64,000 bases of DNA from Thauera propionica (GTDB taxonomy: Bacteria; Pseudomonadota; Gammaproteobacteria; Burkholderiales; Rhodocyclaceae). This document shows positions 1 to 64,000 of the stretch, one piece after another. Location of the stretch: contig NZ_NOIH01000002.1 of assembly GCF_002245655.1 (NCBI RefSeq), positions 1-64,000 on the forward strand, given 5' to 3'. The position numbers and the translations under genes are program-made. How positions within the stretch are numbered: position 1 is the stretch's first letter; each line of letters opens with the position of its first letter. The notes below the pieces were generated by a model, which saw only the letters and a program-made list of their open reading frames with translations, made no database searches and had not been told where the DNA came from.

Positions 1-107
1 ACGAACAGCCGGTTGTCTTTGGCCGAACGCCCTCTATCGCCGGGCTTGCCGGGTAGAAGCCCTTCGATTGTCTGCCACTGTTCATCTGTCAACACCATCC
101 GAAGCAT
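1..107 (-). CDS. IS5-family transposase, N-terminal fragment (cut by window edge)
   Basis: The minus-strand reading frame starts at 107 and runs off the window. It begins MLRMVLTDEQW and continues through a GLLPGKPGDRGR segment to DNRLFV. This is the conserved N-terminus of IS5-group DDE transposases (the DUF4096-like region that precedes the catalytic domain). A second in-frame ATG lies three codons downstream and could be the true start. Only about 35 residues are visible, so whether the transposase is intact cannot be judged. Confidence 0.75.
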   Translation of the reverse strand, partial: MLRMVLTDEQWQTIEGLLPGKPGDRGRSAKDNRLF

Positions 108-165
108 CCTGATCTCCGCCCAAAGATCAGGATGTAAACACAAATCAGCTAATGTGAACAGCCCC
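1..165 (-). mobile_element. IS5-family insertion sequence, one end only
   Basis: The left edge of the window holds one end of an insertion sequence whose body continues outside. A transposase start (1-107, minus) is followed by a terminal sequence ending in GGGGCTGTTCACATTAGC when read inward from position 165 on the minus strand, typical of IS5-family ends. The bases just outside (166-168, TAA) fit the TNA target duplication used by several IS5 subgroups. The other end is not visible, so the duplication cannot be confirmed. The element lies about 145 bp upstream of the pilin promoter. Confidence 0.75.
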
Positions 166-309
166 TAACGCGGCCGAGAGAGATGTCGGTTTGTTTTTTT
201 ACTTTTCTCGTTTGTCCACTTCTGACATTCGACGACGCGTTTGTCATGGGTGAACCCTATCGAGTGTCAATCCGCGGCACTCCGTCACGGAAATCGCGGG
301 TTTTCGAGC

Positions 310-325
310 TGGCACGCCCTTTGCG
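310..325 (+). promoter_or_regulatory. Sigma-54 (RpoN) -24/-12 promoter for the pilin gene
   Basis: TGGCACG at 310-316, four bases, then TTGCG at 321-325. The GG and GC elements are spaced as in the RpoN consensus TGGCAC-N5-TTGC. The predicted transcription start is near 336, giving a leader of about 40 nt before the pilin ATG at 376. RpoN plus PilR control of major pilin genes is established in Pseudomonas and Geobacter, which supports the call. A GTGTC element near 264 could be part of an activator site, but this is weak. Confidence 0.85.
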
Positions 326-375
326 TATATGACGACAAGCGGAAACGACCGCCGAACCTCGAAGGAGAAACTTCA

Positions 376-555
376 ATGAAAAAGATTCAGAAGGGCTTCA
401 CCCTGATCGAACTGATGATCGTCGTGGCGATCATCGGCATCCTGGCCGCCATCGCGATTCCGCAGTTTAACGAGTACCGCGCAAAGGCGAACGACACCTC
501 CGCCGTTGCTGATGCCAAGAACGGTATTACAGCGATCATTTCGTCGCTTCGCTGA
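376..555 (+). CDS. Short type IV pilin (59 aa, PilA-N-like)
   Basis: A prepilin with the leader MKKIQKG followed by the type III signal sequence [20 protein letters not shown]. PilD should cleave after Gly7 and methylate Phe1; Glu5 of the mature chain is present. The mature protein is only about 52 residues: the N-terminal helix, with no room for the beta-sheet head of a normal 140-160 aa pilin. AAGGAG at 362-367 is a well-placed ribosome-binding site, which decides this start over the longer reading frame from 241. It lies directly behind a sigma-54 promoter and 28 bp before an exported six-cysteine protein. The size recalls the Geobacter PilA-N pilin, although only three aromatic residues are present. 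It could instead be a truncated remnant; the intact promoter and ribosome site argue that it is expressed. Confidence 0.85.
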
Positions 556-583
556 TCCACGCCAAGCATATCGGAGATATACG

Positions 584-1024
584 ATGAAGAAAATTTCTGC
601 CCTCCTTTTTGGTCTCCTTATTTCGAGTGCAACTTTCGCCCAAGTCGCCGGCGGCACTTATCAACTCGAAGGCTCGGGCCCTATCACTACTGATCAATGC
701 GGCCTCTTGAACGAGAACGTCACGATTAACCTCACCACAGGTGTGAATGCGGGCGTGGACTGCGACGGGGAGCGTATTGCAATTAGCGCATGCCATACTG
801 CTGGCCGAACCGTTGCACGCCAAGTCGACAGACCGACGCCGGTTGGCTGCGGGGTACCAGACCCGACTACTGGTGAAACTGTTGCATGCACGGGAACTGA
901 ACGAGTAACCGCAACTGGTGCAAGCATGGCGACGGCCACGACCCTTGCCGGTACGGTAACGCCGGAATATCCTGGGGAACTCTGCAGCGCTGCTGCTGCT
1001 GCTGCCACCGCAGCTGAGCAATAA
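584..1024 (+). CDS. Exported six-cysteine protein following the short pilin
   Basis: A 146-residue protein of unrecognised family. MKKISALLFGLLISSATFA is a clear Sec signal peptide, with cleavage before QVAGG. The mature chain holds six cysteines (in DQCG, VDCDG, SACHT, VGCGV, VACTG and ELCSA), which could form three disulfides, and ends in an alanine-rich tail. Thr, Gly and Val richness suggests a beta-rich secreted or surface domain. The start at 584 is preferred because it gives the signal peptide. The gap from the pilin stop is only 28 bp, so co-transcription is likely. I infer a possible role as the missing head-domain partner of the short pilin, by analogy with the split PilA-N/PilA-C pilins of Geobacter. 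No sequence similarity to PilA-C was established. Confidence 0.75.
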   Translation: MKKISALLFGLLISSATFAQVAGGTYQLEGSGPITTDQCGLLNENVTINLTTGVNAGVDCDGERIAISACHTAGRTVARQVDRPTPVGCGVPDPTTGETVACTGTERVTATGASMATATTLAGTVTPEYPGELCSAAAAAATAAEQ

Positions 1025-1040
1025 GACAAGCTCTCACCCT

Positions 1041-1072
1041 AATAGCTATTGACAAGGCATACAATAGCTATT
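1041..1072. repeat. Duplicated palindrome AATAGCTATT
   Basis: The perfect 10-bp palindrome AATAGCTATT occurs at 1041-1050 and again at 1063-1072, 22 bp apart centre to centre, about two helical turns. It lies between the end of the exported-protein gene and the terminator. It could be a protein-binding pair or the remnant of a recombination site; function unknown. Confidence 0.6.
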
Positions 1073-1089
1073 CCATTAAAATTGGAAAT

Positions 1090-1130
1090 AACAGGCCGCA
1101 AAGCATTAAGCTTACGCGGCCTGTTTTTTA
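1090..1130 (+). terminator. Rho-independent terminator of the pilin operon
   Basis: Stem AACAGGCCGC (1090-1099) pairs with GCGGCCTGTT (1116-1125), with an inner AAGC/GCTT helix, and runs into a T tract (1124-1129). It closes the pilin plus exported-protein transcript before the permease gene at 1217. Confidence 0.85.
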
Positions 1131-1216
1131 GTGGAATTTAGTTACTACGTTACAAAGACACCCTCACCCTCACGATCGATCCAGAAAAAATACGAAAACA
1201 TCGTGGATAAAATCTC

Positions 1217-2026
1217 ATGCTATACCAAGCTCATTTCCGCAGTGCATTTCGCTTATGTGCAAGCACAAGATTTTTCCCCACCGTAGCGTGGTTAAGCGCC
1301 TCTTTAATTGTGGCAGCACTAGTTGCTGCACAGTTCAGCGGGCGCCAACCCTCAAGTGTCGCTCTTGATGTTGGCATTTCGGCTATCCGAATTTTGCTAC
1401 CAGTGCTCGCCACTCTTCTAGTTCATGACTTATTGTTTCGAGAGTTCGATCGAAAGCTCTATCTAACGTCTATGACGTACCCACTCCCGAGGCAGGCGTT
1501 TCTCCTGAGTCGAGTTTTCGTTGCCGCCTTACTCCTTTTTAGTTTACTTATTGTTTTAGCCTCTGCTCTGGCCTGGCTTACCAATTGGGTCGGGCATGGC
1601 ATTTCTCAGTCGAAACCGCCGGCACTAGGCCTGCCTTACGTTGTCACGATGGCCTTCATTGCGCTGGATCTTCTGGTCGCGCTCGCCATTGGAACGCTGA
1701 TCGCCGTCACCACAACTACGCCCAGCTTTGTGCTGATCGGCACCATCGGCTTCATGGGGGTGGCTCGCTCCTATTCGGCCATCGTCGCGCTGCTGACGCG
1801 CGACAGCACGTTGGTCGGGAACGCCGACACCTACCAGTCTTCCCTCAGCCTGCTCGGCTACCTGTTGCCCGACCTGGCCGCGCTCGATGTGCGCATGATT
1901 TCGCTCTACGGCGACTGGCAATTCCTGCCCGACGACTGGCCGCTGCGCGTCGTCTCCACGCTGGCTTATGCTGCGGCCCTGTTCGCACTGTCGGTGTGGG
2001 CGCTGAACCGGAAGAAGTTCGCCTGA
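1217..2026 (+). CDS. ABC-2-like transporter permease subunit
   Basis: A 269-residue integral membrane protein with about six hydrophobic segments, for example AWLSASLIVAALVAA, IRILLPVLATLL, FVAALLLFSLLIVLA and YAAALFALSVWAL. It ends with the basic NRKKFA typical of ABC-2 permeases. Its stop overlaps the start of the next gene (TGATG at 2024-2028). The ATPase partner is probably the gene at 3296-4198. Codon use changes sharply inside it: the first 120 or so codons contain seven TTA leucines and many A/T-ending codons; from about 1640 onward codons are GC-ending and TTA is absent. No clear ribosome site precedes the ATG. Its position beside a pilin recalls the Myxococcus PilG/H/I transporter needed for pilus biogenesis; that role is inferred. 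Confidence 0.7.
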   Translation: MLYQAHFRSAFRLCASTRFFPTVAWLSASLIVAALVAAQFSGRQPSSVALDVGISAIRILLPVLATLLVHDLLFREFDRKLYLTSMTYPLPRQAFLLSRVFVAALLLFSLLIVLASALAWLTNWVGHGISQSKPPALGLPYVVTMAFIALDLLVALAIGTLIAVTTTTPSFVLIGTIGFMGVARSYSAIVALLTRDSTLVGNADTYQSSLSLLGYLLPDLAALDVRMISLYGDWQFLPDDWPLRVVSTLAYAAALFALSVWALNRKKFA

Positions 2027-2874
2027 TGAATGCGCGCAACGCATTGCCGCTCGCAATTGCAGCACTGGGATTCGGCCTTTTCGCCGCGATCTGGGCCATG
2101 CGGTCGCCTGCCAGCACCGAGCCGCCACCCGAAGTATTCGACCGCGTGGTCGTCTCGGCCCCGGTACAACTGCTGCTCGCCGGCGGCGACCGCTTTCTGG
2201 CCGCCAACATCGAATCCATCCGCGCCGTTGCGACCACCAGCGACAACCCCGAAGCGGCCGAAGCCAACGCCTCCTTCGCCATCCGTGCGCGTCGCGTGGT
2301 CGCGCAGTTGAACCCCTGCCACGAAGACAACTACTACCAGGGCAACGCCCTGCTGACCTGGGGCGGGGCGGTGGCCGAAGGCAACGACTTGCTCAAGCGC
2401 GCCACCGAGTGCCGCACCTGGGACGAGATCCCACCCTTCTTTTACGGCTTCAACCTGTATTTCTTCCTGCACGACGTCGAAGGTGCTCGCGCCTCGCTGG
2501 AGATTGCCGCCGAACGCGCCACCGACAACGCCGCCGGCTTCCGCAAGTTCGCCATCATGCTCGCAGCAGGCGAACTGAAGGACGACAGCGCCGCGCTCGA
2601 CTTCCTGCAGCAGGAGCGCGCGCAAACCAGCGACTCCAAGTTGCAAGGCATGCTCGACAAGCGCATCGCCCGCCTGCAAGGCCTCATCACCCTGCGCGCT
2701 GCTCAGCAACGCTACGAAGCTCGCTTCGGCCAGCCCCTGACCAACCCGCAGGCGCTGATCGACAGCGGCGAACTTGAGGCCTTCCCCAACGATCCGCTGC
2801 GCATCGGCTACGAATTCGCCGATGGCCGGTTCCGGCTGAAGGAACTCAAGATCGCCGGGCTGGAGCGGCCTTAG
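2026..2874 (+). CDS. Membrane-anchored accessory protein of the ABC module (unknown family)
   Basis: A 282-residue protein whose ATG overlaps the permease stop, implying translational coupling. One N-terminal transmembrane segment (about residues 7-24, PLAIAALGFGLFAAIWAM) anchors a mostly helical, periplasm-facing domain rich in Ala, Leu and Glu, with TPR-like stretches such as FRKFAIMLAAGELKDDSAAL. The C-terminal 70 residues (AAQQRYEARFGQPLTNP to the end) resemble small domains in which a short helix is followed by a pilin-head-like sheet. No catalytic motif is visible. A PilG-like accessory role in a pilin-linked transporter is a guess from the neighbourhood only. Confidence 0.6.
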   Translation: MNARNALPLAIAALGFGLFAAIWAMRSPASTEPPPEVFDRVVVSAPVQLLLAGGDRFLAANIESIRAVATTSDNPEAAEANASFAIRARRVVAQLNPCHEDNYYQGNALLTWGGAVAEGNDLLKRATECRTWDEIPPFFYGFNLYFFLHDVEGARASLEIAAERATDNAAGFRKFAIMLAAGELKDDSAALDFLQQERAQTSDSKLQGMLDKRIARLQGLITLRAAQQRYEARFGQPLTNPQALIDSGELEAFPNDPLRIGYEFADGRFRLKELKIAGLERP

Positions 2875-2940
2875 TCCGCGAGACTTTCCTGTTTTTCGAC
2901 TGCAGCTTACTCTATGGCTCACGCCAATGAGACGGACGCC

Positions 2941-3240
2941 ATGCGACTCAGCACAGAACAACGCCACTTGATCCGCACTGCGGCTGCACGCACACTCGGC
3001 CCGGGTATCGACGTGCGGCTGTTCGGATCTCGAGCGAACGCAGACGCACGAGGTGGGGATATCGACCTGTTCGTAGAACTGGAGGGCGAGGCCGGCGAGG
3101 TGCTCGAACGCGAACTGAAGTTCTACGCAGCCTTGCAGCGTGCGCTGGGTGAGCAACGCATCGACATCGTAGTCCATCGAAAGAACACACCGCTGCGCCC
3201 CATCGACCGCGAAGCCATAGAAAATGGAGAGCCGATTTGA
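2941..3240 (+). CDS. MNT-type nucleotidyltransferase (HEPN/MNT antitoxin-like), orphan
   Basis: A 99-residue protein of the minimal nucleotidyltransferase fold: LFGSRANADARGGDIDLFVE carries the G-S-x10-D-x-D motif that binds metal and nucleotide. The third acidic residue is in RIDIVV. Such proteins usually pair with a HEPN ribonuclease toxin and neutralise it by AMPylation. The chosen start (MRLSTEQRH) matches the family; a longer frame from 2914 is possible. Immediately downstream, overlapping the stop, a TTG-initiated frame (3237-3299) codes for only about 20 residues before a stop, so any partner gene is lost or never existed. It sits between two components of the ABC module, so it looks like an insertion. 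Confidence 0.75.
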   Translation: MRLSTEQRHLIRTAAARTLGPGIDVRLFGSRANADARGGDIDLFVELEGEAGEVLERELKFYAALQRALGEQRIDIVVHRKNTPLRPIDREAIENGEPI

Positions 3241-3295
3241 TCAGCGAACATAGGCGCCTGTGGCAACACGCCATGCAGCAACAACACCGCTATCC

Positions 3296-4198
3296 ATGAC
3301 CCCCGCCCTCGAATTCCATTCCGTCAGCAAGACCTTCCGCTCCCGCGGCAAGACCGTACAGGCGCTGCGCAACGTCAGCTTCGATGTCACCGAAGGCGAG
3401 GTGTTCGGCTTCGTCGGCCCCAATGGTGCGGGCAAGTCCACCACGATCAAGGTGATGCTGGACGTCATCAACGACTACGAGGGCGAGGTGAAGCTGTACG
3501 GCGTGTCGGCGCGCGAGGCGGAGTCGCGCAAGGGCATCGCCTACGTGCCCGAATCGCCCGCGCTGTACGAACAATTCACACCGCTCGAGATCCTGCGCAT
3601 GGCGCTGGACATGTACGGCATCCGCCGGCCGGATGCCGACGCCTGGTGCATGCAGTGGCTGGAACGTTTCTCGGTGGCGCAGAACGCCAGGCGCCGCATC
3701 CGCGAGCTGTCCAAGGGCAACGCGCAGCGCGTGGCGCTGGCCCATGCGCTGGTCGTCAGTCCCCGCCTGCTGGTGCTGGACGAGCCGCTGTCGGGCCTGG
3801 ACCCGGTGGGGCGCAAGGACGTGGTCGACATCCTGGCCGAATACAAGCGCGACGGCGGCGCGATCTTCTTCACCTCGCACGTGCTGCACGACGTCGAGCG
3901 CATCGCCGACCGCTTTGGCTTCATCCATCAGGGCGAACTGCTGACCACCCGCTCGCCGCGCGACCTGGTAAGCGAGCGCGCCGACCGCTTCATCGTGCGC
4001 TACCAGGCCCGTGCCCCGCTGGATGGCGAACACGCGGCGATCCGCGAAGGCGAATACGAACAGGAACTCGACGAAGCCGCCCTGCCAGCCTTCCTGACGC
4101 GGCTTCAGGCCGAAGGCGGCCGGCTGGTGACGGTGAAGCCGGCGGTGTCGCTGGAGACGGTGTTCTTCAAGATTCTGGAAGGGCAGAAGCCGGCTTAA
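3296..4198 (+). CDS. ABC transporter ATP-binding protein (ABC-2/CcmA type)
   Basis: A 300-residue nucleotide-binding subunit. Walker A GPNGAGKST (about residues 41-49), signature LSKGNAQRV, Walker B LLVLDEPLSGLD and the switch histidine in FFTSHVLHDVERI are all intact. The C-terminal 80 residues form the extension typical of ATPases that pair with ABC-2 permeases. The ATG at 3296 is chosen because the alternative GTG at 3260 adds a non-conserved 12-residue tail. It likely energises the permease at 1217-2026 despite the gene inserted between them. Substrate is unknown; linkage to a pilin and resemblance of the layout to Myxococcus pilG/H/I suggest a pilus-related or surface-component export role. 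Confidence 0.85.
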   Translation: MTPALEFHSVSKTFRSRGKTVQALRNVSFDVTEGEVFGFVGPNGAGKSTTIKVMLDVINDYEGEVKLYGVSAREAESRKGIAYVPESPALYEQFTPLEILRMALDMYGIRRPDADAWCMQWLERFSVAQNARRRIRELSKGNAQRVALAHALVVSPRLLVLDEPLSGLDPVGRKDVVDILAEYKRDGGAIFFTSHVLHDVERIADRFGFIHQGELLTTRSPRDLVSERADRFIVRYQARAPLDGEHAAIREGEYEQELDEAALPAFLTRLQAEGGRLVTVKPAVSLETVFFKILEGQKPA

Positions 4199-4234
4199 GC
4201 CGGCTCGCCCTCGACGGCCACTCGTCGCGCGCGA

Positions 4235-4726
4235 TCAGAGGGCCAGATACCCCACCACGAAATCCGCCACCGCCTCGGGATCGTTGATGTCCAGCGTGGG
4301 CAGGGTGGTGGACACCTCGGTATCCGTCGCCACGGCGACGATGCGGCCGTCCTCCGGGAACAGTAGCGGCTCGGTCACTACGGCGCGATGCACCTCGATC
4401 TTGGGGATTTCGGCGCGCTTGAAGCCTTCGACGAGGACCACGTCGCAGGGACCGAGCTTGTCGAGCAGTTCGTCGAGCGTCGCCTCGGGCGCGCCGCGCA
4501 GCTCTCGCGTGAGCGACCAGCGCTGGCCGGAGCTGACCATGACCTCGCGGCAACCGGCCTGACGGTGGCGCCAGGAGTCCTTGCCGGCGTGGTCGATGTC
4601 GAAGCTGTGGTGCGCGTGCTTGACCAGCGAGACCGCGTAGCCGCGCGCCGTCAGCACGCTGATGACCTGCTCGACCAGCGTCGTCTTGCCACTGCCGGAC
4701 CAGCCGGCAAAACCCATCACTTTCAT
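4235..4726 (-). CDS. mobB: Molybdopterin-guanine dinucleotide biosynthesis adaptor protein MobB
   Basis: A 163-residue P-loop GTPase-like protein: FAGWSGSGKTTLVEQVI is the Walker A region, followed by VKHAHHSFDIDHAGKDS, which is diagnostic for MobB, and VLVEGFKRAEIPKIEV. MobB assists MobA in attaching GMP to molybdopterin to make the guanine dinucleotide form of the cofactor used by nitrate reductases and other DMSO-reductase family enzymes. Its ATG overlaps the stop of the upstream sensor kinase by four bases (ATGA at 4723-4726), so it is translationally coupled to a two-component system, which is unusual for this gene. Confidence 0.92.
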   Translation of the reverse strand: MKVMGFAGWSGSGKTTLVEQVISVLTARGYAVSLVKHAHHSFDIDHAGKDSWRHRQAGCREVMVSSGQRWSLTRELRGAPEATLDELLDKLGPCDVVLVEGFKRAEIPKIEVHRAVVTEPLLFPEDGRIVAVATDTEVSTTLPTLDINDPEAVADFVVGYLAL

Positions 4727-6834
4727 GTTGCGTGTGCGTCCGTTGAGTCGTCGGCGCCCCGGCCGTCCGGGGCGGTGTCGTTGTGATAGACCGGTTCGGC
4801 CAGCAGGCTGACCGTGAAAGCCGTGCCGAGGCCGGGCGTGCTGTCGACCTCGATGCGGCCGCCGTAGCGCTCGACCAGCGTATGGCTGATCGACAGGCCC
4901 AGCCCGGTGCCCTGCCGCTTCTTGGTGGTGAAGAAGGGATCGAAGATGCGCGCCATGTCCTCGCCGCGGATGCCGCTGCCGGTGTCGCGCACGGTGATGC
5001 GCACGCCGCGGGCGTCCGTCGCGGGGTCGCGGTCGGCCGTCGCGAGCGTGAGGGCACCGCCCCCGGGCATGGCCTGCACGGCATTGACGATGAGGTTGAT
5101 CAGCACCTGCTGCAGCTCCTGCAGGTTGATCTGCACCCGCTCGCGCGCCTGCAATTGCTGCACCACCTTCACGTCGGCGCGCGCGAGGTGCTGACGCGTC
5201 AGCACCAGGCAGTCGGCGACCGCGGGATTGACGTCCACCGCCTCGACATAGCCGGCGAACTCGTCTGGCCGCGCAAACTGAAGCAGCTTGGTGACGATGA
5301 CGCGGATGCGATTGACCTGCTCGTGGATCAGCCGCATCTCGTTGGCGACCGGCTGTGCGGCGGCGCCGAGTTCCTCGCGCATCAGGTCCAGGTTGCCCTG
5401 GATGACGGCGGTGGGGTTGCTGATCTCGTGGGCGACGCCGGCCGTCAGTTCGCCGATGGCAGCGAGCTTCTCGCGCATCACCAGCTGGCGTTGCGCGGCG
5501 CGCAGTTCCTCGTTGGCGGCGGCGAGGTCGGCAGTGCGCTCGGCCACCTTGCGGTCGAGCGCGGCGTTGAGCGACTGCAACTCGGCACGCTGCGCAGCCT
5601 GGCTGTCGAGCAGCCGGTCGAACTCGGTCGCCAGTCGCCCGAGCTCGTCGCGGCTGTCGATATGGCCGACGCGCGCCGTGGCGTCGCCGGCTTCGATGCT
5701 GCCGATGGTGGCGTGCATGCGCTCGATCGGGCGGAAGACACTGCGCGCCCAGTGCAGCGTCCACAAGGCGCCGAGCCCGCTGATGATCAGCGAAATCGTT
5801 GCGACCACGGCCAGCGCGAGGTATTTCGCTGCACGGTAGGGCGCCTCCTGGAAGCCGACGTAGAGCATGCCGACGCGTTCGCCCAGGCTGTCGACCACCG
5901 GCTCGTAGCCCGACACGTACCAGTCGTTCACGACGAAGGCGGTCTCCAGCCAGGTGCGCCCATCGCGCAACACATGGTCACGCACGACCTGCGAGGCGCG
6001 CGTGCCGAGCGCGCGCTCGCCCTCGAACAGGCGCACGTTGGTGGCGATGCGCGCATCGTCCAGGAACAGCGTGGCCGTGCCCTTGCCGCCCAGCGGCAGC
6101 GTGCCCTCGCGATAGACGATGGCGTTGATGTTGTCGACGAAATCGAGATTGCCGTTGAGCAGCACGCCGCCCTCGAGCACCGCGACCAGGTTGCCGCTGC
6201 CGTCACGTACCGGCGCCGCCGCATGGATGACCATGCCGCGCTCTTCCACCCTGCGCCCGTCCTGGACCGCGCGCGGGGTGTCAATCAGCGTCAGGCGGGC
6301 CCGCTCACGCAGGGCGGGCGACAGCGCGCCAAGTTCGTCCGCCGGAAACAGGTCGATCACGCTGCTGCTGCCCGAGCGGATCGCCTGCGCCACCACCGGC
6401 CACCCCATGCGGTCGCTGCCCGGGGCGAGGTTGCCGGAAGACTGCAGCACGCGGCCGCTGACGTCGAGCAGGTTGAGGAAATCGAGCGCGTGTTCGGCGC
6501 GGCGCGCCTTCAGTACCGCATCGAGCATCTCGAGCTGCAGAGCCAGCGCCAGTTCGTGCGAATTCGCGAGCCCGGTCACGCGCATGCCGACATTGTCGAT
6601 GACGCGCTCGAAGTAGCCGTGCGCGGTCGACATGTCGCTGCCGACCTTGGACACCATCAGGCGATGGTAATAGGTCTCGCCCCAGTACCAGGTCAGCCCC
6701 ATGATGATCGGGAAGCCGAGCATCAGCGGCGCCAGCACCAGGAACAGCAGCTTGGCGCGCACCGACGCGCGCAGCGCAGCAAGCGGGCTGCGCCAGGTGA
6801 CTGACGGGGACGACGCGGGGCGCGACGGGGTCAT
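4723..6834 (-). CDS. Cache-domain sensor histidine kinase
   Basis: A 703-residue membrane kinase. TM1 lies at about 29-52 and TM2 at about 337-360, enclosing a 290-residue periplasmic Cache-like sensor (with TATLFLDDARIATNV near 253-267). HAMP follows (about 362-415), then a coiled coil, the H-box GVAHEISNPTAV with phospho-accepting His469, the N-box NLIVNAVQAMPGG, G1 RDTGSGI, F-box FDPFFTTK and G2 GTGLGLSIS. It phosphorylates, most likely, the NtrC-type regulator encoded 40 bp upstream in the same direction. Ligand unknown; Cache sensors bind small organic acids or amines in characterised cases. Confidence 0.9.
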   Translation of the reverse strand: MTPSRPASSPSVTWRSPLAALRASVRAKLLFLVLAPLMLGFPIIMGLTWYWGETYYHRLMVSKVGSDMSTAHGYFERVIDNVGMRVTGLANSHELALALQLEMLDAVLKARRAEHALDFLNLLDVSGRVLQSSGNLAPGSDRMGWPVVAQAIRSGSSSVIDLFPADELGALSPALRERARLTLIDTPRAVQDGRRVEERGMVIHAAAPVRDGSGNLVAVLEGGVLLNGNLDFVDNINAIVYREGTLPLGGKGTATLFLDDARIATNVRLFEGERALGTRASQVVRDHVLRDGRTWLETAFVVNDWYVSGYEPVVDSLGERVGMLYVGFQEAPYRAAKYLALAVVATISLIISGLGALWTLHWARSVFRPIERMHATIGSIEAGDATARVGHIDSRDELGRLATEFDRLLDSQAAQRAELQSLNAALDRKVAERTADLAAANEELRAAQRQLVMREKLAAIGELTAGVAHEISNPTAVIQGNLDLMREELGAAAQPVANEMRLIHEQVNRIRVIVTKLLQFARPDEFAGYVEAVDVNPAVADCLVLTRQHLARADVKVVQQLQARERVQINLQELQQVLINLIVNAVQAMPGGGALTLATADRDPATDARGVRITVRDTGSGIRGEDMARIFDPFFTTKKRQGTGLGLSISHTLVERYGGRIEVDSTPGLGTAFTVSLLAEPVYHNDTAPDGRGADDSTDAHAT

Positions 6835-6873
6835 CGGATGCGTGGCATTCGGCAGCGAGCGCAGGCAGCGCCC

Positions 6874-8295
<1,422 letters not shown>

Positions 8296-8319
8296 GTCGT
8301 CTCCTCCGCGGACCATGGA

Positions 8320-8730
8320 TCAGAAGGGTTTCAGCACGACGAGGAAGACCACCACCGCAAGCACGATCACCGGCACTTCGTTGAACACACGGAACCACAC
8401 GTGGCTGCGGGTATTTCGCCCGGCCGCAAAGTCGCGCAGCAGGCGGCCGCAGTACAGGTGATAGCCGATCAGGAAGATGACCAGAAGGGTCTTGGCATGC
8501 AGCCAGCCGCCGGCGAAGCCGTAGCCGAACCACAGCCAGAAGCCGAAGACCACGGCCAGAATGCCCAGCGGGGTCATGAAGCGGTAGAGCTTCATCTCCA
8601 TCATCGCCAGGCGTTCGCGCGTGGCGGCGTCCTCGACCATGGCGTGGTTGACGAACAGGCGCGGCAGGTAAAAGAGGCCGGCGAACCAGCTCACGACGAA
8701 GATGATGTGAAGGGCCTTGATGGTCAGCAT
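8320..8730 (-). CDS. hemJ: Protoporphyrinogen IX oxidase HemJ (UPF0093 family)
   Basis: A 136-residue protein with four transmembrane helices. IKALHIIFVVSWFAGLFYL contains the conserved heme-ligand histidine (His8), and GWLHAKTLLVIFL contains the conserved lysine region. HemJ oxidises protoporphyrinogen IX to protoporphyrin IX at the cytoplasmic membrane in bacteria lacking HemG or HemY. Length matches the family. The next gene downstream, the NtrC-type regulator, starts 24 bp after its stop, so they may share a transcript. Confidence 0.88.
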   Translation of the reverse strand: MLTIKALHIIFVVSWFAGLFYLPRLFVNHAMVEDAATRERLAMMEMKLYRFMTPLGILAVVFGFWLWFGYGFAGGWLHAKTLLVIFLIGYHLYCGRLLRDFAAGRNTRSHVWFRVFNEVPVIVLAVVVFLVVLKPF

Positions 8731-8809
8731 GTCGATTGAAGAAGTTCCGAGTCAGTCGTAAGTGGGGTTTGTACGATGCCTGCCCGGCCGGACAAGATAG
8801 CCCGCCCGT

Positions 8810-9688
8810 TCAGGCACTGCGGCGCACTGCGTCACGCAGTCCGTCGGCAATCGTCGGATAGCGCAGCACGGTGCGCAGTTCCCGCTTGAGGCGGCGGTTG
8901 TCCAGCCGACGCGATTCGCTCATGAAGGACAGGGTCAGCGGCGACAGGCGCTGCCCGATCTCGCCGCGCGACAGCCGCGGCGGACGCGGAAGCTTGAAGG
9001 CGTCGGCAACGGCGTCGAAGTAGTCACCCATCTTCAGGTCGGAATCGTCGGCGGCGTTGTACACCCGCCCTGCCGGCGCTCGGAACAGGGCCAGACAGGC
9101 GAGCCGCGCCAGATCCTCGGCGTGGATGTGGTTGGTGAAGACGTCATCGGCGGCCGTCAGCACCGGATCCCCGCGCTGCAGGCGGTCGAGCGGCAGACGG
9201 TCGGCGGCATAGATGCCGGGCGCGCGCAGGATGGCAACGCGCACGCCACTGCGGCGGCCGAAATCGCGCAGGCGACGCTCGGCATCGACGCGACGCTGCG
9301 CGCGCGCGGTACTGGCGCGACAGGGACGCGTTTCATCGACCAACGCGCCGCCGCAATCGCCGTAAACCCCTGTCGTGCTTATGTATACGAGGCCCTGTGG
9401 TAGACTCCGGCCGGCTCCCAGCGCCGCCAGAAGCCGCGCCATACGGGGGTCTCCGGCTCCTTGCGGGGGGGGCGGCGCGAAGTGCAGCACGGCATCGGCC
9501 AGCCCCGCCAGCCGCATCAGGCTGCGACGGTCGTCGAGATCGGCTTGCACCGGCACCGCACCGGCCGCACGCAGGCTGGCAGCCGCCGCGCCACGGCGCA
9601 CCAGCGCGAAGACGCGGAAGCGACGTGTCAGCCAGGGCAGGCAGCGAGCGGCAACGTCACCGCTGCCGACGATCAGGATTCTTTTCAT
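8810..9688 (-). CDS. NAD-dependent epimerase/dehydratase-like protein (extended SDR)
   Basis: A 292-residue Rossmann protein. The N-terminus KRILIVGSGDVAARCLPWL carries GxGxxA-type nucleotide binding. VYISTTGVYGDCGG provides the serine/threonine and YG elements, but the canonical YxxxK is not obvious after it, so catalysis may differ from true epimerases. The family is often annotated as SDR family oxidoreductase, YeeZ-like. It is divergent from the reductase at 9710 with only 21 bp between the two start codons, so the two promoters must overlap each other's coding regions. Confidence 0.7.
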   Translation of the reverse strand: MKRILIVGSGDVAARCLPWLTRRFRVFALVRRGAAAASLRAAGAVPVQADLDDRRSLMRLAGLADAVLHFAPPPPQGAGDPRMARLLAALGAGRSLPQGLVYISTTGVYGDCGGALVDETRPCRASTARAQRRVDAERRLRDFGRRSGVRVAILRAPGIYAADRLPLDRLQRGDPVLTAADDVFTNHIHAEDLARLACLALFRAPAGRVYNAADDSDLKMGDYFDAVADAFKLPRPPRLSRGEIGQRLSPLTLSFMSESRRLDNRRLKRELRTVLRYPTIADGLRDAVRRSA

Positions 9689-9709
9689 TTTGTAATTATC
9701 ACACGCACC

Positions 9710-10732
9710 ATGACCTACCGGATTTCCCTCCAGCCCGGCGGACACGAATTCGAAGCCGCTGCCGACCAGACCGTGCTCGAGGCCGCGCTCGGCGCCGGCC
9801 TGTTGCTGCCGCACAGCTGTCGCGACGGTGCCTGCGGCGCCTGCAAGGGCAAGGTGCTCGAAGGGACGGTGGATTACGGCAAGTTCTCCGCCGGGGCACT
9901 GAGCGAGTCCGACCGTGCCGAGGGCTATGCGCTGTTCTGTTGCGCCAGACCGCAGTCGAATCTGGTCGTGGAGGCGCGCAACGTCACCCGCGCCGGCGAC
10001 ATCCCGGTCAAGAAGCTGCCGTGCCGCGTGCAGAAGCTGCAGCGCCTGGCGGACGACGTGATGCTGATCGACCTCAAGCTGCCTGCCAGCGAGAACTTCC
10101 AGTTCCGCGCCGGCCAGTACATCGACATCCTGCTCGCCGACGGCCAGCGCCGCAGCTTCTCGATCGCCAACGCACCGCACGACGGCGGCCACATCGAGCT
10201 GCATGTGCGCCGCATCGACGGCGGCAGGTTCACCGCCCACGTGTTCGAGGCGATGAAGGAGAAGGAGATCCTGCGCTTCGAAGGCCCGCATGGCAGCTTC
10301 TGGCTGCGCGAGGATTCGGCGCGTCCGATCGTGATGGTGGCCGGCGGGACCGGCTTCGCACCGATCAAGGGCATCGTCGAGCACGCCATCGCGATCGGCG
10401 TGAAGCGCCCGATCACGCTCTACTGGGGGGCACGCGACCGCGCCGGCCTCTACCTGGACGAACTGGCACGCAGCTGGGAAGGCGCGCTGCCCGGCTTCCG
10501 CTACATCCCGGTGCTGTCGGATGCTTCGGCCTCCGCCGACTGGTCCGGCCGTCGCGGCCTGGTGCATCAGGCGGTGCTCGACGACTTCACCGACCTGTCG
10601 GGCCACGAGGTCTACGCCTGCGGCGCACCGGCCATGATCGATGCGGCCCGTATCAGCTTCTGCGGCCAGCGCGGCCTGCCGGAGGACGCCTTCTACGCCG
10701 ACGCCTTCACCTTCGCCGCGCCCACGAACTGA
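9710..10732 (+). CDS. 2Fe-2S ferredoxin/FAD/NAD reductase (CDP-6-deoxy-glucoseen reductase-like)
   Basis: A 340-residue three-domain electron-transfer protein. The N-terminal plant-type 2Fe-2S ferredoxin (about 1-90) has ligands in HSCRDGACGACKG and a fourth cysteine in YALFCCARPQ. Then come an FAD-binding barrel (RRSFSIANAP; RxxS-type) and an NAD-binding domain starting at MVAGGTGFAPIKG. The same architecture is found in AscD/RfbI-type reductases and in reductase components of oxygenases and UbiB-pathway enzymes. No hydroxylase or dehydratase gene is adjacent, so the partner is unknown. AT-rich bases TGTAATTAT lie 13-20 bp before the ATG. Confidence 0.88.
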   Translation: MTYRISLQPGGHEFEAAADQTVLEAALGAGLLLPHSCRDGACGACKGKVLEGTVDYGKFSAGALSESDRAEGYALFCCARPQSNLVVEARNVTRAGDIPVKKLPCRVQKLQRLADDVMLIDLKLPASENFQFRAGQYIDILLADGQRRSFSIANAPHDGGHIELHVRRIDGGRFTAHVFEAMKEKEILRFEGPHGSFWLREDSARPIVMVAGGTGFAPIKGIVEHAIAIGVKRPITLYWGARDRAGLYLDELARSWEGALPGFRYIPVLSDASASADWSGRRGLVHQAVLDDFTDLSGHEVYACGAPAMIDAARISFCGQRGLPEDAFYADAFTFAAPTN

Positions 10733-10766
10733 CCCGACGCACCACGCGCCCGACACCGGAGCCCCC

Positions 10767-11903
10767 ATGAGCCAGACCACCCTGCTGACCCGCGAACCCG
10801 TGGTGAACAAGAGTCGCGCGATCACCGCCAACCGCCTGATCGCGCACGGCCCCAACGTGGGGGCGGTCGTCGAGACGCTGAACGCGCTCGGCGACGTCTG
10901 GCCGACCCATCATCCGGTGTTCGTCAGCCTGGGGCGCCTGGTGCCCACGCCCGAGCTGATGGACTGGAAGATCCCGGACAACGCGACGATCGAAATCCCC
11001 GCCCAGACTCTGGCCCACCCGCAGACGCAGGCCTTGATGCCCCGGCTGCGCGACAGCGGTGTACCGATGAACCTGACCTGGTTCACCGCCGGCGCTGCGT
11101 TGCCGCCCGGCATCGACTGGCGTTTCGCGATCCTCGACGTGCGCCGAGGCATGGCGCCCGCGGGTGCCCCCGGGCTGAAGCTGGCCTGGGGCCTGCCCGA
11201 CGTGAATGCCTTCCGCCAGGCAGTGGGCGCGGGCTTCGATGGCGCCTCGGGCTGGTTCTTCCTGCACGGCAACCCGCCCGCCAAGGAGCTGTCGCCCGGC
11301 CACGCGCAGATCGTCCGCCTGCTCAACCTGGTACGCAACAACGCCGAGATCCGCGACATCGAGAACGTGCTCAAGCAGGACGTGGCGCTGTCGTACAAGC
11401 TGCTGCGCTACATCAACTCGGCCGGCTTCGGCCTGATGTGCGAGATCCAGTCCTTCCGCCACGCGGTCAGCATCCTGGGCTACAACGCGCTCAACAAGTG
11501 GCTGTCGCTGCTGCTGGTCACGGCCAGCCGCGACCCCAGCGCGCCGTCGATGATGCAGACCGCAATCGCCCGCGGCCGCTTCATGGAAGAGATCGGCGCC
11601 AGCTACTTCGACGCCTCCGAGCGCGACAACCTGTTCATCACCGGCGCCTTCTCGCTGCTGCACCTGTTGCTCGGCACTTCGATGCAGGCCGTGCTCGACG
11701 AGATGAACCTGCCGGCCAGCGTGACCGACGCGCTGGTGCACGACGCGGGCGAATTCGCCCCCTTCCTGCGCCTGGCCCAGCACTGCGAGGCCTTCGACGG
11801 CGCCGGGCTGACCAAGGCCGCCGAAGAGCTGCACCTGCCCTTCGACAGTGTGAACCGCGCGCTGCTGACCGGCCTCGCCTTCGCCGACAGCCTGCAGGCT
11901 TGA
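10767..11903 (+). CDS. HDOD signalling protein with degenerate EAL domain (YuxH family)
   Basis: A 378-residue protein with the layout of YuxH-type proteins. The N-terminal about 185 residues align in length and position with an EAL domain but lack the EAL, DDFGTG and related catalytic signatures, so no c-di-GMP hydrolysis is expected. The C-terminal HDOD domain (about 190-378) has the typical LLRYINSAGFGL and ILGYNALNKWLSLLL stretches. HDOD proteins act as signalling scaffolds. It lies 34 bp after the reductase and upstream of an HDOD-containing kinase. Confidence 0.8.
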   Translation: MSQTTLLTREPVVNKSRAITANRLIAHGPNVGAVVETLNALGDVWPTHHPVFVSLGRLVPTPELMDWKIPDNATIEIPAQTLAHPQTQALMPRLRDSGVPMNLTWFTAGAALPPGIDWRFAILDVRRGMAPAGAPGLKLAWGLPDVNAFRQAVGAGFDGASGWFFLHGNPPAKELSPGHAQIVRLLNLVRNNAEIRDIENVLKQDVALSYKLLRYINSAGFGLMCEIQSFRHAVSILGYNALNKWLSLLLVTASRDPSAPSMMQTAIARGRFMEEIGASYFDASERDNLFITGAFSLLHLLLGTSMQAVLDEMNLPASVTDALVHDAGEFAPFLRLAQHCEAFDGAGLTKAAEELHLPFDSVNRALLTGLAFADSLQA

Positions 11904-11999
11904 GGCCCGACGCAGCGTCCACCGCAAACTGCGTCACGCTGTGCGTCTATTCGGCCGTCTAGAATCGGCTATCCAGTCCGACTAGCGGCCGTAGCCCCC

Positions 12000-13988
12000 A
12001 TGCATCCTGCCGTTTCCAACCAGCCAGAGCTTCAGCCGCGCGCAGACGGCGCAGCGACGATCCTGCGCCTATTGTCGGCCAGTTCGCCAAACTGGCCCGA
12101 GGTCGCGCTGGTCGTTGCGCGCGACCCCGCACTGAGCCTGGCGCTGCTTGTCGCACAGCCACTGGCTGAAGGCGAGCTGGCGGACGGCCTCAACACGGTG
12201 CTGCGCCACCGTCTCGAGCGCATCGGCAGCGACCTGCTCCGCGCCTGGCTGCTCGGACTCGGCAGCCGCGGCAGCGCAATCGACGCCGCGCCCGATCGCG
12301 CACTGATGCGAGCCGAATGCGCGCTGCATCTGGCAATGGAGACCGGCTACGCCCGGCCCGACGAGGCCTATCTCGCGGGCTTGTGGCGCGGATTCGGCGC
12401 CTGCGCACGCAGCCGAGGCAACACCTCGGCCGACACGCGCCGCGCCGCGCGAACGACGCGTCCGCTGGCGGAACTCGTGCGTGACTGCGGCCTGCCGGCC
12501 AGCCTGGGCGACGCTCTCGAGCTGGGCGCCGTCATGGAGGAACAACTGCAGGGCGCACATCCGTTGTTGCGCCTGAGCGTTGCCGCGGAACGTCTCGCCG
12601 ATGACGACTGGCAGGAGCGACTCGACGAGATTGGACGTCTGAGCGGACTCGCCGAACCGACGCTGACCAGCCTGCGCACCGACATCGGCTACATCGTGTC
12701 CGGCCACGCGGCCTACCCCCCGCCCGCCGCAGGCAGCACCGCGCTCGACGCGCGACCGCCGGCCAGCCTCGCCGAGGATCCTTATCGCAGCGCGGGCATG
12801 CTCGGCCTGCTGACCGCGGCCTTCGTCGACCTGGAGCGCACGGAGATCGAGGACCGGCTGGCCATCGCCTGTCCCCTGTTCGGCCTGCCTGCAGCACCCG
12901 TGCTGCTGTCGGCGGACGCCGCCGGGCGGCTGGCGCCGATGCTCGACACGCCGCCCGGATCGCCCACCGCGCTGATCGAGGAACTGCACCTGCGCCTGGA
13001 CGACGAAGCGAGCATCATCGCGCTGTGCGCGCGCAGCGAGCAGGTCACCGTCTTCGCCCCGCAGGGCGGGCGCCCCGGCCGCAGCCTGGCCGACTGGCAG
13101 GTCGCCCGCTGGCTTGGCGGAGACGGCTTCTGCTGCCTGCCACTGACCACCAACGGCCATCCCTCGGTCGCGCTCATCGCCATCGATCACGGCAACGAGC
13201 TGGCCAGCGAACTGCAGTGGCGCTACGCCGCCCTGCTCGGTGCCGCCGTCCGCGCCCTGCGCGCCGCACTGCGCCAGCAGCACGCACTGGCCGACCGCGA
13301 GGCGCTGCTGCAGCAACGCTTCCGCGAGCATGTGCGCAAGATCGCCCACGAAGCCACCAACCCACTGACGGTGCTCAAGAGCCGCCTTGAGATGCTCGGG
13401 CTGGAGCGCCCGGAGGATGCGCCGCTGCAGAACGAGATGGTGCTGCTCAACACCGAGCTCGACCGCATCGACAACCTGCTGCGCAGCGCCGGCGACCTGC
13501 CGGTCGAAACCGTCGAGGCTGCCCGCTGCCGCGTGCCCGAACTACTGTTGGACCTGCGCTCGATCTACGGCGACGCGCTGTTCAACGAGCACGGCATCCA
13601 GCTCGAACTGCGTGCGGCAAAGGGCGTACCGGTCGCAGCCATTCCGCCATCGGCACTGAAGCAGGTACTGCTGAACCTGTTCCGCAACGCCTCCGAAGCG
13701 CTGCTGCCCGGCCAGCGCCTGGTGGTGTCGGTATCGTCCCAGGTCTCGGTCGACGGCAAGTCCTGCGTCGAGATCCGCCTGGTGGACAACGGCCCCGGCC
13801 TGCCCACCGACCGCGTGGCCGACCTGTTCTCGCCACGCCCGAGCAGCAAGGGCGGCGGACACCAGGGCGTGGGCCTGTCGATCGTGCGCGAAATCCTGTC
13901 GCAATGGAATGCGACGATACTGTGTCGCAGCCAACCGGGCAGCGGCACCAGCTTCCAGATCTTCCTGCCGCTGGAACATTCCGTCTGA
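12000..13988 (+). CDS. Hybrid HDOD-like/GAF-like sensor histidine kinase (soluble)
   Basis: A 662-residue cytoplasmic protein with no transmembrane segments. An N-terminal helical HDOD-like region (about 1-235) is followed by a GAF-like region (about 255-425). The kinase core begins with the H-box RKIAHEATNPLTVLKSR (His450); the N-box is LLNLFRNASEALLPG, G1 VDNGPGLP and G2 GVGLSIVREIL. The histidine, asparagine and glycine boxes are intact, so it should be active. The next gene, 52 bp downstream, encodes a receiver-containing GGDEF-EAL protein and is the likely partner. A TAGAAT element at 11960-11965 may be its -10 box. Confidence 0.85.
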   Translation: MHPAVSNQPELQPRADGAATILRLLSASSPNWPEVALVVARDPALSLALLVAQPLAEGELADGLNTVLRHRLERIGSDLLRAWLLGLGSRGSAIDAAPDRALMRAECALHLAMETGYARPDEAYLAGLWRGFGACARSRGNTSADTRRAARTTRPLAELVRDCGLPASLGDALELGAVMEEQLQGAHPLLRLSVAAERLADDDWQERLDEIGRLSGLAEPTLTSLRTDIGYIVSGHAAYPPPAAGSTALDARPPASLAEDPYRSAGMLGLLTAAFVDLERTEIEDRLAIACPLFGLPAAPVLLSADAAGRLAPMLDTPPGSPTALIEELHLRLDDEASIIALCARSEQVTVFAPQGGRPGRSLADWQVARWLGGDGFCCLPLTTNGHPSVALIAIDHGNELASELQWRYAALLGAAVRALRAALRQQHALADREALLQQRFREHVRKIAHEATNPLTVLKSRLEMLGLERPEDAPLQNEMVLLNTELDRIDNLLRSAGDLPVETVEAARCRVPELLLDLRSIYGDALFNEHGIQLELRAAKGVPVAAIPPSALKQVLLNLFRNASEALLPGQRLVVSVSSQVSVDGKSCVEIRLVDNGPGLPTDRVADLFSPRPSSKGGGHQGVGLSIVREILSQWNATILCRSQPGSGTSFQIFLPLEHSV

Positions 13989-14040
13989 GTGTTGCATTAT
14001 GCCCGTTGCGACCAATCCTCCTGACGAGCGCTGACGCGAC

Positions 14041-16209
14041 ATGTCGATTCCGGGTGATCAACCCTTCCAGCCCCCGCGAGATGCAGGCGCCAGCGCAGCC
14101 GTGTTCCGCATCCTGATCGTCGATGACGATCCGGCGCTGAGGCGCACCTTCCCGCACGTCCTGGCCAATGCCGGTCGCACGTTCGACGAGACCGGCAGCA
14201 TCGCCGAGGCCATCGATCATCTCGAGCGCCAGCACTACGATCTGGTGCTGCTCGATTACCGCCTGCCCGACGCCACGGGTCTGGCGCTGCTCGACTGGCT
14301 GGTCGAACACCGCCGCGACGAGGCCGTCATCATCATCAGCGGCGAAGACGCCATCGACGCAGCCATCGGCGCACTGCGCCGCGGCGCCGATGACTACGTG
14401 CGCAAGCCCTACCACGTCGCGCAGTTGCAGCGCGCGGTCGACAGCGCCCTGCACAAGGCCGCCCTGGAGAAGGCCAACCGCGCCATGAGCCAGCGCCTGA
14501 AGGCCTCGGAACGCCTGCACCGCTACCTGGTGGAGAGTTCGCCTGACCTGATCTTCACGCTCGATTCGGAAGGCCGCTTCAGCTACATCAACCCGCGGGT
14601 CAAGGCACTACTCGGCTACGAACGAAACAACCTGATGCGGCGCCCCTTCACCACGCTGGTGATGCCGGAGGATGTCGAGCGCATCTGCACCCTGCTGGCG
14701 CAGCCGAGCTCGCTGCCAGGCGAGAGCTTCAGCGTCGAACTGCGCCTGCGACGCGACCGCAGCGCGACGCATGAGGACGACAGCGTGACCGTCTCGCTCA
14801 CCGGCATCCCCATGCAGGCACAGGGCGCCGACCCACGCAAGGCGGGCCTCTATGGCGTGGCGCGCGACATCTCCGAGCGCAAGCGCGCCGAGGAAATCAT
14901 CTCGTTCCAGGCCTATCACGACCAGCTCACGCATCTGCCGAACCGCGTGCTGTTCAAGGACCGGCTCGAGCTCGCGATCGCCCAGGCCCAGCGCCGCACC
15001 GGCGCGCTGGCCGTGATGTTCGTCGACATCGACCGCTTCAAGCTCGTCAACGACACCTACGGCCACGCCGAAGGCGACGCGCTGTTGCGCGCCATCGCCG
15101 CACGACTGTCGGCCACGCTGCGACGCGGCGACACGCTGGCGCGGCTCGGCGGCGACGAGTTCACGGTGCTGCTGCCCGACATCAACACGCCCGAAGACGC
15201 CGAAGTCATCGCCAGCAAGATCCTCGAGGCTCTGGCCGCGCCGATCATGCTCAGCCAGGGCGAATACCGCGCCACTGTCAGCGTCGGTATCTCGCTGTTT
15301 CCGCGCGACGGCGCCACCGCCGAGGACCTGACGCGGCATGCCGACATCGCGATGTACCAGGTCAAACGCTCGGGCAAGAACGCCTTCCGCTTCTTCGACC
15401 CCGCTCTGAACACGCATCACCGCGAGCGCATCACGCTCGAGAACGACCTGCGCAACGCCCTCGGCCGCGCGGAGTTCGAGCTGCACTACCAGCCCCAGGT
15501 CAGCCTCGCCCAGCGCCGGATCGTCGGCCTCGAGGCCCTGCTGCGCTGGAACCATCCGGTGCTCGGCAGCCTCGGACCATCCGGCTTCATCCAGGTCGCC
15601 GAGGAACTCGGCCTGATCGGCGAAATCAGCACCTGGGTGCTGGAACAGGCCTGCGCACAACTGGCGCAGTGGCGAACCGAAGGCCATGACGGACTGCGCA
15701 TGTCGGTTAACCTGTCGCCTTTCGATTTCGACAAGCGCGACATCGTCAGCTCGGTCACCGAATGTCTCGAGCGGCACGACGTGCCGGCCTCGCAGATGGA
15801 GCTGGAGATCACCGAAAGCATGATGATGAACGACTCGGCCGGCGTCGCCGCGAAGGTGCGCGCCTTGCGCGCGGCCGGCGTCAGCGTCGCGATCGACGAC
15901 TTTGGTACCGGCTACTCGGCGCTGGCCTACCTGCAGAAATTCCCGGTCAGCACGCTGAAGATCGACCGCAGCTTCGTGCGCGACCTTGAAGGGCCGATGA
16001 CCAACCCGATCATCTCGGCCATCACCGGCATTGCGCGCGGTTTCGATCTCGACATCGTCGCCGAAGGCGTCGAGCAGGCGGAACAGGCCGAAGCGCTGCA
16101 GATGCTGGGCTGCGACATCATGCAGGGCTACTACTTTGCCCGCCCGGCGCCCGCAGCCGAAGTGCGTTCGTGGCTGCAGCAACCGTCCATGGTGTTCCCG
16201 GTGCATTGA
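14041..16209 (+). CDS. Response regulator with PAS, GGDEF and EAL domains
   Basis: A 722-residue c-di-GMP enzyme. Receiver about 23-137 with phospho-Asp72 (LLDYRLPD) and Lys in VRKPYH; PAS about 155-280; GGDEF at 370-374 in LARLGGDEFTVLLP; EAL at 498-500 in GLEALLRW. The inhibitory RxxD site (RRGD, five residues before GGDEF) is present. EAL-domain metal and catalytic motifs NLSPF, EITESM, IDDFGTGYSAL, KIDRSFV, AEGVE and QGYYFA are all present, so both synthesis and hydrolysis are possible. It is presumably controlled by phosphorylation from the kinase encoded immediately upstream. Confidence 0.93.
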   Translation: MSIPGDQPFQPPRDAGASAAVFRILIVDDDPALRRTFPHVLANAGRTFDETGSIAEAIDHLERQHYDLVLLDYRLPDATGLALLDWLVEHRRDEAVIIISGEDAIDAAIGALRRGADDYVRKPYHVAQLQRAVDSALHKAALEKANRAMSQRLKASERLHRYLVESSPDLIFTLDSEGRFSYINPRVKALLGYERNNLMRRPFTTLVMPEDVERICTLLAQPSSLPGESFSVELRLRRDRSATHEDDSVTVSLTGIPMQAQGADPRKAGLYGVARDISERKRAEEIISFQAYHDQLTHLPNRVLFKDRLELAIAQAQRRTGALAVMFVDIDRFKLVNDTYGHAEGDALLRAIAARLSATLRRGDTLARLGGDEFTVLLPDINTPEDAEVIASKILEALAAPIMLSQGEYRATVSVGISLFPRDGATAEDLTRHADIAMYQVKRSGKNAFRFFDPALNTHHRERITLENDLRNALGRAEFELHYQPQVSLAQRRIVGLEALLRWNHPVLGSLGPSGFIQVAEELGLIGEISTWVLEQACAQLAQWRTEGHDGLRMSVNLSPFDFDKRDIVSSVTECLERHDVPASQMELEITESMMMNDSAGVAAKVRALRAAGVSVAIDDFGTGYSALAYLQKFPVSTLKIDRSFVRDLEGPMTNPIISAITGIARGFDLDIVAEGVEQAEQAEALQMLGCDIMQGYYFARPAPAAEVRSWLQQPSMVFPVH

Positions 16210-16235
16210 ATCGGATGTGATCGGTCCGGTGAACG

Positions 16236-16290
16236 AAAAAGGCCGACGCTATGTCGGCCTTCTTGTTCCGGGCCTGCCGTGCAGGCCCGA
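16236..16290. terminator. Bidirectional terminator between GGDEF-EAL gene and cytochrome gene
   Basis: AAGGCCGAC (16239-16247) pairs with GTCGGCCTT (16253-16261). The A tract at 16236-16240 acts as the U tract on the minus strand, for the cytochrome gene; TTCTTGTT follows on the plus strand. A second stem, GGGCCTGC (16270-16277) with GCAGGCCC (16281-16288), stands directly beside it. Confidence 0.8.
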
Positions 16291-16299
16291 TGCGCAGAA

Positions 16300-16608
16300 T
16301 TACTTCTGCGCCAGGATCCACTCGACCAGCGCCTTGGCGTCGGCGTCGTTGACCTGCGGGTTGGGGGGCATCGGGATCTGACCCCAGGCGCCCACGCCAC
16401 CCTTCTGCACCTTGGTCGCCAGCTTGGCGACGGCGTCGGCCTGGCCAGCGTACTTGGCAGCCACGTCCTTGTAGGCCGGGCCAACCAGCTTCTTGTCCAC
16501 CGCGTGACAGGCCATGCAGTTCTTGGCCTTGGCCAGATCCGCACTGGCGAAAGCCGGAGCGCTCGAGAGAAGACCCGCGGCAACCGCGGCTGCGACGAAC
16601 AGTTTCAT
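16300..16608 (-). CDS. Cytochrome c551 (cytochrome c8 / NirM-like)
   Basis: A 102-residue periplasmic monoheme cytochrome: signal peptide of about 22 residues, then heme motif CMACH, LVGPAYKDVAAKYAG and the methionine ligand in GQIPMPPNPQV. The sequence closely follows the Pseudomonas cytochrome c551 plan, an electron donor to cytochrome cd1 nitrite reductase and other terminal enzymes. The start at 16608 is supported by GAGGAAAG eight to twelve bases upstream. A possible FNR/DNR box lies at 16742-16755, consistent with low-oxygen induction, and a terminator follows. Confidence 0.92.
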   Translation of the reverse strand: MKLFVAAAVAAGLLSSAPAFASADLAKAKNCMACHAVDKKLVGPAYKDVAAKYAGQADAVAKLATKVQKGGVGAWGQIPMPPNPQVNDADAKALVEWILAQK

Positions 16609-16741
16609 ATTGCTTTCCTCGTTGATGTGTTGGCCCATGCAAGGCAGAGCCGATGTTAAACCACCGATGATCATTTTCCCACTTGCGAACATGATCGGAA
16701 ACACCTTTTTCGACCGAAAAATGGTGAAAAAAGTCATGGTT

Positions 16742-16755
16742 TTAACGCAAATCAA
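16742..16755 (-). promoter_or_regulatory. FNR/ANR/DNR-like box upstream of cytochrome c551
   Basis: On the minus strand TTGATTTGCGTTAA matches TTGAT-N4-ATCAA with a perfect left half and a 3/5 right half. It lies about 135 bp before the cytochrome start in an AT-rich intergenic stretch. Class II spacing would put the transcription start near 16707, but no strong -10 box is visible there. Confidence 0.5.
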
Positions 16756-16779
16756 GAACGCGTCCCGACATCGCGCCGG

Positions 16780-17625
16780 TCATTGCCGGACCTCCATACG
16801 TTCGTCCGCGATCAATCCGGGACGGCTGGCCCGGAACGGGTTGATGTCAAGCCCGCCGCGCCGGGTGTAGCGTGCCCACACCGCAAGCTCACGCGGCTGG
16901 CAGCGCTCGAGCACGTCGCAGAACACACGTTCGACGCATTGCTCGTGAAACTCGTTGTGCTCGCGAAAGGACACGATGTAGCGCAGCAGGCCTTCGCGCG
17001 AGATGGCTTTCCCGGAATAGCGCACCACCACCATGCCCCAGTCGGGCTGACCAGTAACCAGACAGTTGGACTTGAGCAGGTGCGAATACAGCGTCTCGCT
17101 GACCTCCGCCCCGCCCGCCGTCAGCAGTTCGGGCGCGGGCTGGTAGGTATCGATGGCAACGTCGAGCGTGTCGAGGCAGACCCCGTCCGGATAGCCGAAG
17201 ACGCGCTGCGGGCGCAGGGCGAGCGGCTCGACCTCGACGCCGACCTCCGCGCCTGCCGCCGCCGACAGGTCGCGCGCGATCATCACCTGCACCTCGGCCG
17301 CGTCGGCGCAGCGCTGCTGGTTGAAGGCGTTGAGGTAGAGCTTGAGCGATTTCGACTCGATCAGCCGCGGCGAGGACGCCGGCACACGGAAGCGCGCCAG
17401 CGCCACAACCGGCTTGCCGCGCGGGTCAAGCCAGGACAGCTCATAGGCGTTCCACAGGTCCTCGCCGACGAAGGGCAGCGCACCGGGTTTCAGGCCCAGC
17501 TCGTCGCGCTTCAGCTGGCGCTCGATCGGGAACAGCAGCTCGGGCGCGTAGGTGTCGCGGTAGGCGACCGGCTTGCCAAGCGGGGAGGATTCGGCGCCAT
17601 GCAGGCGCGGGGTGTCGGTGCTCAT
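16780..17625 (-). CDS. queF: NADPH-dependent 7-cyano-7-deazaguanine reductase (type II QueF)
   Basis: A 281-residue long-form Que[18 protein letters not shown] is the QueF motif with NADPH contacts, and [12 protein letters not shown] holds the catalytic cysteine that forms a thioimide with preQ0; C-terminal [10 protein letters not shown] and [12 protein letters not shown] are also family hallmarks. It reduces preQ0 to preQ1 in queuosine tRNA modification. Its ATG overlaps the TGA of cobQ (17623-17627), so it is translationally coupled to a cobalamin gene; queuosine synthesis also uses a B12-dependent enzyme (QueG) in many bacteria. Confidence 0.95.
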
Positions 17626-19124
17626 CAGGACGATTTCGCAGGCAGGAGGTTGTCGAACAGAGCGTCAATATCGCAATAGGTTTCAACCGCGTCGGCCAAG
17701 CGGTCGAGATCGGCTTCGCGCCGGGCGGCGAGATCGACCCGATGGGCGTCAGTCAGCCCCGCCCAGGCCAGCAGCGCAGCCTGTGCGTCGGGCGAATCGA
17801 ACAGGCCGTGCAGATAGGTGCCAAGGATCTGGCCGTCGTCCGACATTGCACCGTCCGCACGCAAACCCTCGTCCGACGCCAGCCACAGCGCCGGGCGCTG
17901 CAGCGCCGCACCGCGCGAAACGCCCATATGGATCTCGTAACCCTTGACCGCCACAGCCTCAGCGCCGAGCGCGGCATCGAGATGGCCGTAGGCGTTGACG
18001 AGCTGCTTCTCGGCCTCGAGCACCGTCTCCATGTCGAGCCAGCCGAGGCCGGCGCTCGCACCCGTGCCCCCCTCGAGCCCGAGCGGGTCGGCCAGGCTGC
18101 GGCCGAGCATCTGGAACCCACCGCAGATGCCGACCACCTTGCCGCCATAGCGCAGGTGGTGGCGGATCGCCTCCTCCCAGCCCTGTGCGCGCAACCAGGC
18201 CAGATCTGCCTGCACGCTCTTCGAGCCGGGCAGCACGATCAGGTCGGCAGGCGGAATCGGCTGGCCCGGCCCGACCCAGCGGAAATCGACCTGCGGATGC
18301 AGGCGCAGCGCATCGAGGTCGGTATGGTTGGAGATGCGCGGGTACACCGGCGCCACCACGCGCAGCGCGCCCTCGCCCGCCTTCACGTCGGCCGCGCCGT
18401 CGGCCAGCGCATCCTCGGCATCCAGGAACAGGCCATGGAGGTAAGGCAGCACGCCGAACACCTTGCACCCCGTGCGCGCCTCCAGCCAGTCCAGGCCCGA
18501 CTGCAGCAGACCAATGTCGCCGCGGAAGCGGTTGATGATGAAGCCTTTCACCCGCGCCTGCTCGGACGGCGACAGCAAGTCGAGCGTGCCGACCAGATGG
18601 GCGAACACGCCGCCGCGGTCGATGTCCGCCACCAGCACCACCGGCACGTCGGCCGCTTCGGCGAAGCCCATGTTGGCGATGTCGCGGTCGCGCAGGTTGA
18701 TCTCGGCCGGGCTACCCGCGCCTTCGACCAGCACCGCCTCGTACTGCGCGCACAGGCGATCCCAGCTCTGCATCACCGCCGCCATCGCGGTGGGTTTGTA
18801 GGCGTGGTAGTCCCGCGCCGACAGGCTGGCGACGGCTCGGCCGTGGATGATGACCTGGGCGCCGATGTCGCTCGAGGGCTTGAGCAGCACCGGGTTGAAG
18901 TCGGTGTGGGGCTCGACGCCGGCGGCAAGCGCCTGCAGCGCCTGTGCGCGACCGATCTCGCCGCCATCGACGGTCACGGCCGAGTTCAGTGCCATGTTCT
19001 GCGGCTTGAAGGGCGCCACACGCAGGCCGCGGCGGCGCAGTGCACGCGCCAGGCCGGCAACCAACGTGCTCTTGCCGGCATCTGAGGTGGTGCCCTGCAC
19101 CATCAGGGTGATCGGAGGAGACAT
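17625..19124 (-). CDS. cobQ: Cobyric acid synthase (amidates b, d, e and g side chains)
   Basis: A 499-residue glutamine-dependent amidotransferase. N-terminal P-loop [17 protein letters not shown]-terminal class I glutaminase with the nucleophile in [12 protein letters not shown] and the later histidine in TYLHGLFD. It converts adenosylcobyrinic acid a,c-diamide to adenosylcobyric acid. It is divergent from cbiB (start 19298), and the product of the reaction is the substrate of the CbiB step. The start codon is followed directly by the conserved [14 protein letters not shown] sequence, with no good ribosome site. Confidence 0.95.
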
Positions 19125-19297
19125 GGCGTAGAATCCGGGGTCCTCGGTTTGGGGGACGGATTATCGCCGATCGCGCGGCCGTAAGCGCGAACGCTGGAGA
19201 CAGGCAGGCGCGCGAACCGGTCCAACAGTGGCACCCCACGCCCGCGCCGCCTTCGCGGCAGTGCAGCATCGCGTTTCGATTTCGACTCCTCCCGTTC

Positions 19298-20242
19298 ATG
19301 TCCTTTGCCCTGATCCTCGTCGCCAAATTCGCCGCCGGCCTGCTGGCCGACCGCCTGTTCGGCGAGGTGCGCCGCTTCCATCCGCTGGTCGGCTTCGGCC
19401 GCTGGTCACGCTCGGTCGAAGACGCAGTGCGCCGCGTCGTCGGCGAGCATCGCCTCGCCGGCTTGCTGGCGTGGGCGCTCGCAGTGCTGCCGTGGGTGGG
19501 GCTGGCGCTGATGGCGAGGGCGGCGCATCCGCTGGCGCACTGGCCGGTGGATGTCGCCCTGCTTTACTTCAGCCTCGGCGGCCGCAGCCTGGCCGAGCAC
19601 GCCGAAGCCGTCGCCACGCCGCTGGCCGCGGGCGATCTCTCCGCCGCGCGCGAGCGCGTGGGCTGGATCGTCAGCCGCGACACGCGCGAACTCGATCCTG
19701 CAGGCGTCGCCCGCGCCGGCACCGAATCGGTGCTGGAGAACGGCAACGACGCGGTGTTCGGCGCCCTGTTCTGGTTCCTGCTCGGCGGCGGCGCCGGTGC
19801 GCTGCTGTTCCGGCTGGCGAACACCCTGGACGCGATGTGGGGCTACCGCACACCGCGCTACCTGCGCTTCGGCTGGGCGGCCGCGCGCATCGACGACGTG
19901 CTCAACGCCCTGCCCGCGCGTCTGACCGCGCTGACCTACGCCCTGCTCGGCAACACCCGCCGTGCACTCGCCTGCTGGCGTTTGCAGGCGCCGGCCTGGG
20001 ACAGCCCCAACGCCGGCCCGGTCATGGCTGCCGGCGCCGGCGCCCTCGGCGTGGCGCTGGGCGGCGGCGCGATCTACCACGGCCAGTGGGAGGAGCGGCC
20101 GCCGCTGGGCGAAGGACCGGCACCGGATGCCGGCTCGATCCGGGCCGCCATCGCGCTGGTGCGCCGCGGCGCGTTGCTGTGGCTGGCCGTCGCCACCAGC
20201 GTCGCGCTGATCCTGCACTTCACGGGACTACCTCATGCTTGA
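19298..20242 (+). CDS. cbiB: Adenosylcobinamide-phosphate synthase CbiB
   Basis: A 314-residue polytopic membrane protein. [20 protein letters not shown] opens the chain; the family signatures [32 protein letters not shown] and [18 protein letters not shown] are present. It joins cobyric acid to (R)-1-amino-2-propanol phosphate. The last eight bases overlap cobD, which makes the aminopropanol phosphate, so substrate supply and use are coupled. TAGAAT at 19129-19134 is a plausible -10 box for this operon. Confidence 0.95.
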
Positions 20243-21224
20243 GCACGGCGGCCGCCTGCGCCGCGCGGCGCAACGCTACGGCATTCCGCTGGACGACTGG
20301 CTCGACCTGTCGACCGGCATCAATCCGCACGCCTACCCTGTGCCGGCGGTGCCCGCATCGGCCTGGCACCGCCTGCCCGAGGACGACGACGGGCTGGAGA
20401 CTGCGGCCGCGGCCTACTATGGCAGCGCCGCGCTGCTGCCTGTCGCCGGCTCTCAACCCGCGATCCAGTCCCTGCCTTCGGTACTGCCCGGTGAACGCGT
20501 GAGCCTGCTGGCGCCGAGCTACGCGGAACATGCACATGCCTGGTGCGAGCGCCAGCCGCGCTTCTTCACGGCCGACACCGGCGCCGCGGAAGCCGCGGTG
20601 GACCAGAGCGACATCGTCGTGCTGGTGCAGCCCAACAACCCGACCGGTGCACATTTCGAGCGCACCCGGCTGCTCGACTGGCACGCCCGCCTCGCTGCCC
20701 GCGGCGGCTGGCTGGTGGTGGACGAAGCCTTCATCGACGACACGCCGGCGGCCAGCCTCGTCCCGCTCGCGGGCGCCGACGGACTGGTGGTGCTGCGCTC
20801 GCTGGGCAAGTTCTTCGGCCTGGCCGGCGCGCGGGTCGGCTTCGTCTTCGGTCCCCACGCCATGCGCACGCGGCTCGAGGAACGCCTCGGCCCATGGACG
20901 ATCGGCGGGCCCGCACGGCACGTCGCGCGCGCGGCCCTGAACGATACCGTCTGGCAGGCAGCCATGCGCGAGCGGCTGGCCCACGAGGGCGAGCGCCTCG
21001 CGCAGGTGCTGAACGCCGCAGGACTCGGCACCGCAAGCGGACCTTCCCTGTTCAAATCGGTGCTGCGCGCCGACGCCGCGCAGCTGCACGACGCGCTGGC
21101 GCGACGCGGCATCCTCGTCCGCCTGTTCGAGCAGCCCGCTTCGCTGCGTTTCGGCCTGCCGGCTGACGATGCCGGCTGGGCGCGCCTGGAGCAGGCCCTG
21201 GCGGAATGCCTCAGGGAACAGTGA
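20235..21224 (+). CDS. cobD: L-threonine-O-3-phosphate decarboxylase
   Basis: A 329-residue PLP enzyme of the fold-type I aminotransferase family. [13 protein letters not shown] and [12 protein letters not shown] are the CobD/CobC N-terminal signatures; the PLP lysine lies in [16 protein letters not shown], and VQPNNPTG is the substrate-phosphate loop. It supplies (R)-1-amino-2-propanol phosphate to CbiB. It starts eight bases before the cbiB stop. No threonine kinase (pduX) gene is adjacent. Confidence 0.93.
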
Positions 21225-21283
21225 GACACGAGCGGGCAAGACTTTCGACGCCCGTCCCCGACAACCTCAACGGACTCCACGCA

Positions 21284-22222
21284 ATGAACCGACCCTCACG
21301 CCATCTCGGTCCCGCCCGCAGCTTCGCCCTTTCCGCACTGTGCGTCGCAGCCGCCCTTTCGCAGACCGCAAACGCAGCCATCGAGCTCACCGACGACGCC
21401 GGCAACGCGGTGCGGCTGGAAGCGCCGGCCAAGCGTATCGTCAGCCTCGCGCCGCACATCACCGAGCTGCTCTTCGCCGCCGGCGCCGGACCCGCGGTCG
21501 TCGGCGTGGTGGCCTACAGCGACTACCCGCCGGAGGCGAAGGCGCTGCCCCAGGTGGGCGGCTACACGAAGGTGGACCTGGAGGCGGTGGCGGCACTACG
21601 CCCCGACCTCGTTGTCGCCTGGCGCAGCGGCAACCGCGATACGCACCTCGACCGCCTGCGTGCACTGGGCATCCCGGTGTTCATCAACGAGCCGCGCAGC
21701 CTGGACGACGTCGCCCGCAGCATGGAACAGATCGGCCAACTGGCCGGATCGGAAGGTACGGCGAACGAGGCTGCGCAGGCGTTCCGCGCGCGCCATGCGG
21801 CACTGGCCACGCGCTACCGCGAGCGCCCGCCGGTGCGCACCTTCTACCAGATCTGGGACCGGCCGCTGATGACCGTCAACGACGAACACCTGATCGCCGA
21901 CGTCATCCGCCTGTGCGGCGGACGCAACGTCTTCGGCGAGCTAGGCACGCTGGCCCCGACCGTCGGCGTCGAGGCGGTGCTGGCGGCCAACCCGGAGGCC
22001 ATCGTCGCCAGCGGCATGGGCGTCGCCCGCCCGGAATGGCTGGATCAGTGGAAGCGCTGGCCCGACCTCAGGGCCAATGCCGGCGGCAACCTGTTCTTCA
22101 TCCCGCCCGACATCCTGCAGCGCCACACGCCGCGCATCCTGGAAGGCGCCACGCAATTGTGCGAGCAGCTCGAGACGGTGCGCGTGCGCCGTGGCGACGC
22201 GCCTGCACCGGCCGGACAGTAA
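21284..22222 (+). CDS. btuF: Cobalamin-binding periplasmic protein BtuF (copy 1)
   Basis: A 312-residue class III binding protein. Signal peptide ends at QTANA, then KRIVSLAPHITELLFAAGAG, the typical BtuF/Fec-type opening, and VGGYTKVDLEAVAALRPDLVV. It should capture cobalamin or cobinamide in the periplasm for a BtuCD transporter. No permease or ATPase is next to it; a second binding protein sits with btuC and btuD at 40050-42689. The start at 21284 is chosen for the signal peptide; a frame from 21206 exists. Confidence 0.85.
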   Translation: MNRPSRHLGPARSFALSALCVAAALSQTANAAIELTDDAGNAVRLEAPAKRIVSLAPHITELLFAAGAGPAVVGVVAYSDYPPEAKALPQVGGYTKVDLEAVAALRPDLVVAWRSGNRDTHLDRLRALGIPVFINEPRSLDDVARSMEQIGQLAGSEGTANEAAQAFRARHAALATRYRERPPVRTFYQIWDRPLMTVNDEHLIADVIRLCGGRNVFGELGTLAPTVGVEAVLAANPEAIVASGMGVARPEWLDQWKRWPDLRANAGGNLFFIPPDILQRHTPRILEGATQLCEQLETVRVRRGDAPAPAGQ

Positions 22223-22345
22223 GGCAGGGCCCACCACCGCGGCCCCAACGCCGGATGCCGTCCCGTCGACGGACGCATCCGGCACGATCGATCAGTTTTC
22301 GTTAATATTCTGCGCACTCGCTCCATACCGCAGCAGGAGACTCCG

Positions 22346-23392
22346 ATGCGCACACCCACCCCGCTCCCGCCCCCGACCACGATCTCGCGCAGGCGCTTCC
22401 TGCAGATGGGGCTTGCCGGCGCGGCCGGCGTCGGCCTGACTGCGAACTGGGCCGACCTGTCGGCCTTCGCCGCCGACCTGCATGACTTCATCCGCGGCCC
22501 GGCCGTGCCCGACATCGCGCCCCAGCGCCTGTCCGAGCACGTGTGGATGATCTGGTCCAAGGACGGCTTTCCCACCCCCGAGAACCAGGGGATGATGAGC
22601 AACATCACCTTCGTCGTGACGCAGAAAGGCGTGGTGATGCTGGACCCCGGCGGCTCGGTGCAGATCGGTGAGATGGCGCTGCGCATGATCCGCACCGTCA
22701 CCGACAAGCCGGTGGTGGCGATCTTCAACACCCACTACCACGGCGACCACTGGCTCGCGAACCACGCCTTCGAGGATGCCTTCGGCAAGGACCTGCCGAT
22801 CTACGCTCATCCGGTGACGAAGAAGGAAATCGAAGGCGTGCAGGGCAGCATGTGGCACAGCCTGATGGAACGATGGACCAACCAGGCCACCGCGGGCACG
22901 CGCATCGTCGCCCCCAACCACACGGTCGAGCACGGCGCGAGCTTCGACTATGGCGACGTCACGCTGCGCATCCATCACTACGGTGTCGCCCACACGCCGG
23001 GCGACATCTGCATCGAGGTGGTCGAGGACGCGCTGACCCACGTCGGCGACATCGCCATGGACCGTCGCATCGCCAACATGGACGACGGTTCCTACGTCGG
23101 CACCTTCCGCTTCTACGACGCGCTGGAGAAGAGTGCACCATCGAAGATCTGGGTGCCGGGACACGGCCACGCCAGCGCCGAGGTGCTGAAGTGGAATCGA
23201 GAGTTGTTCGAGGGCATCTACGAGAACTGCGTGAAGGCCGTCGAGGACGGGCGCGACATGGCGAGCGCGCGCGGGGCCGTGCTCAAGGACCCACGCGTGG
23301 CCGGCAAGGCGTCGGACACGGCAGGCTTCGACTCGAACATCGGCAAGTACGTCAGCCTCGCCTACCTCGAGGCGGAGAAGGAAGCCTTCTGA
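22346..23392 (+). CDS. Tat-exported metallo-beta-lactamase-fold hydrolase
   Basis: A 348-residue protein with a twin-arginine signal SRRRFLQMGLAGAAG and a metallo-beta-lactamase domain: THYHGDHW is the HxHxDH metal motif, with additional ligands in AHTPGD, GDIAMD and VPGHGH. The family includes SoxH-like and quinoprotein-associated metallohydrolases, and the substrate cannot be read from sequence. Tat export suggests folding with metal in the cytoplasm. The ATG is preceded by a weak AGGAGA element at 22334-22339. Convergent with the M48 peptidase gene. Confidence 0.82.
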   Translation: MRTPTPLPPPTTISRRRFLQMGLAGAAGVGLTANWADLSAFAADLHDFIRGPAVPDIAPQRLSEHVWMIWSKDGFPTPENQGMMSNITFVVTQKGVVMLDPGGSVQIGEMALRMIRTVTDKPVVAIFNTHYHGDHWLANHAFEDAFGKDLPIYAHPVTKKEIEGVQGSMWHSLMERWTNQATAGTRIVAPNHTVEHGASFDYGDVTLRIHHYGVAHTPGDICIEVVEDALTHVGDIAMDRRIANMDDGSYVGTFRFYDALEKSAPSKIWVPGHGHASAEVLKWNRELFEGIYENCVKAVEDGRDMASARGAVLKDPRVAGKASDTAGFDSNIGKYVSLAYLEAEKEAF

Positions 23393-23405
23393 CCCCTGGC
23401 GGGGC

Positions 23406-24554
23406 TCAGTCCTCGCGCACCATCTCGTAGCGCGCGCGATTGCGGCGCTGCCGGCGATTCTCGCGCGCCATGCGCCACCAGGCGCGATCGAACACCCAGG
23501 CCAGGCTCGGCAGCAGCGGCGCCAGGTAGCGTTCAGCCGCCGAGACGACCTCACCCTCGGGCACGCGACAACGCACGCCGAGTGCGCTGAGGCGCTGGTG
23601 CAGCGAAGGATGGAGGGCGAAGCGCTCGCCGCCGGCCTCTTCCAGCGCGACTGCATGCTCGGACACCGTGCGCGTGAAGCCGGCCTGCACGCCGAGTGCG
23701 AGGTCGCGATACGGGCGCAGCCGCGGCCGACGACGGCGGGAACCGTGCGCATCGACATGGGGCCAGAAGTCGCGCTCCAGAAAGCGCGCCTTGAGTCCCA
23801 CTTCGACCAGGGCATCCCCCATCAGGCCATGACCGACAAGGCTCGCCGCCAGCGCATCGGCCTCGAACTCCTCGATTCGCGCAAGGCGCAGCATCGTGAT
23901 GCAGTAGCGCTGCGTCATCCGTTCGAGCGGCGCGTCGAACCAGGGGAAGCGATCGACGGCACGATCGATCGTACGCACCCACCACGCCCGCAGATGCGCG
24001 CCGACTCCACCCCAACCCTGCCGCTGCGCGGCCAGGTGGGCCAGCTCGTGAGCCAGGACTGCGCCGAACTGCGCCGGCGACAGGCTGTGAACCAGCGGAA
24101 GTCCGATCATCAGGCAGGTCTGCAGCGGCCCGACACAACCCCAGCGCGGCCGCTGCGCGACATGGGCGTTCATGTGGTCGGTGACGAACACATGGCGCAC
24201 CGGGTCGATGCCCAGGCGCGCGGCCGTGTCGTCGAGCAGGGCGAACAGATCCTCGGCCGCCCTGCGCGGCAGGCGGATTCCCTCGGGCCGAGGCGGCGCA
24301 CTCAACAGCACCCCCCCGAGCGCACACGTCGCGAGCCCCGCCAGCACGGCCAGCAAGCTCCAGAGGCCGGAAACGACGGGGTCTCCGGCATTGATGGCGG
24401 CCCAACTGCTGCCCAGGGCATGAAGCGTCAAGGCCGCAAATGCCGCCGTCAGTGCAGCGAAGGCGCCCAAGCCGGCCAACGCACCCAAGGTCAATTGCCG
24501 GGCGAGCCTGAATCGCAGCGCAAAGAGCCTTCGGGGACGGACGGAGAGGGACAT
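23406..24554 (-). CDS. M48-family metallopeptidase-like membrane protein
   Basis: A 382-residue protein. Two hydrophobic segments (about 23-45 and 60-84) precede a zincin domain. VLAHELAHLAAQRQGWGG carries the HExxH zinc motif, here HELAH, and FEADALAASLVG supplies the downstream glutamate ligand typical of M48 (HtpX/Ste24-like) peptidases. It could act in membrane protein quality control. The start at 24554 (MSLSVRPRR) is the first ATG giving the membrane segment near the N-terminus; longer frames run to 24902 but lack plausible coding. Confidence 0.82.
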   Translation of the reverse strand: MSLSVRPRRLFALRFRLARQLTLGALAGLGAFAALTAAFAALTLHALGSSWAAINAGDPVVSGLWSLLAVLAGLATCALGGVLLSAPPRPEGIRLPRRAAEDLFALLDDTAARLGIDPVRHVFVTDHMNAHVAQRPRWGCVGPLQTCLMIGLPLVHSLSPAQFGAVLAHELAHLAAQRQGWGGVGAHLRAWWVRTIDRAVDRFPWFDAPLERMTQRYCITMLRLARIEEFEADALAASLVGHGLMGDALVEVGLKARFLERDFWPHVDAHGSRRRRPRLRPYRDLALGVQAGFTRTVSEHAVALEEAGGERFALHPSLHQRLSALGVRCRVPEGEVVSAAERYLAPLLPSLAWVFDRAWWRMARENRRQRRNRARYEMVRED

Positions 24555-24843
24555 GAATGACGCCTTCAGAGCGAATTTGTAACTATACGTCAGTTGAGCT
24601 TGGGTCCGGTATCGACCGTGACATGGCGACTCCCCACGACGAGCGGTCGGCCGACGTGCGCTGCATTGCACAAAATGCTCGCTTCCCCCGCAGCAAGCCT
24701 CTATAGTGCCGGTTCGCCGCGAGTTGACCGATCGATCGCGGCAGTTCCCCCAACGATCCGGCGGCACCCTGCCACGGATCTCTCCCGCCAGTCCGGATTG
24801 GTGTCGCCACGAAGCGCGACGGCCTGGCGCCGGAAACCACTGA
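24555..24843. other. Intergenic region between divergent peptidase and helicase genes
   Basis: A 289-base gap. It holds a TATAGT element at 24702-24707 that could be the helicase -10 box, and an inverted repeat GCCGCGA (24716-24722) / TCGCGGC (24736-24742), which would fold in the helicase leader RNA. I see no gene here. Confidence 0.5.
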
Positions 24844-26388
24844 ATGAATTCCCAAGTCACTTTCGCCAGCCTCGGGCTGGCAGAACCCATCCTGCGCGCC
24901 ATCGGCGAGGCGGGCTACACGCACCCCACCCCCATCCAGGCCCAGGCCATCCCGCAGGTGCTCGCGGGCGGCGACCTGCTCGCCGCGGCCCAGACCGGCA
25001 CTGGCAAGACCGCCGGCTTCACGCTGCCGCTGCTGCACATCCTGTCGCAGACCCACGCCCACCCGCATCCGCCGGGCCGCCCGCGCTGCCTGATCCTGAC
25101 GCCGACGCGCGAACTCGCCGCCCAGGTCGAGGAGTCGGTGCAGACCTACGGCAAGCACCTGCCGCTGAGCTCGCTGGTGATGTTCGGCGGCGTCAACATC
25201 AACCCGCAGATCAGCGCACTGAAGAAGCGTGTCGACATCCTCGTCGCGACCCCTGGCCGCCTGCTCGACCACGTCGGCCAGCGCACGCTGGATTTGTCCG
25301 GCGTCGAGATCCTCGTGCTGGACGAAGCCGACCGCATGCTCGACATGGGCTTCATCCGCGACATCCGCAAGGTGCTCGCGCTGCTCCCGAAGAAGCGCCA
25401 GAACCTGCTGTTCTCGGCCACCTTCTCGGACGAGATCCGCGAGCTGGCACATGGCCTGCTGCACAACCCCGGCACGGTCGAAGTGGCGCCGCGCAACACC
25501 ACCGCCGAACGCGTCGACCAGGCCGTCTACATGGTCGGCCAGAAGCACAAGCGCGAACTGCTCGCCCACCTGATCAAGGAAAAGCAGTGGTTCCAGGCGC
25601 TGGTGTTCACCCGCACCAAGCATGGTGCCAACAAGCTGGCCGAGTACCTCAGCAAGCACGACATCCCGGCGGCGGCGATCCACGGCAACAAGAGCCAGGC
25701 CGCGCGCACGCGCGCGCTGTCGCAGTTCAAGGACGGCTCGCTGCCGGTGCTGGTCGCTACCGACATCGCCGCTCGCGGTCTGGACATCGACCAGTTGCCG
25801 CAGGTCGTGAACTTCGAGTTGCCCAACGTGCCCGAGGACTACGTGCACCGCATCGGCCGCACCGGTCGCGCCGGAGCCGCAGGCAACGCGATCTCGCTGG
25901 TCGATAACGAAGAGGCGAAGCTGCTGACCGCCATCGAACGCCTGATCAAGCGCCGCATCGACCGCGCGGTGGCCGAGGACTTCGTTCCCAGCGCCGGCGC
26001 CGAAGCGGCGCACGACGCCGATCACCAGCGTGAGCCCATGCCGCGCCGCGGCGGCGGTCGTGCAGGCCAGGGCCGAGCCAGCGAGCGGCCGTCGACCGGC
26101 GGACGCAACACCGGCGCTGGCAAGCCTGGCGGCCGCGCACCGCAACGCCCGCGCGGCGAGGTCGATGGCAATCGCGCCCCCGCCCAGACCCAGCGCCGCG
26201 AGGTGGATGGCAACCGGATCACGCCGTCCCGCCCCGAGGTGGACGGCAACCGCGGCGCCCAGCAGCGTCGCCCCGAAGCGGACGGCAACCGCCGTCCCGG
26301 TGCCAGCCAAGCGCACCAGGGCCGCGACCGTCGCCCTGCGCCGCGCGCCGCGCTGTTCTCCGCCAAGCCGGGGGACGGCAACCGCTGA
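24844..26388 (+). CDS. rhlE: DEAD-box RNA helicase RhlE with DGNR-repeat tail
   Basis: A 514-residue helicase. All motifs are present in order: Q motif (PTPIQAQAI), Walker [29 protein letters not shown] (FSATFS), ARGLDID and [10 protein letters not shown]. After the core (about 375 residues) comes a long basic, disordered tail rich in Arg, Gly, Pro and Gln. Within it the sequence EVDGNR recurs three times, plus EADGNR and GDGNR at the very end, giving five DGNR units. Tails of this kind help RNA binding and ribosome or degradosome contacts. RhlE acts in rRNA maturation and cold adaptation in E. coli. Confidence 0.93.
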
Positions 26389-26589
26389 GCGGAGCCGGCT
26401 GGACCTGCCCCGCTCACCTTGGGGAAGGGCGCCACGCCGCCAGGTCGACAACGCTGGCGAAGCGCGTGAGTAAATGATTACACTGGATTTCGGCCGGGGT
26501 CGCGCGCGAGCGTGGCACCGGCCGAGCCATGTGCCGGGCTTGCTTGCTCGGCCTTTCCGATCCAGTGCAGCTCGCGGGCCCTACCCGAC

Positions 26590-28833
26590 ATGACGCAAGA
26601 CGGCGACGACCTTCTCGATTTCCTCGACGATGCTCCGGGCTCGGCGCCCGCCCCTCGAAACGGTCGCCCGCCCTGGAAGGTGCTGGTCGTAGACGACGAC
26701 CCCGATGTGCATGAGAGCACCGCCTTCGCCCTGCGCGGACTCGAGATCGAGGGCCGTGCGCTGCACTTGCTGCATGCCAGTTCGGGCACCGGGTGCATCG
26801 CCACGCTGCGCAGCGAGGAAGACGTCGCCGTCGTGCTGCTGGACGTGGTCATGGAGCAAAGCGACGCCGGGCTCATCACCGTCGGACGCATCCGCGACGA
26901 ACTCGGCCTGCACCACACCCGCATCATCCTGCGCACCGGCCAGCCCGGCCAAGCGCCCGAGATCGACACGATCCGCCGCTACGACATCAACGACTACAAG
27001 ACCAAGAGCGAGCTCACCCGCCACAAGCTGTTCACGACGCTGACAACGGCGATCCGCTCGTACGCACAGCTCTGCCGACTCGAAGAGAGCCGGCGCGGTC
27101 TGGAACAGATCGTCGTCGCCAGCTACGACCTGATGGCACGCGACGGCCTGGCCGGCTTTGCCGCCGGTGTCATCACGCAGATCGCCGGTCTGCTCGGCAT
27201 TCCCTCGGAAGGCTTGGTGTGCGCGAGCCTGACCGACCCCGCGGCCGACATCTCGCCCGAGCACCTGCTCATCATCGCGGCGGCGGGCTGCTTCAGCCAC
27301 CTCGTCCAGCACCCGGTGTCGGAGATCCAGGACCCGGAGATCGTCGCCAACCTGACGCAGGCCTTGCGCGAGCAGCGCAACCTGGTCACCCAGCGCAGCG
27401 TCACGCTGTGCTTCAACGGCCGCGAGGGTAGCCGCTTCGCTGCCTTTGTCGATTCGCCCGAACCGCTGGGCGAGGTCGACCGCCGCCTGCTCGAGGTGTT
27501 CTGCACCAACATCTCGCTCTGCGCCGACAACGTCGAACTGGTCGCCCGCCTGCGCGATACCGCCTTCGTCGACGCACTGCTGGGCCTGCCCAACCGCTCG
27601 GCGCTGATCCAGCGCCTTGACGATCTCATCCACGGTGGCTGCATTGCCGAGCACACCCTGGTGCTGATCGACGTCGACCAGTTTGCCGAGACGAACGACA
27701 TGTTCGGCAACGTGTACGGCGACCGCCTGCTCGCCGCCATCTGTGATCGCCTGCGCAGCGCGCTGCCCGCCGACTGCCTGATCGCCCGCATCGCCAGCGA
27801 TACCTTCGCGGTGCTGGGCCGTGCGGCAATGGTCGATGGCGCCGCCCTGTGCCCACTGTTCGAGCATCCGTTCGATGTCGAAGGCATCGAACGCCTGGTC
27901 TCGGTGAGCATGGGGTTCGCCCGCGGCGAAGGGCGCAGCCGGCACGGAATGGAGGTGCTGAACAACGCCTCCATCGCCCTCAAGCGTGCCAAGGCGCTCG
28001 GTCAGGGCGCGCAGCAGTGGTATTCACACGACATCGGCGAGGAAAGTCGCGCCCACATCCGACTGCTGCATGGCTTGCACCAGGCATTCGAGCGGAACCA
28101 GCTTTTTCTCGCCTTCCAGCCGCAGGTGTCGCTTGAGTCCGGCCGCGCTGTGGGGGTCGAGGCCCTGCTGCGCTGGCGTCGCGAAGACGGCAGCTTCGTA
28201 CCACCCGACCAGTTCATCCCGGTTGCCGAGCGCTCGGGCCTGATCGTCGCACTCGGCACCTGGGTGCTGCAGACGGCGCTGGCAGCGCGGGCACGCCTTG
28301 CCGAGGCGGGACATGGCGATGTGCGCATGGCGATCAACGTGTCGCCCGTGCAGTTGCGCGATCCGGCCTATCTCGAGGCACTCGACGCCCTGCTGGCGCG
28401 CAGCCCGATCGCACCGGGCCGGCTCGAGTTCGAGATCACCGAATCGGTCGCAGTCATGGGCGTCGCACGCGCGTCGGGCCTGCTCGCCGGCATCAAGGCG
28501 CGCGGCATCGAGCTGGCGATCGACGACTTCGGCACCGGCTTCTCGTCGCTGTCGTACCTGGACAAGCTGCCCGTCGACCGGCTCAAAATCGACCGCAGCT
28601 TCGTCGGCCAGCTCGACAGCGCCGACTCGGGCGGCCGCATCGCCGAGATGATCGTCCCCCTCGGCCAATGCCTGGGCATGGGCGTCGTCGCCGAAGGCGT
28701 GGAGACGCCTGAGCAGGCCGAGCGCCTGCGAGCCCTGGGGTGCAAGGAAGTGCAGGGCTACCTCTACGCCCGCCCGATGCCGTTCGAGGAGCTGCTCGGC
28801 TGGCTTCAAACCCGCAAGGAGATGCACGCATGA
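26590..28833 (+). CDS. Response regulator with degenerate GGDEF and intact EAL (c-di-GMP phosphodiesterase)
   Basis: A 747-residue protein. Receiver about 30-150 with phospho-Asp85 (VVLLDVVMEQ); a DUF3369-like linker domain about 170-320; GGDEF-like domain in which the signature reads IASDTF (402-406 ASDTF), so no cyclase activity is expected; EAL about 490-740 with VEALLRWR, NVSPVQL, EITESV, IDDFGTGFSSL, KIDRSFVG, AEGVET and QGYLYARP intact. It should lower c-di-GMP when signalled. Its stop overlaps the start of a binding-protein gene (ATGA at 28830-28833), which in turn overlaps a kinase gene: a ligand-to-c-di-GMP relay in one operon. Start chosen at 26590; a frame from 26512 is longer. Confidence 0.9.
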   Translation: MTQDGDDLLDFLDDAPGSAPAPRNGRPPWKVLVVDDDPDVHESTAFALRGLEIEGRALHLLHASSGTGCIATLRSEEDVAVVLLDVVMEQSDAGLITVGRIRDELGLHHTRIILRTGQPGQAPEIDTIRRYDINDYKTKSELTRHKLFTTLTTAIRSYAQLCRLEESRRGLEQIVVASYDLMARDGLAGFAAGVITQIAGLLGIPSEGLVCASLTDPAADISPEHLLIIAAAGCFSHLVQHPVSEIQDPEIVANLTQALREQRNLVTQRSVTLCFNGREGSRFAAFVDSPEPLGEVDRRLLEVFCTNISLCADNVELVARLRDTAFVDALLGLPNRSALIQRLDDLIHGGCIAEHTLVLIDVDQFAETNDMFGNVYGDRLLAAICDRLRSALPADCLIARIASDTFAVLGRAAMVDGAALCPLFEHPFDVEGIERLVSVSMGFARGEGRSRHGMEVLNNASIALKRAKALGQGAQQWYSHDIGEESRAHIRLLHGLHQAFERNQLFLAFQPQVSLESGRAVGVEALLRWRREDGSFVPPDQFIPVAERSGLIVALGTWVLQTALAARARLAEAGHGDVRMAINVSPVQLRDPAYLEALDALLARSPIAPGRLEFEITESVAVMGVARASGLLAGIKARGIELAIDDFGTGFSSLSYLDKLPVDRLKIDRSFVGQLDSADSGGRIAEMIVPLGQCLGMGVVAEGVETPEQAERLRALGCKEVQGYLYARPMPFEELLGWLQTRKEMHA

Positions 28834-29930
28834 GGCTGCGCACGCTACTGACCGCCCTGCTTGCGCTGCTGCTGGCCGCCTGCGGTGCCGACGAACCAAT
28901 CCGCATCGCCTTCATCGGCGGCCTGTCCGAGCGCACGAACGACACAGGCGAGTCCGGTCGCAACGCGCTGATCCTCGCCATCGAGCAGCGCAACGCTGCA
29001 GGCGGCATCAACAGCCGCCCGCTCGAGCTCGTGGTCGGTGACGATGGCCAGGACCCCGACACGGCACGCAAGGCGATGAGCGAACTGCTCGCGGCGAAGC
29101 CGGAGGTCGTCGTCGGCCCCTACACCAGTTCGATGGCCGCCGCGGTCCTGCCGCTGGCCGACAGTGCCGGGGTTGTGCTGCTCAGCCCGGTGATCACGGC
29201 GCTCGACTTTGCCGGCAAGGACGACATGCTGATCCGGCTTAACCGGACCACGCGCGATAACGCCCGCGACTACGCCCGGGTCCTGCTGGCGCGCGGCCAG
29301 AAGCGCCTCGCCGTCGCCTACGACGTGCGCAACCGCGCCTTCACCGAATCCTGGCTTGCCGAGCTGGCAGCCGCCTATGAGGGCCAGGGCGGAGAGCTGG
29401 TCGCAAGGGTCGAGTTCACCTCGGCGGCCAACACGCCGTTTGGCGAGGTCGCCGAACGGCTTCAGGCGCCTTCTCCGGATGGCATCCTGTTCATCGCGGC
29501 AGCGGTCGACGTCGCCCGGCTTGCGCAGCAAGTGCGCAAGCTCTCGGCCGATACGCCGCTGAGCGCAGTCGAATGGGCCTCCACGGAACAGCTGCTGGAG
29601 TTGGGTGGCCGCGCGGTCGAAGGCATGCTGCTCGCCCAGTCGCACAACCGGGAGGACACCAGCCCCCGCTTCGTGGCCTTCCGCGACGCCTTCCGCGCAC
29701 GCTTCCAGCGCGAGCCCGGCTACAGTGCCATCGCTACCTACGATGCGGCGATCGTGCTGTTCGATGCCCTGGCGAAGCGCGGCAGGGGCCAGCCGCTCAA
29801 GCAGGCGATCCTCGACAACGCCCCCTACCCCGGCCTGCAGCACGAGATCCGCTTCGACCGCTTCGGCGACAGCTACCGCGACATCTTCTTCGCCGAAATC
29901 CGCGACGGCCGCTTCGAACTGGTGCGCTGA
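28830..29930 (+). CDS. Periplasmic branched-chain-amino-acid-type binding lipoprotein
   Basis: A 366-residue type I periplasmic binding protein. Lipobox LLAAC near residue 20, then IRIAFIGGLSERTNDTGESGRNALILAI, the characteristic LivJ/UrtA-like opening, and later YSAIATYDAAIVLFDALA. It should be tethered to a membrane rather than free. No permease or ATPase gene is present; instead the neighbours are a phosphodiesterase response regulator upstream and a histidine kinase downstream, with overlapping start and stop codons on both sides. I infer that it feeds ligand information to the kinase, as LuxP does for LuxQ. Confidence 0.88.
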   Translation: MRLRTLLTALLALLLAACGADEPIRIAFIGGLSERTNDTGESGRNALILAIEQRNAAGGINSRPLELVVGDDGQDPDTARKAMSELLAAKPEVVVGPYTSSMAAAVLPLADSAGVVLLSPVITALDFAGKDDMLIRLNRTTRDNARDYARVLLARGQKRLAVAYDVRNRAFTESWLAELAAAYEGQGGELVARVEFTSAANTPFGEVAERLQAPSPDGILFIAAAVDVARLAQQVRKLSADTPLSAVEWASTEQLLELGGRAVEGMLLAQSHNREDTSPRFVAFRDAFRARFQREPGYSAIATYDAAIVLFDALAKRGRGQPLKQAILDNAPYPGLQHEIRFDRFGDSYRDIFFAEIRDGRFELVR

Positions 29931-31864
29931 TGGCCGCGCGCGAGTGGAAGCTGCGCAGCTTCATTGTCGCGATCATGATCGTGACGACGCTGATCACGGT
30001 CTTCCTGGTCAGCGCGGCGGTACTGCTGCTGCGCATCCCGGTGATCGAGGCCGAGAACCAGCGCGAGGTGCAGCTGCATGCCAACGAGTACGCGGCCCAC
30101 GTGCAGGTTCTGCTGGGCGGGATCGAGTCGCGGCTCGATGTCCTCGCCAACACCCATGCGCGGCTCTCCCCTTCGCAGTTCGAGGCGCTGCTCGAACAGA
30201 TGGCACAGGGCACACGCGGCATCCACGCCCTGTATCTGGTCGCACGCGACGGCACGGTCGTGGCCGCCGGGCTGGGCGACAACGTCGAAATCTTCCGCGG
30301 GGACATCCTCGGTAGCGATCTTTCAGCCACGCCCTTGTTCCGGCGCGTCATCGACCGGGGACAGCGCCAGTGGAGCGACACCTATCTGTCCGCGCTGTCG
30401 GGCAACCTGACCGTCGGCCTGGCCACGCCAGCGGGCCCCAACCACGTGCTGATCGGCGAAGTCCCGCTCGCCAGCGTGCTCGACACCGTGAAGATGCTCG
30501 CACGCAAGTACGCGCCGCCTCTATGGGTGCTCGACAGCAGGGGCGAGGTCATGATCGAGACCGGCAACGGTCCGCGGGCAGGGCGTTCCAACCTGAAGGG
30601 GCTTCCGATCCTGCAAGCGGCCGGTGACGGGGAAGCACGCACCGCAGACCTCGAGTTCGGCGGCAAACGCTATCACGCCGGCGTGGCTTATTCGGAAGCG
30701 CTGCACTGGCACTTCGTCACCACGACGCCGGCGGGCCTGGACAACCCCCGCGTGCTCAGCACGGTGCTGATCGTGATCGGGGCCTTCGGTGTCGCGATTC
30801 TCGTCAGCATCTTCCTGTCGCCCACCTGGGCGCAGCAACTGGCGGCTCCCCTCGACCGCATTGTCGCCCAGGCCCGCGAAACGGCGCAGGGCGGCAACGG
30901 ACGCTGGCCGCGAGGCCGCATTGCCGAGCTCAACGCCCTGTCTGCCGACCTCGAATCCATGGCCGGCGCGCTGCGCGAGCTGAACGTCGAACTGGAACAC
31001 CGGGTGGAGAAGCGCACGCAGGCGCTGGCCGAGAGCAACGAATCGCTGTCGAATACCCTCGCCCGCCTCGAGCAGGCCCAGCACGAACTCGTGCGCGCGG
31101 AGAAGATGGCCGCGCTCGGTGGCCTCGTCGCCGGCGTGGCGCACGAGCTCAATACGCCGATCGGCAACGGCCTGATGGCGGTCAGCACCCTGAGCGACCA
31201 GGCGCGCGAGTTCCGCCGCACCATGCAGGAGGGACTGCGTCGCTCCGACCTCGAGCATCTGCTCGGCAGCGTCGAGCAGGCCACCGACATCGCCGCACGC
31301 AATCTGAGCCGTGCGGCCGACCTGGTGACGAGCTTCAAGCAGGTCGCGGTGGACCAGGCCAGCTCGCAACGCCGGCGCTTCGAGCTCGCCGAGGTGGTCG
31401 GAGAAATCGCAGTCACGCTCGGCCCGTCCCTGAAGCGCACGCCCTACGTGCTGACGACGAACGTGCCCGCGGGGCTGGCGCTCGACAGCTACCCTGGCCC
31501 GCTCGGCCAGACGCTCGCAAACCTGATCAACAATGCCCTGCTTCACGCCTTCGACGGCCGCGACGCGGGCCACGTCCACATCGCCGCACGCCTGGCGGAC
31601 GACGGCATGATCGAAGTGGACGTGACGGACGACGGCAAAGGCATCCCGGCCGGGCTGATCGGACGCATCTTCGACCCCTTCGTCACCACGCGCATGGGAC
31701 GCGGCGGCACCGGCCTGGGCTTGCATATCGCCTACAACGCAGTGACCCACGTGCTGGGCGGCTCGCTGCAGGTCGATAGCGCCGAAGGCCAGGGCGCACA
31801 CTTCCGGCTGCGACTGCCTGCCGTCGCGCCGGCCGCGGCGGCAGGCGACATCCACGAAGTCTAG
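29930..31864 (+). CDS. Membrane sensor histidine kinase paired with the binding lipoprotein
   Basis: A 644-residue kinase. TM1 about 11-33, a periplasmic domain of about 240 residues (Cache-like, VARDGTVVAAG), TM2 about 275-297, coiled coil, then H-box LVAGVAHELNTPIGN (His405), N-box NLINNALLHAFDG, G1 VTDDGKGIP, F FDPFVTTRMG and G2 GTGLGLHIA. Such large periplasmic domains can dock a ligand-loaded binding protein. It likely phosphorylates the response regulator at 26590. A separate TATAAT element follows the gene at 31898. Confidence 0.9.
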   Translation: MAAREWKLRSFIVAIMIVTTLITVFLVSAAVLLLRIPVIEAENQREVQLHANEYAAHVQVLLGGIESRLDVLANTHARLSPSQFEALLEQMAQGTRGIHALYLVARDGTVVAAGLGDNVEIFRGDILGSDLSATPLFRRVIDRGQRQWSDTYLSALSGNLTVGLATPAGPNHVLIGEVPLASVLDTVKMLARKYAPPLWVLDSRGEVMIETGNGPRAGRSNLKGLPILQAAGDGEARTADLEFGGKRYHAGVAYSEALHWHFVTTTPAGLDNPRVLSTVLIVIGAFGVAILVSIFLSPTWAQQLAAPLDRIVAQARETAQGGNGRWPRGRIAELNALSADLESMAGALRELNVELEHRVEKRTQALAESNESLSNTLARLEQAQHELVRAEKMAALGGLVAGVAHELNTPIGNGLMAVSTLSDQAREFRRTMQEGLRRSDLEHLLGSVEQATDIAARNLSRAADLVTSFKQVAVDQASSQRRRFELAEVVGEIAVTLGPSLKRTPYVLTTNVPAGLALDSYPGPLGQTLANLINNALLHAFDGRDAGHVHIAARLADDGMIEVDVTDDGKGIPAGLIGRIFDPFVTTRMGRGGTGLGLHIAYNAVTHVLGGSLQVDSAEGQGAHFRLRLPAVAPAAAAGDIHEV

Positions 31865-31897
31865 GCGCACCGCCATACGCACCGGTATGGTGCACGC

Positions 31898-31903
31898 TAT
31901 AAT
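31898..31903 (+). promoter_or_regulatory. Perfect -10 box upstream of the CoA-transferase gene
   Basis: TATAAT at 31898-31903, 41 bases before the ATG at 31944. No good -35 box is found 16-18 bases upstream; that space holds an imperfect inverted repeat, GCACC..CATAC with GTATGGTGC (about 31867-31893), which could be an operator. Confidence 0.45.
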
Positions 31904-31943
31904 CCGGGCGATACCAAACCGAGAAACCGCGCCCGGAGACAGC

Positions 31944-33242
31944 ATGAGCACGCCGGAATCCCTGTACCAGCAAAAACGCATGACCGCCCCGGATGCGGTT
32001 TCCATGATCCGCGACGGCGACACCGTCGTCGTACCCACCGGCGTCGGCGAGCCGCCCGCGCTGTTGCATGCCCTGTCCGACCGCCGCCACGCGCTGCGCG
32101 ACGTGGCGGTGAGCCAGATCCTGCCGCTGCGCAAGTTCGCCTACCTCGATCCGGAGACACGCGCCAACGTCCGCCACGACGCCTACTTCTTCGGCGGCGC
32201 CACCCGGGCCGGTGGCCAGGCGGGCTGGGTGGACTACGTCCCCGCCTACTTCTCCGAACTGCCGATGCTGATCGACCGCGGCCTGTCGCCCGCCGACGTC
32301 GTCGTGTCGATGGCCTCGCCGATGGACGAGCACGGCTACTTCAGCCTGTCGCTGGCGCCCGACTACACCATGGCAGCGATCCGTCGCGCGCGCGTGGTGG
32401 TACTGGAGGTGAATCCGAACGTGCCCTTCGCCAACGGCGACTGCCACATCCACATATCGCAGGTCGCCGGCCTGGTCGAGAGCGACGAACCGCTGTTCGA
32501 AGTCGGCCTGCCGCAGATCGGCGCAGTGCAGGAAGCCATCGGCAAGTACGTCGCCGACCTCATCGACGACGGCGCCACGCTGCAGATCGGCTACGGCGGC
32601 ATCCCGGACGCGGTGGTGATGCAGTTGCAGCACAAGCGCGACCTCGGCATCCACACCGAAATGATCGGCGACGGCATCCTGTCGCTGATCGAATCCGGCG
32701 CGGTCACCAACCGCCGCAAGACTTTCATGCCGGGCAAGACGGTCGCCACCTTCGCGCTCGGCTCGAACCGCCTGTACCGCAAGCTGCATCGCAACCCGGC
32801 GATCGAGATGCATCCGGTGGATTTCACCAACGATCCCTGGATCGCCGCGCGCAACGACAAGCTGTGCGCCATCAACGCCACGCTGCAGATCGACCTGCTC
32901 GGCCAGTGCGGCTCGGAGAGCCTGGGCCACGTCCCCTACTCGGGCACCGGCGGCCAGGTGGATTTCGTGCGCGCCGCCAACCGCTCGAACGGCGGCAAGG
33001 CCTTCATCGTGCTGCCGTCGACGGCCAAGGACGGGACCGTGTCGCGCATCGCGCCGGTGCTATCGCCGGGCACCCATGTCACCACCAGCAAGAACGACAT
33101 CAACTACGTCGTCACCGAGTACGGTGTCGCCCAGCTGCGCGGCAAGACCGCCAAGCAGCGCGCCGAAGCACTGATCGGCATCGCCCACCCGGATTTCCGT
33201 GGCGAACTGCGCGAGGCGGCGAAGCGCCTGAACCTCGCCTGA
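31944..33242 (+). CDS. Acetyl-CoA hydrolase/4-hydroxybutyrate CoA-transferase family protein
   Basis: A 432-residue class I CoA-transferase. GGIPDAVVMQL and IHTEMIGDGILSLIESGAVTN include the conserved glutamate expected to form the thioester; GTGGQVDFVRAANRSNGGKA and TEYGVAQLRGKTAKQRAEALI are typical of the acetyl-CoA hydrolase C-terminal domain. It may hydrolyse acetyl-CoA or move CoA between short-chain acids such as 4-hydroxybutyrate or butyrate. The exact substrate cannot be decided from sequence. CCCGGAGA precedes the start at 31944. Confidence 0.87.
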   Translation: MSTPESLYQQKRMTAPDAVSMIRDGDTVVVPTGVGEPPALLHALSDRRHALRDVAVSQILPLRKFAYLDPETRANVRHDAYFFGGATRAGGQAGWVDYVPAYFSELPMLIDRGLSPADVVVSMASPMDEHGYFSLSLAPDYTMAAIRRARVVVLEVNPNVPFANGDCHIHISQVAGLVESDEPLFEVGLPQIGAVQEAIGKYVADLIDDGATLQIGYGGIPDAVVMQLQHKRDLGIHTEMIGDGILSLIESGAVTNRRKTFMPGKTVATFALGSNRLYRKLHRNPAIEMHPVDFTNDPWIAARNDKLCAINATLQIDLLGQCGSESLGHVPYSGTGGQVDFVRAANRSNGGKAFIVLPSTAKDGTVSRIAPVLSPGTHVTTSKNDINYVVTEYGVAQLRGKTAKQRAEALIGIAHPDFRGELREAAKRLNLA

Positions 33243-33265
33243 CGCCGCCGAGGGCATGCACCACC

Positions 33266-33294
33266 TTGGAGCAGGACGCGGGCCGCGCTAGAAT
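33266..33294 (+). promoter_or_regulatory. Candidate sigma-70 promoter of the HPP-CBS gene
   Basis: TTGGAG (33266-33271) and TAGAAT (33289-33294) are 17 bases apart, and the -10 box is followed by CC as in other putative promoters in this window. The -35 box is weak (3/6). Distance to the GTG start is 51 bases. Confidence 0.45.
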
Positions 33295-33345
33295 CCAATC
33301 CCCTTGTCCCGCTTCACCCGGCCACCTTCCTGACCGGGACATCTC

Positions 33346-34452
33346 GTGCCCTCCCTGCTTGACTGGCTGAAGACCTTCTGGCCGGCGCCGCTGCCGGTCA
33401 GCCTGCGCGAACGTACCTTGAGCGGGATCGGCGCGCTCCTCGGCCTGCTGGCCACGGAGATCGTGAGCAGCAGCGTCCTGGGCGCGTCCGTCCCGTGGTT
33501 CGTCGCACCAATGGGTGCCTCGGCCGTGCTGCTGTTCGCCGTGCCCGCCAGCCCGCTCGCACAGCCCTGGTCCATCGTCGGCGGCAACCTGCTGTCGGCG
33601 CTGACCGGGGTCGCCTGCGCCCGCTGGATCGACGACCCGGCGCTGGCCGCGGCGCTCGCCGCCGGCCTCGCCATCGTCCTGATGTTCCAGCTCCGCTGCC
33701 TGCATCCGCCTGGCGGCGCGGTGGCGCTGACCGCCGTGATCGGGGGCCCGGAAGTCGAGGCGCTGGGCTTCGGGTTCGCGCTCGTGCCCGTCCTGCTCAA
33801 CTCGCTGTTGCTGCTGTTGATCGCACTGCTGTTCAACGCCGCCATGCGCCGGCGCTACCCGCAGCGGATCGCGGAAAAGCCCGCGGCCCGCACCCACCAC
33901 ACCGCCGACAGGCCACCGAGCGACCGGCTGGGCGTTCGCCCCGACGACCTGCAGGCGGTGCTCGAGGAGCGCGGCGAGATGATCGACATCAGCCGCGCCG
34001 ACCTCGAGGAGATCCTGCTCGCCGCCGAACGGCGCGCCTGGCGTCGGCGCTTCGGCGACATGCGCTGCGCCGACGTGATGTCACGCGACGTCGTCACGAT
34101 CACACCCGACGCCACGCTCGAGGTCGCCTGGTCGCAGCTCGCTCATCATCGCGTAGAGGCGCTGCCCGTGGTGCAGGCGGGCGAACGGCTGGTCGGCATC
34201 ATCACCCTGCACGACTTCCTCATCGCGCAGGACATGCCGTGGCGGACGGTGGGCGAGGTGATGACGCAGGATGTGTTCTGCGCCAGCCCCGACAGGGCGA
34301 TCGTCGAACTGGTCCCGGTCTTCTCGGACCGCGGCCTGCATCAGGTACCGATCGTCGAGGCGGACCGGCGCGTCGTCGGCATACTGACGCAGTCCGATCT
34401 CGTCGCCGCGCTGTTCCAGGCGGGGCTCGACCAGGCGCTCGCGGGCCGCTAG
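33346..34452 (+). CDS. HPP-family membrane protein fused to tandem CBS domains
   Basis: A 368-residue protein with GTG start. Residues 1-165 contain four to five transmembrane helices and the family motif LHPPGGAVALTAV; HPP proteins transport nitrite in cyanobacteria and plastids. The C-terminal part (about 235-365) holds two CBS motifs (VMSRDVVTITPDATLEVAW and VMTQDVFCASP), which bind adenine nucleotides and could gate transport. A denitrifying lifestyle would suit a nitrite or anion transporter, but the substrate is inferred. Another CBS protein is convergent 31 bases downstream. Confidence 0.85.
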   Translation: MPSLLDWLKTFWPAPLPVSLRERTLSGIGALLGLLATEIVSSSVLGASVPWFVAPMGASAVLLFAVPASPLAQPWSIVGGNLLSALTGVACARWIDDPALAAALAAGLAIVLMFQLRCLHPPGGAVALTAVIGGPEVEALGFGFALVPVLLNSLLLLLIALLFNAAMRRRYPQRIAEKPAARTHHTADRPPSDRLGVRPDDLQAVLEERGEMIDISRADLEEILLAAERRAWRRRFGDMRCADVMSRDVVTITPDATLEVAWSQLAHHRVEALPVVQAGERLVGIITLHDFLIAQDMPWRTVGEVMTQDVFCASPDRAIVELVPVFSDRGLHQVPIVEADRRVVGILTQSDLVAALFQAGLDQALAGR

Positions 34453-34482
34453 CGCCACGGGCGCGTGCAGCCCGCGGGGGCC

Positions 34483-34917
34483 TCAGAGGATGACCGTGAT
34501 CTCCTCGCGTCGCACCAGTTCGGCGCCAAAGTCGAGCGCATCCAGCGCCAGGGCGTCGCGCGCGGTGACGACGCCGAGCGGACGCTTGTTGGCATCCACC
34601 ACCGGAACGTGGCGCACACCGTTCTCGTACATCAGGTGCAGGGCGTGGCCGAAGGGCTTGTCCTCGGTCAGCGTCTGCGGGTTGTGGGTCATGACGGCGC
34701 CGACCGTCGTGGTCTCGGGATCGAGACCTGCGGCCAGCACGCGGAAGGTGGCATCGCGCTCGGTGAAGATGCCGGTCAGCACACCATGCTCGACGATCAG
34801 TGCGGCACTGCGCTCCTGCGCGTTCATGAGACGGGTGACGGCACTGACCGGCATTTCGGCCGGTACGCAGACGAAGGGGCGGTCGGCAAGGATCTGGTGG
34901 ATCGGACGGCTGGGCAT
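34483..34917 (-). CDS. Tandem CBS-domain protein
   Basis: A 144-residue protein made only of two CBS repeats (HQILADRPFVCVPAEMPVSA and VGAVMTHNPQTLTEDK). AGGAGA lies at good spacing before ATG 34917, so the longer frame from 35016 is rejected. Such stand-alone pairs bind AMP, ATP or related nucleotides and regulate partner proteins. Partner unknown; it is convergent with the HPP-CBS gene, which might point to a shared function. Confidence 0.85.
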   Translation of the reverse strand: MPSRPIHQILADRPFVCVPAEMPVSAVTRLMNAQERSAALIVEHGVLTGIFTERDATFRVLAAGLDPETTTVGAVMTHNPQTLTEDKPFGHALHLMYENGVRHVPVVDANKRPLGVVTARDALALDALDFGAELVRREEITVIL

Positions 34918-35150
34918 GATCTGTCTCCTGATGCTTATTGTGGAAAGGCACGGAAAGCCAAGCTTCAATCGTGCCAACTTGAACGCACTTGCCGAAGATC
35001 GGAAAGTCGCGCCCAAGCCACTGTTTTATCTCATCTTTCTTTCAGTTCGATGACCATGCCGAAGTGCTGCATCGCAGCATCCGGGGCTGCGCACGCACCC
35101 TCGCCGTGCATCCGCCCGCGGCGGCGCCCCGCGCCGGTGCGTGGCCGGGC

Positions 35151-36005
35151 TCAGGCCGACGGCGGACGCTGCCCCATCGCCTCGCCCAGGCGCACCGGAC
35201 GCGCCGCCGCCCAGTCGGACGCGAAACGCATCGTGCCCTTCGGGAACAGCATCACCACGGTGGAACCGAGCAGGAAGCGCCCCATCTCCTCGCCCTGGCG
35301 CAACGCGACCTCGCCGGCCGCGTAGGCGTGCTTCTCGATGTCGGACTGGCGCGGCGGATTGACCACGCCATGCCAGGTCGTCGCCATGCTGCCGACGATG
35401 GTGGCGCCGACCAGCACCATCACGAAGGGGCCGGCCTCCCCCTCGAACACGCACACCACGCGCTCGTTGCGCGCGAACAGGCCGGGCACGCCGCGCGCGG
35501 TGGCCGGATTCACCGAGAACAGCTCGCCGGGCACGTAGATCATCTGCGTCAGGCGACCATCGCAGGGCATGTGGATGCGGTGGTAGTCGCGCGGACTGAG
35601 GTAGAGGGTGGCGAACTCGCCATCCTCGAACTGCGCGGCCAGGCTGCGGTCGCCGCCGATTAGCGTGGTGGTGGTGTAGAAGTGACCCTTGGCCTGAAAG
35701 ATCTGGTCGCGTTCGATCGGACCGAACTGGCTGATCGCGCCGTCGACCGGGCACAGGTAGTCAGCCTCGGCGAAGGGCCGTACGCCTTCGCGCAGCGGGC
35801 GGGTGAAGAATTCGTTGAAGGTCGGGTAGCTGGCCGGGTCGGGGTTTGCCGCCTCGTCCATGTTGACGCCGTAGCGCCTGATGAACCAGCGGATCACCGC
35901 GGTCGTCGCCTTGCCGCCCTGCAGGCCGGCAAGCTTCCCGGCGAACTGGGTCAGCAGGTGCTTGGGAAGCGCGTATTGCAGGGCGACGGTAAGGCGTTCG
36001 GACAC
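35151..36005 (-). CDS. psd: Phosphatidylserine decarboxylase proenzyme
   Basis: A 284-residue Psd. The chain cleaves itself within LGSTVVMLFPKG to leave a pyruvoyl group on the new N-terminal Ser248. Other signatures are PVDGAISQFG, LYLSPRDYHRIHMP and LFSVNPATARGVPGLFARNER. It makes phosphatidylethanolamine from phosphatidylserine at the inner membrane. The start is GTG, with the conserved opening SERLTVALQYALPKHLLT. No phosphatidylserine synthase gene is adjacent. Confidence 0.95.
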   Translation of the reverse strand: MSERLTVALQYALPKHLLTQFAGKLAGLQGGKATTAVIRWFIRRYGVNMDEAANPDPASYPTFNEFFTRPLREGVRPFAEADYLCPVDGAISQFGPIERDQIFQAKGHFYTTTTLIGGDRSLAAQFEDGEFATLYLSPRDYHRIHMPCDGRLTQMIYVPGELFSVNPATARGVPGLFARNERVVCVFEGEAGPFVMVLVGATIVGSMATTWHGVVNPPRQSDIEKHAYAAGEVALRQGEEMGRFLLGSTVVMLFPKGTMRFASDWAAARPVRLGEAMGQRPPSA

Positions 36006-36108
36006 GGCGTGATCCAGCGGAAATGAGGACGGCGAATTATAGCGCCATCATCCGACCCGCCCCGGGCGAGGACGGTTCCCGCACGGCCGCGGGAGCCGTG
36101 GCCGCCGT

Positions 36109-36714
36109 TCAGGCCAGCAGCAGCGAGGCAGCGATCCCCCACAGCATCAGGGCCACCAGCGCGTCGAGCACGCGCCACGCAACCGGTCTGGCGAACAGCG
36201 GCACCAGCAGGCGGGCGCCATAGCCGAGCGCCACAAACCACACGACAGACGCCGTGATCGCGCCCGCGGCGAACAGCGGGCGCAGGTCCTCGGCCTGCTG
36301 GCTGCCGACCGAGCCGAGCAGCACCACCGTGTCCAGGTAGGCATGCGGATTGAGCAGACTGAAGCCGGCCGCCGCGAGCAGCGCCTGGCCGCGCGACATG
36401 CGCGCGTGTTCGGCGAAATCCATTGCCCGGCCGCCACGCAAGGCGGAGCGCAGCGCACGCGTGCCGTACCACAGCAGGAAGGCCGCGCCGCCATAGCGCG
36501 CCGTCGCCATGAGGTCCGGGCTGGCGACGAACAGGCTGCCCAGGCCGGCGATGCCGAGCGTGATCAGCAGCATGTCGCACAGCGCCGACACGCACACCGT
36601 CAGCAGCACATGCTCGCCGCGCAGTCCCTGGCGCAGCACGTGGGCGTTCTGCGCCCCGATCGCCATGATCAGGCCCAGCGTCAGCAGGAATCCGTTGAAG
36701 TAGACGTGGCTCAT
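36109..36714 (-). CDS. argO: LysE/ArgO-type amino acid exporter
   Basis: A 201-residue membrane protein with about six transmembrane helices. LTLGLIMAIGAQNAHVLRQG is the LysE/ArgO signature, and SLLNPHAYLDTVVLLGS is the second conserved loop. It should export arginine or lysine (or canavanine-like analogues). It is divergent from an ArgP/LysG-type regulator that starts 124 bases away, the standard arrangement for control by intracellular basic amino acids. Confidence 0.88.
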   Translation of the reverse strand: MSHVYFNGFLLTLGLIMAIGAQNAHVLRQGLRGEHVLLTVCVSALCDMLLITLGIAGLGSLFVASPDLMATARYGGAAFLLWYGTRALRSALRGGRAMDFAEHARMSRGQALLAAAGFSLLNPHAYLDTVVLLGSVGSQQAEDLRPLFAAGAITASVVWFVALGYGARLLVPLFARPVAWRVLDALVALMLWGIAASLLLA

Positions 36715-36801
36715 GATGCATTCCGTTGTTGTTATGGCCGGCCGCCTGCAGCGACGGCGCGGCAGGTCGGAATGCTAGGCCCGGAGGCGCTGGCGATTAA
36801 G

Positions 36802-36820
36802 TAGAATCGATTTAATTCTA
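36802..36820. promoter_or_regulatory. Candidate ArgP/LysG operator in the argO-argP intergenic region
   Basis: Inverted repeat TAGAAT (36802-36807) and ATTCTA (36815-36820) with a 7-base spacer lies in an AT-rich stretch just before the regulator start at 36839, in a position suited to autorepression and to activation of argO. LysR-type proteins bind such dyads. Confidence 0.55.
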
Positions 36821-36838
36821 TTCACTCCATTTTTTCTT

Positions 36839-37723
36839 ATGATCGACCACCGCCTGATCGCCTTCGAGGCGGTCCTGCAGGAAGGGAGCTTCGAGCGCGC
36901 CGCGCGCCGGCTGGCGCTGACGCAGTCCGCCATCTCGCAGCGCGTGAAGCTGCTCGAGGCCGAGCTTGGCCAGGTGCTGCTGGTGCGCAGCAAGCCGGTA
37001 CGGCCAACGCCGGCGGGTCGTCGCCTGCTGCCCTATCTGGCCCAGCTGCGACTGATGGAGAGCGAGGCGCGCCGCGCGCTTGCGCCGCGCCAGGCGCACG
37101 GCCCGCTGCGGCTCGCGGTCGGGGTCAATGCGGATTCGCTGGCCACCTGGTTCATCGGCGCGGTCGCCGAGGTCGTGAAGGAGGAAGACCTGGTGCTTGA
37201 TTGCGTGGTCGACGACCAGGACCACACCCACGCACTGCTGGCCGATGGCGAGGTGCTCGGCTGCGTGTCCACCCGCCCCGACCCGATCCGCGGCTGTGCC
37301 GCCGAGCGCCTGGGCGTGATGCCCTATCTGTGCGCCGGCTCGCCCGAATTCCGCGCGCGCTGGTTTCCGCACGGCCTCACCCGCAGCGCACTGGCGAAAG
37401 CGCCGGCGATCGTCTTCGGCCGTCACGACGACATGCACGACGCCTTCCTGCGCCGCCACTTCGGGCTCGACGCCGGCCAGTATCCGCACCACGTCGTGCC
37501 CTCGTCCGAGGGCTTCATGGCCTTCGCGGTGGCCGGGTTGGGCTACGGCTTCATTCCCGAGGTCCAGGCGCGCGAACACCTGGCGCGCGGCGAGCTGGTG
37601 GACCTGACGCCCGAGCGCGAGGACGTGGTGCTGTACTGGCATCACTGGCAGGTGCAGTCGCCGGTGATGGCGCGGCTGGCAAAGGCGATCGGCGAGGCGG
37701 CCGGACGGGCGCTCACAGGCTGA
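36839..37723 (+). CDS. argP: LysR-family regulator, ArgP/LysG type
   Basis: A 294-residue regulator: N-terminal winged helix (about 1-60, FERAARRLALTQSAISQRVKL) and ligand-binding domain with the ArgP/LysG-like LRLAVGVNADSLATWF and DQDHTHALLADGEVLGC motifs. It should activate the divergent argO exporter when arginine or lysine accumulates. The leader contains an AT-rich dyad at 36802-36820. Confidence 0.88.
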   Translation: MIDHRLIAFEAVLQEGSFERAARRLALTQSAISQRVKLLEAELGQVLLVRSKPVRPTPAGRRLLPYLAQLRLMESEARRALAPRQAHGPLRLAVGVNADSLATWFIGAVAEVVKEEDLVLDCVVDDQDHTHALLADGEVLGCVSTRPDPIRGCAAERLGVMPYLCAGSPEFRARWFPHGLTRSALAKAPAIVFGRHDDMHDAFLRRHFGLDAGQYPHHVVPSSEGFMAFAVAGLGYGFIPEVQAREHLARGELVDLTPEREDVVLYWHHWQVQSPVMARLAKAIGEAAGRALTG

Positions 37724-37748
37724 ACGCCGCACCTGCGCGCTCGTGCGC

Positions 37749-39077
37749 TCAGGCGGCGCCGAACAGCGCGGCTACCGCCGCCGGCTTCGACGGGAACCAG
37801 AAATGCACGTAGGACGCGGTGATCGACCCGAGGCGATACACCGCCTCGCCCTCACTGCCGTCGGTGCCCTGCGCATGCAGCCAGGGCGCTAGCGGTGTCT
37901 CGGTCCTGGAGTAATGGAAGGTGTGGCCGGTCATGCGCCCTTGCGGCAGGTCGACCGCCTGCATGCCCAGCGCCGCGAGCCGCTTCTGCATCACCGCGCG
38001 ACCGGGCAGCAGGCCGCCGAAGGCGTGTTCGACGCCAGCCTTGTCGACAATGCTCTGCAGCAGGCTCATCAGCCCGCCGCACTCTGCCAGCAGCGGCTTG
38101 CCCGCAGCGACATGGGCGCGCAGGTCGTGCCAGAAGCGCGTGTTCGCGGCCAGCGCTTCGCCATGGAGTTCGGGGTAGCCACCCGGCAGCCACACAGCAT
38201 CACAGGTCGCAGGCAGGGTGTCGCCGGCCAGCGGCGAGAAGAAGGCGAGTTCGGCCCCAAGCGCCTGCAAGGTATCGAGGTTGGCCGGGTAGATGAAGCC
38301 GTAGGCCGCATCGCGCGCGACCGCGACCCGCTTGCCGGCCAGCAGCGGCGGAACGGCCGGCGCCGGCACGGCGGGAAACTCGACCGCGGGCGGCAACTCG
38401 GCTGCCCCGGTCTGCAGCAGATGGTCCGCCAGGCGGTCGAGACGCTCGCCCAGGTCGGCGATCTCCTCGGCCTGCATCAGCCCCAGGTGGCGCTCGGGCA
38501 ACGCGGCATCGGCGTCGCGCATCACCGCGCCGAACCAGCGCATGCCGTCCGGCAGCGCTGCGCGCAGCATGTCGGCGTGGCGCGCGCTGCCCACGTGGTT
38601 GGCGAGGACGCCGGCAAACGGCAGGCCGGGCTGGTAGTGTGCCAGCCCGTAGGCCACGGCACCGAAGGTCTGCGCCATCGCCCGCGCATCGATCACCGCC
38701 ATCACCGGGATGCCGAAACGGCGCGCGATGTCGGCGCCCGAGGGCGCACCGTCGTACAGGCCCATGACCCCCTCGACCAGGATCAGGTCGGACTCGCACG
38801 CGGCCGCATGCAGGCGCCAGGCGATGTCCTCCTCGCCGCACATGCCGAGGTCGACGTTATGCACCGGCGCGCCACTCGCCACCGCATGGATCTGCGGATC
38901 GAGGAAATCCGGCCCGCACTTGAACACCCGCACCCGGCGTCCGAGCCGAGTGTGCAGGCGCGCGAGCGCGGCGGTGATGGTGGTCTTGCCCTGGCCGGAC
39001 GCGGGCGCGGCGACAAACAGCGCGGGGCAGCGCACGGCGTTCATGGGCGGGGCTGACGGGGTGTTCGATTCGGGCAC
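37749..39077 (-). CDS. cobB: Cobyrinic acid a,c-diamide synthase
   Basis: A 442-residue amidotransferase of the CbiA/CobB family: APASGQGKTTITAALARLH is the ATP site, RVFKCGPDFLDPQIH the substrate region, and AECGGLMSLLQSI contains the glutaminase cysteine. It amidates the a and c side chains of cobyrinic acid. GTG at 39077 is preferred, because AAGGA lies seven bases upstream; an ATG 11 codons later is possible. It starts three bases after the cobA stop, in the riboswitch-controlled run. Confidence 0.93.
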   Translation of the reverse strand: MPESNTPSAPPMNAVRCPALFVAAPASGQGKTTITAALARLHTRLGRRVRVFKCGPDFLDPQIHAVASGAPVHNVDLGMCGEEDIAWRLHAAACESDLILVEGVMGLYDGAPSGADIARRFGIPVMAVIDARAMAQTFGAVAYGLAHYQPGLPFAGVLANHVGSARHADMLRAALPDGMRWFGAVMRDADAALPERHLGLMQAEEIADLGERLDRLADHLLQTGAAELPPAVEFPAVPAPAVPPLLAGKRVAVARDAAYGFIYPANLDTLQALGAELAFFSPLAGDTLPATCDAVWLPGGYPELHGEALAANTRFWHDLRAHVAAGKPLLAECGGLMSLLQSIVDKAGVEHAFGGLLPGRAVMQKRLAALGMQAVDLPQGRMTGHTFHYSRTETPLAPWLHAQGTDGSEGEAVYRLGSITASYVHFWFPSKPAAVAALFGAA

Positions 39078-39080
39078 GGC

Positions 39081-39929
39081 TCAATCCTTGTTGTTCGAAT
39101 GCACGATCGCACAGCCGGCATGCGGCAGCGGCGAGGACGGTGGTGGTTCGCCCGGCTGGAACCAGGTCAGGCGCGGATACAGGCTGACGACGTCGCCCAC
39201 CACCGTCAGCGAGGGCGGGCGGATGCCCTGGCGCAGCACCTCGTCGGCCAGCGTAGCGAGGTCGGCCCTGGCCACGCGCTGGGCGTGCGTCGTGCCGCGC
39301 TCGATGACCGCCGCTGGCGTGGTCGCCGGCAGGCCGTGGGCCACCAACTGGGCGCAGATCTCCGCCAGGCGCGACACGCCCATGTAGATCACCAGGGTCT
39401 GGCCGCGGTGGGCCAGCAGCGGCCAGTCGAGATCGAGTGCGCCGTCCTTCATGAATCCGGTGGTCAACACCACCGACTGCGCATGATCGCGGTGCGTCAG
39501 CGGAATGCCCGCATAGGCCGCCACACCCGCCGCCGCGGTCACGCCCGGCACAACTTCGACGGTGATGCCCGCTTCGAGCAGGTCCTCCATCTCCTCGCCG
39601 CCGCGACCGAAGATGAAAGGGTCACCGCCCTTGAGGCGCACCACGCGCTTGCCGACCCGCGCCAGACGCACCAGCAGCGCGTTGATCTCGTCCTGCGGCA
39701 GCGTGTGGTCGGCCGCCTTCTTGCCGACGTAGATGCGCTCGGACGCGGCAGGCGCGAGGTCGATGATGGCCGGCGCGACGAGGTTGTCGTACACGATCAC
39801 GTCCGCACCGGCCACCAGCCGCACACCGCGCAGCGTGAGCAGTTCCGGATCGCCCGGCCCGGCGCCGACCAGATAGACGTGGCCGGGAAGCGGTCCGGGG
39901 CGGAAGCTGGAAAGATCGGGGAGACTCAT
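39081..39929 (-). CDS. cobA: Uroporphyrinogen-III C-methyltransferase (SUMT)
   Basis: A 282-residue SAM-dependent enzyme. VYLVGAGPGDPELLTLRG, RLKGGDPFIFGRGGEE and VVPGVTAAAGVAAYAGIPLT are the SUMT signatures. It dimethylates uroporphyrinogen III to precorrin-2, the branch point for siroheme, cobalamin and heme d1. No CysG dehydrogenase/ferrochelatase domain is fused. It lies 120 bases downstream of btuF copy 2 and just upstream of cobB. Confidence 0.95.
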   Translation of the reverse strand: MSLPDLSSFRPGPLPGHVYLVGAGPGDPELLTLRGVRLVAGADVIVYDNLVAPAIIDLAPAASERIYVGKKAADHTLPQDEINALLVRLARVGKRVVRLKGGDPFIFGRGGEEMEDLLEAGITVEVVPGVTAAAGVAAYAGIPLTHRDHAQSVVLTTGFMKDGALDLDWPLLAHRGQTLVIYMGVSRLAEICAQLVAHGLPATTPAAVIERGTTHAQRVARADLATLADEVLRQGIRPPSLTVVGDVVSLYPRLTWFQPGEPPPSSPLPHAGCAIVHSNNKD

Positions 39930-40049
39930 ACGGCACCTTTCGTATCTGCGTTTTGATGGAGTCTGAAAGCGGCGCCACGCATGTCCGCTGCAATCGCCCC
40001 GGACGTCGGTCTCGACCAGTTCACGCGCGGCTGTCGCGATCCTGTTCGC

Positions 40050-40844
40050 TCATTGTTTGGCTTGCTCCGCGAGTTGGGCAAGGCCGGTCAGCAGCGCCGG
40101 GCCGGGATGGAAGAAATGCCGTCCTTCGAGGCCGACCACGGGCACCGACACGAGACCGAGTTCGGCGCTGCAGGTCTCGGCATTCTCGGGGGTCAGCGAG
40201 AACAGCAGCTCGGGCTTGAAGCGTTCGACCGCCGCGACGATGCCCGGGATCTCCTCGCCGGGGCGCAGGTGGCGGATGCGCTCGGCGGTCTCCACGACCT
40301 CGAAGCCGGCGTGGGCGAAGGCATCGCCCACCACATGGCCACGGCCAAAGGAATAGGGCTGGGCCGAGCAGGCCGAGATCACCAGGACGCGCTTGCCGCC
40401 GCCTTTCACCGCCGCCGCGCGGGCACGCCATTCGCGGGCGTAGGCGGCGACCTTCGCCTTGCCGTCGGTCACGCCCGCTGCCTCGGCCAGACTCGTCAGC
40501 ATCGCCTCGGTCTCCGCCATCGAATCGAAGCCGTCGACCTGCAGGATGCGCGCCTCGGGCTCCAGCATGTCGAGCAGGGCGGGATCAGTACCCTTCGACA
40601 CAACGACCAGGTTGGGGTTCAGCGCGGCAATGGCACCGACGTCCGGGTCCTTGACACCGCCGGTGCGCGGCAGATCGCGCTTGTCGTAGCGCGACACGCC
40701 GACGATGCAGTCGCCCCGCCCGAGCCAGTCGAGCGCATGGGTGATGTAAGGCGACTGGCTGACGATGCGCGGGCAGGCCGCAGCGGCCGGCAGGGCCAGG
40801 GCGAGCAGCAGGCCGCCCAGCAGGTGGCGAAAAGTGTGTTTCAT
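40050..40844 (-). CDS. btuF: Corrinoid-binding periplasmic protein BtuF (copy 2)
   Basis: A 264-residue class III binding protein with a signal peptide ending at LPAAA. RIVSQSPYITHALDWLG and LNPNLVVVSKG match BtuF/FecB-like proteins. It differs substantially from copy 1 at 21284 and is the one encoded with the transporter (btuC and btuD directly upstream in the transcript). Start at 40844 chosen for the signal peptide; the 10-base spacing to the btuD stop fits an operon. Confidence 0.87.
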   Translation of the reverse strand: MKHTFRHLLGGLLLALALPAAAACPRIVSQSPYITHALDWLGRGDCIVGVSRYDKRDLPRTGGVKDPDVGAIAALNPNLVVVSKGTDPALLDMLEPEARILQVDGFDSMAETEAMLTSLAEAAGVTDGKAKVAAYAREWRARAAAVKGGGKRVLVISACSAQPYSFGRGHVVGDAFAHAGFEVVETAERIRHLRPGEEIPGIVAAVERFKPELLFSLTPENAETCSAELGLVSVPVVGLEGRHFFHPGPALLTGLAQLAEQAKQ

Positions 40845-40854
40845 GATGAAAATC

Positions 40855-41664
40855 TCAATCCGGAAGGAAAACCACCCGCCCTTCGCTTTCGAGGCGGCGA
40901 AGCGGATGGCCAAAGGCCTGGCTCAGCAGGTCGGCGCGCAGCACGGTGTCGCGGTCGCCCGCCTTCACGCCGCCGCGGCCGTCGAGCAGGATGATGTGAT
41001 CGGCGTAACGGGCGGCGAGGTTGATGTCGTGCAGCACCATCACCGCGCCATGCCGCAGCGCCTTACCCGCGTTCGCGCCGCGCACGGTGGTGCGGAACAG
41101 TTCGAGCGTGGCGATCTGGTAGTGCAGGTCGAGGTGGTTGAGCGGCTCGTCGAGCAGGAAGAGCTGCGGCGACTGCGCCAGCAGGGTGGCGATCGCGACG
41201 CGCTGACGTTCGCCGCCGGACAGCGTCAGCACGTCGCGCGTCTCGAAGCCCTGCAGCCCAACATCGGCCAGCGCCTGGCGGGCAATGGCCTCGTCCTCGG
41301 TCGTCTCCCAGCCCCAGCGGCCGAGGTGAGGGTGACGGCCGATCAGCACCGTCTCCAGCACCGAGGCGGCGAAGTGATCCGGCTGCTGCTGCGGCAGCAG
41401 GCCGCGGAAGCGCGCAGCCTCCAGCGGCGACCAGGCCGCATAAGGCAGGCCGCCCAGCCGCACCTGCCCCACCGAGGGTTCCCGCAGCCCGGCCAGGGTG
41501 TGCAGCAGGGTGGTCTTGCCTGCGCCGTTGGGGCCCAGCAACGCCAGGCATTCGCCCGGCGCCAGACTGAGGCTGAACTCGCAGCACAGCCAGCGCTCGC
41601 CCACCTGCAGCGCGAGGCGCTCGGCCTCCAGCAGCGGCACCGCGTCGGTGCGCGTGGCGCTCAC
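40855..41664 (-). CDS. btuD: Cobalamin ABC transporter ATPase BtuD
   Basis: A 269-residue ATPase of the Fec/Btu class. Walker [12 protein letters not shown], signature [12 protein letters not shown], Walker [13 protein letters not shown], and switch histidine in [16 protein letters not shown] start at 41664 overlaps the btuC stop by four bases (GTGA). It powers uptake of cobalamin or cobinamide through BtuC. Confidence 0.92.
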
Positions 41665-42689
41665 CGCGGGTGCCTCGCGAGCAGGAACAGGAACACCGGC
41701 ACGCCGATCAGCGCGGTGAGCACGCCCACCGGCAGCTGCTGCGGCGCGATCACGGTGCGCGCCGCGGTGTCGGCCAGCGTCAGCAAGGTGCCGCCGGCCA
41801 GTGCGGCGGCGGGGACCAGCACACGCTGGTCGTTGCCCAGCACCAGCCGCACCAGGTGCGGAATGATGAGGCCGACGAAGCCCACCGAGCCCACCAGCGT
41901 GACCGCGGTCGCGGTCAGCAGCGAGGCCAGCACGTACAGGCCCATACGCAGCTTGCGTACGCTGACGCCCAGCGCGCGCGCGTTCAACTCGCCGCGCGCG
42001 AGCACATTGAGGTCGCGCGCGAACGGCATCACCGCGGCCAGGCCCAGCACCAGCACCGCCAGCCCCGGCCAGGGCCGCGCGGCACCACTCGCATCGCCCA
42101 TCAGCCAGAACAGCATCGACTGCACCCGCGTATCGGGCGCCAGCGCCAGCATCAGCGTCACCGCCGCGCCGCAGCCGGCGGCAACGATGACGCCGGTCAG
42201 CAGCAGCCGCGTCTGCGTCCAGCTGCCGTCGCCATGCGCCAGGCCGAACACCAGCAGCATCGCGGTGAGCGCGCCGCCAAAGGCCAGCGTATCGACCCAG
42301 ATCGAGGCCGCGCCGAGCGTGAGCGCCACCAGCGCGCCCACCGCCGCGCCGCCGGAAATGCCCAGGATGTAGGGATCGGCCAGCGGATTGCGCAGCAGCA
42401 CCTGCATCAGCGCGCCGGCGGTGGCGAGCAGGCCGCCGCAGACGAAGGCGGCGACGGCGCGGGGAAGACGGAGCTCGCGCACGATGTCCGCCGCCATGCC
42501 CTCGCTGCCGCCCAGCGCAGCAAACACCTCGGACAGCCCGATCGGCATGTCACCCGCCACCAGCGCCCACAGCAAGGCCAGCGCCGCCGCCGACAACAGG
42601 CCGGCGGCGAGCAGCGTGGGATGGTGGCGGCCGGGCCGCATCAGGACCCGGCCCCCGCCGACACGGGGACGGTCGGTGGCGACGAGCAT
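41661..42689 (-). CDS. btuC: Cobalamin ABC transporter permease BtuC
   Basis: A 342-residue FecCD-family permease with about ten transmembrane helices. [48 protein letters not shown] and [16 protein letters not shown] are the family signatures. The true start could be the internal ATG at residue 17. It begins six bases after the btuB stop. Confidence 0.92.
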
Positions 42690-42695
42690 CGCGGC

Positions 42696-44531
42696 TTAGT
42701 GCATCGCGTAGCGCACGGCCACGAAGGCATTCGCCCCTTGGGTGCCGTAGTTCTGGGCAAGCTCGTAGTCCTTGTCGAGGATGTTGTTGGCGCGCACTTC
42801 CACGCTCCAGTCCGGCGCCAGCGCGTAATGCACGTAGGCGTTCAGCAGGCCGTAGCCCCCCATGCGGTTGGCCGGGCTGTTCGGAGTGCGATCATACCGC
42901 CGCCCCTGCCCGTTCCATTCCACCCCCCAGGTCCACGGCCCGGTGGCACGCTCGATACCGAGCGAACCGCCGATGCGCGCGCGGCGGCCGAGTTCGTCGC
43001 CGGTCGCCTCGTCCTCGGTATCGAGAAAGTCGATGCTGGCGCGCACGCGGTAGTCCCACAGCATCGCGCTGGCGGCCAGCTCGACGCCCTGGATCGACGC
43101 CTGCGCCACGTTGGCCGGCGCCCAATTGCCCATCGGGTCGGCCGGATCCACCGGCGCCCATGCGATCAGGTTGTTGATGCGGTTGTTGAAGTAGGTCGCG
43201 CTCAGGCTCGTTCCGTCGCGCTCCCACACCAGGCCGGCCTCGCGGTTCAGTGCTTCCTCGGGCTTCAGGTTCGGGTTTCCGCTGAAGGGGAAGTAGAGGT
43301 CGTTGAACGTGGGCGCCTTGAATGCCGTGCCGATGCTGGCATGCGCACGCCACTCCGGCGTCAGCCGATAGCCATAGGCCAATGTGCCGGTGGTCTTGCT
43401 GCCGAACTGCGAATCCTCGTCATGGCGGGCGTTGACCTGCACGTGATGCCGGTCGAACTGCCCGCTCCAGCCGAGCAACACCGAATTGGTATGGCGGCGG
43501 GTCTTGTCATAGTCGGAGGTCGAATCAACTTCCTGTTCGAGGTACTCATAGGCGGCCAGCAGCGAGCCGACGCCCAGGGCGATGTCGTGCTGCCAGGTGA
43601 ACTGCCGCTGCTCGGTCTCGAACGTGGACTTGGCGTTGCGATCCGAGTTGTTGTGCGACTCGTCGGCGCCATAGCCGAAGCGCATGGTGCTGGTCCAGTC
43701 GGCGGTGATCTGGTTGCGCATGTGCAGTCCGAGCGCATCGGTACGTTTGTCCAGATACGAGTCGAACACCTTGGCGTTGTCGTACCAGTTGCGCATGTCC
43801 GAATGCATCACGGTCAGGCCGATCTCGTCGGCGTCGCGGAAACCGAGCGACACCGAGCCGCTGAAGTACTCGTTGCGGAAACCATCGTCGTCGCGATCGC
43901 TGCCGCGCGTCGACTTGGGCTTGGCATCGATGCCATCGCTGCGTTCATTGCCCGCGGACACGCTGTAGCGCAGCCGCTCGACCCCGCCCGCCAGCGTCGC
44001 ACCCAGCGTGCGTGCGCCGTCGGTACCAATGCCTGCGCGTACGCTGGGCTGGAAGCCCTCGCGGCCCTTGCGCGTGAACACCTGGATCACGCCACCGATC
44101 GCGTCCGAGCCGTAGAGCGCGCTTGCCGGGCCACGCAGGATCTCGACGCGATCGATGAGCTCGAGCGGAATGTTCTCGAGCGTGGGCGAGCCGCTGGTCG
44201 CCGACCCCACGCGCACGCCGTCGATCAGCAGCAGGGTGTGGCCCGAATTGGCGCCGCGAATATAGACGCTGCTGCTCGAGCCCGGACCGCCATTGCTCGT
44301 CACCTGCACACCGGGACGACCGGCCAGCAGTTGGACCAGGGTGGCATTGCCCGCACGGGCGATCTCGTCGCGGTCGATCACGTCGACGCTGGCAAGCGCC
44401 TCGTCGGCACTGATGGGCTGGCGGGTGGCCGTGACGACGACGTGGCCGAGTTGAGTATCGTCGGCCTGGGCCGGAACAAACGGGTAAGCGAGCGCACACG
44501 CGGAGACGAGCGCGGAAACACGGATCTTCAT
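42696..44531 (-). CDS. btuB: TonB-dependent outer-membrane corrinoid receptor BtuB
   Basis: A 611-residue receptor. Signal peptide ends near VPAQA; a TonB-box-like HVVVTATRQ follows, then a plug domain (VYIRGANSGHTLLLIDGVRV; VEILRGPASALYGSDAIGGV) and a 22-strand barrel. The last residues, VAVRYAMH, lack the usual terminal aromatic residue. It brings cobalamin or cobinamide across the outer membrane. It lies directly downstream of a cobalamin riboswitch. GGGAG precedes ATG 44531, which is preferred to the frame start at 44552. Confidence 0.93.
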   Translation of the reverse strand: MKIRVSALVSACALAYPFVPAQADDTQLGHVVVTATRQPISADEALASVDVIDRDEIARAGNATLVQLLAGRPGVQVTSNGGPGSSSSVYIRGANSGHTLLLIDGVRVGSATSGSPTLENIPLELIDRVEILRGPASALYGSDAIGGVIQVFTRKGREGFQPSVRAGIGTDGARTLGATLAGGVERLRYSVSAGNERSDGIDAKPKSTRGSDRDDDGFRNEYFSGSVSLGFRDADEIGLTVMHSDMRNWYDNAKVFDSYLDKRTDALGLHMRNQITADWTSTMRFGYGADESHNNSDRNAKSTFETEQRQFTWQHDIALGVGSLLAAYEYLEQEVDSTSDYDKTRRHTNSVLLGWSGQFDRHHVQVNARHDEDSQFGSKTTGTLAYGYRLTPEWRAHASIGTAFKAPTFNDLYFPFSGNPNLKPEEALNREAGLVWERDGTSLSATYFNNRINNLIAWAPVDPADPMGNWAPANVAQASIQGVELAASAMLWDYRVRASIDFLDTEDEATGDELGRRARIGGSLGIERATGPWTWGVEWNGQGRRYDRTPNSPANRMGGYGLLNAYVHYALAPDWSVEVRANNILDKDYELAQNYGTQGANAFVAVRYAMH

Positions 44532-44996
44532 TGTCGGAACTCCCTGCGCCATGGCGCGCGTCCCCGCACGTCATGGCAACTTCACATGGACGCACCGCGA
44601 GCAGGGGAGAACCGAAGAGAGCAAGACAAACCGCGCCCGTCGCCGCCACCCCGCGGCACATCCGCCATTTCGCGTTCCGGCCGGTCTCCGGGCTCGTGCG
44701 CTGTACCGGCCACAGGGCCGGACGGGTGGATCGCCTTCCCGGGAGTCGTCCTCCCAGTGGCTGCGTGATCCGCCTTGCGCGCACTTACCGTTGCGGGGGC
44801 AGCACAGGCATTGCGGCCATCAAGCAGAGGATGGTCCGCGCACCTGTTTCCCGTTTAACCCTGGGCGAGAATCGCCCGTGGGCACCGATAACGCGCCGCC
44901 CCTTCCGGGGCAGTGGGGGCGGATGATACCGTACGGGCGGGTATCGTGCACTGCAATAAATGACAGTCCGCTTTGAAGACAGGAGTCATAAGAACA
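44532..44996. other. Intergenic control region between btuB and cobU
   Basis: A 465-base gap without a gene. It contains the cobalamin riboswitch (44676-44862, minus), a GGGCGA/TCGCCC hairpin at about 44863-44877 and an inverted repeat GATACC (44925-44930) / GGTATC (44940-44945). The last element may be an operator or promoter part shared by the two divergent cobalamin transcripts. Confidence 0.6.
44676..44862 (-). promoter_or_regulatory. Cobalamin (AdoCbl) riboswitch controlling btuB operon
   Basis: Read on the minus strand, the element begins with AAACGGGAAACAGGTGCG, continues with GCTGCCCCCGCAACGGTAAG, then GCCACTGGGAGG...GGGAAGGCG, and ends with the B12 box GAGCCCGGAGACCGGCC (complement of 44679-44695). 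The order and spacing of these conserved blocks are those of cobalamin riboswitches. About 145 bases of leader follow before the btuB start, holding the expression platform. Ligand binding is expected to shut off btuB-btuC-btuD-btuF and perhaps cobA-cobB. Confidence 0.93.
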
Positions 44997-45545
44997 ATGA
45001 CATGCGAGCTGATCCTGGGCGGCGCGCGCTCGGGCAAGAGCCGCGAGGCCGAACGCCGCGCGGCCGAATCCGGGTTGGCGGTGACGGTGATCGCGACCGC
45101 CGAGGCGCTGGACGACGAGATGGCGGCCCGCATCCGCCGTCACCAGACCGACCGACCCGCGGGCTGGCGCACGGTAGAGACGCCAGTGGCGCTCGCCGAC
45201 ACCCTGCGGCGCGAAGCCGCCCCCGACCGCTGCCTGCTGGTCGACTGCCTGACGCTATGGCTGAGCAACCTGCTGGCGGACGCCGACAGCCTGCCGCCCG
45301 GTGCGGATGCCGAAGCCCTGCCCCTGTTTCGCGCGCAGCGCGACGCCCTGCTTGCGACCCTGCCGCAACTGCCCGGCCGCATCATCCTGGTCGCCAATGA
45401 AGTCGGCCTCGGCCTGGTGCCGGAGCACCCGCTCGGCCGCCTGTTCCGCGACGAGGCCGGCCGGCTCAACCAGGCGGTCGCCGCGCTGTGTCCGCGCGTA
45501 GTGTTCGTCGCCGCCGGCCTGCCGCTGGTGCTGAAGCAGGACTAA
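44997..45545 (+). CDS. cobU: Adenosylcobinamide kinase / guanylyltransferase
   Basis: A 182-residue bifunctional enzyme. [16 protein letters not shown] is the P-loop, and [17 protein letters not shown] holds the guanylylated-histidine region. [13 protein letters not shown] and [21 protein letters not shown] are also signatures. It phosphorylates adenosylcobinamide and transfers GMP to it. AGGAG at 44981-44985 supports the ATG at 44997 over a TTG eight codons earlier. First gene of the plus-strand nucleotide-loop cluster. Confidence 0.95.
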
Positions 45546-45606
45546 ACTCGCCCCCTATCCGGCCGCCGCGGCGGCCCCGACACCGACTTCCCGGGAGTCT
45601 CGCCCC

Positions 45607-46653
45607 ATGGACTACGCCATCACCCCGCCCGACCAGACGATTGCCACTGAGCTTCGGCACAAGATCGACCGCAAGACCAAGCCGCTCGGTGCGCTCGGCC
45701 GGCTCGAGCCGCTGGCGCTGCAGATCGGCCTCGTGCAGCAGACGCTGACGCCCGAACTGCGCCAGCCGCACATCGTCGTCTTCGCCGGTGACCACGGCGC
45801 GGCACGCGCGGGCGTGTCCGCCTATCCACAGGACGTGACCTGGCAGATGGTGGAGAACTTCCTGGCCGGCGGCGCGGCAATCAACGTCTTCAGCCGGCAG
45901 ATGGGGCTGGGGCTGACGGTCGTCGACGCGGGGGTCAATCACGACTTCGGCAAGCGCACTGGCCTCATCGACGCCAAGATCGCACCGGGCACGGCGAACT
46001 ACATCGAAGAAGCGGCGATGAGCGCCGAACAACGCGATGCAGCCCTGCAGCGCGGGCGCGAGATCGCGCATGCGCTGGCGGACAACGGCTGCAACTGCGT
46101 CGGCTTCGGCGAGATGGGAATCGGCAACACCGCGTCGGCCTCGCTGCTGACGCACTGTCTGGTCGGCGCCGAGCGCGGCGCCGACCTCTACACCGTGACC
46201 GGCCGCGGCACCGGGCTGGACGACGCCGGCCTCATCCACAAGCGCGCCCTGCTCAAGCAGGCGCTGGAGCGCAGCGACCGGCCGGCCGATCCGCTGGCGG
46301 TGCTGGCCGAATACGGCGGCTTCGAGATCGCGATGATGGCCGGTGCCATGCTCGGCGCCGCCGAACGCAGGATGCTGGTCCTGATCGACGGTTTTATCGT
46401 CACCTCGGCACTGCTGGTCGCGCACGCCATCGACCCGAACGTGCTGCCCTACTGCGTGTTCGCCCATCGTTCGCAGGAACCCGGCCACCGCGTCCAGCTC
46501 GACCATCTGCTGGCCGAGCCGCTGATGTCGCTGGACCTGCGCCTGGGCGAAGGCACCGGCGCCGCGCTGGCCTGGCCGCTGGTGCAGGCGGCCGTGAGCT
46601 TCCTCAACGAAATGGCGAGCTTCGAGTCGGCCGGCGTCAGCGATCAGGGCTGA
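45607..46653 (+). CDS. cobT: Nicotinate-nucleotide-dimethylbenzimidazole phosphoribosyltransferase
   Basis: A 348-residue Cob[45 protein letters not shown] and [13 protein letters not shown] are the expected motifs; the catalytic glutamate is in the C-terminal part. It makes alpha-ribazole phosphate for the lower ligand. It follows cobU by 61 bases and precedes cobS by 10. Confidence 0.95.
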
Positions 46654-46663
46654 AGCACGCGGC

Positions 46664-47470
46664 ATGCGCTACCAGCTCGAACTGTTCTTCACCGCGCTCG
46701 GCTTCTTCACCCGCCTGCCAGTGCCGGCCTGGGTGCCGTGGTCGCCCGAGCGGCTGAACCACGCAGCGCGCTTCTTTCCGCTGGTCGGCTGGGTGGTGGG
46801 GGCCGTCGGCGCGGCCAGCTACGCGGTGTTCGCGCTGGTCCTGCCGGCCTCGCTGGCGGTGATCCTGTCGATGGCGGTGACGATCCGCCTCACCGGCGCC
46901 TTCCACGAGGACGGCTTCGCCGACAGCTGCGACGGCCTCGGCGGCGGCTGGGACAAGGCGCAGGTGCTGGCGATCATGAAGGACTCGCGCATCGGCAGCT
47001 ACGGCACCATCGGCATGGTGCTGATGCTGATGGCGAAGGCGGCGGCACTGATCGAACTCACCCGTCTCGGCGCGACTGCCCCGCAGGGCACCGCGGCCGG
47101 CGTCGCCGCCGCGCTGCTCGTCGCCCACCCGCTGTCACGCCTGGCGGCGACCAGCCTCATCCACCTGCTGCCCTACGTGCGCCAGGACGACAGCGCCAAG
47201 TCCAGGCAGCTCGCCCGCCGCCTGACGCCGATGGAGCTCGCCATCGCCGGCACCTGCGGCCTGCTGCCGCTGGCCCTGCTTGCACCCTCGGAGGCGCTGG
47301 GCGCACTGGTCGCCGTGGTCGCCGTCACCGTCTGGGCCGCCCGCCTCTTCGTGCGCCGGCTGGGCGGCTACACCGGCGACCTGCTCGGCGCGACCCAGCA
47401 ACTAGCCGAACTCGCCGCCTACCTCGGCCTGCTCGCCGCCCCGCGCCTCGCTGCCTTGGCCGCCGCATAG
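46664..47470 (+). CDS. cobS: Adenosylcobinamide-GDP ribazoletransferase (cobalamin synthase)
   Basis: A 268-residue polytopic membrane enzyme. [39 protein letters not shown] (metal-binding aspartates) and [10 protein letters not shown] are the family motifs. It joins adenosylcobinamide-GDP with alpha-ribazole (phosphate) at the inner membrane. Twelve bases separate it from cobC. Confidence 0.95.
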
Positions 47471-47481
47471 GACGCCCCGCC

Positions 47482-48033
47482 ATGGAACTGCACCTCATCC
47501 GCCACCCGCGACCGGCAATCGAGCCGGGCATCTGCTACGGCCAGCACGACATCGGCCTGGCCGAATCCGCCGCCGAGGTCGCAACCCGCCTGCGCCCGCT
47601 GCTGCCCGGCCGCTTCGCGCTGCACGCCAGCCCGCTGATGCGCGCCCGGCTGCTGGCCGAGGAACTCGGCACCCCGCGACTGGACGCGCGCCTGAAGGAG
47701 ATCCACTTCGGCGAATGGGAAGGGCGCACGTTCAGCGCCATCGGCACCGCCATCGACGACTGGGCCGCCGACCCGCTCGGCTTCCGCGCACCGGGTGGCG
47801 AATCCGCGCGCGAGATGACGACCCGCGTGCTGCACTGGCTCAGCGACCTGCAGCTTTCCGCCCCCGACGAGCCGGTGGTGATCGTCGCCCACGGCGGCCC
47901 GCTGCGCGCCATCGCCGGCCACCTGCTCGGCCTGCCGCCCGAGCGCTGGCTGGGGCTGGATTTCGGCTGCGGGCAGGTGACGCGGCTGGACGTGGAGAAC
48001 TGGGGCGTGGTGCTGCGGTGGTTCAATCGCTGA
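47482..48033 (+). CDS. cobC: Alpha-ribazole phosphatase
   Basis: A 183-residue histidine phosphatase. HLIRHPRP carries the RHP-type motif (catalytic His), with HASPLMRA, FGEWEGRTF and VAHGGPLRAI completing the site. It removes phosphate from alpha-ribazole phosphate or adenosylcobalamin phosphate. It ends the cobU-cobT-cobS-cobC run. Confidence 0.9.
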   Translation: MELHLIRHPRPAIEPGICYGQHDIGLAESAAEVATRLRPLLPGRFALHASPLMRARLLAEELGTPRLDARLKEIHFGEWEGRTFSAIGTAIDDWAADPLGFRAPGGESAREMTTRVLHWLSDLQLSAPDEPVVIVAHGGPLRAIAGHLLGLPPERWLGLDFGCGQVTRLDVENWGVVLRWFNR

Positions 48034-48043
48034 GCCGGTGCGC

Positions 48044-48071
48044 CTGACGGCACGCCGCTTCGTGGGATAAT
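48044..48071 (+). promoter_or_regulatory. Candidate promoter of the heptose-kinase gene
   Basis: CTGACG (48044-48049) and GATAAT (48066-48071), 16 bases apart, 29 bases before ATG 48101. Confidence 0.45.
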
Positions 48072-48100
48072 CCGGCGCTTCCACCGCTTTCGGTCCGCCC

Positions 48101-49414
48101 ATGCTTTCAGCGCTGCCCCAATTCGCCAACGCCCGCGTGCTCGTTGTGGGCGATCTCATGCTGGACCGCTACTGGCACGGCGCGACCGCGCGCATCTCGC
48201 CCGAGGCGCCGGTACCGGTGGTGCAGGTACGCGATGACGAGGTGCGCGCGGGCGGCGCCGGCAACGTCGCGCTCAACACCGCAGTGCTCGGCTGCACGGC
48301 CCGCCTCGTCGGGCTCGTCGGCGAGGACGAAGCCGGGCGCCTGCTCGCCGAGCGCCTTGCCGCCCGTGGCGTGGAGTGCCGGCTCCAGACCGTTGCGGAT
48401 GCGCCCACCATCACCAAGCTGCGCGTCATCAGCCGCCACCAGCAACTCATCCGCCTCGACTTCGAGGAGCGCTTCGCCCAACGTCACGCGGCACGCGTTA
48501 CCGCGGCCACGCACGACGCACTCGAGGGCGTGCAGGCGATGATCCTGTCGGACTACGCCAAGGGCACGCTGAGCGATACCCAGGCCCTGATCGGTCTGGC
48601 GCGCGAACGCGGCGTGCCGGTGATCGTCGACCCCAAGGGCCACGATTTCGGCCGCTACCGCGGTGCCACGGTGGTCAAGCCCAACCTTGCCGAGTTCGAG
48701 GCGATCGTGGGCCCGTGCGCAGACGACGCAGAACTGGTGGAACGCGGCACCCGGCTGTGCGCGGATCTCGAACTGGAAGCACTGCTGATCACCCGCAGCG
48801 AGCGCGGCGTGACGCTGATCCAGCGCAGCCAGCCCGCCTGGCACCTGCCAGCTCATGCGCGCGAAGTGTTCGACGTCACCGGCGCCGGCGACACGGTATC
48901 GGCCACACTGGGCTGCAGCCTCGCCGCCGGCCTGTCGCTGCGCGACGCCACCGCACTGGCCAACCTCGCGGCCAGCATCGTGGTCGGCAAGCTCGGCACG
49001 GCCACCGTGTCGGTGGATGAACTGCGCGCCGAACTGAACGCACACGCCCCGCGCCCGCGCGGCCTGATCGAAGCCGCCGAAGCGCGCGACGCCATCGCCA
49101 CCGCGCGCCGCCTGGGCGAGCGTACGGTGGTGGCGGTCGGCCCCTTCACCCCCTTCGACACGCAGCGTCTCGCCTACCTCGAAGCCGCCGCCGCGCGTGG
49201 CGACCGGCTGCTGGCGCTGCCGCTTGCCGACGACGCCGGCGCCGGACTGCTGCCCGCACTGCGCATCGTCGACTGGGTGGTGGCGGCCCGGGACGCGGCG
49301 GAACTGCACGCCCTGCTGCAGACCCTTCAGCCCGACCTCATCGCCCTGCCGGCCACCCACGCCGGGAATATGCCGCAGACGACCGCCGAAGTGGTCGTGC
49401 TGCCCGGCGGCTGA
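48101..49414 (+). CDS. hldE: HldE-like heptose-7-phosphate kinase with degenerate nucleotidyltransferase domain
   Basis: A 437-residue two-domain protein. The PfkB-type kinase domain (1-about 315) is intact: DLMLDRYWHG, GGAGNVALN, VVDPKGH-like VIVDPKGHDFGRYRG, and the anion hole/catalytic DVTGAGDTV. It should phosphorylate D-glycero-D-manno-heptose 7-phosphate for ADP-heptose synthesis. The C-terminal domain (about 330-437) follows the HldE cytidylyltransferase-like plan (GERTVVAVGPFTPFDTQRL, RGDRLLALPL, RIVDWVVAARDAAELHALL, LQPDLIALPA), but the TNGCFDxLHxGH nucleotide motif is replaced, so adenylyltransfer is not expected. A separate HldC elsewhere would be needed. Ten-plus LPS genes follow. 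Confidence 0.85.
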   Translation: MLSALPQFANARVLVVGDLMLDRYWHGATARISPEAPVPVVQVRDDEVRAGGAGNVALNTAVLGCTARLVGLVGEDEAGRLLAERLAARGVECRLQTVADAPTITKLRVISRHQQLIRLDFEERFAQRHAARVTAATHDALEGVQAMILSDYAKGTLSDTQALIGLARERGVPVIVDPKGHDFGRYRGATVVKPNLAEFEAIVGPCADDAELVERGTRLCADLELEALLITRSERGVTLIQRSQPAWHLPAHAREVFDVTGAGDTVSATLGCSLAAGLSLRDATALANLAASIVVGKLGTATVSVDELRAELNAHAPRPRGLIEAAEARDAIATARRLGERTVVAVGPFTPFDTQRLAYLEAAAARGDRLLALPLADDAGAGLLPALRIVDWVVAARDAAELHALLQTLQPDLIALPATHAGNMPQTTAEVVVLPGG

Positions 49415-49456
49415 TCCTTCGGGACGGACCAGTCGCCGGCATGCAGCGCCGCGTGC

Positions 49457-50785
49457 TCAGACGCGGCCGATGCTGTAGTAGGTCCAGCCCTCGCTGCGCA
49501 GGCGCTCGGGGTGGTAGAGGTTGCGGCCATCGACGATGACCTTGGCGCGCAGGCGGTTCTGGATCTCGTCGAAATCCGGCGCGCGGAACTGCTGCCACTC
49601 GGTGCAGATCGCCAGCGCGTCGGCGCCATCCAGCGCCGAATACTTGTCCGCGGCGAGGCTGAAGGCCGGCCCTTCGGGATAGATGCGGCGCGTCTCCTCC
49701 ATCGCCACCGGGTCGAAGGCCTGCACCTTCGCACCCGCCTGCCACAAGGCTTCGAGCAGCGTGCGGCTCGGCGCCTCGCGCATGTCGTCCGTGTTGGGCT
49801 TGAAGGACAGCCCCCACACCGCGATCGTCTTGCCGCGCAGCGCCTCCGGCCCGCCAAAATGCTTCGCCAGCTTGGCGAACAGCACCTGCTTCTGCCGATT
49901 GTTGACCGCCTCCACCGCCTTCAGCAGCGGCGCTTCGTAGCCGATCTGCTGCGCGGTACGCTCGAGCGCCTGCACGTCCTTCGGGAAGCAGCTCCCGCCG
50001 TAGCCGCAGCCCGGGTAGATGAAGTGGTAACCAATGCGCGGATCGGCGCCGATGCCCTTGCGCACCTCCTCGATGTCCGCCCCGAGGATCTCGGCCATGT
50101 TGGCCAGTTCGTTCATGAAGCTGATCTTGGTCGCCAGCATCGCGTTCGCGGCGTACTTGGTCAGCTCGGCGCTGCGCACGTCCATGAACATCGTGCGCTC
50201 ATGGTTGCGGTTGAAGGGTTCGTACAGCTCGCGCATCAGTTCGCGCGCGCGCGGCGAGACGGTGCCGATGACGATGCGGTCCGGCTTCAGGAAGTCGCCG
50301 ACGGCCGCCCCTTCCTTGAGGAATTCCGGGTTGGAGACGACGTCGAACGGCACCTCCGCCTTGCGCTCGGCCAGCACCTGCTCGACGCGCGCGCGCACCC
50401 TGTCTGCCGTGCCCACCGGTACCGTCGACTTGTTGATGATGACGCGGTAGCCGTCCATGTTGCGGGCGATGCTCTCGGCCACTGACAGCACGTACTGCAG
50501 GTCGGCCGAGCCGTCCTCGTCCGGCGGCGTGCCGACGGCGATGAACTGGATCTCGGCATGCTTGACGGCCAGCGCGGTGTCGGTCGTGAAGCGCAGGCGG
50601 CCCTCGGCAACGTTGCGTTCGACGATCGCCTCGAGGCCGGGCTCCCAGATCGGCAGCACGCCGCGGTTGAGGTTGTCGATCTTGCGCTGATCGATGTCGA
50701 TGCAGACGACGCGGTGCCCCACTTCCGCGAGGCAGGCGCCGGTGACGAGGCCGACATAGCCGGTACCGAAGATGGTGAGTTTCAT
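49457..50785 (-). CDS. ugd: UDP-glucose 6-dehydrogenase
   Basis: A 442-residue dehydrogenase. [21 protein letters not shown] is split here as the NAD-binding GxGxxG start; [16 protein letters not shown] and [13 protein letters not shown] (catalytic Cys) are diagnostic. It makes UDP-glucuronate for surface polysaccharide synthesis. It lies 76 bases downstream of a sulfotransferase gene, last in a minus-strand run with three glycosyltransferases. Confidence 0.95.
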
Positions 50786-50861
50786 GATGGGCGACGTAGG
50801 AAGAAGAAAACGGTTGGATTCATGACCCGGCGATGTTACCCGCCGATGTCCGGCAAGGGGC

Positions 50862-51524
50862 TCATTCGGGATCGAAACGGTAGCCGAAGATGCGGATGTC
50901 CGGCTCGAAATGGCGTGCCACCATCTCGGCCAGCTCGTCCGTGTAATAGCTGCGGTAGTCCTTCTTGCGGTCGGTGGCCTGGCGCTTGTGCAGCAGCGCC
51001 GGCGGCTTCACGCCGATGCGACGGCAGGCCTCGTCGAAGTCCGCAGCCAGGTTCTCGTAGCGCCCCATGAAGTCGACCAGCACCTTGCCGTGCAGGTCGA
51101 TGACGTAATCGCTCTGCAGTTCGATGCTGGTATCGACGTGGAACTGGTAGGGTCGCTCCGGATCGAGCTTCCAGCGCATGAACTGGTCGAAGGTCTCGAT
51201 ATGGCTCATCAGGTGCGGCCGCTCGCGCCGGATGTGATGGAAGGAGCTGACCTGCAGGTCCCACGGGTTGCGCACGAAGACGAACTTGAACAGCGTGTCG
51301 AAGGTCTCGGCCGGCAGCATCTCCTTGGCGGCGATGATCTTCGAGTGACGCGGAAACTTGATGCCGAGGCGATGACCGGACAGCGCCGACAGGCGCGAGC
51401 ACAGGAACTGCACCGGGTACCACGGATCGCGCAGCCGCAGCGGACGCAGGGAATCGCGCACCGAGGTGCCGCCGGTCTTGGCAATGTGGACGAACAGGAA
51501 GTTGTACTTCAGCGACAAGAGCAT
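50862..51524 (-). CDS. Sulfotransferase-family protein (Sulfotransfer_2 type)
   Basis: A 220-residue protein. [13 protein letters not shown] is the 5'-phosphosulfate loop for PAPS, and [18 protein letters not shown] the 3'-phosphate-binding region. This class sulfates glycans or related acceptors. It is preceded by three tandem glycosyltransferases and followed by ugd, suggesting sulfation of a hexuronate-containing glycan. Acceptor unknown. Confidence 0.82.
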
Positions 51525-51563
51525 TCAGGCATCTCCACAACCCGCAACCCGCGGGCCGAGCAT

Positions 51564-52661
51564 TCACACCAGGCCGAGGGCCTCGAGATAGGCGGCCGCC
51601 GACGCATCGCGGTTGTAGGCCGCCACGGCGCCTTTCAACGCATCGGCCGGCAAGGGCGCATCGAGGGTACGCGCCATCGCGTCCCCCAATGCATCGGCGT
51701 CGCCCACGGCCACCAGGGGGCCGAAACGACCGCCGGCCAGCACCTCGCGCGGTCCGCTCGGGCAGTCGGTCGCCACGCTCGGCGTACCCAGCGCCAGCGC
51801 CTCGGTCAGTACGTTGGGCGATCCCTCCCACGCCGAACTCAGCACGAACAGGTCGGCGCGCGCCATCCACGCATAAGGGTTGGGCGTGAATCCCGGCAGC
51901 GCAACGTCCGCGGCCACGCCGAGTTCCGCGGCGAGCGCCTCCAGTCTGCCCCGGTGGCGGCCCTCGCCGAGGATCACCAGGCGCGCCGGGCGCTGACGCC
52001 GCAGGCGGGCGAAGGCACGCACCAAGGTCGGGAAGTCCTTCTGCTCGGTGAGCCGGCCGGCGCCGAGGATCAAGGGTTGCGCACGGTCGCCGAACCACGG
52101 GTGGTCGACCACCTGCGCCGCCAGCTCGGCCAGGCGCGGCGTCACCACCGGATTGCGGATCACCTGCAGGCGCTCGCGCGGCAGGCCGGTCAGGCGCATC
52201 GTGTCCTCGAGCACGCCATCCGATACGCACACCACACGATCGACCGAGGTGTAGAGCAGGCGCATCGGCGCCACACGCAACCAGCGGGCAACGCCCGAAC
52301 GCCCCTCGAGCGCAGCCGACAGGTTCGTGCCGAGCCGGCCGACGATGCGCACCGTGCTGCCGGCAAGGCGGCGCGCCATCACCGCGGCCCGGATCGCCCT
52401 GTCCTTGGCAGCGAGCAGCGCATCGGGCCGGCTCTCGCGCAGGTAGCGCGCCAGCGGCCACACCGCCAGCCCGCTATGGCGCACACCGAGGTCAATTAGG
52501 CGTACCCCGGGCGGCAGCGTGCCGAGATGCGCGCTGTCGGCACGGATCGCGAGCATGTCGACCTGCACGCCGCGCGCGGCGAACCCTTCGATCAGGTTCA
52601 GCACCATGCGCTCGACGCCACCCTCGCCAGAGAACGAGATGAACACCGCCAGACGACTCAT
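51564..52661 (-). CDS. GT4-family glycosyltransferase, tandem paralog 3
   Basis: A 365-residue GT-B enzyme. FISFSGEGGVERMVLNLI is the acceptor-side N-terminus; LILGAGRLTEQKDFPTLVRA begins the donor domain, and SSAWEGSPNVLTEALALGTP is the E-x7-E-type donor-binding motif. It is clearly related to the next two genes upstream, from NPYAWMARADLFVLSS through DCPSGPREVL. Its ATG overlaps the preceding stop (ATGA at 52658-52661). Donor and acceptor sugars unknown. Confidence 0.88.
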   Translation of the reverse strand: MSRLAVFISFSGEGGVERMVLNLIEGFAARGVQVDMLAIRADSAHLGTLPPGVRLIDLGVRHSGLAVWPLARYLRESRPDALLAAKDRAIRAAVMARRLAGSTVRIVGRLGTNLSAALEGRSGVARWLRVAPMRLLYTSVDRVVCVSDGVLEDTMRLTGLPRERLQVIRNPVVTPRLAELAAQVVDHPWFGDRAQPLILGAGRLTEQKDFPTLVRAFARLRRQRPARLVILGEGRHRGRLEALAAELGVAADVALPGFTPNPYAWMARADLFVLSSAWEGSPNVLTEALALGTPSVATDCPSGPREVLAGGRFGPLVAVGDADALGDAMARTLDAPLPADALKGAVAAYNRDASAAAYLEALGLV

Positions 52662-53767
52662 TGGAACTCCCTGAAGCCAAGCGCGGCAAGGTAGGCGCGG
52701 GCGCTGGATTCGTCCGTGTACCCCTGCACCGCGGCGCGCGACGCCGCGGCGGAGGTCGGCGCGTCGAGCTGCCGCAGCAGGCCCGCCGCCAAGGCATCGA
52801 CAGCGCCCACCGGCACCAGCGGACCATGACGGCCCCCCTCCAGTACCTCGCGCGGCCCGCTCGGGCAGTCGCACGCCACGCTCGGCACCCCCAGCGCCAG
52901 CGCCTCGATCAGCACCACGGGCATCCCCTCCCAGCGCGAGGTCAGCGCGAACACGGCCGCGCGCGACATCCACGCATAGGGGTTGGAGCAGAAGCCGGGC
53001 AGCGCCACGTCGGCCGACACGCCCAGTTCGACCGCCAGCTTCTCCAGCTCCCCGCGGCGGCGGCCTTCACCGAGAATGAGCAGGCGGCAGGGGCGCTGCG
53101 CACGCACGCGGGCGAAGGCACGCAACAGGGTGGCGAAATCCTTGCGCTCGGAAAGTTCGCCGACGCCGAGGATCAGCGGCGGCTCGCCGGCGCCCAGCCA
53201 CGGATGCTCGACGGCCTCTGCCGCCTTGGCGGTCATCGCCGGGGTGATGATCGGGCTCGGGACGACGCGGATGTGATCGCGTGCAAGGCCCGTATAGGCC
53301 GCGAGATCGTCGGCCACCCCGCGCGAAGGTACCAGCACGGCTTCAGCCGCGGGATACATCCAGCGCATCGACGTGCGCTGCAGCCAACGCTCGAAGGCGC
53401 CGCGGCTCGCCAGATTGACCGACACCGTCGTGCCGAGGCGCACCCCGACCCGCGTGGGCACATGCGCCATCCAGCGCGCGAACAAGGCCGCGCGGTTCAC
53501 GCGGTCCTTGTCCGACAGCATCGCCTGCGGCCGCTCGCGGCGCAGGTAGCGGACCACACCCGGAATCGCCGTGTTCACGTGACTCACGCCTAGCGGCAGG
53601 TGACGGACGCCGTCGGGCAACGCATCGAACCTAGGCCCATGTCCGTCGACGCCGAGCACGTCGACCCGCAGGCCCAGACGCGCAATCGCCGGCACCAGAT
53701 TGCGCAGCACGCGATCGACGCCGCTGTGGCCGGAGGTGGCCGCGAAGATGGCGAGATCGGTGCTCAC
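52658..53767 (-). CDS. GT4-family glycosyltransferase, tandem paralog 2
   Basis: A 369-residue GT-B enzyme. FAATSGHSGVDRVLRNLVPA at the N-terminus; LILGVGELSERKDFATLLRA and SRWEGMPVVLIEALALGVP are the donor-domain motifs. GTG start at 53767 overlaps the stop of the previous gene (GTGA). Middle member of a three-gene array of paralogs, all in the same direction. Confidence 0.88.
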   Translation of the reverse strand: MSTDLAIFAATSGHSGVDRVLRNLVPAIARLGLRVDVLGVDGHGPRFDALPDGVRHLPLGVSHVNTAIPGVVRYLRRERPQAMLSDKDRVNRAALFARWMAHVPTRVGVRLGTTVSVNLASRGAFERWLQRTSMRWMYPAAEAVLVPSRGVADDLAAYTGLARDHIRVVPSPIITPAMTAKAAEAVEHPWLGAGEPPLILGVGELSERKDFATLLRAFARVRAQRPCRLLILGEGRRRGELEKLAVELGVSADVALPGFCSNPYAWMSRAAVFALTSRWEGMPVVLIEALALGVPSVACDCPSGPREVLEGGRHGPLVPVGAVDALAAGLLRQLDAPTSAAASRAAVQGYTDESSARAYLAALGFREFQ

Positions 53768-54882
53768 GCGCGCGCCTCCCCGCCCGCCAGCAGGCGTTGG
53801 AGCAACTCGTGGTATCGCCGGGCGCAGGTCTCTACGGTGTACTCGCGCACGGCTTCCCTGCGGCGTACAGCCTCGCCAGGTGTGCGGAGCGCCCCAGCAA
53901 TTGCGACCGCCATCGCTTCTACATCGTCCACTGGAACCAGAGGGGCTACCGCACCGCCCTCCAGGACTTCACGCGGTCCCGAGCGACAATCGGTAGCCAC
54001 AACCGGCACACCGATCGCCAGCGCCTCAGTCAAAGCATTGGGCGACCCCTCCCAGCGCGAGGACAGCACGAAAACCGCAGCCCGGGCGAGATAGCGGTAG
54101 GGGTTGGGGTCAAATCCCGGCAGTGCGAAATCGGCTTCCACCCCGAGGCTGGCCGCGAGCGCGAGAAGATCGTCGCGCAAGTGCCCATCGCCAAGGATCA
54201 TCAGGCGGCAGGACTGAGCGCCCCGCACGGACGCAAAAGCCCTCAGGAGGCAATCGAAGCCCTTCTGCCGGCGCAGGCCGCCAACACCGAGAATGACCGG
54301 AGGCTCTCCGCGCGCAAACCAGGGATGATCCAACGGCTCGGAGGCCTGCTGGAGAAGGTCTGGCGTCACGACCGGATTGCGGATCAGGTGCATTTTCTCC
54401 GGCGTAACCTGCGCAATCCGGGCGATGTCCTCGACCACTCCCTCGGAGTTCCCGACCACAGCGGCAGCAGAGCGATACGTGCTGCGAATCAGATGAAATG
54501 CGCGCCAGCGCTTCAATGCGTTGCGGCCGGCGACACGCTCGGAGACCGTCGTACCGGGACGCATCACCAGCCGGAACGGCACCCCTGTGATGCGACGACC
54601 CAGCAACGCAGCACGGGCGGCCTTGTCCTTGCCGCAAAGCACGAAGTCGGGGCGAGACGCCCGCAGATAACGGCAGAACGCCGGCTGCACTGACCAGAGG
54701 CCAGAAGATCGCGTCTCTATCAGCCGGACGGACGGATCGAGCCGGTTGAGGTAAGGTTCCCGCCCGCTCCGAGTCAGAAAGTCCACCTGCACGCCGCGCT
54801 GGACGAGCCCCCCCGCCAGATTGACAAGCATCCGCTCGACGCCACCATCACCGAAAGATGGCATGAAGATTGCAAGACGCAT
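53764..54882 (-). CDS. GT4-family glycosyltransferase, tandem paralog 1
   Basis: A 372-residue GT-B enzyme. FMPSFGDGGVERMLVNLAGG; ILGVGGLRRQKGFDCLLRAF; SSRWEGSPNALTEALAIGVP. First gene of the minus-strand run. Lower GC at the 5' end than its two paralogs. The divergent sulfotransferase gene starts 103 bases away. Confidence 0.88.
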   Translation of the reverse strand: MRLAIFMPSFGDGGVERMLVNLAGGLVQRGVQVDFLTRSGREPYLNRLDPSVRLIETRSSGLWSVQPAFCRYLRASRPDFVLCGKDKAARAALLGRRITGVPFRLVMRPGTTVSERVAGRNALKRWRAFHLIRSTYRSAAAVVGNSEGVVEDIARIAQVTPEKMHLIRNPVVTPDLLQQASEPLDHPWFARGEPPVILGVGGLRRQKGFDCLLRAFASVRGAQSCRLMILGDGHLRDDLLALAASLGVEADFALPGFDPNPYRYLARAAVFVLSSRWEGSPNALTEALAIGVPVVATDCRSGPREVLEGGAVAPLVPVDDVEAMAVAIAGALRTPGEAVRRREAVREYTVETCARRYHELLQRLLAGGEARA

Positions 54883-54910
54883 TGGGCCTGAAGGGATTAA
54901 AAAGGGAGCA

Positions 54911-54933
54911 TGTTATCATGTGAAGCTTTTCAC
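54911..54933 (+). promoter_or_regulatory. Extended -10 promoter and dyad ahead of the sulfotransferase/ligase operon
   Basis: TG-T-TATCAT (54911-54919) is an extended -10 box, directly followed by the dyad GTGAA-GCTT-TTCAC (54920-54933). It lies between divergent surface-glycan operons; the dyad could be an operator covering the transcription start. AGGAGG at 54970-54975 is the ribosome site for the GTG start. Confidence 0.5.
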
Positions 54934-54984
54934 TTCGCCTAATGCCTCGCAGGCTCGCGCGCGACGACCAGGAGGATTTTAATC

Positions 54985-55812
54985 GTGCTCATTACCTGGA
55001 ACCTCAGCCGGCGACGGTGGCGCTACAGCCGCCCCGATGTATTGGTCCTTTCAGTCGGCAAGAGCGGCAGGACCTGGTTGCGGGTCTTGCTGAACAAATA
55101 TCTTTCGCTCCGCTTTAACACGGATTTCTCGCTCGACGATCTGCACGCCGTTGACCAGCGAATTCCGAGCATCGGCTACGAACACGAGCACTGGTCGCAC
55201 CATGCTCTGTCGAACTGGCATGAGCGTCTGCGCGGCAAATTTCTGGTGCCGGCAGACATCCTGCGCAAGAAGCGCGTGATCGTCCTTTACCGCGACCCAC
55301 GCGACGTCGCCGTATCCCTTTATTTCCAGAACCAGAAGCGCTCCAACAACCGGATTGACTGCACGCTCGAGGAGTTCGTGCGCCTTCAGGGACGCGGCGT
55401 CCGAGGCATCGTCACGGTCATGAATGCATGGCGCAAGCGTCTCGAAGGCCACCCCAACTGCCTTTGGGTCAGCTACGAAGCTCTCCGTCGCGACACGGCT
55501 TCGGAGTTGCGACGTATCGTGGACTTTCTCGGCACTGCGACCACATCTCCCGAACAGGTTGAAGAGGCTGTAGCGTTCGCCTCGTTCGACAACATGCAAC
55601 GTTTGGAAGCGAGTGGGGGTTTCTCTCGCGGAATGCTCAAACCTGGCGTACCGGGTGACCCATCCTCCTTCAAAGTGCGCTCAGGCAAAGTCGGCGGCTA
55701 CCGCGAACGTTTCTCAGCGGAAGATCTGCGCTTCCTGGACGAATCCGTCGCTGCTCTCGATCCATTCTTTGGCTACGCAGCCAACCCTGCAGCCGCGACC
55801 GAGCGGTCCTGA
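54985..55812 (+). CDS. Sulfotransferase (Sulfotransfer_1 type)
   Basis: A 275-residue protein. VLSVGKSGRTWLRVLLNKYL is the PAPS 5'-phosphosulfate loop, and VIVLYRDPRDVAVSLYFQNQ the 3'-phosphate-binding motif; KVGGYRERFSAEDLRFLDE is the C-terminal RKG-like area. GTG start with an excellent AGGAGG. It is followed three to twelve bases later by an O-antigen ligase/polymerase gene. Acceptor probably a surface glycan. Confidence 0.88.
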   Translation: MLITWNLSRRRWRYSRPDVLVLSVGKSGRTWLRVLLNKYLSLRFNTDFSLDDLHAVDQRIPSIGYEHEHWSHHALSNWHERLRGKFLVPADILRKKRVIVLYRDPRDVAVSLYFQNQKRSNNRIDCTLEEFVRLQGRGVRGIVTVMNAWRKRLEGHPNCLWVSYEALRRDTASELRRIVDFLGTATTSPEQVEEAVAFASFDNMQRLEASGGFSRGMLKPGVPGDPSSFKVRSGKVGGYRERFSAEDLRFLDESVAALDPFFGYAANPAAATERS

Positions 55813-55824
55813 CCCTTGCCTCGG

Positions 55825-57165
55825 ATGAGTGTGCCCATGGATGCACGCAACCATGGCCTGACAAAGCCATCCGACCTGCTCGGCCTTGCAGGTCTTTACC
55901 TGTACGCACTGGGTGCAATGCCCAGCACCGTGGCGGCGAAAACCGCGCTGCTCTGCATGGCCATCGGCGCGGCGCTGCAGTGGCGCAGTTTCTGGCAGGC
56001 ACTGCGCTCACAGCCCCTGTTCTGGCTGCTGTTAGCTTTCGCTGCTTACCTGGCCATCGGCGCCGTCATCGCCTCACAGGCCTTCCCACAGACGTCGGAC
56101 GACCAAAGGCGCGCTGTCCTTGACCTTCTCGCAGCTAGTGGCCCTCCCCTGCTCCTCGGCGCGTACTGGCTGAGGCATGACGGGCAGCCAAGACGAAGAA
56201 CGACACACATTCTCCTACTGGCAGCGGTAGGACTACTGCTTACGATAACGTACAAGGGAGCGTGGTCTTCGCTGGTGCAGGTCGCCAACTCTTCAAGATT
56301 CACCATGGGCATGAGCCCGAACGCGGCAGGCATTCTCGGGGGAGTGCTATTCTGGGGCGCACTGCTCGGCCTGCTCTCTTGCATCAGGCTGTCCGTTGCG
56401 ATCCACATGCGGTGGCCATTTGCCTTGTCCATGCTCGCACTCTGCCTGCTCGGCAGCATGATGCTCGTGCTGTCGGGCTCGAAATCCGCTTGGGTCGCAA
56501 CCGCGCTCGCGCTGCCTCCGCTCGCTCCCCTTTACATCCGGCATGCGCTCTCTCAGCGGCAACGGCGGGTTGCGCTAGCGGTGCTCGCCATTGGGGTCTT
56601 ACTGGTCGCGCTCTACGCCTCGACACTCGGTCGGGGCGTCCTCGAAACCCGAACCGGCAGCGCGATCACCGCCTTGGCGCAGATCCTTGACGAAGACTCG
56701 ATCGACGTGAAGGACGGCTCGATCGGCCCTCGCCTTCAGATGTGGAATGAGGCGATCGCGAACGTCGAGCAACACCCCCTCACCGGCTGGGGCCCCGGCA
56801 GCACAAAGATGCTGCTGCGCAATAGCGAAAACCCCGAGATCCGCAACTTCCCCCACTTCCACAATTTGCCGCTGCATTTCCTCGTGAGCCTCGGACTGCT
56901 GGGCACCCTGCTCTTCTATGCAATCCAGGCCGGACTGGCGCTGAAGGCATGGCAGTCGTTCAGAAGCGGCGCTGCCGCGGCGGAACATGCTTTCTTCACC
57001 CTCGGCGGGCTGGCGCTTTTTCATGTCGCCCATCTGTTCCAGTACCGCCTGAACAATACGCCGGGTCAGTTCCTGCTTACGCTGGCCGGCATGGTTGCGC
57101 TCAGCGCTGCCCTGCAGCACCAACGACATGACGCTCGCAACGAATCGCCCGCAGCCCCCCACTGA
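55825..57165 (+). CDS. O-antigen ligase/polymerase family membrane protein (Wzy_C)
   Basis: About 446 residues, with ten to twelve transmembrane helices and a large periplasmic loop containing GWGPGSTKMLLRN and FPHFHNLPLHFLVSLGL, the WaaL/Wzy-type H-N motif. It either ligates O-antigen to lipid A-core or polymerises repeat units. The start is uncertain: TTG 55816, ATG 55825 or ATG 55837. Co-oriented with sulfotransferases on both sides. Confidence 0.85.
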   Translation: MSVPMDARNHGLTKPSDLLGLAGLYLYALGAMPSTVAAKTALLCMAIGAALQWRSFWQALRSQPLFWLLLAFAAYLAIGAVIASQAFPQTSDDQRRAVLDLLAASGPPLLLGAYWLRHDGQPRRRTTHILLLAAVGLLLTITYKGAWSSLVQVANSSRFTMGMSPNAAGILGGVLFWGALLGLLSCIRLSVAIHMRWPFALSMLALCLLGSMMLVLSGSKSAWVATALALPPLAPLYIRHALSQRQRRVALAVLAIGVLLVALYASTLGRGVLETRTGSAITALAQILDEDSIDVKDGSIGPRLQMWNEAIANVEQHPLTGWGPGSTKMLLRNSENPEIRNFPHFHNLPLHFLVSLGLLGTLLFYAIQAGLALKAWQSFRSGAAAAEHAFFTLGGLALFHVAHLFQYRLNNTPGQFLLTLAGMVALSAALQHQRHDARNESPAAPH

Positions 57166-57177
57166 CGAATCCGCGCA

Positions 57178-58113
57178 ATGCCCCTCCCGACCCTCGTACA
57201 TATCGGCTATCACAAGACGGCCACCAACTGGTTTCAGCGCATCTTCTATCCGGCAGTGAGCAACTACAGCTACGTGCATCGGAAACGCTCGCGCGCCGCC
57301 TTCACAGAAGATCACGCGTTCCAGTTCGACCCTCAGGCTGCATTCGCCAGGCTGGAGATTCCCACCGCGGAAGGGCTCATCCTCTGCGAGGAAGAGCTCT
57401 CGGGCAATCTGCACAACGGCGGCCTGTTCGGTTTCATGTCGAAGGAAATTGCACACCGGATCAAGGCAACTTTGCCCGACGCACAGATCATCATCTTCAT
57501 CCGCAGTCAGACGGAAATGATCGGGTCCGTTTACAAGCAGTACGTCAAGGAAGGCGGAACCCATTCGCCGCGCCGCTACCTGTTTCCCTTCGATAGCCTT
57601 GACCCCCACGGCTTCTCTCCGAAGAAAACGCCGCTGTTCGCGTTTCAGCACTACGATTACCGCTTGCTCATCAATCATTACCGCGAGGTCTTCGGCGCTG
57701 AGCGAGTACACGTCTTCCTGTATGAAGAGTTCAGCCGCAACCAGGCAGCATTCATGACGCGCTTCATCGAGCGCTTCGGCTTCGAGGTAAACCTGGAAGC
57801 GGTCCCGAAGACGCGACTGAACGTGTCGAACAAGAAGTTCAGCCTATGGGTTTCACGCCTGATGAACCGTTTCGCCTACCGCAACGTCATCGACAAGCAC
57901 TACTTCTTCAACGTGCCAGGCATGTACCGTCTGCGCGGCAGGGTCGTCGCCCCACTACTCGATCGCATCGCGTTCTTCAGTGGCCCCGCGCGACCTCGCG
58001 ATATCCTCGGCCCGGACATCGTTCGCCACATCGAGGACACCTACCGGGAGTCGAACCGCCTCCTCGCCGAGGAACTCGATCTCCCCCTCGCAAAGCATGG
58101 CTATCCCGTCTGA
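57178..58113 (+). CDS. Sulfotransferase-like protein
   Basis: A 311-residue protein. LVHIGYHKTATNWFQRIFY matches the PAPS-binding loop of sulfotransferases, and IIIFIRSQTEMIGSVYKQYV the 3'-phosphate segment. Sequence is otherwise divergent. It has slightly AT-rich codon use. The last 17 bases overlap the GT9 gene. Third sulfotransferase fold within about 7 kb. Confidence 0.8.
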   Translation: MPLPTLVHIGYHKTATNWFQRIFYPAVSNYSYVHRKRSRAAFTEDHAFQFDPQAAFARLEIPTAEGLILCEEELSGNLHNGGLFGFMSKEIAHRIKATLPDAQIIIFIRSQTEMIGSVYKQYVKEGGTHSPRRYLFPFDSLDPHGFSPKKTPLFAFQHYDYRLLINHYREVFGAERVHVFLYEEFSRNQAAFMTRFIERFGFEVNLEAVPKTRLNVSNKKFSLWVSRLMNRFAYRNVIDKHYFFNVPGMYRLRGRVVAPLLDRIAFFSGPARPRDILGPDIVRHIEDTYRESNRLLAEELDLPLAKHGYPV

Positions 58114-59167
58114 CGCGCCAATAGCGCGCCTCCTCATTGTCCGCACCTCCGCCATCGGCGACGTCGTCTTCGCGTCGCCCTTCGCTGCGGCGGTCAAGCG
58201 CACGTGGCCGCAGGCGCATGTAGCGTGGCTGGTCGAGCCGGGCATCCACGAGCTGCTCGCGGCCGACCCCTGCATCGACGAGCTGATCCTGTGGCCGAAG
58301 GGCGAGTGGAAGCAGCTCTGGCAGGCGCGGCGGTTCGGAGAGCTGTTCCGACGCATCCGTGCATTCCGCGCCCTGTTGCGGGCAAAGCGCTTCGACACCG
58401 CTATCGACATGCAGAGCCTGCTGAAAAGTGGCCTGCTGACCTGGCTTTCAGGCGCACCGCGCCGCATCGGGCTCGGTTCGCGCGAGGGGAGCCAATGGCT
58501 GATGACCGAGCGCGTCCCCAAGGGCGGCATCGCGCGCCGCATCGGTTCCGAGTACCGCTACCTGGCCGAACAGCTCGGCCTCGATGCCGGCGAGTTCCTG
58601 CCGCGGCTGTGCGTCGGCGACGATACCGAGGCGAAGGTGCAGGCGCTGATGGCGGCACAAGGCCTGGCGCGGAAGCGCTTCGCCGTGTTTGCCCCCTTCA
58701 CCACGCGACCGCAGAAGCACTGGTTCGAGGACGCCTGGCAGGCGCTGGTGCCAAAGGTGCGTGACGAACTGGGGCTCACACCCGTCATCCTCGGCGGCCC
58801 GGCGGACCGCGAGGCCGCGGCGCGCATTGCCGGGAGCACGCCCGGGGTGATCTCGCTGGCCGGCGCCACCCGCCTGCCCGAGGCGGCCGCGCTGATCCGC
58901 CATGCCGGCCTGCTGGTCGGCGTGGACACCGGACTCACCCACATGGGCACGGCCTTCGCCACCCCCACCGTCGCGCTGTTCGGCTCCACCCGCCCCTACC
59001 TCGACACCGGCCGCAGCAACGGCCGCGTGATCTGGCTCGGGCTTCCCTGTTCGCCCTGCCGCCGCCGCCCGACCTGCGACGGCGCCTTCACCTGCCTGCG
59101 CGACATCACCGCCGACCGGGTCATGGACGAAGCCCGTACCGTGCTCAGCGTGGGACATGCATCATGA
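58097..59167 (+). CDS. GT9-family glycosyltransferase (heptosyltransferase I/II-like)
   Basis: A 356-residue enzyme. LLIVRTSAIGDVVFASP is the N-terminal WaaC/WaaF signature, FAPFTTRPQKHWFEDAWQA and GVDTGLTHMGTAFATPTVALF are the donor-domain motifs. It probably adds heptose (or another sugar) to the LPS inner core, using ADP-heptose. ATG 58097 is chosen; the frame from 57980 is a shadow of the preceding gene. The stop overlaps the next start by four bases. Confidence 0.9.
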   Translation: MAIPSDAPIARLLIVRTSAIGDVVFASPFAAAVKRTWPQAHVAWLVEPGIHELLAADPCIDELILWPKGEWKQLWQARRFGELFRRIRAFRALLRAKRFDTAIDMQSLLKSGLLTWLSGAPRRIGLGSREGSQWLMTERVPKGGIARRIGSEYRYLAEQLGLDAGEFLPRLCVGDDTEAKVQALMAAQGLARKRFAVFAPFTTRPQKHWFEDAWQALVPKVRDELGLTPVILGGPADREAAARIAGSTPGVISLAGATRLPEAAALIRHAGLLVGVDTGLTHMGTAFATPTVALFGSTRPYLDTGRSNGRVIWLGLPCSPCRRRPTCDGAFTCLRDITADRVMDEARTVLSVGHAS

Positions 59168-60252
59168 AGGTGCTGCACGTCGAGGCCGGCCGCCACCTGT
59201 ACGGCGGCGCCAAGCAGGTGCTCTACATCCTCGAGGGTGTGGCGCGGCGCGGCGTGGAGAACCTGCTCGCCTGCCCGACCGGCGCCCACATCGCAAGCGC
59301 TGCGGGCGCCCATGCCCGCGTGTTCGAGATGCCGATGAAGGGCGACGTCGACATCGGCCTTGCCTTCCGCCTGCGCCGCCTGATCGCCACCGAGCGCCCC
59401 GACCTCGTACACATCCACAGCCGCCGCGGTGCTGATCTGTGGGGTGGGCTGGCGGCCCGACTGGCCGGCGTGCCCTGCGTGCTGTCGCGCCGCGTGGACA
59501 ACCCCGAGGCACGCTGGATGGTGGCGGCAAAATACCGGCTGTACGATCACGTCATCACCATCTCGGACGGGATCCGCGACGTGCTGCTGGCCGAGGGTCT
59601 CGCACCCGACCGGGTGTCCTGCGTGCGCAGCGCGGTCGACCCGGCGCCCTACCTGATCGACTACGACAAGGCCGGCTACCGGGCGCAACTCGGGCTGCCC
59701 GCCGACACCCTGCTCGTCGGCATCGTCGCGCAGCTGATCGCGCGCAAGGGCCATCGCCACCTGCTCGCGGCGCTGAAGGACGTCCTGCCCCACCACCCCC
59801 ACCTGCAGGTGCTGGTCTTCGGACGCGGCCCGCTCGAGGCGGAACTGCGCCAGGCCATCGCGGACGGGGGACTCGCCGGCACGGTCCGCCTGATGGGCTT
59901 CGTCGACAACCTGCCCGACATCCTCGGCTGCCTCGACCTGCTGGCCCACCCGGCCGACATGGAAGGCCTGGGCGTGTCGCTGCTGCAGGCCTCGGCAGCG
60001 CGGGTGCCGATCATCGCGAGCCGGGCCGGTGGCATGCCCGAGGCCGTGCGCGATGGCGAGAACGGCCTCCTGATCCCGCCGGGCGACGTCCCGGCCCTGG
60101 CCGCAGCCATGAACCGCCTGCTCGGCGATGCGGACTTGCGCGCCCGCATGGGCGAAGCCGGCCGCGCCCTGGTGCTGCGCGAGTTCTCGACCGAGGCGAT
60201 GTGCGACGGCAACCTCGCGATCTACCGCAAGGTCCTGGAGGAACACCGATGA
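59164..60252 (+). CDS. GT4-family glycosyltransferase
   Basis: A 362-residue GT-B enzyme. LHVEAGRHLYGGAKQVLYIL at the N-terminus; VGIVAQLIARKGHRHLLAAL and HPADMEGLGVSLLQASAARVP for the donor domain. ATGA overlaps on both sides (59164 and 60249) tie it to the GT9 gene and to the next GT4. Likely an LPS-core enzyme. Confidence 0.9.
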   Translation: MKVLHVEAGRHLYGGAKQVLYILEGVARRGVENLLACPTGAHIASAAGAHARVFEMPMKGDVDIGLAFRLRRLIATERPDLVHIHSRRGADLWGGLAARLAGVPCVLSRRVDNPEARWMVAAKYRLYDHVITISDGIRDVLLAEGLAPDRVSCVRSAVDPAPYLIDYDKAGYRAQLGLPADTLLVGIVAQLIARKGHRHLLAALKDVLPHHPHLQVLVFGRGPLEAELRQAIADGGLAGTVRLMGFVDNLPDILGCLDLLAHPADMEGLGVSLLQASAARVPIIASRAGGMPEAVRDGENGLLIPPGDVPALAAAMNRLLGDADLRARMGEAGRALVLREFSTEAMCDGNLAIYRKVLEEHR

Positions 60253-61319
60253 AATCGCTGCACATGATCGGCAGCACCCACATGGGCGGCGCCGAGCGCT
60301 GGTTCACGCGCTTCCTCGCCGCCATGCTGCGCCAGGGCGAGGAAGTCGAGGCTGTGGTGCGACGCGGGTCCGAACTCGCCCAGCATCACCTCGCCGGCAT
60401 TCCGCATCACGAGCTGCCGTTCCGCACCGTCTGGGATCCGTTTTCGCGCCATGCCGTGTCGCGGCTCATCGCCCGCAGCGACGCGCCCATCGTGCAGACC
60501 TACATGGGTCGCGCCACCCGCCTCACCCATCTCAAGCGCGGCCGCGGCAAGGTCCATGTGTCCCGCCTTGGCGGCTACTACAAGCTCGCCCCCTTCCGCC
60601 ACGCCCATGCCTGGATCGGCAACACCAAGGGCCTGTGCGACTGGATGATCCAGGGTGGCCTGCCCGCCGAGCGCGTGTTCCACATCACCAATTTCGCCGA
60701 TCCGGCCCGTGCGGTGGCCGCGGACGAACTGCATGCCCTGCGCCAGCGCATCGGCGTGCAGCCCGAAGACTGGGTCATGGTGACCGCCGGGCGGCTGATC
60801 GACGTCAAGGGACACCGCTACCTGGTCGACGCGCTCAGCCGCCTGCCCGCCGAGATCGACGGCCAGCGCCTGCGGCTGGTGGTCCTGGGCGACGGCGACC
60901 TGGCTGCGCCCCTTGCCGAGCAGGCGCGCCAGGCGGGCGTGGCCGATCGCATCCTGTGGGCGGGCTGGCAGCATGATCCGGCACCCTGGTTCCACGTCGC
61001 CGACATGGTGGTGTTCCCCTCGCGCGACGCCGAGACCCTGGGCAACGTCATCCTCGAGGCATGGGCCTACGGCAAGCCGCTGGTCGCCAGCGCCTTCCGT
61101 GGCGCGCGCGAGATCACCCGGCCTGGCAAAGACGCCTGGGTCGTCCCGTGCGACGATGGCGCAGCACTCGCGGCCGGCATCGAACACGTCATCCGCAACC
61201 CCGGCCTGCAACGACAGATGGTGGCGAACGGCCTCGCCCGCATCGAGCGCGACTTCTCCGAGGCCGCGGTGATCGCACAATACCGTGCGCTCTACGCCCA
61301 TTTGCTCGACAATCGCTGA
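60249..61319 (+). CDS. GT4-family glycosyltransferase
   Basis: A 356-residue GT-B enzyme. HMIGSTHMGGAERWFTRFL; VTAGRLIDVKGHRYLVDALS; FPSRDAETLGNVILEAWAYG. Starts inside the stop of the previous gene and is followed one base later by the deacetylase gene, so all belong to one transcript. Likely an LPS-core enzyme. Confidence 0.9.
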   Translation: MKSLHMIGSTHMGGAERWFTRFLAAMLRQGEEVEAVVRRGSELAQHHLAGIPHHELPFRTVWDPFSRHAVSRLIARSDAPIVQTYMGRATRLTHLKRGRGKVHVSRLGGYYKLAPFRHAHAWIGNTKGLCDWMIQGGLPAERVFHITNFADPARAVAADELHALRQRIGVQPEDWVMVTAGRLIDVKGHRYLVDALSRLPAEIDGQRLRLVVLGDGDLAAPLAEQARQAGVADRILWAGWQHDPAPWFHVADMVVFPSRDAETLGNVILEAWAYGKPLVASAFRGAREITRPGKDAWVVPCDDGAALAAGIEHVIRNPGLQRQMVANGLARIERDFSEAAVIAQYRALYAHLLDNR

Positions 61320-61320
61320 C

Positions 61321-62094
61321 ATGAGCAACGGCATCAACATCCTCATGTACCACCAGGTCGGCGAGTTCGCACCGATGAAGGCGCACCGCTCGACCTACTG
61401 CGACCATCGCCGCTTCGCCCGCCAGATGGCCTTTCTGGCGCGCTTCGGCTACACCGTGCTGTCGATGGACCAGGTGCTGGCCTGCCTGCGCGGCGAGGCG
61501 CCCGTCCCGCCCAAGGCGGTGGCGCTGACCTTCGACGACGGCTACGAGAACTTCTACGAGTACGCCTTCCCGGTGCTGAAACAGCACGGTTTCCCGGCGA
61601 TGGTGTACCTGATCTCGGGGCTGCTCGGCCAGCCCTCGAGCTGGTTCGCCAAGGACGGCCGCGACACCCCGCCGCTGATGAGCGCCGAACGCGTGCGCCA
61701 GCTGCATCGCGAAGGCATCGACTTCGGCTCGCACTCGGCCACCCACGTCAAGCTGGCCGAACAGGACACGAACCGCATCCGCGAGGAAGTCACCCGCTCC
61801 AAGCGCGAACTGGAAGACGTGCTCGGCGCCGCGGTCACGCATTTCTGCTACCCCTACGGCAGCCACGACATGCGCGCGGTCGAAGCCGTGGCCGAAGCCG
61901 GCTACCAGTGTGCAACCACCTGCGTGCGCGCGCCCGCCACGACCGACGATGACCCGCTGACCCTGCCACGCAAGGCCGTGTCCTGGGGCGACAACCTCAT
62001 CGGCCTGTGGTGGCGCCTGCACATGAAGAACACGCCCAAGCAGGCACCGATCAGGCGGCCGGACAGCAGCTTCAGCGCCGCAGGCAATCGGTAG
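61321..62094 (+). CDS. Polysaccharide deacetylase (NodB homology, CE4)
   Basis: A 257-residue protein without an obvious signal peptide. NILMYHQVG is the YHxV-type opening; ALTFDDGYENFYEYAF carries the catalytic DD motif, DFGSHSATHVKL the HxxxH metal ligands, and FCYPYGSHDM the groove. It deacetylates N- or O-acetylated sugars. Absence of a signal suggests a cytoplasmic, lipid-linked precursor, as in LPS-core or lipid A-type pathways. Confidence 0.9.
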   Translation: MSNGINILMYHQVGEFAPMKAHRSTYCDHRRFARQMAFLARFGYTVLSMDQVLACLRGEAPVPPKAVALTFDDGYENFYEYAFPVLKQHGFPAMVYLISGLLGQPSSWFAKDGRDTPPLMSAERVRQLHREGIDFGSHSATHVKLAEQDTNRIREEVTRSKRELEDVLGAAVTHFCYPYGSHDMRAVEAVAEAGYQCATTCVRAPATTDDDPLTLPRKAVSWGDNLIGLWWRLHMKNTPKQAPIRRPDSSFSAAGNR

Positions 62095-62147
62095 GCAGGT
62101 CGATCGCGCCGGCCCGGCGGACCCTCAGCACCGGCCCTCAGCTGACC

Positions 62148-63935
62148 TCAGTTGCCGTACTCCTCGCCCCCTACGGCCTGCAGCCGCGCATAAGGGCCGC
62201 CGCGAACAGACAGTTCGGCGTGCGTGCCACGTTCGACGATGCGGCCGTTCTCCATCACCAGGATCTGGTCCGCCTTCTCGATCGTCGACAGCCGGTGCGC
62301 GATCACGATCGTGGTCCGCCCCACCATCAGGCGCTCGATCGCCGCCTGGATCAGGCGCTCGGACTCGGTATCCAGCGCCGAGGTCGCTTCGTCGAGAATC
62401 AGGATCGGTGCGTTCTTCAGCAGCGCACGCGCAATCGCCAGCCGCTGCCGCTGGCCGCCGGAGAGCATCACGCCGTTCTCGCCGATCTCGGTATCCAGCC
62501 CATTCGGCAGCCGGTCGATGAACTCCTTCGCCGCGGCGGCCTCCACTGCCGCCTCGATCGCCTCGCGCGGCGCGTCGGCCAGGTCGCCGTAGGCGATGTT
62601 GTTGGCAACCGTATCGTTGAACAGCGTCACCTGCTGCGACACCAGCGCCACGTGGCGGCGCAGGTTGCGCAAGGTGTAGTCACGCACGTCCACACCATCG
62701 ATACATAGCTCGCCGCAGTCGTGGTCGTAGAAGCGGGTGAACAGGCTGGCCAGCGTGGACTTGCCGCTGCCCGAGCGCCCCACCAGCGCCACCATCTGCC
62801 CGGGTTGTACGTCGAATGAAAGCTCGTGCAGCACCTCGCGCTCCGTTCCCGGATAGCGGAACGACAGCCCGCGCACCTCGATGCGCCCCTCGACCCGCTC
62901 GCGCGCCACCGTACCGCTGTCGGCCTCCGAAGGCTCGTCGAGCTGCTCGAAGATGCTCTCCGCCCCCGCCACGCCACGCTGGATCTTGGAGCTCACCTCC
63001 GACAACTGGCGGATCGGCTTGGGCAGCATCGCCGCCGCGGTGATGTAGGCGACCAGGTCGCCCGCGCTAGCGTCGCCGCGCAGCAGCAGCACCAGGAACA
63101 GCACCACCGACATCGCCGAATAGATGACCACCTGCAGCATCGGCGTGTAGGTGGCGTTGGTCTTGCCCATGCGCAACTGCTTGCGCGTGTTGTTCTCGCT
63201 CGCCTCGCGAAAACGGCGCGACTCGTAGTCCTCCCCGCCGAAGCTGCGCACCACCCGGTAGCCCTGAATGGTCTCGGACACGACATGGGTCACGTCGCCC
63301 ATCGCACGCTGGATCTTCTTCGCCTGCTTGCGAAACTTGCGCGACGCCCGCGACACCAGCACGCTGATCACCGGCAGCACCGCCACCATCACCAGCGTCA
63401 GCTTCCAGTTCATCCAGATCAGGTAGCCGAACAGGAAGACGACACTGAGCCCTTCGCGGATCACGATCTTGATCGCATCGGTCGCCGCCGCGGTCACCAT
63501 CGTCACGTTGAAGGTGATGCGCGAGATCAGGTGCCCAGAGTTGTGGCGGTCGAAGTAATGGTTGGGCAACCGCAGCATGCTGTCGAACAAGGCCAGGCGC
63601 AGGTCATGCACCAGCCCGAGCGACACCTTGCTCATGAAGTAATTGCCCAGGTAAGACCCCACCCCCTGCCAGATCGCGATCAGCACGATCATCACCGGCA
63701 CGGCCTTGACGAGGTCAATGCCATCGAGAAACGGCACGCCGAGCTGCAGACCCTCCGTCGCCCCCCCCAGGCCATCGACGAAGTACTTCATCACCCCGGC
63801 CAGCATCGGCTGGGACGAGGCGAAGATCATGAAGCCGAGGATGCTGACCGCGAACGTGCCGACGTAGGGGCGCACGTAGCTTAGGAGGCGGAAGTAGATG
63901 CGCAGGCTGGAGGGGGGGGAAATCACTGAAGCCAT
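62148..63935 (-). CDS. msbA: Lipid A export ABC transporter MsbA
   Basis: A 595-residue half-transporter. Six transmembrane helices (1-about 330) and an ATPase domain with GRSGSGKST, LSGGQRQRLAIARALL, ILILDEATSALD and the switch histidine in IVIAHRLSTIEKA. It flips lipid A-core to the periplasmic face. It is convergent with the glycan gene cluster. The region from 63936 to the window end holds only its upstream AT-rich control sequence. Confidence 0.93.
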   Translation of the reverse strand: MASVISPPSSLRIYFRLLSYVRPYVGTFAVSILGFMIFASSQPMLAGVMKYFVDGLGGATEGLQLGVPFLDGIDLVKAVPVMIVLIAIWQGVGSYLGNYFMSKVSLGLVHDLRLALFDSMLRLPNHYFDRHNSGHLISRITFNVTMVTAAATDAIKIVIREGLSVVFLFGYLIWMNWKLTLVMVAVLPVISVLVSRASRKFRKQAKKIQRAMGDVTHVVSETIQGYRVVRSFGGEDYESRRFREASENNTRKQLRMGKTNATYTPMLQVVIYSAMSVVLFLVLLLRGDASAGDLVAYITAAAMLPKPIRQLSEVSSKIQRGVAGAESIFEQLDEPSEADSGTVARERVEGRIEVRGLSFRYPGTEREVLHELSFDVQPGQMVALVGRSGSGKSTLASLFTRFYDHDCGELCIDGVDVRDYTLRNLRRHVALVSQQVTLFNDTVANNIAYGDLADAPREAIEAAVEAAAAKEFIDRLPNGLDTEIGENGVMLSGGQRQRLAIARALLKNAPILILDEATSALDTESERLIQAAIERLMVGRTTIVIAHRLSTIEKADQILVMENGRIVERGTHAELSVRGGPYARLQAVGGEEYGN

Positions 63936-64000
63936 TGGGAATAAAGCTCATTTGTACAAAAAACAGCGCGAGTTTGGCGCCGCCTCAACTACTGTTGATA

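Follow-up and report, generated by a model that had tools for sequence, protein, structure and literature searches.

Near the start of a 64,000-nucleotide stretch of Thauera propionica DNA (here, the window), two adjacent genes very probably encode a two-subunit type IVa major pilin with an exchangeable head, linked to an ABC transporter to which we ascribe a presumptive task. Sequence comparison gives good support to the core of this reading, a split pilin made up of a short pilin and a PilA-C-like partner. Across the genomes compared, the short pilin and its partner head appear as a conserved cassette with a permease, an accessory protein, and an ATPase (Table 1). The initial annotation, made from the window alone, had proposed the split pilin with the exported protein as its head; the three further conserved genes behind the pair had been missed in that first reading. 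The window is the opening 64 kb of its contig, and the genome measures 3.9 Mb.

Table 1. Features of the pilin cassette (window coordinates) and other prepilin-like genes of the same genome (C55 and C23)
Feature	Position	Strand	Description
Sigma-54 (-24/-12) promoter-like site	310..325	+	TGGCACGCCCTTTGCG, upstream of pilin
Short prepilin, PilA-N-like	376..555	+	59 aa; leader MKKIQKG/F, otherwise helix alpha-1 only
Mosaic block, approximate	550..1700		Close relatives diverge over the head gene and the first half of the permease gene; flanks conserved
Exported six-Cys partner, PilA-C-like head	584..1024	+	146 aa; top PDB match of partner-family profile, 9egp_B
ABC-2-type permease	1217..2026	+	269 aa; ABC2_membrane_4 E 6.8e-5, below curated cutoff; first half in variable block
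Accessory protein	2026..2874	+	282 aa; start overlaps permease stop (ATGA)
ABC transporter ATPase	3260..4198	+	ABC_tran E 1.6e-29; GTG start as listed, later start possible
T2SS pseudopilins	C55:19-20 kb		GspG (189.8 bits, over cutoff) and GspH-, GspI-, and GspJ-like
Four minor pilins	C55:96-103 kb		GspH/FimT-like, PilV, PilW, and ComP/PilE-like
Two prepilin-like proteins	C23:127-128 kb		234 and 212 aa, of no assigned type

The first gene encodes a type IV prepilin, with a class III leader (G/FTLIE) and an N-methylation motif. It matches Pfam N_methyl PF07963 (E value, 5.3e-11; 42.1 bits against a cutoff of 21.2) and NCBIfam TIGR02532 (41.6 bits; cutoff, 16.3). As had been described, the ORF at 376-555 specifies 59 residues that end after the N-terminal helix, leaving 52 once cleaved and no globular domain. 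Helix alpha-1 of type IVa pilins ends about where this protein stops. In a PDB search, the top three matches are all geopilin domain 1 chains (7tgg, 9egp_A, and 2m7g/6vk9), and the alignments of Geobacter PilA-N chains with the window pilin reach residues 54 to 57. All 59 residues are identical in Thauera linaloolentis (locus L009) at a pS of 0.54, and the window pilin is, by these sequence measures, under strong purifying selection.

The sigma-54 promoter called earlier holds up as a near-consensus site: TGGCACGCCCTTTGCG at 310-325 has a single mismatch to TGGCACGNNNNTTGCW, and none of 200 shuffles of the 200 bp upstream of the window pilin matched the consensus as well. Sites with two or fewer mismatches at the 12 specified positions lie within 200 bp upstream of 42 of the 46 distinct short-pilin genes. 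The contig begins within an apparent transposase gene (positions 1 to 170, minus strand). Since the window aligns with a close relative (G139) from about position 207 onward, the promoter region seems to have been spared. Genes for a Cache/HAMP sensor kinase and a sigma-54 response regulator of the AtoSC/NtrC-like kind occupy 4723-8316 on the minus strand; the two received no PilSR assignment.

The second ORF, at 584-1024, begins 28 bp past the pilin stop and was correctly recognized as a signal-peptide protein with six cysteines; the count is exactly six, and the Sec-type signal sequence was judged by eye. Searches of the partner against Pfam and NCBIfam found no family, and the window partner as a single query against the PDB did not find 9egp_B. 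A profile of 28 of 30 partners (A3) ranked 9egp_B, annotated as "Geopilin domain 2 protein," at the top of 177,635 PDB sequences (E value, 0.0012). The same chain ranked first again with a profile of eight partners including the window's (A1; E value, 0.038) and third with a profile of 17 partners by itself (A2; E value, 0.55). The A1 and A2 profiles match each other in hhalign with a probability of 90 and an E value of 1.6e-6, signal peptides included. With signal peptides removed, the match to 9egp_B scores 18.6 to 18.9 bits (E value, 0.011 to 0.016 at PDB size), a score reached by none of 5,000 shuffles of the mature part (residues 23 to 99 as printed; best, 13.3). The gene adjacent to the pilin thus encodes an exported protein of a family related to PilA-C, although the match is weak. 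With the pilin leading to geopilin domain 1, including 9egp_A, and the partner leading to 9egp_B, each half of the pair leads to one of the two chains of a single known split pilus.

Between the window and T. linaloolentis, the partner is 75% identical (pN, 0.18; pS, 0.79), and the pilin and partner genes both look selected. Six cysteines can be ruled out as a family trait: the number ranges from 1 to 8 over 30 partners (those of the window and L009 among them, signal peptides included), with six in 11 partners and four in another 11. An AlphaFold2 model of the partner reached a mean pLDDT of 36 from an alignment of two sequences only. A tblastn search of plasmids with one partner gave no match, and a search of viral contigs led nowhere.

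To place the pair in the family, we took the best 30 matches to the short pilin in 150 sampled genomes, with both strands read; one of these loci is the window. The other 29 were picked by the short pilin alone, and their pilins measure 57 to 62 aa throughout. An exported protein of 115 to 170 aa stands directly behind the pilin in 28 of them, mostly 10 to 45 bp away, where "exported" denotes a scripted hydrophobicity rule and reading by eye rather than a signal-peptide program; at the last (L023), the contig ends 126 bp downstream. A look for the same gene pair in relatives, suggested at the outset, thus returned it at 28 of these 29 family loci, and this pairing, together with the top PDB match to geopilin domain 2, gives good support to the proposed split pilin. 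The named T. linaloolentis record, found by a contig scan with one partner protein, carries the pair as well, and its pilin and that of G139 have the same 59-aa length and stop as the window's.

The partner has matches in 36 of the 150 family genomes. Among 349 genomes of the order, 20 have one, and 18 of these belong to five families other than the window's; of the 18, 16 were fetched, and in each of them the partner has a short pilin and a permease nearby. Three of 369 class genomes have a match, the window included, and the other two (G640 and G678) show the gene order short pilin, partner, permease, and accessory gene. The pair is present in six families of Burkholderiales. The expectation that a two-part pilin would be unusual in a betaproteobacterium did not survive these counts, and the pilAB genes of Azoarcus BH72 are already in print (PMC3262810; here and below, published work is cited as far as the accessible portions of the papers go).

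Close relatives with a full-length pilin do exist, without the cassette. In a survey of pilin length among the matches listed for 128 family genomes, 92 genomes have a match in a stop-to-stop frame longer than 117 aa, and only one of the 92 (G079) is among the 35 cassette genomes. We read 20 cassette-free genomes with a long frame, mostly those with the shortest frames, and each has at least one pilin of 113 to 177 aa. The T. propionica genome contains 11 N_methyl matches, including the window pilin. The other ten, all read and scanned, include no typical major pilin, although genes in assembly gaps could escape such a search. The intact major pilin elsewhere that the initial annotation had named as a counterindication was accordingly not encountered among these matches, none of which looks like a competing full-length major pilin. 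Seven T2SSE-type ATPases score over the cutoff, so a pilus motor is likely present.

The linkage of the pair to the transporter genes is tight. Within limited flanks, a relative of the permease lies behind 40 of the 46 distinct short-pilin genes; of the remaining six, one locus stops at the end of its contig, and two or more are the leading copy in a tandem arrangement. We extended 37 loci, namely, L009, 20 family loci, and 16 loci of other families chosen for a partner match. All 37 have the permease, 35 have the accessory protein, and 32 have the ATPase, whose family is promiscuous. In three of the five loci without an ATPase (L129, L145, and L148), the stretch may end before the gene, and L143 and L144 have neither accessory protein nor ATPase in the stretch read. 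In the same 150 family genomes, the partner occurs in 36 and the permease in 35, all 35 being common to both (Fisher P value, 2e-33, kinship ignored); the partner-only genome (G146) has a weak partner match (E value, 5e-4). Within the genus, the 10 genomes (of 29) that have the partner are also those that have the permease, and the two genomes with additional copies of one have additional copies of the other. The accessory protein matched no family in Pfam or NCBIfam, and the C-terminal part of its family gives weak PDB matches to GspG-type pseudopilins (E values, 0.17 and 0.3).

Among close relatives, the cassette is a mosaic. DNA identity between the window and G139 is 94% at 351-500, falls to 41 to 69% at 501-1700, and returns to 87 to 99% at 1701-2900; it is low again over the MntA-like gene at 2914-3240 and 95 to 98% over 3351-4100, in the ATPase gene. 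The cassette DNA of G152, from the same genus, equals that of T. linaloolentis, being identical in the five blocks compared. We compared five close cassettes in ten pairs, which are not independent of each other. pS is 0.65 to 0.84 in the partner and permease residues 1 to 75, 0.16 to 0.86 in permease residues 76 to 150, 0.04 to 0.42 in residues 151 to 269, and 0.09 to 0.51 in the accessory protein. Because the contrast also appears at synonymous sites, recombination is its likely cause. When one member of a pair is G150, G156, or G174, which are more distant, the contrast is small or absent. Over 36 loci, the association of partner and permease distances given the accessory protein is 0.10 (100 of 999 permutations as high), and that of partner and accessory distances given the permease is 0.30 (0 of 999 as high). 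Long-range coevolution of head and permease is therefore not supported over these loci, where the permease is not singled out, and only the mosaic among close relatives remains.

A precedent for the gene pair is already known. In Azoarcus olearius BH72, pilA (azo3355) encodes a short prepilin and is cotranscribed with pilB, both genes are crucial for type IV pili, and the start was mapped by primer extension behind a sigma-54 promoter, with PilR described as the main regulator (PMC3262810). Since a separate gene, pilB2, stands beside pilC in this strain (PMC9769520), pilB in pilAB presumably encodes something other than the assembly ATPase. The window shares with pilAB a sigma-54-like site, a short prepilin, and a second gene, with BH72 PilB compared by description only; the accessible portion of the report does not name PilB as a PilA-C-like head or mention linked ABC genes (PMC3262810). 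The second comparison is with PilA-N/PilA-C of Geobacter (GSU1496/GSU1497; PDB 6VK9 and 7TGG, and 9EGP by its geopilin label), where a helix-only pilin likewise has a separate exported partner and both halves are related in sequence to those of the window. Geobacter pili are reported to contain PilA-N and PilA-C in equal parts (PMC12954529) and are called heterodimeric (PMC11046646), although the relevance of such pili for wild-type cells is disputed (PMC9207759). The mature stalk has 52 residues in the window against 61 in Geobacter (PMC11046646), and 9egp_B has one cysteine in the 99 residues seen, within the signal sequence, in contrast to the six of the window partner. Chain A of 9EGP has 69 aa, the length given for Gmet_1399 (PMC5174107).

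The dispute over Geobacter suggests an alternative that we regard as improbable here, in which the short pilin alone polymerizes into a thin helix-only filament and the partner is a periplasmic chaperone or stabilizer outside the fiber, as in the PilA e-pilus model. This model has been defended for Geobacter (PMC9207759), GSU1497 is cited as essential for PilA stabilization (PMC5174107), and a head and a chaperone would look alike in sequence, from which stoichiometry is not readable. However, the equal parts of the two Geobacter proteins were reported from cryo-EM (PMC12954529), and the close cassettes of our data set combine a very variable partner with a near-constant pilin, as would fit an exposed surface and not the chaperone of a constant client. 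It is very improbable that the partner is a pilus-associated adhesin or cargo rather than a structural head. Its export, its variability, its mostly present cysteines, the loci with two partner genes per pilin (L114, L140, L147, and L158), and a solitary copy in G002 (L160) would suit such a role, but alpha-1 would then stay uncovered, the partner is related to geopilin domain 2, and the linked permease is found in 35 of the 36 family genomes with a partner match. There is next to no chance that the pilin is a full-length gene broken by a stop or frameshift, a possibility raised at the outset for which short length alone speaks, given pilins of 57 to 62 aa in all 29 other loci, the same 59 aa and stop in T. 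linaloolentis and G139, strong purifying selection, and a partner with its own start and signal sequence; truncation or a pseudogene is contradicted by this conservation of length and selection.

Under the preferred reading as a two-subunit pilin, the two genes would be cotranscribed in T. propionica. Prepilin peptidase would cut the short pilin, and the mature pilin would wait in the inner membrane while the partner, exported by Sec, acquires up to three disulfides as it folds and then binds alpha-1 along its outward half. The usual type IV pilus machinery would next polymerize the 1:1 heterodimer into a fiber with the partner as its surface. A role for the ABC transporter in bringing in, presenting, or stabilizing the head or the heterodimer is probable, and the permease may be paired with its head through its N-terminal half. 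Recombination that swaps the head together with the matching permease half could give the pilus a different surface, for instance against phages that bind it, while the stalk, the promoter, and the motor interface stay constant.

The window's ABC genes resemble pilG, pilH, and pilI of Myxococcus xanthus in gene content and position. Those genes lie behind pilA, and a deletion from pilA to pilI has been described (PMC5544727). PilGHI is cited as indispensable for the passage of pilin through the inner membrane (PMC3724824), and supporting experimental data are said not to be available (PMC6060248). Unlike the window's short pilin, M. xanthus PilA is full length. A further comparison is with TfpY of Pseudomonas, a pilin accessory protein without which the major pilin is not optimally assembled (PMC11841053); TfpY differs in not being an ABC transporter and in cross-complementing strains with heterologous pilins (PMC11841053). 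It is conceivable, if rather doubtful, that the ABC transporter is a head-specific loader, with the variable N-terminal half of the permease recognizing its cognate head and both being exchanged together to yield a modular pilus of interchangeable surface. Were this true and the transporter homologous to PilGHI, pilA-linked transporters would gain a defined task.

Our literature search, which covered mainly openly available papers, found none on betaproteobacteria in which ABC genes linked to such a pair are described. As far as these searches show, the sequence link to PilA-C, the spread of the pair, its linkage to ABC genes, and the mosaic of head and permease are new. The papers that we found treat split pilins in Geobacter and related bacteria. 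A second group, widespread in Burkholderiales, would offer experimental hosts outside the nanowire debate in which to ask whether a PilA-N-like pilin can form a fiber without its partner, and the tight ABC linkage opens the role of pil-linked ABC transporters to experiment as well. The head-permease mosaic suggests that the pilus surface can change with the motor untouched.

The cassette also varies in its composition. A second short pilin occurs at some family loci (L029, L032, and L035), and in the order's other families a single partner is often preceded by two tandem short pilins (L081 to L087, L134 to L139, and L148), of which the first copy has a different leader. The loci with doubled head genes have both behind one short pilin, and the solitary partner copy at L160 has no short pilin or permease within the 3 kb read. 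A few kilobases precede the permease or accessory gene at some loci inside and outside the family (e.g., L120, L127, L129, and L139). The MntA-like nucleotidyltransferase gene, between the accessory and ATPase genes of the window, lies at the same place in T. linaloolentis and is absent there in G139. At L152, in G079, a 161-aa full-length pilin gene stands divergently beside a partner copy without a recognizable signal sequence, with the permease and accessory genes behind; an ordinary pilin here has apparently taken the place of the split pilin, and the head gene has apparently decayed.
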